Below are positions 1 to 11,376 of a DNA stretch of 11,376 bases, one piece after another. The stretch comes from Candidatus Muproteobacteria bacterium (GTDB lineage Bacteria > Pseudomonadota > Gammaproteobacteria > Acidiferrobacterales > Sulfurifustaceae): assembly GCA_023266455.1 (NCBI GenBank), contig JAHFQD010000027.1, positions 1-11,376 on the forward strand, given 5' to 3'. The notes under the pieces were generated by a model, which was given only the letters and a program-made list of their open reading frames with translations, did no database searches and was not told where the DNA came from. Each line of letters starts with the position of its first letter. Position 1 is the first letter of the stretch. The translations under genes were made by a program, and so were the position numbers.

Positions 1-142
1 CGACGATTTCAGTGAAATGCTCGTGTTCGCGCTGATGCCGGTGGTAATCGAACGCGACGAAGGTCACCGCTTCGCATAACAACACCGCGGCGAAAACCAA
101 GAGCATGGTGCGTCCGGCGAGCGTGCGTGGCGCGAGCGTCAT
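1..142 (-). CDS. Sensor histidine kinase, EnvZ-like, N-terminus only (runs off the left edge)
   Basis: Only the first 47 codons are inside the window. They begin MTLAPRTLAGRTMLLVFAAV, with a short basic stretch followed by one hydrophobic segment (about residues 12-30), then a polar, His-rich start of a periplasmic part. This is the usual N-terminus of an inner-membrane sensor kinase. The ATG overlaps the stop codon of the upstream response regulator by 4 bp (ATGA at 139-142), which implies translational coupling. The kinase identity rests mainly on this position directly behind an OmpR-type regulator, and on a resemblance to the EnvZ start (Arg-Thr-Leu before the first membrane helix). None of the catalytic domains is visible, so the signal sensed cannot be judged. 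Confidence 0.75.
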   Translation of the reverse strand, partial: MTLAPRTLAGRTMLLVFAAVLLCEAVTFVAFDYHRHQREHEHFTEIV

Positions 143-873
143 CGCGTTTTTCCTTCTGGTGAGAACACGTAGCCATGACCCCATACGGTTTGAATGAAGC
201 GCGGTTGTGCCGGATCGTGTTCGATCAATTTGCGCAGCCGATGGATTTGCACGTCGATGCTGCGATCGAACGATTCAGTCTCCGGTCCGCGCGCGAGCTC
301 CAGCAAGCGCTCGCGCGACAACGGTCGATGCGCATGACGCACCAAGGCGTGCAACAACGCGAACTCGCCGCTGGTTAAGGAAATCGTTTCGCTCCCGCGC
401 CGTAACACGCGCGCGCCGGCGTCGAATTCGAAATCGCCGAAACGAAACAGGTCCGCGAACGGTTCCGGCGTCGCCGGCGGTGTCGGCTTGCGCCGCAACA
501 CCGCTTCGATGCGTGCCACGAGTTCACGCGGGTCGAACGGTTTGCCGACGTAATCGTCGGCGCCCATTTCCAATCCGACGATGCGGTCCACCGTTTCATC
601 GCGCGCCGTCAGCATGACGATCGGAATATCGTCGCCTGCCGCGCGCAAGCGCCGGCACACGGCCAAACCGTTTTCACCCGGCAGCATGAGGTCGAGCACG
701 ATCAGATGCGGTCGACGTTTCTCGATCGCGCGATCTACGCCACGCGCATCCGGCAACAGCCGCACGTCGTAGCCCTGCTTTTCCAAATATGCCGCGATCA
801 AACGGCGCAACTCCTCGTCGTCGTCGACGACCAAGATCAGCTTGCGCGTATCGGTAGAGGGGTCGGTGTCCAT
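139..873 (-). CDS. ompR: OmpR-family response regulator (OmpR-like)
   Basis: This is a 244-residue two-domain regulator. The receiver domain (about 11-130) has the acidic pair Asp17/Asp18, phospho-acceptor Asp61 in VLDLMLPGENGL, Thr89, and Lys111 in the GKPFDPREL motif. The C-terminal winged-helix DNA-binding domain (about 143-238) has LTSGEFALL, PLSRERLLELARG, RSIDVQIHRLRKLIE and RFIQTVWGHGYVF. These blocks match E. coli OmpR more closely than CpxR or PhoB, and the length is close to OmpR (239). Once phosphorylated by its kinase it should bind tandem 10-bp half-sites and control envelope genes. The chosen ATG (873) lacks a clear Shine-Dalgarno sequence; an ATG 4 bases upstream is out of frame. 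It is followed by the kinase gene with a 4-bp overlap. A divergent Spy-like gene lies across a 138-bp gap with a candidate operator for this regulator. The family is certain; strict OmpR orthology is very likely but not proven. Confidence 0.93.
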   Translation of the reverse strand: MDTDPSTDTRKLILVVDDDEELRRLIAAYLEKQGYDVRLLPDARGVDRAIEKRRPHLIVLDLMLPGENGLAVCRRLRAAGDDIPIVMLTARDETVDRIVGLEMGADDYVGKPFDPRELVARIEAVLRRKPTPPATPEPFADLFRFGDFEFDAGARVLRRGSETISLTSGEFALLHALVRHAHRPLSRERLLELARGPETESFDRSIDVQIHRLRKLIEHDPAQPRFIQTVWGHGYVFSPEGKTR

Positions 874-877
874 TCAT

Positions 878-890
878 CGCATTTTATGCG
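878..890. repeat. Small perfect inverted repeat upstream of the OmpR-like gene
   Basis: CGCAT-TTT-ATGCG forms 5-bp arms around a 3-base centre, starting 5 bases upstream of the ompR-like ATG. In the mRNA it could form a small hairpin covering the place where a ribosome binding site would be. It could equally be a weak operator. No function is shown. Confidence 0.3.
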
Positions 891-915
891 TGAAATTTCC
901 GCCGCGCCCGTGGCA

Positions 916-935
916 GAAATACTTTGAAATACTTT
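916..935 (+). promoter_or_regulatory. Perfect tandem 10-bp direct repeat, candidate OmpR/CpxR-class operator
   Basis: GAAATACTTT occurs twice back to back (916-925 and 926-935), followed by TTC. OmpR and CpxR bind as head-to-tail dimers to half-sites repeated every 10 bp. The composition (TACTTT followed by GAAA) recalls the OmpR boxes of ompF/ompC (TACTTTTTGAAAC-like). It lies in the gap between the ompR-like gene and the divergent Spy-like gene, centred about 86 bp before the latter's start. It could therefore serve activation of that gene, autoregulation, or both. Related GAAAT blocks at 892 and 946 flank it. Binding is inferred, not shown. Confidence 0.5.
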
Positions 936-998
936 TCACTGCCGCGAAATCTCCGGGAAACGACTCAAGCCGACACTAAGCTCGTTTTTAAAACTCCT

Positions 999-1004
999 GA
1001 GGAG
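999..1004 (+). promoter_or_regulatory. Strong ribosome binding site of the Spy-like gene
   Basis: GAGGAG lies 7 bases before the ATG at 1012 and fixes that start. Confidence 0.8.
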
Positions 1005-1011
1005 AAAACGT

Positions 1012-1500
1012 ATGAAACCACTACGCATTGTCATTCCTGCCGTTATCGTCGGTGTGGCCAGCCTCGCCGCCGTCGCGGCCTTCGCCGCGCCCCGGCACGG
1101 TTATGACCCCGGCCAATTCATGATGCAACTCGGCAAACTCCACGATCAACTCCAACTCTCGCCCGACGTCGACACCGCCTGGAAACAAGCCGAAGCCGAT
1201 ACCCGCGCAAACTTCCGGCGCTTACGTGAACAAGGTCGCGGCTTGCACCAGCAAGTGCGTGCCTCGTTCGACAGCGATTCGCCCGATCTGCGCGCGTTGA
1301 GTGGCGAGATCGATCGCTTCCACGCCGCCCGCGAGGCCGCGCGTAAATCCGTACGCGATGAGTGGTTGGCGGTATACGACCGACTCAATCTGCAGCAGCG
1401 CCAACAAGTCGCGCAGTTCATGAAAGACAAACTCAATCACATCGAACAAATGCATTCCGACTTGCCGAATAGCGGTCCGGAAACCATGGACGGCAACTAA
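1012..1500 (+). CDS. Spy/CpxP-like periplasmic stress or metal-resistance protein
   Basis: The protein has 162 residues. Residues 1-26 form a Sec signal peptide (basic start, hydrophobic VIVGVASLAAVAAF, cleavage near AFAA). The mature part is almost entirely helical and rich in Arg, Gln and His. It carries a block LNLQQRQQVAQFM (about 125-137) that resembles the LTxxQ motif of the Spy/CpxP/CnrX superfamily. Members are periplasmic ATP-independent chaperones or metal sensors that respond to envelope damage and copper or zinc. A His/Met-containing tail follows (HIEQMHSDL). It is divergent from an OmpR/EnvZ-type gene pair, as cpxP is from cpxRA. That suggests it is a target, and perhaps a feedback partner, of that system. 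A terminator follows at once, so it is monocistronic. The superfamily call is fairly safe; whether it works as chaperone, sensor or metal binder is open. Confidence 0.75.
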   Translation: MKPLRIVIPAVIVGVASLAAVAAFAAPRHGYDPGQFMMQLGKLHDQLQLSPDVDTAWKQAEADTRANFRRLREQGRGLHQQVRASFDSDSPDLRALSGEIDRFHAAREAARKSVRDEWLAVYDRLNLQQRQQVAQFMKDKLNHIEQMHSDLPNSGPETMDGN

Positions 1501-1522
1501 ACGCTTTCAAATGAGCTCGTTT

Positions 1523-1567
1523 AGCCGCTCTATCTGGTCAGTCTTGATCGCATAGAGCGGCTTTTTT
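1523..1567 (+). terminator. Rho-independent terminator of the Spy-like gene
   Basis: AGCCGCTCTAT (1523-1533) pairs perfectly with ATAGAGCGGCT (1552-1562), and the run of T extends to 1567. The 18-base loop can form a second 5-bp helix (GGTCA/TGATC, with one G-U pair), giving a long stacked hairpin. The T-run lies on the plus strand only, so it serves the Spy-like gene and not the converging efflux operon. Confidence 0.9.
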
Positions 1568-1585
1568 AAGCATTTCTAGTACTTC

Positions 1586-1602
1586 CCCTCAAGTATCGAG
1601 TT
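1586..1602 (+). repeat. Imperfect direct repeat, left copy, beyond the end of the efflux operon
   Basis: CCCTCAAGTATCGAGTT matches 7207-7223 (CCCTCGAGTATCGAATT) at 15 of 17 positions in the same orientation. The copy lies between the terminator of the Spy-like gene and the end of cusA; its partner lies just beyond the promoter end of the operon. The pair brackets the metal-efflux module almost exactly. Confidence 0.45.
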
Positions 1603-1632
1603 CAATCCAAACAGCGATTGTCCTCGGCCATT

Positions 1633-1654
1633 AATTCCTACAGTTGTCGGAATT
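1633..1654. repeat. Inverted repeat just after the cusA stop
   Basis: The arms AATTCC and GGAATT are separated by 10 bases and begin 4 bases beyond the cusA stop codon. It could be a weak transcript end for the efflux operon or a protein-binding dyad. The stem is AT-rich and has no T-run on the minus strand, so it is not called a terminator. Confidence 0.3.
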
Positions 1655-1658
1655 GTTT

Positions 1659-4600
1659 TCATTCGGTTTTTTCGTCAATTATTGATTGTTGACGCTGCCG
1701 CCACAGCAAGTAGGCCGCCGGTATTACCGCGAGCGTCAGAACTGCCACGCTTAGCATTCCTCCGACCATCGGCGCCGCAATCCGCTGCATGGCTTCGGAA
1801 CCGGTTCCGGTCGTCCATAAAATCGGCAGGAGTGCGGCGATGATAGCGACCTTGGTCATGGTCACCGGTCGCACGCGCAGCAATGCACCTTCGACAATCG
1901 CTTCGCGGATATCCGCCGACGTAAGCTTGCCGCCTACTGCTTCGCTGCGGCGAAGAAGGGCTTGATCGAGATAGGCCAGCATGACCACCCCTATCTCGAC
2001 TGCCACTCCACCCAGTGCGATGAACCCAACCGCTACCGCGATGGAAAGGTTGTAGCCAAGCCAATAAAGCAACCAAAATCCGCCCACCAGCGCGAGCGGC
2101 AACGTGCCGATGATGATCAGCACTTCCATCGCGTTGCGGAAGTTGAGATACAAAAGCAGAAGGATGATCGTGAGCGTCAGTGGAATAACGAGCTTCAGCC
2201 GCTCCGTGGCGCGTTGCAGATACTCGAACTGGCCCGACCAAGCGATGGAATAGCCAGGGGGTAGTTTTACTTTTTCGGTTACTGCGCGCTGCGCATCAGC
2301 AACGTACGAGCCGATGTCGCGTCCAGTGAAATCTATATAGATCCATCCCGAGAGCCTGGCATTCTCAGAGCGGATCATGTCGGGGCCGTCGATGATGCGC
2401 ACGTCCGCCATCTGGGAAAGTGCGATCTGTGTGCCGATGGGTGTCAGGAGTGGCAACAGCTTCACGCGTTCGAGCGAGTCGCGCAAATCTTGCGGGAAGC
2501 GAATGTTGATTGGGTAGCGTTCCCGACCTTCCACGGTTTCGCTCACATTCATACCGCCGAGGCCGCTGGTAATCGTGTCCTGCACATCGGCAATGCTGAG
2601 ACCGAAGCGCGCGGCGCGTTCACGGTCGATGTGAACGTCTACATAGCGTGCACCGGCGACACGCTCGGCGTAAACCGACGTCGTCCCCTTTACTTCGCGA
2701 ATAGCAGCTTCGATTTCCCGTCCTACTCGCTCGATAGTCGTGAGGTCCGGACCTGTCAGTTTGACACCCACCGGTGTACGGATGCCGGTCGTGAGCATGT
2801 CGATGCGAGTTTTGATCGGCATCACGAATACATTCGAGAGTCCGGGAAACTTGGTCGCCTCGTTCATTTCAGCGATGAGTTTCTGTGTTGTCATCCCCGG
2901 TCGCCATTCTGACTTGGGTTTTAACTGCACAGTGGTCTCGAACATAGTGAGTGGCGCGGGATCGGTCGCGGTTTCGGCACGGCCGACCTTGCCGAAAACG
3001 CTCTGCACTTCAGGAAACGTTTTCAGGATACGGTCGGTCTGCTGCAGCACCTGCTGCGCTTTGCCGGCCGACAATCCCGGCAATGTAGTCGGCATATAGA
3101 GCAGATCGCCTTCGTCCATGTCCGGCATGAACTCGGTCCCCAGTTTCGTCAGCGGATAGATACTGACCACGATTAGCACGGTGGCGCCCCACAGCACCGC
3201 CTTCGGATGCGTTAGCACCCAGTTGAGCAGCGGCCGATAACTCGCGATGAGCCAACGATTGAGCGGGTTCTGCTGTTCCGAGCGAATTTTTCCGCGGATG
3301 AAATAGCCCATCAGCACTGGCACCAGCGTGATGGAAAGTCCCGCCGCCGCGGCCATGGCGAAGGTCTTGGTAAAGGCGAGCGGTGAGAACAACCGACCTT
3401 CCTGCGCTTCCAGCGCAAACACTGGAAGAAAGCTCACCGTAATAATTAGCAACGAGAAGAACAGCGGCGCCCCGAGCTCGGTCGCCGCCCGGCGCACGAG
3501 CTCCCAGCGATTCGCTTCGGTAAGCGACGGATGCTCCAGATGCTTGTGCGCATTCTCGATCATGACGATCGCCGCATCGACCATGGCGCCGATGGCGATC
3601 GCGATGCCTCCCAAGGACATGATGTTGGCGTTGATGCCTTGGTGTTTCATCACGATGAAGCTGATGAGGATACCGATCGGCAGGGTAAGAATCGCCACCA
3701 GCGAAGATCGCAGATGAAACAAAAACGCGACGCACACCAAGGCAACGACGATGAACTCTTCGATCAACGTATGCGTGAGATTGCCAACCGCGCGCTCGAT
3801 CAGCGATGAGCGATCATAAGTCGTTACGATCTCAACGCCTTCCGGCAGGCTGCGCTTGAGCGCCTCTAGTTTTTGCTTGACGCCATAGATGGTCGTCTGC
3901 GCATTCTCGCCTTGACGCATGACGATGATGCCGCCCGCGACTTCCCCCTCGCCGTTCAGATCGGTAATGCCCCGGCGCATCTCTGGGCCAAGGCGGATCT
4001 CCGCCACCTGGTCCATGCGAATCGGTGCACCGGACGGTCCGACGCCGAGAGATATTTGACGCAGATCGTCGAGCGAACGCAGGTAACCGCGCGCGCGGAC
4101 CATGTACTCGGCTTCCGCCATTTCGATCACCGAACCGCCGGTTTCCTGGTTAGCGTTTTCGATGGCCTTGCGTACGTCGCTCAGCATCAGTCGGTAAGCG
4201 CGCAACTTGGCGGGATCAACCACAACTTGGTATTGCCGCACCATACCGCCAACCGAGGCGACCTCGGCTACGCCGGATACCGTGCGCAATTCGTACTTGA
4301 GAAACCAATCCTGCAACGAACGCAGCTGCGAGATGTCGTGCTTGCCGGTGCGATCGATCAACGCATACTCGAACACCCAACCCACGCCGGTCGCATCCGG
4401 CCCGAGCGCCGGGCGTGCACCCCGCGGGAGTCGCGGCAACACCTGCGACAGATACTCCAGTACCCGCGAGCGTGCCCAATACGGATCGGTGCCGTCTTTG
4501 AACAGGACGTAAACAAATGAATCGCCGAACTGCGAGAAGCCGCGCACCGTTGCCGCACCCGGCACCGACAGCATCGCGGTGGTGAGCGGATATGTCACCT

Positions 4601-4790
4601 GATCTTCGACGACTTGTGGTGCTTGGCCCGGGTAACTCGTCTGAATGATGACCTGCACATCGGAGAGATCCGGTATCGCATCGAGCGGCGTGTGTTTGAA
4701 CGAATACAGCCCGAGCGCAACCAGAAAGCCTGTCACAAGCAGGACCAGGAAGCGGTTATTGATGGACCAACGGATGATGGCAGATATCAT
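1659..4790 (-). CDS. cusA: CusA-type heavy-metal RND efflux pump, Cu(I)/Ag(I) class
   Basis: This is the 1043-residue inner-membrane proton/metal antiporter of a tripartite efflux complex, full length for the family. The first membrane helix spans about 12-30 and is followed by porter segments beginning [20 protein letters not shown]. The membrane motif [23 protein letters not shown] includes Asp405 of the proton relay, with a second acidic residue at Glu932. The three cleft methionines that bind Cu(I)/Ag(I) in E. coli CusA (573, 623, 672) have counterparts here at Met566 (LLYMP), Met616 (PLTMFETT) and Met665 (RIDMLTTG). This separates it from CzcA-type Zn/Co/Cd pumps. It is the last gene of the operon. 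AGGAAG lies 7 bases before the ATG, and an 81-bp gap with a repeat hairpin separates it from the adaptor gene. The expected role is export of monovalent copper or silver from periplasm and cytoplasm through the outer-membrane factor. Confidence 0.95.
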
Positions 4791-4808
4791 GAGTTCACTT
4801 CCTACTCC

Positions 4809-4834
4809 CCCTCTCTCGCATCAGCGGGAGAGGG
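4809..4834. repeat. REP-like GC-rich hairpin in the cusB-cusA gap
   Basis: CCCTCTCTCGC and GCGGGAGAGGG form an 11-bp stem with one G-T pair around a 4-base loop. On the minus strand it is preceded by CTCCCTCACCCC. The CCCTCACCC ... CCCTCTCCCGC pattern is that of dispersed extragenic palindromes found in many proteobacterial genomes. Its place inside the operon, upstream of the cusA ribosome binding site, means it is transcribed. It could stabilise the upstream mRNA or lower read-through into cusA. Confidence 0.6.
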
Positions 4835-4871
4835 CAAGGGGTGAGGGAGGAGACAACGACGTTGTCGACGA

Positions 4872-5468
4872 TCACGGTTTCTTCTCGCTCTCAGTGGACG
4901 ATTCCATGCGTTTGAAACTCGCGCGCGTGCTCGCCTCGGAATCAATAAGAAACTGACCGGACACAACAACCTTGTCGCCCTCCTTGAGCCCCTTCTTAAT
5001 CTCGATGTCATCGCCGACCTCGGCGCTCGCCACAACATCCGCTGGCTGGAAACGCCCTTCGCCAAGCGCCATGACCACACTCGTTCGAGTGCCCGTACGA
5101 ATCAATGCCTCTCGGGGAATTAGCAGTCCGGTTTTTCCGCGTTTAACGGGCGCGGTACGGACGCCAAGACTGTTCGTTATCTCGGGACGCACCCTCACGA
5201 TCGGTGGACTGCCCACGGTGTTGCCGGCTTCGTCTTCGTACACCGGCACCAGCTCCATATCCATGAATGGCGATTTGCCCAGTTTGTCGAACTTCGGGCC
5301 GGGCACCATCGGGTCGTGCCAATAAAGTACTTTCCGTTCTGACGTAGTTCCCGACGCCGTGACATCGGTCTTGTTCGAGTGTTTACCGACGGACCATCCG
5401 AGACCGAAGGTGATTGCCAGTACAGCGACGACGGCAACAAGCAACAAGAATCGTGTTGGGCGTTTCAT
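4872..5468 (-). CDS. Internally deleted CusB-like periplasmic adaptor (mini-CusB)
   Basis: The protein has 198 residues, against about 407 in E. coli CusB. Residues 1-28 are an N-terminal membrane anchor or signal. Residues 45-77 form the heavy-metal binding domain (YWHDPMVPGPKFD, SPFMDMELVPVY), with Met54, Met69 and Met71 matching the CusB metal ligands. Residues 90-111 match the following CusB strand (NLGVKTATVTRG there, SLGVRTAPVKRG here). The next residues, LLIPREALIRTG through QFLIDSEASTRASFKRM (115-188), already match the extreme C-terminal membrane-proximal part of CusB. About 200 residues are absent: most of the beta-barrel, the lipoyl domain and the whole alpha-hairpin that meets the TolC partner. 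The junction lies near residues 109-114 (about 5127-5144). The frame is intact. The gene overlaps the upstream TolC-like gene by 4 bp (ATGA). It could be a functional small metal-transfer protein feeding CusA, or a pump part disabled by deletion. Confidence 0.88.
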   Translation of the reverse strand: MKRPTRFLLLVAVVAVLAITFGLGWSVGKHSNKTDVTASGTTSERKVLYWHDPMVPGPKFDKLGKSPFMDMELVPVYEDEAGNTVGSPPIVRVRPEITNSLGVRTAPVKRGKTGLLIPREALIRTGTRTSVVMALGEGRFQPADVVASAEVGDDIEIKKGLKEGDKVVVSGQFLIDSEASTRASFKRMESSTESEKKP

Positions 5469-6712
5469 GACTGCGGCTCCCCGGTCAGGTACAACAGTTC
5501 GGCGTGGCTCTTGGCGAGATCGGCGCGCAAACGAATCAGGTCAAGCTCGGCATCGAGTGCCCGCATTTGCGCTTCACGTATTTCATTGGCATCGCGCGCG
5601 CCACCGGCGGCTGTGGCCTTTGCTTCGGCCCGCGCGCTCGGCAAGAGTTGCTCTTCAGCTACACGCGCTCGCGCTTTCAACGCGTTGTATTCCGCAAGCA
5701 CCGCGCGGTACATCGATTCCAAATCTCGGCGCATATCGTCGGCTTCAAAACCTGCCGCCGTTTCGAGGGACTGCTTCTCCGTCAGGCGCCGGTCCTGGCG
5801 TTTGTTGCGAAAGATCGGCAAATCAAACGTGACGACGGCACTCACCATGTTGGAACGCTGCATGCCGCTCGGTGCGTTTTGACGCACGCCGTAGGTGAGA
5901 TCGAACATCATGCCGGGCTTGTACTGCTGACGGGCGATATCGACCTCGGCCTGTGCTACTTCACGCCCAGCCTGTGCCGCCAACCAGGTCGGATGGCGTG
6001 CGACATCGAAGTCGGTAGCGAGCAGCGGCAGTATCGGTGGCTCGGGTGGCAAAGGATCGTTCGCGGCATCCCCGAGCCACCGTCCCAACTGTGCGCGCAG
6101 GCCACTCGCCTGCGCCTTCAACATCAGGAGTCGGTCGTCGAGTCGAGCCAATTCCTGCCGCGCGCGCATCACCGCGCGCTGCGGCTCTTGGGCGGCGCGA
6201 TACCGGCCTTCGGCGGCCGCCAATGCACGCGACTGAAGCGCGCGGGACTCTTCGACCAAGTGTACCGACTGCTCCTGTACATAAAGGTCGAGCCAGAGTT
6301 GACGAACCTTCTTAATTAACATCCGACGCTCAATCTCAAGCTTGGCCTCTTCGCGCGAGACGTCCTTTTGTGCACGGCGCTCTTTTAAAGCGAGCGTATC
6401 GCCAGGTGGAAAGCTCTGACGGATGCCGATCATCTGCATCGTCATGTCGTCCTGGCGCGTGCTGAACGAATCGGTCGGCACATTGACCACCCCGATCATG
6501 AGCTGCGGATCGGGCAGACGGCTCTCGTAGACGGCGCGCTCAGAGGCGGCGGTCACGTTGGTGCGGTGATGTGACAACAACGGCGCGTTGGCGAGGGCGA
6601 GCTGTTCCGCCCGCGCGAGCGTCAATGTTTCACCGGCGATGACCGACGGCGAAACAGAGAACAGAATGAACAATAAACTTCCCGTTAGGGAAAAACGAGG
6701 TAACGCAGGCAT
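5465..6712 (-). CDS. TolC/CusC-family outer-membrane efflux factor
   Basis: The protein has 415 residues. Residues 1-26 form a Sec signal peptide (LLFILFSVSPSVIA, cleavage before GE). It then follows the outer-membrane efflux protein pattern, with an opening TLARAEQLALANAPLL, alternating long helical stretches and outer-membrane strands, and a C-terminal helix with AELLYLTG. Such proteins form trimeric channels through the outer membrane and a tunnel across the periplasm. Unlike E. coli CusC it has no lipobox and no cysteine anywhere, so it is not a lipoprotein. A strong GGAAGGAGG lies close upstream of the ATG (6716-6725). It overlaps the adaptor gene by 4 bp and sits in the order C-B-A, typical of metal RND operons. 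The partner assignment to the CusA-type pump comes from this context. Confidence 0.9.
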   Translation of the reverse strand: MPALPRFSLTGSLLFILFSVSPSVIAGETLTLARAEQLALANAPLLSHHRTNVTAASERAVYESRLPDPQLMIGVVNVPTDSFSTRQDDMTMQMIGIRQSFPPGDTLALKERRAQKDVSREEAKLEIERRMLIKKVRQLWLDLYVQEQSVHLVEESRALQSRALAAAEGRYRAAQEPQRAVMRARQELARLDDRLLMLKAQASGLRAQLGRWLGDAANDPLPPEPPILPLLATDFDVARHPTWLAAQAGREVAQAEVDIARQQYKPGMMFDLTYGVRQNAPSGMQRSNMVSAVVTFDLPIFRNKRQDRRLTEKQSLETAAGFEADDMRRDLESMYRAVLAEYNALKARARVAEEQLLPSARAEAKATAAGGARDANEIREAQMRALDAELDLIRLRADLAKSHAELLYLTGEPQS

Positions 6713-6715
6713 AAA

Positions 6716-6725
6716 CCCTCCTTCC
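6716..6725 (-). promoter_or_regulatory. Strong ribosome binding site of the TolC-like gene
   Basis: On the minus strand GGAAGGAGG sits 4 bases before the ATG at 6712, the best Shine-Dalgarno match in the operon. It suggests high translation of the outer-membrane factor and, through coupling, of the overlapping mini-adaptor. Confidence 0.75.
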
Positions 6726-6757
6726 GAGTTAAGAAAACAGAAACTCGAAAGAACGGG

Positions 6758-7123
6758 TTAATTCAGCAGCGCGAGATGGGTGAGATAAAGCGGTACAGAC
6801 GGTGGGTGTGTTGCTCGCCAATCTGCTGACAGTGCCCGTGCAGACTGTGCGATGACTAACTCGATGGGCAAAGTGGTCAGCACCACCGGCGTTACCGAAA
6901 AATCGAATGCGGGAACGTTGAGAATATTGAGCGATGGCAGTTCGCAAGGGGCGGCGGCCTGCTCGCACGGCATCGTCATTTCATGCGACGGGTCTGTCTT
7001 TGTGCACGGCGAATTACATGGAAGCTGCGCTGCAGCGCAGGTACCGACAAGCCACAGCCCAGCCAGCGCCGCGATCAGTGCGGTCGAGATGGAACGGAGG
7101 TGTTTACGGAGCCAGTGACGCAT
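6758..7123 (-). CDS. Small Cys-rich exported protein heading the efflux operon, CopL/CzcI-like
   Basis: The protein has 121 residues from the ATG at 7123. A TTG three codons upstream (7132) is possible but less likely. The start MRHWLRKHLRSISTALIAAL and the following hydrophobic run to CAAA are a Sec signal peptide. The mature part begins with a short Cys/Met/His stretch (LPCNSPCTKTDPSHEMTMPCE and one further Cys) and ends in a hydrophobic, Pro-rich tail (PPSVPLYLTHLALLN). Small exported proteins of this design often precede copA, czcC or cusC genes (CopL, CzcI and similar) and are thought to bind metal or tune expression. No catalytic motif is seen. It lies 45 bp upstream of the TolC-like gene on the same strand, so it is probably the first gene of the operon. 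No good ribosome binding site is visible. A family name cannot be fixed from the sequence alone. Confidence 0.65.
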   Translation of the reverse strand: MRHWLRKHLRSISTALIAALAGLWLVGTCAAAQLPCNSPCTKTDPSHEMTMPCEQAAAPCELPSLNILNVPAFDFSVTPVVLTTLPIELVIAQSARALSADWRATHPPSVPLYLTHLALLN

Positions 7124-7206
7124 GTTCGCCAATAGTATAGCAATGGGATAACTGCGGCCGACATCAACAATCCGCTTAACGTGGCTGCCACTGGGAGTTT
7201 ACTGTT

Positions 7207-7223
7207 CCCTCGAGTATCGAATT
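7207..7223 (+). repeat. Imperfect direct repeat, right copy, beyond the start of the efflux operon
   Basis: CCCTCGAGTATCGAATT matches the copy at 1586-1602 at 15 of 17 positions. The similarity extends loosely outward (TACT shortly before, CAAT and CC shortly after). With the left copy it frames a stretch of about 5.6 kb holding all four efflux genes. Confidence 0.45.
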
Positions 7224-7356
7224 TACAGACTCAATTCCTGACGACCTATCGTTCTTTTCAACGGCAAAGCCCAGCCAACTTGGAGTGGCCGAAGAACTAC
7301 AGCCTCTTATTGGCAAAGCTGCAGAACTTGATGGCCGCCGACAGCGATTCCCCCCG

Positions 7357-7384
7357 TTGACACCGCCGATCGCCTGTATATGAT
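7357..7384 (+). promoter_or_regulatory. Sigma70-type promoter of groESL
   Basis: A perfect -35 TTGACA (7357-7362) is separated by 16 bases from TATGAT (7379-7384). The -10 element runs directly into the CIRCE operator, so transcription should start within it, near 7391. No sigma32 (RpoH) -10 pattern such as CCCCAT was seen at the right distance. Confidence 0.75.
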
Positions 7385-7410
7385 TAGCACTCATCAAAAC
7401 CGAGTGCTAA
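7384..7410 (+). promoter_or_regulatory. CIRCE element (HrcA operator)
   Basis: TTAGCACTC (7384-7392), nine bases, then GAGTGCTAA (7402-7410) match the CIRCE consensus exactly in both arms. HrcA represses heat-shock operons through this inverted repeat, and repression is relieved when GroEL is titrated by unfolded protein. Its place at the -10 box and the transcription start is the classic repressing position before groESL. An hrcA gene is expected elsewhere in the genome. Confidence 0.97.
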
Positions 7411-7503
7411 CAGCGGAGCGCCCTTTTTCCGGGTTACGCCTCGGCATCGTTTTTATCGATGGTCAGTCGCCTCAACCCTTATGTGAAGGAGCAGGAGAAC
7501 AAT

Positions 7504-7830
7504 ATGAGTATTCAAACAGCCTCGAAAGGAGAACTTTCGGTGAAGATTCGTCCCTTGCATGACCGCGTCGTCGTGCGTCGTCTTGAAGAGGAACGTAAAT
7601 CCCCTGGTGGCATCGTGATCCCCGACACCGTGAAAGAAAAACCGGTGCAAGGCGAAGTCATCGCTGCGGGTAACGGCAAGATTCTGGAAGACGGTAAGGT
7701 CCGTCCGCTCGACGTCAAAGTCGGCGACCGCATCTTGTTCGGCAAATATTCCGGTACCGAAGTGAAGATCGGCAACGAAGAACTGCTCGTGATGCGCGAA
7801 GAAGACATCATGGGCGTCGTCGAGAAGTAA
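7504..7830 (+). CDS. groES: Co-chaperonin GroES (Hsp10)
   Basis: GroES forms the seven-subunit lid of the GroEL chamber in the cytoplasm. The core ([33 protein letters not shown], the mobile-loop region, and [16 protein letters not shown] at the end) is typical and complete. There are two credible starts. The ATG at 7504 (108 residues) has GGAG 6 bases upstream. The GTG at 7540 gives 96 residues, the usual family length, and is preceded by AAAGGAG at 8 bases. The family normally starts with Met-x-Ile-Arg-Pro, which fits the GTG (Met-Lys-Ile-Arg-Pro). The longer form would add a 12-residue polar N-terminal extension. An in-frame ATG at 7459 has no ribosome binding site. The ribosome binding site of the GTG start lies in a perfect hairpin. 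The gene is co-transcribed with groEL 34 bp downstream, under CIRCE control. Confidence 0.97.
7523..7539 (+). promoter_or_regulatory. Hairpin burying the ribosome binding site of the internal groES start
   Basis: CGAAAG (7523-7528) pairs perfectly with CTTTCG (7534-7539) around the loop GAGAA, ending one base before the GTG at 7540. The AAAGGAG Shine-Dalgarno sequence is half in the stem and half in the loop. A short UUU-containing arm pairing with the ribosome binding site is what fourU-type RNA thermometers look like. The element may tune which groES start is used or make it temperature dependent. Confidence 0.45.
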
Positions 7831-7834
7831 ATCG

Positions 7835-7848
7835 ATTCTTTAAAGAAT
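7835..7848. repeat. Perfect AT-rich palindrome between groES and groEL
   Basis: ATTCTTTAAAGAAT is a perfect 14-bp palindrome directly upstream of the groEL ribosome binding site (GAGAGGA at 7854). In mRNA it could form a weak 5-bp hairpin. It may affect mRNA processing or groEL translation; it could also be chance. Confidence 0.35.
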
Positions 7849-7855
7849 TTATTGA

Positions 7856-9502
<1,647 letters not shown>

Positions 9503-9528
9503 TGCCGTTTCGGCGCCCGCAGTAAATC

Positions 9529-9559
9529 GAAAGGCCCCGGCGACGGGGCCTTTCTTTTT
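9529..9559 (+). terminator. Rho-independent terminator of groESL
   Basis: GAAAGGCCCCG (9529-9539) pairs perfectly over 11 bp with CGGGGCCTTTC (9544-9554). The loop is the stable GNRA tetraloop GCGA, followed by TTTTT (9555-9559). Confidence 0.96.
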
Positions 9560-9671
9560 GTGTTTTATTCAAGCGTTCACGTTCGGTCGTTCGACGGTGC
9601 GATTCCACGAGCCAAAGTCTTGTTAAGAAGCGACCGTTTTTTAATAACTCAATACTTTTCGATTAGAAAAC

Positions 9672-9684
9672 TATACTGAGTATT
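9672..9684 (+). promoter_or_regulatory. Candidate -10 box overlapping a palindrome, upstream of the TRAP gene
   Basis: TATACT (9672-9677) is a good -10 element; the -35 region is poor (TCAATA at 17 bp). ATACT-G-AGTAT (9673-9683) is a perfect 11-bp palindrome that covers it, so a repressor could block the promoter here. AATACT at 9651-9656 forms a further inverted partner with AGTATT (9679-9684). The promoter call is moderate and the operator call is speculative. Confidence 0.4.
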
Positions 9685-9715
9685 CCTAAGAACTATCTCC
9701 GTTTTCGAGAGGCTT

Positions 9716-10681
9716 ATGAAGAAGATCATCTACTTCCCGTTGCTCGCCGTTCTTGCGCTGAGCGCCAATGCGTACGCGCAAGAATTCCGCTCCGCGGATA
9801 TCCATCCAGAGGGTTATCCGACCGTTAAAGCGGTTCAACAAATGGCCAAACAGTTGGAGAAGGTATCCGGCGGCAAAGACACGATCAAAGTGTATCTTTC
9901 CGGTAGCCTTGGCAATGAGAAGGAGACGGTCGAGAAGCTCATCAGCGGCGAGTTGGAGATGACGCGTATAAACATATCGGTCATAAATAATATTTGTCCC
10001 GAGACCAAAGTCCTTGCGCTGCCATTTCTATTTCAATCCACGGCGCACTTGCACAAAGTATTAGATGGAGACATTGGCAAGGAAATTCTCCGCATTTGCG
10101 AGAGCAAGGGACTTGTCGGATTGGCGTTCTACGACAGTGGCGCACGCTCGATATATACCGTCAAAAAAAGCATACGCGGTGTCAACGACTTGAAAGGTCT
10201 GAATATCCGCGTACAGCAATCCGATTTATGGATTGCTGTTTTGTCGGCTATGGGCGCCAACGCGGTACCGATGTCGTTTGGCGAGGTGTATGAAGCCCTC
10301 AAGACCGGCGCCATCGACGGCGCGGAAAATAATTGGCCAGCTTATGAGACCACCAAGCATTTCGAAGTGGCGAAATATTATTCGCTTACCGAACATTCGA
10401 TGGCGCCCGAAATATTGCTGTTCTCGAAAAAAGTGTGGGACAAACTCACCCCCCGGCAGCGGGAAGCGCTTTGGGGTGCGGCGCAAGTGTCGGTGCCTTA
10501 CATGAGAAGACTATGGGATGAACGCGAAGCGCAAGCGCAAAAAACGATTAAAGAGAGTGGCGTGAAGATTTTGGAAGTGGACAAAGTGTCATTTGCGATA
10601 GCAGTGAAGCCGGTGTACGACAAGTTCATCACCGATGCGAAATCGAAGGAATTGGTTGCGCGCATTCGGAAAGTAAAATAG
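9716..10681 (+). CDS. TRAP-transporter solute-binding protein, DctP family (no permease genes beside it)
   Basis: The protein has 321 residues. Residues 1-21 form a Sec signal peptide (cleavage AYA-Q), so it is periplasmic. It then follows the DctP pattern: HPEGYPTVKAVQQMA at the start, SGSLGNEKETVEKL, LPFLFQ, DLKGLNIRVQQSD with Arg165 at the conserved carboxylate-binding place, FGEVYEALKTGAIDGAENNW, and the typical C-terminal helices with KVWDKLTPRQREAL. Such proteins capture organic acids or sugar acids and deliver them to a DctQ/DctM sodium-driven permease. The ENNWPAY block resembles binders of sugar acids, but the ligand cannot be named from sequence. GAGAGG lies 3 bases before the ATG. 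No dctQ or dctM follows: the next gene is on the other strand 8 bp away. The gene looks more AT-rich than groEL. Confidence 0.9.
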   Translation: MKKIIYFPLLAVLALSANAYAQEFRSADIHPEGYPTVKAVQQMAKQLEKVSGGKDTIKVYLSGSLGNEKETVEKLISGELEMTRINISVINNICPETKVLALPFLFQSTAHLHKVLDGDIGKEILRICESKGLVGLAFYDSGARSIYTVKKSIRGVNDLKGLNIRVQQSDLWIAVLSAMGANAVPMSFGEVYEALKTGAIDGAENNWPAYETTKHFEVAKYYSLTEHSMAPEILLFSKKVWDKLTPRQREALWGAAQVSVPYMRRLWDEREAQAQKTIKESGVKILEVDKVSFAIAVKPVYDKFITDAKSKELVARIRKVK

Positions 10682-10689
10682 GCGGATAT

Positions 10690-11037
10690 CTATTTTTGGT
10701 TTCCTTCCCAATGAAACTTATGCAGCACGCGATGCAAGATCGGCGCGAATAAGAAACCGGCGGCGATAATGAATACCAGACCGGCATAGAGCGCGTAAAT
10801 ACCGGCGAACAATTTTCCGCCCGCGGTTTTTGGCGGATCGACGGGCCCCATGCCGCCGAGCAGCATGGCGGAATTAAGAAACGCGTCGAGGCAAGAAAGA
10901 TTTTCGAAGTAAACGTATCCCGCGATTCCCACAATCAGCGAAAACACCAGCAGCAGCAAAACGATGACGCTATGAAACGCTAAGCGGCGCAGGAAGCGCG
11001 TGCGTGAAAGTGGCGGTTTTCGATGCGGTTCGTACAT
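10690..11037 (-). CDS. Small two-helix membrane protein with a pore-loop-like segment lacking the K+ filter
   Basis: The protein has 115 residues. A basic N-terminus (about 1-20) is followed by a membrane helix (22-43, FHSVIVLLLLVFSLIVGIAG), a short re-entrant-looking stretch (46-66, NLSCLDAFLNSAMLLGGMGPV), a second helix (75-99) and a basic tail (HRVLHKFHWE). The order helix, pore helix, filter, helix is that of two-helix potassium channels (KcsA/Ion_trans_2). At the place of the filter TVGYG, however, it has LLGGMGPV. K+ selectivity is therefore not supported. It may be a different channel or a structural protein. AAGGA lies 7 bases before the ATG. It stands alone on its strand, converging with the TRAP gene, and is separated from the hydrolase gene by a terminator. 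Confidence 0.7.
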   Translation of the reverse strand: MYEPHRKPPLSRTRFLRRLAFHSVIVLLLLVFSLIVGIAGYVYFENLSCLDAFLNSAMLLGGMGPVDPPKTAGGKLFAGIYALYAGLVFIIAAGFLFAPILHRVLHKFHWEGNQK

Positions 11038-11082
11038 CGGTTGTTCCTTGGTTAGCGGCCAACTATATCAATCGACGGCACG

Positions 11083-11114
11083 AAAAAAACCAAGGCCCGT
11101 GCGGGGCCTTGGTT
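11083..11114 (-). terminator. Rho-independent terminator of the hydrolase gene
   Basis: AACCAAGGCCC (11088-11098) and GGGCCTTGGTT (11104-11114) pair perfectly over 11 bp around a 5-base loop. Read on the minus strand the hairpin is followed by seven T (11083-11089). It ends transcription of the gene that stops at 11126. Confidence 0.95.
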
Positions 11115-11125
11115 CAGTCTCGTGA

Positions 11126-11376
11126 TTAGTCAGCCGAGGCGCGTTCTACTTGCCGATGGCCGAACTCTTCTTTGATCTTGCTCGCGATCGTCGCGGCGTA
11201 CTCTTCGAGTGCGAAATGACTGCCTTTCAACCAATACAGACGGGCTTGCGGCAAGTCTCGGAGATAGGCCTGTGCCCCCGCCGTCGTGAACAGAAAATCG
11301 CCCGTGCCCCAGACGATGAGCGTCTTCGGCTGGTGCTCGCGAAAATATGCTTGCCATGCCGGGTAAAGCGGCAAAT
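11126..11376 (-). CDS. Alpha/beta hydrolase, C-terminal part (runs off the right edge)
   Basis: Only the last 82 to 83 codons are inside the window. The stretch PKTLIVWGTGDFLF matches the strand and turn of alpha/beta hydrolases that carry the catalytic acid (Asp26 of the visible part). QARLYWLKGSHFALEEYAATIASKI carries the catalytic His (His53) in the usual G-H-F-x-x-E setting. AYLRDLP between them is also typical. The pattern fits the epoxide hydrolase, haloalkane dehalogenase and esterase branch. The nucleophile and the substrate-defining cap lie outside the window, so no reaction can be assigned. A good terminator follows directly. Confidence 0.85.
   Translation of the reverse strand, partial: LPLYPAWQAYFREHQPKTLIVWGTGDFLFTTAGAQAYLRDLPQARLYWLKGSHFALEEYAATIASKIKEEFGHRQVERASAD

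Follow-up and report, generated by a model that had tools for sequence, protein, structure and literature searches.

A recurrent short CusB-type adaptor, reduced to HMBD and MPD, in a cusA operon of Candidatus Muproteobacteria

Known adaptors and the short adaptor gene

In tip-to-tip models the hairpins of the adaptor make a sealed channel to TolC-like factors, and CusB, the adaptor of the E. coli CusCFBA system, has a beta-barrel, a lipoyl domain and a folded hairpin as well as a metal-binding domain (HMBD), with Met49, Met64 and Met66, and an MPD. CusF carries Cu(I)/Ag(I) in the periplasm and works together with CusB and CusA. The tip of TolC is described as being bound by the hairpin tips of the adaptor (PMC3391258), and CusB as contacting CusA via its MP and barrel domains, with one CusB molecule doing so mainly via salt bridges (PMC4338810).

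The nearest precedent for what is described here is BesA of Borrelia burgdorferi, a natural hairpin-less RND adaptor that is mentioned in reviews as an exception (PMC4446572, PMC8277102, PMC4338810). In the BesA report the lipoyl domain is credited with holding the exit duct, the authors argue for direct contact between permease and outer-membrane factor and state that they found no other adaptor able to do the job of BesA, and hairpin-less adaptor sequences are noted from spirochaetes and, as rare cases, from proteobacteria, Legionella among them (PMC3807786).

A further comparison is offered by structure 5a4g, by its PDB title a 180-residue construct, which holds the N-terminal metal site and the MPD of SilB in one chain. 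It presumably derives from the adaptor encoded in the sil cluster of pMOL30, a gene of 521 aa. No natural CusB reduced in such a way, and no hairpinless copper-pump class, was found described in the open literature searched, which takes in few of the subscription papers.

The window, the whole stretch of 11,376 nucleotides of a Candidatus Muproteobacteria contig (JAHFQD010000027.1) that was analysed, carries an adaptor gene of this kind (its product is called P0001 below) between genes for an outer-membrane factor (OEP) and CusA. Its features are as follows.

1659..4790, minus strand: CusA, an HME-RND permease, 1043 aa, intact (TIGR00914, 1319 bits against a cut-off of 701)
4872..5468, minus strand: short CusB-type adaptor (HMBD and MPD), 198 aa, ATG start, P0001
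4899..5126, minus strand: C-side of the MPD, residues 115-190, including D176, E178 and R187 (alignments)
5127..5135, minus strand: junction, residues 112-114, the point at which barrel, lipoyl domain and hairpin are missing (alignments)
5136..5204, minus strand: N-side strands of the MPD, residues 89-111
5235..5339, minus strand: HMBD, residues ~44-78, with Met54, Met69 and Met71 (PF19335, 23.9 bits against a gathering threshold of 23.6)
5394..5456, minus strand: hydrophobic N-terminal helix, residues 5-25, a candidate signal or anchor (predicted helix)
5465..6712, minus strand: OEP/TolC-like outer-membrane factor, 415 aa (PF02321)
5558..5605, minus strand: remodelled second periplasmic tip of the OEP, GGARDANEIREA in the window and GFAR[DE]Q.E.R-like in relatives (OEP alignments)
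6758..7132, minus strand: small Cys-rich protein with a hydrophobic N-terminus, 5' of the OEP (sequence)

The match of P0001 to E. coli CusB splits in two (phmmer, PDB), with CusB residues 34-104 corresponding to query 39-113 and residues 324-402 to query 114-192; therefore ~219 CusB residues are absent, where the original prediction had given roughly 200 for the missing middle. In the alignment to CusB the beta-barrel is absent, as are the lipoyl domain and the alpha-hairpin, and the match from residue 115 onward to the end of CusB held as predicted. The three methionines 54, 69 and 71, put forward as metal ligands, do align with CusB Met49, Met64 and Met66, and the HMBD that carries them scores above gathering. 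The first ~111 residues had been assigned as a whole to the metal-binding domain, which is right for ~44-78, whereas 89-111 are strands of the MPD; together with 115-190 these make the MPD complete, and so the CusA-docking domain has not been lost.

P0001 lies below the curated NCBIfam cut-offs for CusB (NF007303, 134.9 of 390 bits) and for TIGR01730 (38 of 94.9 bits). Its top match in the PDB is 5a4g (E 1.6e-46 by phmmer, 1.6e-8 by Foldseek), and since this is a SilB construct of the same two parts the architecture is not a matter of chance, with the difference that the short form is a natural gene. In the predicted structure of P0001 the HMBD is given at low confidence. Like BesA, P0001 is natural and hairpin-less, but BesA keeps the rest of the adaptor, including lipoyl domain and barrel, and P0001 has neither; BesA itself is not known to have an HMBD.

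As expected for a CusB, P0001 is encoded in an operon with an OEP and an HME-RND permease, and the frame is open, with its 4-bp overlap with the TolC-like gene (5465-5468) present. The description of an otherwise complete efflux operon stands for the OEP and CusA, which are intact, and fails for cusF, which is not within the operon. The CusF family (PF11604) was not found in the window's draft genome, and P0001 is itself of another family, with no PF11604 match at E<=0.001. No CusF gene of this family was found in three related genomes (G407, G411, G414); one was found in G405, two in G416, and a CusF-like gene lies inside the mid-form locus of G402 (an adaptor form described below), so CusF may serve some of the pumps of the class described below. 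The Cys-rich protein has no Pfam family at E<=1, a relative of it precedes the OEP in 8 of the 12 distinct hairpinless loci read, and it is a possible metal carrier.

A number of further observations were made around these genes. The stop of the adaptor gene and the start of cusA are 81 nt apart, and a GC-rich inverted repeat can be made out there by eye (4808-4847); its right-hand part is found a single time in the draft genome when <=2 mismatches are allowed. Downstream of cusA a Metal_resist gene (PF13801; 1012-1500, plus strand) and a response-regulator gene (139-873, minus strand) are divergent, possibly providing metal-sensing control of cusA. In the mid-form operon of another genome (G399; L011:10919-18835, the same place as L127) opposite-strand ORFs separate two pieces of cusA, as an insertion into the gene would produce, and in L135 cusA is split over two overlapping frames. 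A split adaptor with its middle encoded nearby was considered, and comparison of downstream ORFs with a small reference set brought up no such gene in the window or in the loci of the family.

Recurrence and order of the losses

A search of 5.8 billion proteins gave 1603 relatives, the best 120 of which were used; since this search admits only proteins of 0.55-1.75 times the query length, full-length CusB cannot show up in it. Among these best 120, 49 fall below 250 aa and 71 measure 250-324 aa, and a search with the junction only (residues 88-145) listed 79 matches, of which 48 were new proteins and 6 of these short. In the 168 relatives listed the spacing between the HMBD motif and LIDSE falls into two classes, being 95-112 residues in all 55 short proteins (<250 aa), three of which, without the usual N-terminal stretch, are possibly fragments, and 191-252 residues in 109 of the 113 longer ones, with four not measured. 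The junction is 0-3 residues longer than that of P0001 in the 34 relatives compared. The longer proteins, here called mid forms, retain the beta-barrel and are without lipoyl domain and hairpin, and the predicted structure of one of them (mean pLDDT 77.6) matches both CusB and BesA. It is apparent that P0001 is the extreme member of a hairpinless adaptor class.

The original prediction had proposed a search for proteins of about 200 residues with the same junction, and had allowed for a recent deletion. Such proteins exist, and because 55 of the 168 listed relatives have the same short spacing P0001 is no private deletion; the usual form in its family is moreover already without hairpin and lipoyl domain.

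No other genome matched at E<=1e-30 in a phylum sample of 397; a class sample of 368 other genomes gave at 1e-35 two matches, both mid forms; and 16 of 56 other genomes matched in an order sample at 1e-35, among which no short form was seen (the match in G398 runs into a contig end). Eight viral contigs matched the search pattern, with no relative among these, and 3211 plasmid records matched, with no short form in 60 spread rows, two records of 60-80% identity being left out. A scan of genome contigs gave at least 80 loci, mostly full-length.

A FastTree tree and a quick tree of 96 rows were used, the latter drawn from 231 deduplicated rows over 147 columns with the barrel excluded, after one mid row had been removed for coverage and identical rows collapsed. 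Short and mid forms are split from full-length CusB at SH-aLRT 99 in the 96-row tree. On the same tree the label 'short' changes 8 times, of which well-supported branches alone force one. A single clade of all 23 short rows is rejected (p-AU 0.00123, 68 rows), and thus the barrel would have been lost at least twice; as pairs of short groups are not rejected as clades (p-AU 0.364, 0.309 and 0.289), two origins are a minimum, with more unproven. The order that we infer runs from full to mid to short, with lipoyl domain and hairpin probably lost first and the beta-barrel afterwards.

Conserved residues and the partner proteins

Met54, Met69, Met71, R104, D176 and R187 are identical in all 50 distinct short rows and all 118 mid rows, although in the rows derived from loci (8 mids and all full rows but that of E. 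coli), which were chosen by a motif filter, the methionines and D176 are so partly by construction. E178 is found in 48 of 50 short and 115 of 118 mid rows, with D in the remainder. Over the 118 mid rows P0001 is as similar to the mids as these are to each other in the HMBD (0.834 against 0.834), with 0.681 against 0.700 in the MPD.

We take CusB K95, D386, E388 and R397, the residue types of which were checked in K-12, and their partners in CusA to be the contacts in the CusBA structure, and D176, E178 and R187 of P0001 to be the equivalents of CusA contacts of CusB. Of the four salt-bridge partners the window's CusA keeps R771 and R777, with D155 replaced by Q and E584 by K. Of 13 methionine positions of E. 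coli CusA that were checked it keeps 11, including 573, 623 and 672, with M755 and M792 not kept. An insertion in CusA compensating for the missing adaptor parts was looked for, and the sole changes seen were a 7-residue deletion after 420 and a gain of ~3 residues near 952, neither being tied to the docking domain; the deletion at ~420 is class-specific relative to full-type CusA.

The outer-membrane factor is changed far more. Identity to the window's OEP is 51.5-59.5% beside mid adaptors and 23.6-32.8% beside full-length ones (71 of 76 loci having an OEP), a comparison that excludes two of the 15 rows labelled mid (L024, where the frame ends without LIDSE, OEP 27%, and L054, at a contig end, OEP 30%) and in which L127 and L128 duplicate L011 and L012 and L026 (OEP 55.8%) is truncated where its contig stops. 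OEPs of the two types share 26% identity, with ~60% within the class and 31% within the full type; CusA is much less divergent, at 60% between types and 70-76% within.

The difference extends to the second periplasmic tip, which we take to be H7/H8 by TolC naming. It has 44 residues in the class, with a GFAR[DE]-type motif in all 12 distinct class OEPs (GGARD in the window), these being the OEPs of mid-form operons and of the window's operon. Among 75 other OEPs, including CusC and TolC, two gave no tip residues and 73 have 46-47; 68 of the tips fit Y..[GNS]...[hydrophobic], and the class motif is in none of the 73. Four more OEPs accompanying full-length adaptors, including that of the top-ranked plasmid relative (35%, on a Legionella plasmid), have 47 residues. 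The class tip is three residues shorter, with the position of the gap varying by alignment and six loci without a complete adaptor by the filter being skipped. Because the class is one clade the change of the tip is one event, and judged from these alignments the outer-membrane partner of the hairpinless class is a distinct subtype, a point that the original prediction had not noticed.

A longer OEP filling the gap was also considered; class OEPs are of 406-415 aa against 408-457 in 17 of 21 of the full type (four being shorter as extracted), and so no extra length is present.

Readings of the short adaptor and their meaning

On the evidence of sequence P0001 is real, recurrent and not visibly decayed, and it looks like a real pump design and not a broken gene. 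We consider it reasonably probable that it is a genuine and selected minimal CusB, a clamp that loads CusA with Cu(I)/Ag(I) and activates it in a pump lacking the adaptor-hairpin tunnel. P0001 would be periplasmic and probably membrane-held, with its Met3 Cu(I)/Ag(I) site carried on a complete MPD by which it would dock on CusA, either passing metal to CusA or switching the pump on; a metal site fused to a docking domain could do both jobs without a tunnel. The first suggestion, that such a protein is unable to link up with the outer-membrane channel as known adaptors do, is supported, and a metal-loading role on CusA would fit the retained HMBD, methionine ligands and MPD.

It has been proposed that another adaptor makes the bridge, i.e. 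that P0001 is a metal loader only and a separate full-length adaptor elsewhere in the genome links CusA to the OEP. Other adaptors do exist in the window's genome (77% complete, 474 contigs, with one CusA-type permease above cut-off); C67 adjoins an RND permease below the CusA/CzcA cut-off, C103 adjoins MacB, C92 and C311 are further adaptors, and HlyD/M50-type genes adjoin some of the others. Near-complete relatives likewise carry adaptors for other pumps, G416 even having full-length ones beside two CusA-type permeases. Against this, a search of the window's draft with P0001 found itself alone, so that the proposed search for a second adaptor gave no further relative, whilst adaptors of other types were present. 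Of the 20 genomes of the window's GTDB family 17 match at E<=1e-15, and by reading frames and half spacing 14 have a mid form of ~270-310 aa (G400 has full length only, G401 both mid and full, and the locus of G398 is incomplete). In G407 (99% complete, one contig), the adaptor of which is identical to Sulfuricaulis limicola protein P0072, the mid form is the sole match at E<=1e-15. The order OEP - adaptor - CusA is seen in family loci where the neighbourhood is readable, with no second CusB-like adaptor recognised in the family operons read, and in five relatives the TIGR01730 adaptors (E<=1e-10) other than the mid form all lie outside the operon, the closest at a distance of ~9 kb on the other strand (G405). 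The OEP tip, the site of hairpin engagement, is also altered in the class. The bridging adaptor has therefore found no positive support, and we regard it as unlikely.

A different kind of small adaptor was seen in three of these relatives (G407, G416 and G405), in which a lipoprotein-like adaptor of ~225-250 aa precedes a different RND permease (L147:7754-8611, L148:7099-7785, L149:6723-7466). These apparently have barrel and MPD only and are perhaps a second hairpinless adaptor type.

It could also be that the pump has two parts, with CusA and P0001 moving metal within the envelope and the OEP vestigial or serving another system. No bridge is visible, and the OEP of 415 aa is not longer than others. 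Yet the OEP is intact and overlaps the adaptor gene by 4 bp, its gene is next to that of the adaptor in every locus readable on that side, and it is about twice as conserved within the class as among full-type loci, all of which makes an idle OEP quite doubtful.

Decay, or a recent in-frame deletion, might be suspected as P0001 is the sole barrel-less copy among the 20 family genomes and is slightly less similar to 8 family mids than they are among themselves (HMBD 0.800 against 0.852, MPD 0.652 against 0.693). However, eight related short forms, 67-76% identical, share its spacing and ligands, and P0001-P0009 are compatible with a single clade and thus one origin (p-AU 0.598), so that decay is very improbable. 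Collapse in the assembly, a fragmented draft, can hardly be entertained given the same short spacing on other contigs, including those of 209 kb (P0002) and 479 kb (P0004).

Returning to the minimal clamp without a hairpin tunnel, the route of the metal to the OEP would have to be a different one. Our preferred guess is direct contact between CusA and OEP, as argued for the BesA pump, with the changed-tip OEP probably contacting CusA, or an adaptor ring on CusA, differently and more directly. We tentatively suggest, as a possibility that may well need revision, that some tripartite pumps for Cu(I)/Ag(I) form a class without any adaptor tunnel, in which the OEP with its rebuilt tip docks directly on CusA. 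The adaptor of this class would have been reduced stepwise, from full length to barrel and MPD and then to the MPD alone, until it was a clamp that loads metal and activates the pump.

In this class a metal pump has been deprived of hairpin and lipoyl domain, and at least two times of the barrel, and the tip of its OEP shows a corresponding change. With it one could ask directly whether an RND pump can function with its outer-membrane factor when there is no adaptor tunnel, and it is a minimal system supplied by nature for examining how metal is loaded and the pump docked independently of bridging. If this reading is true, the metal-loading and docking job of adaptors would have been separated from their bridging job in nature.
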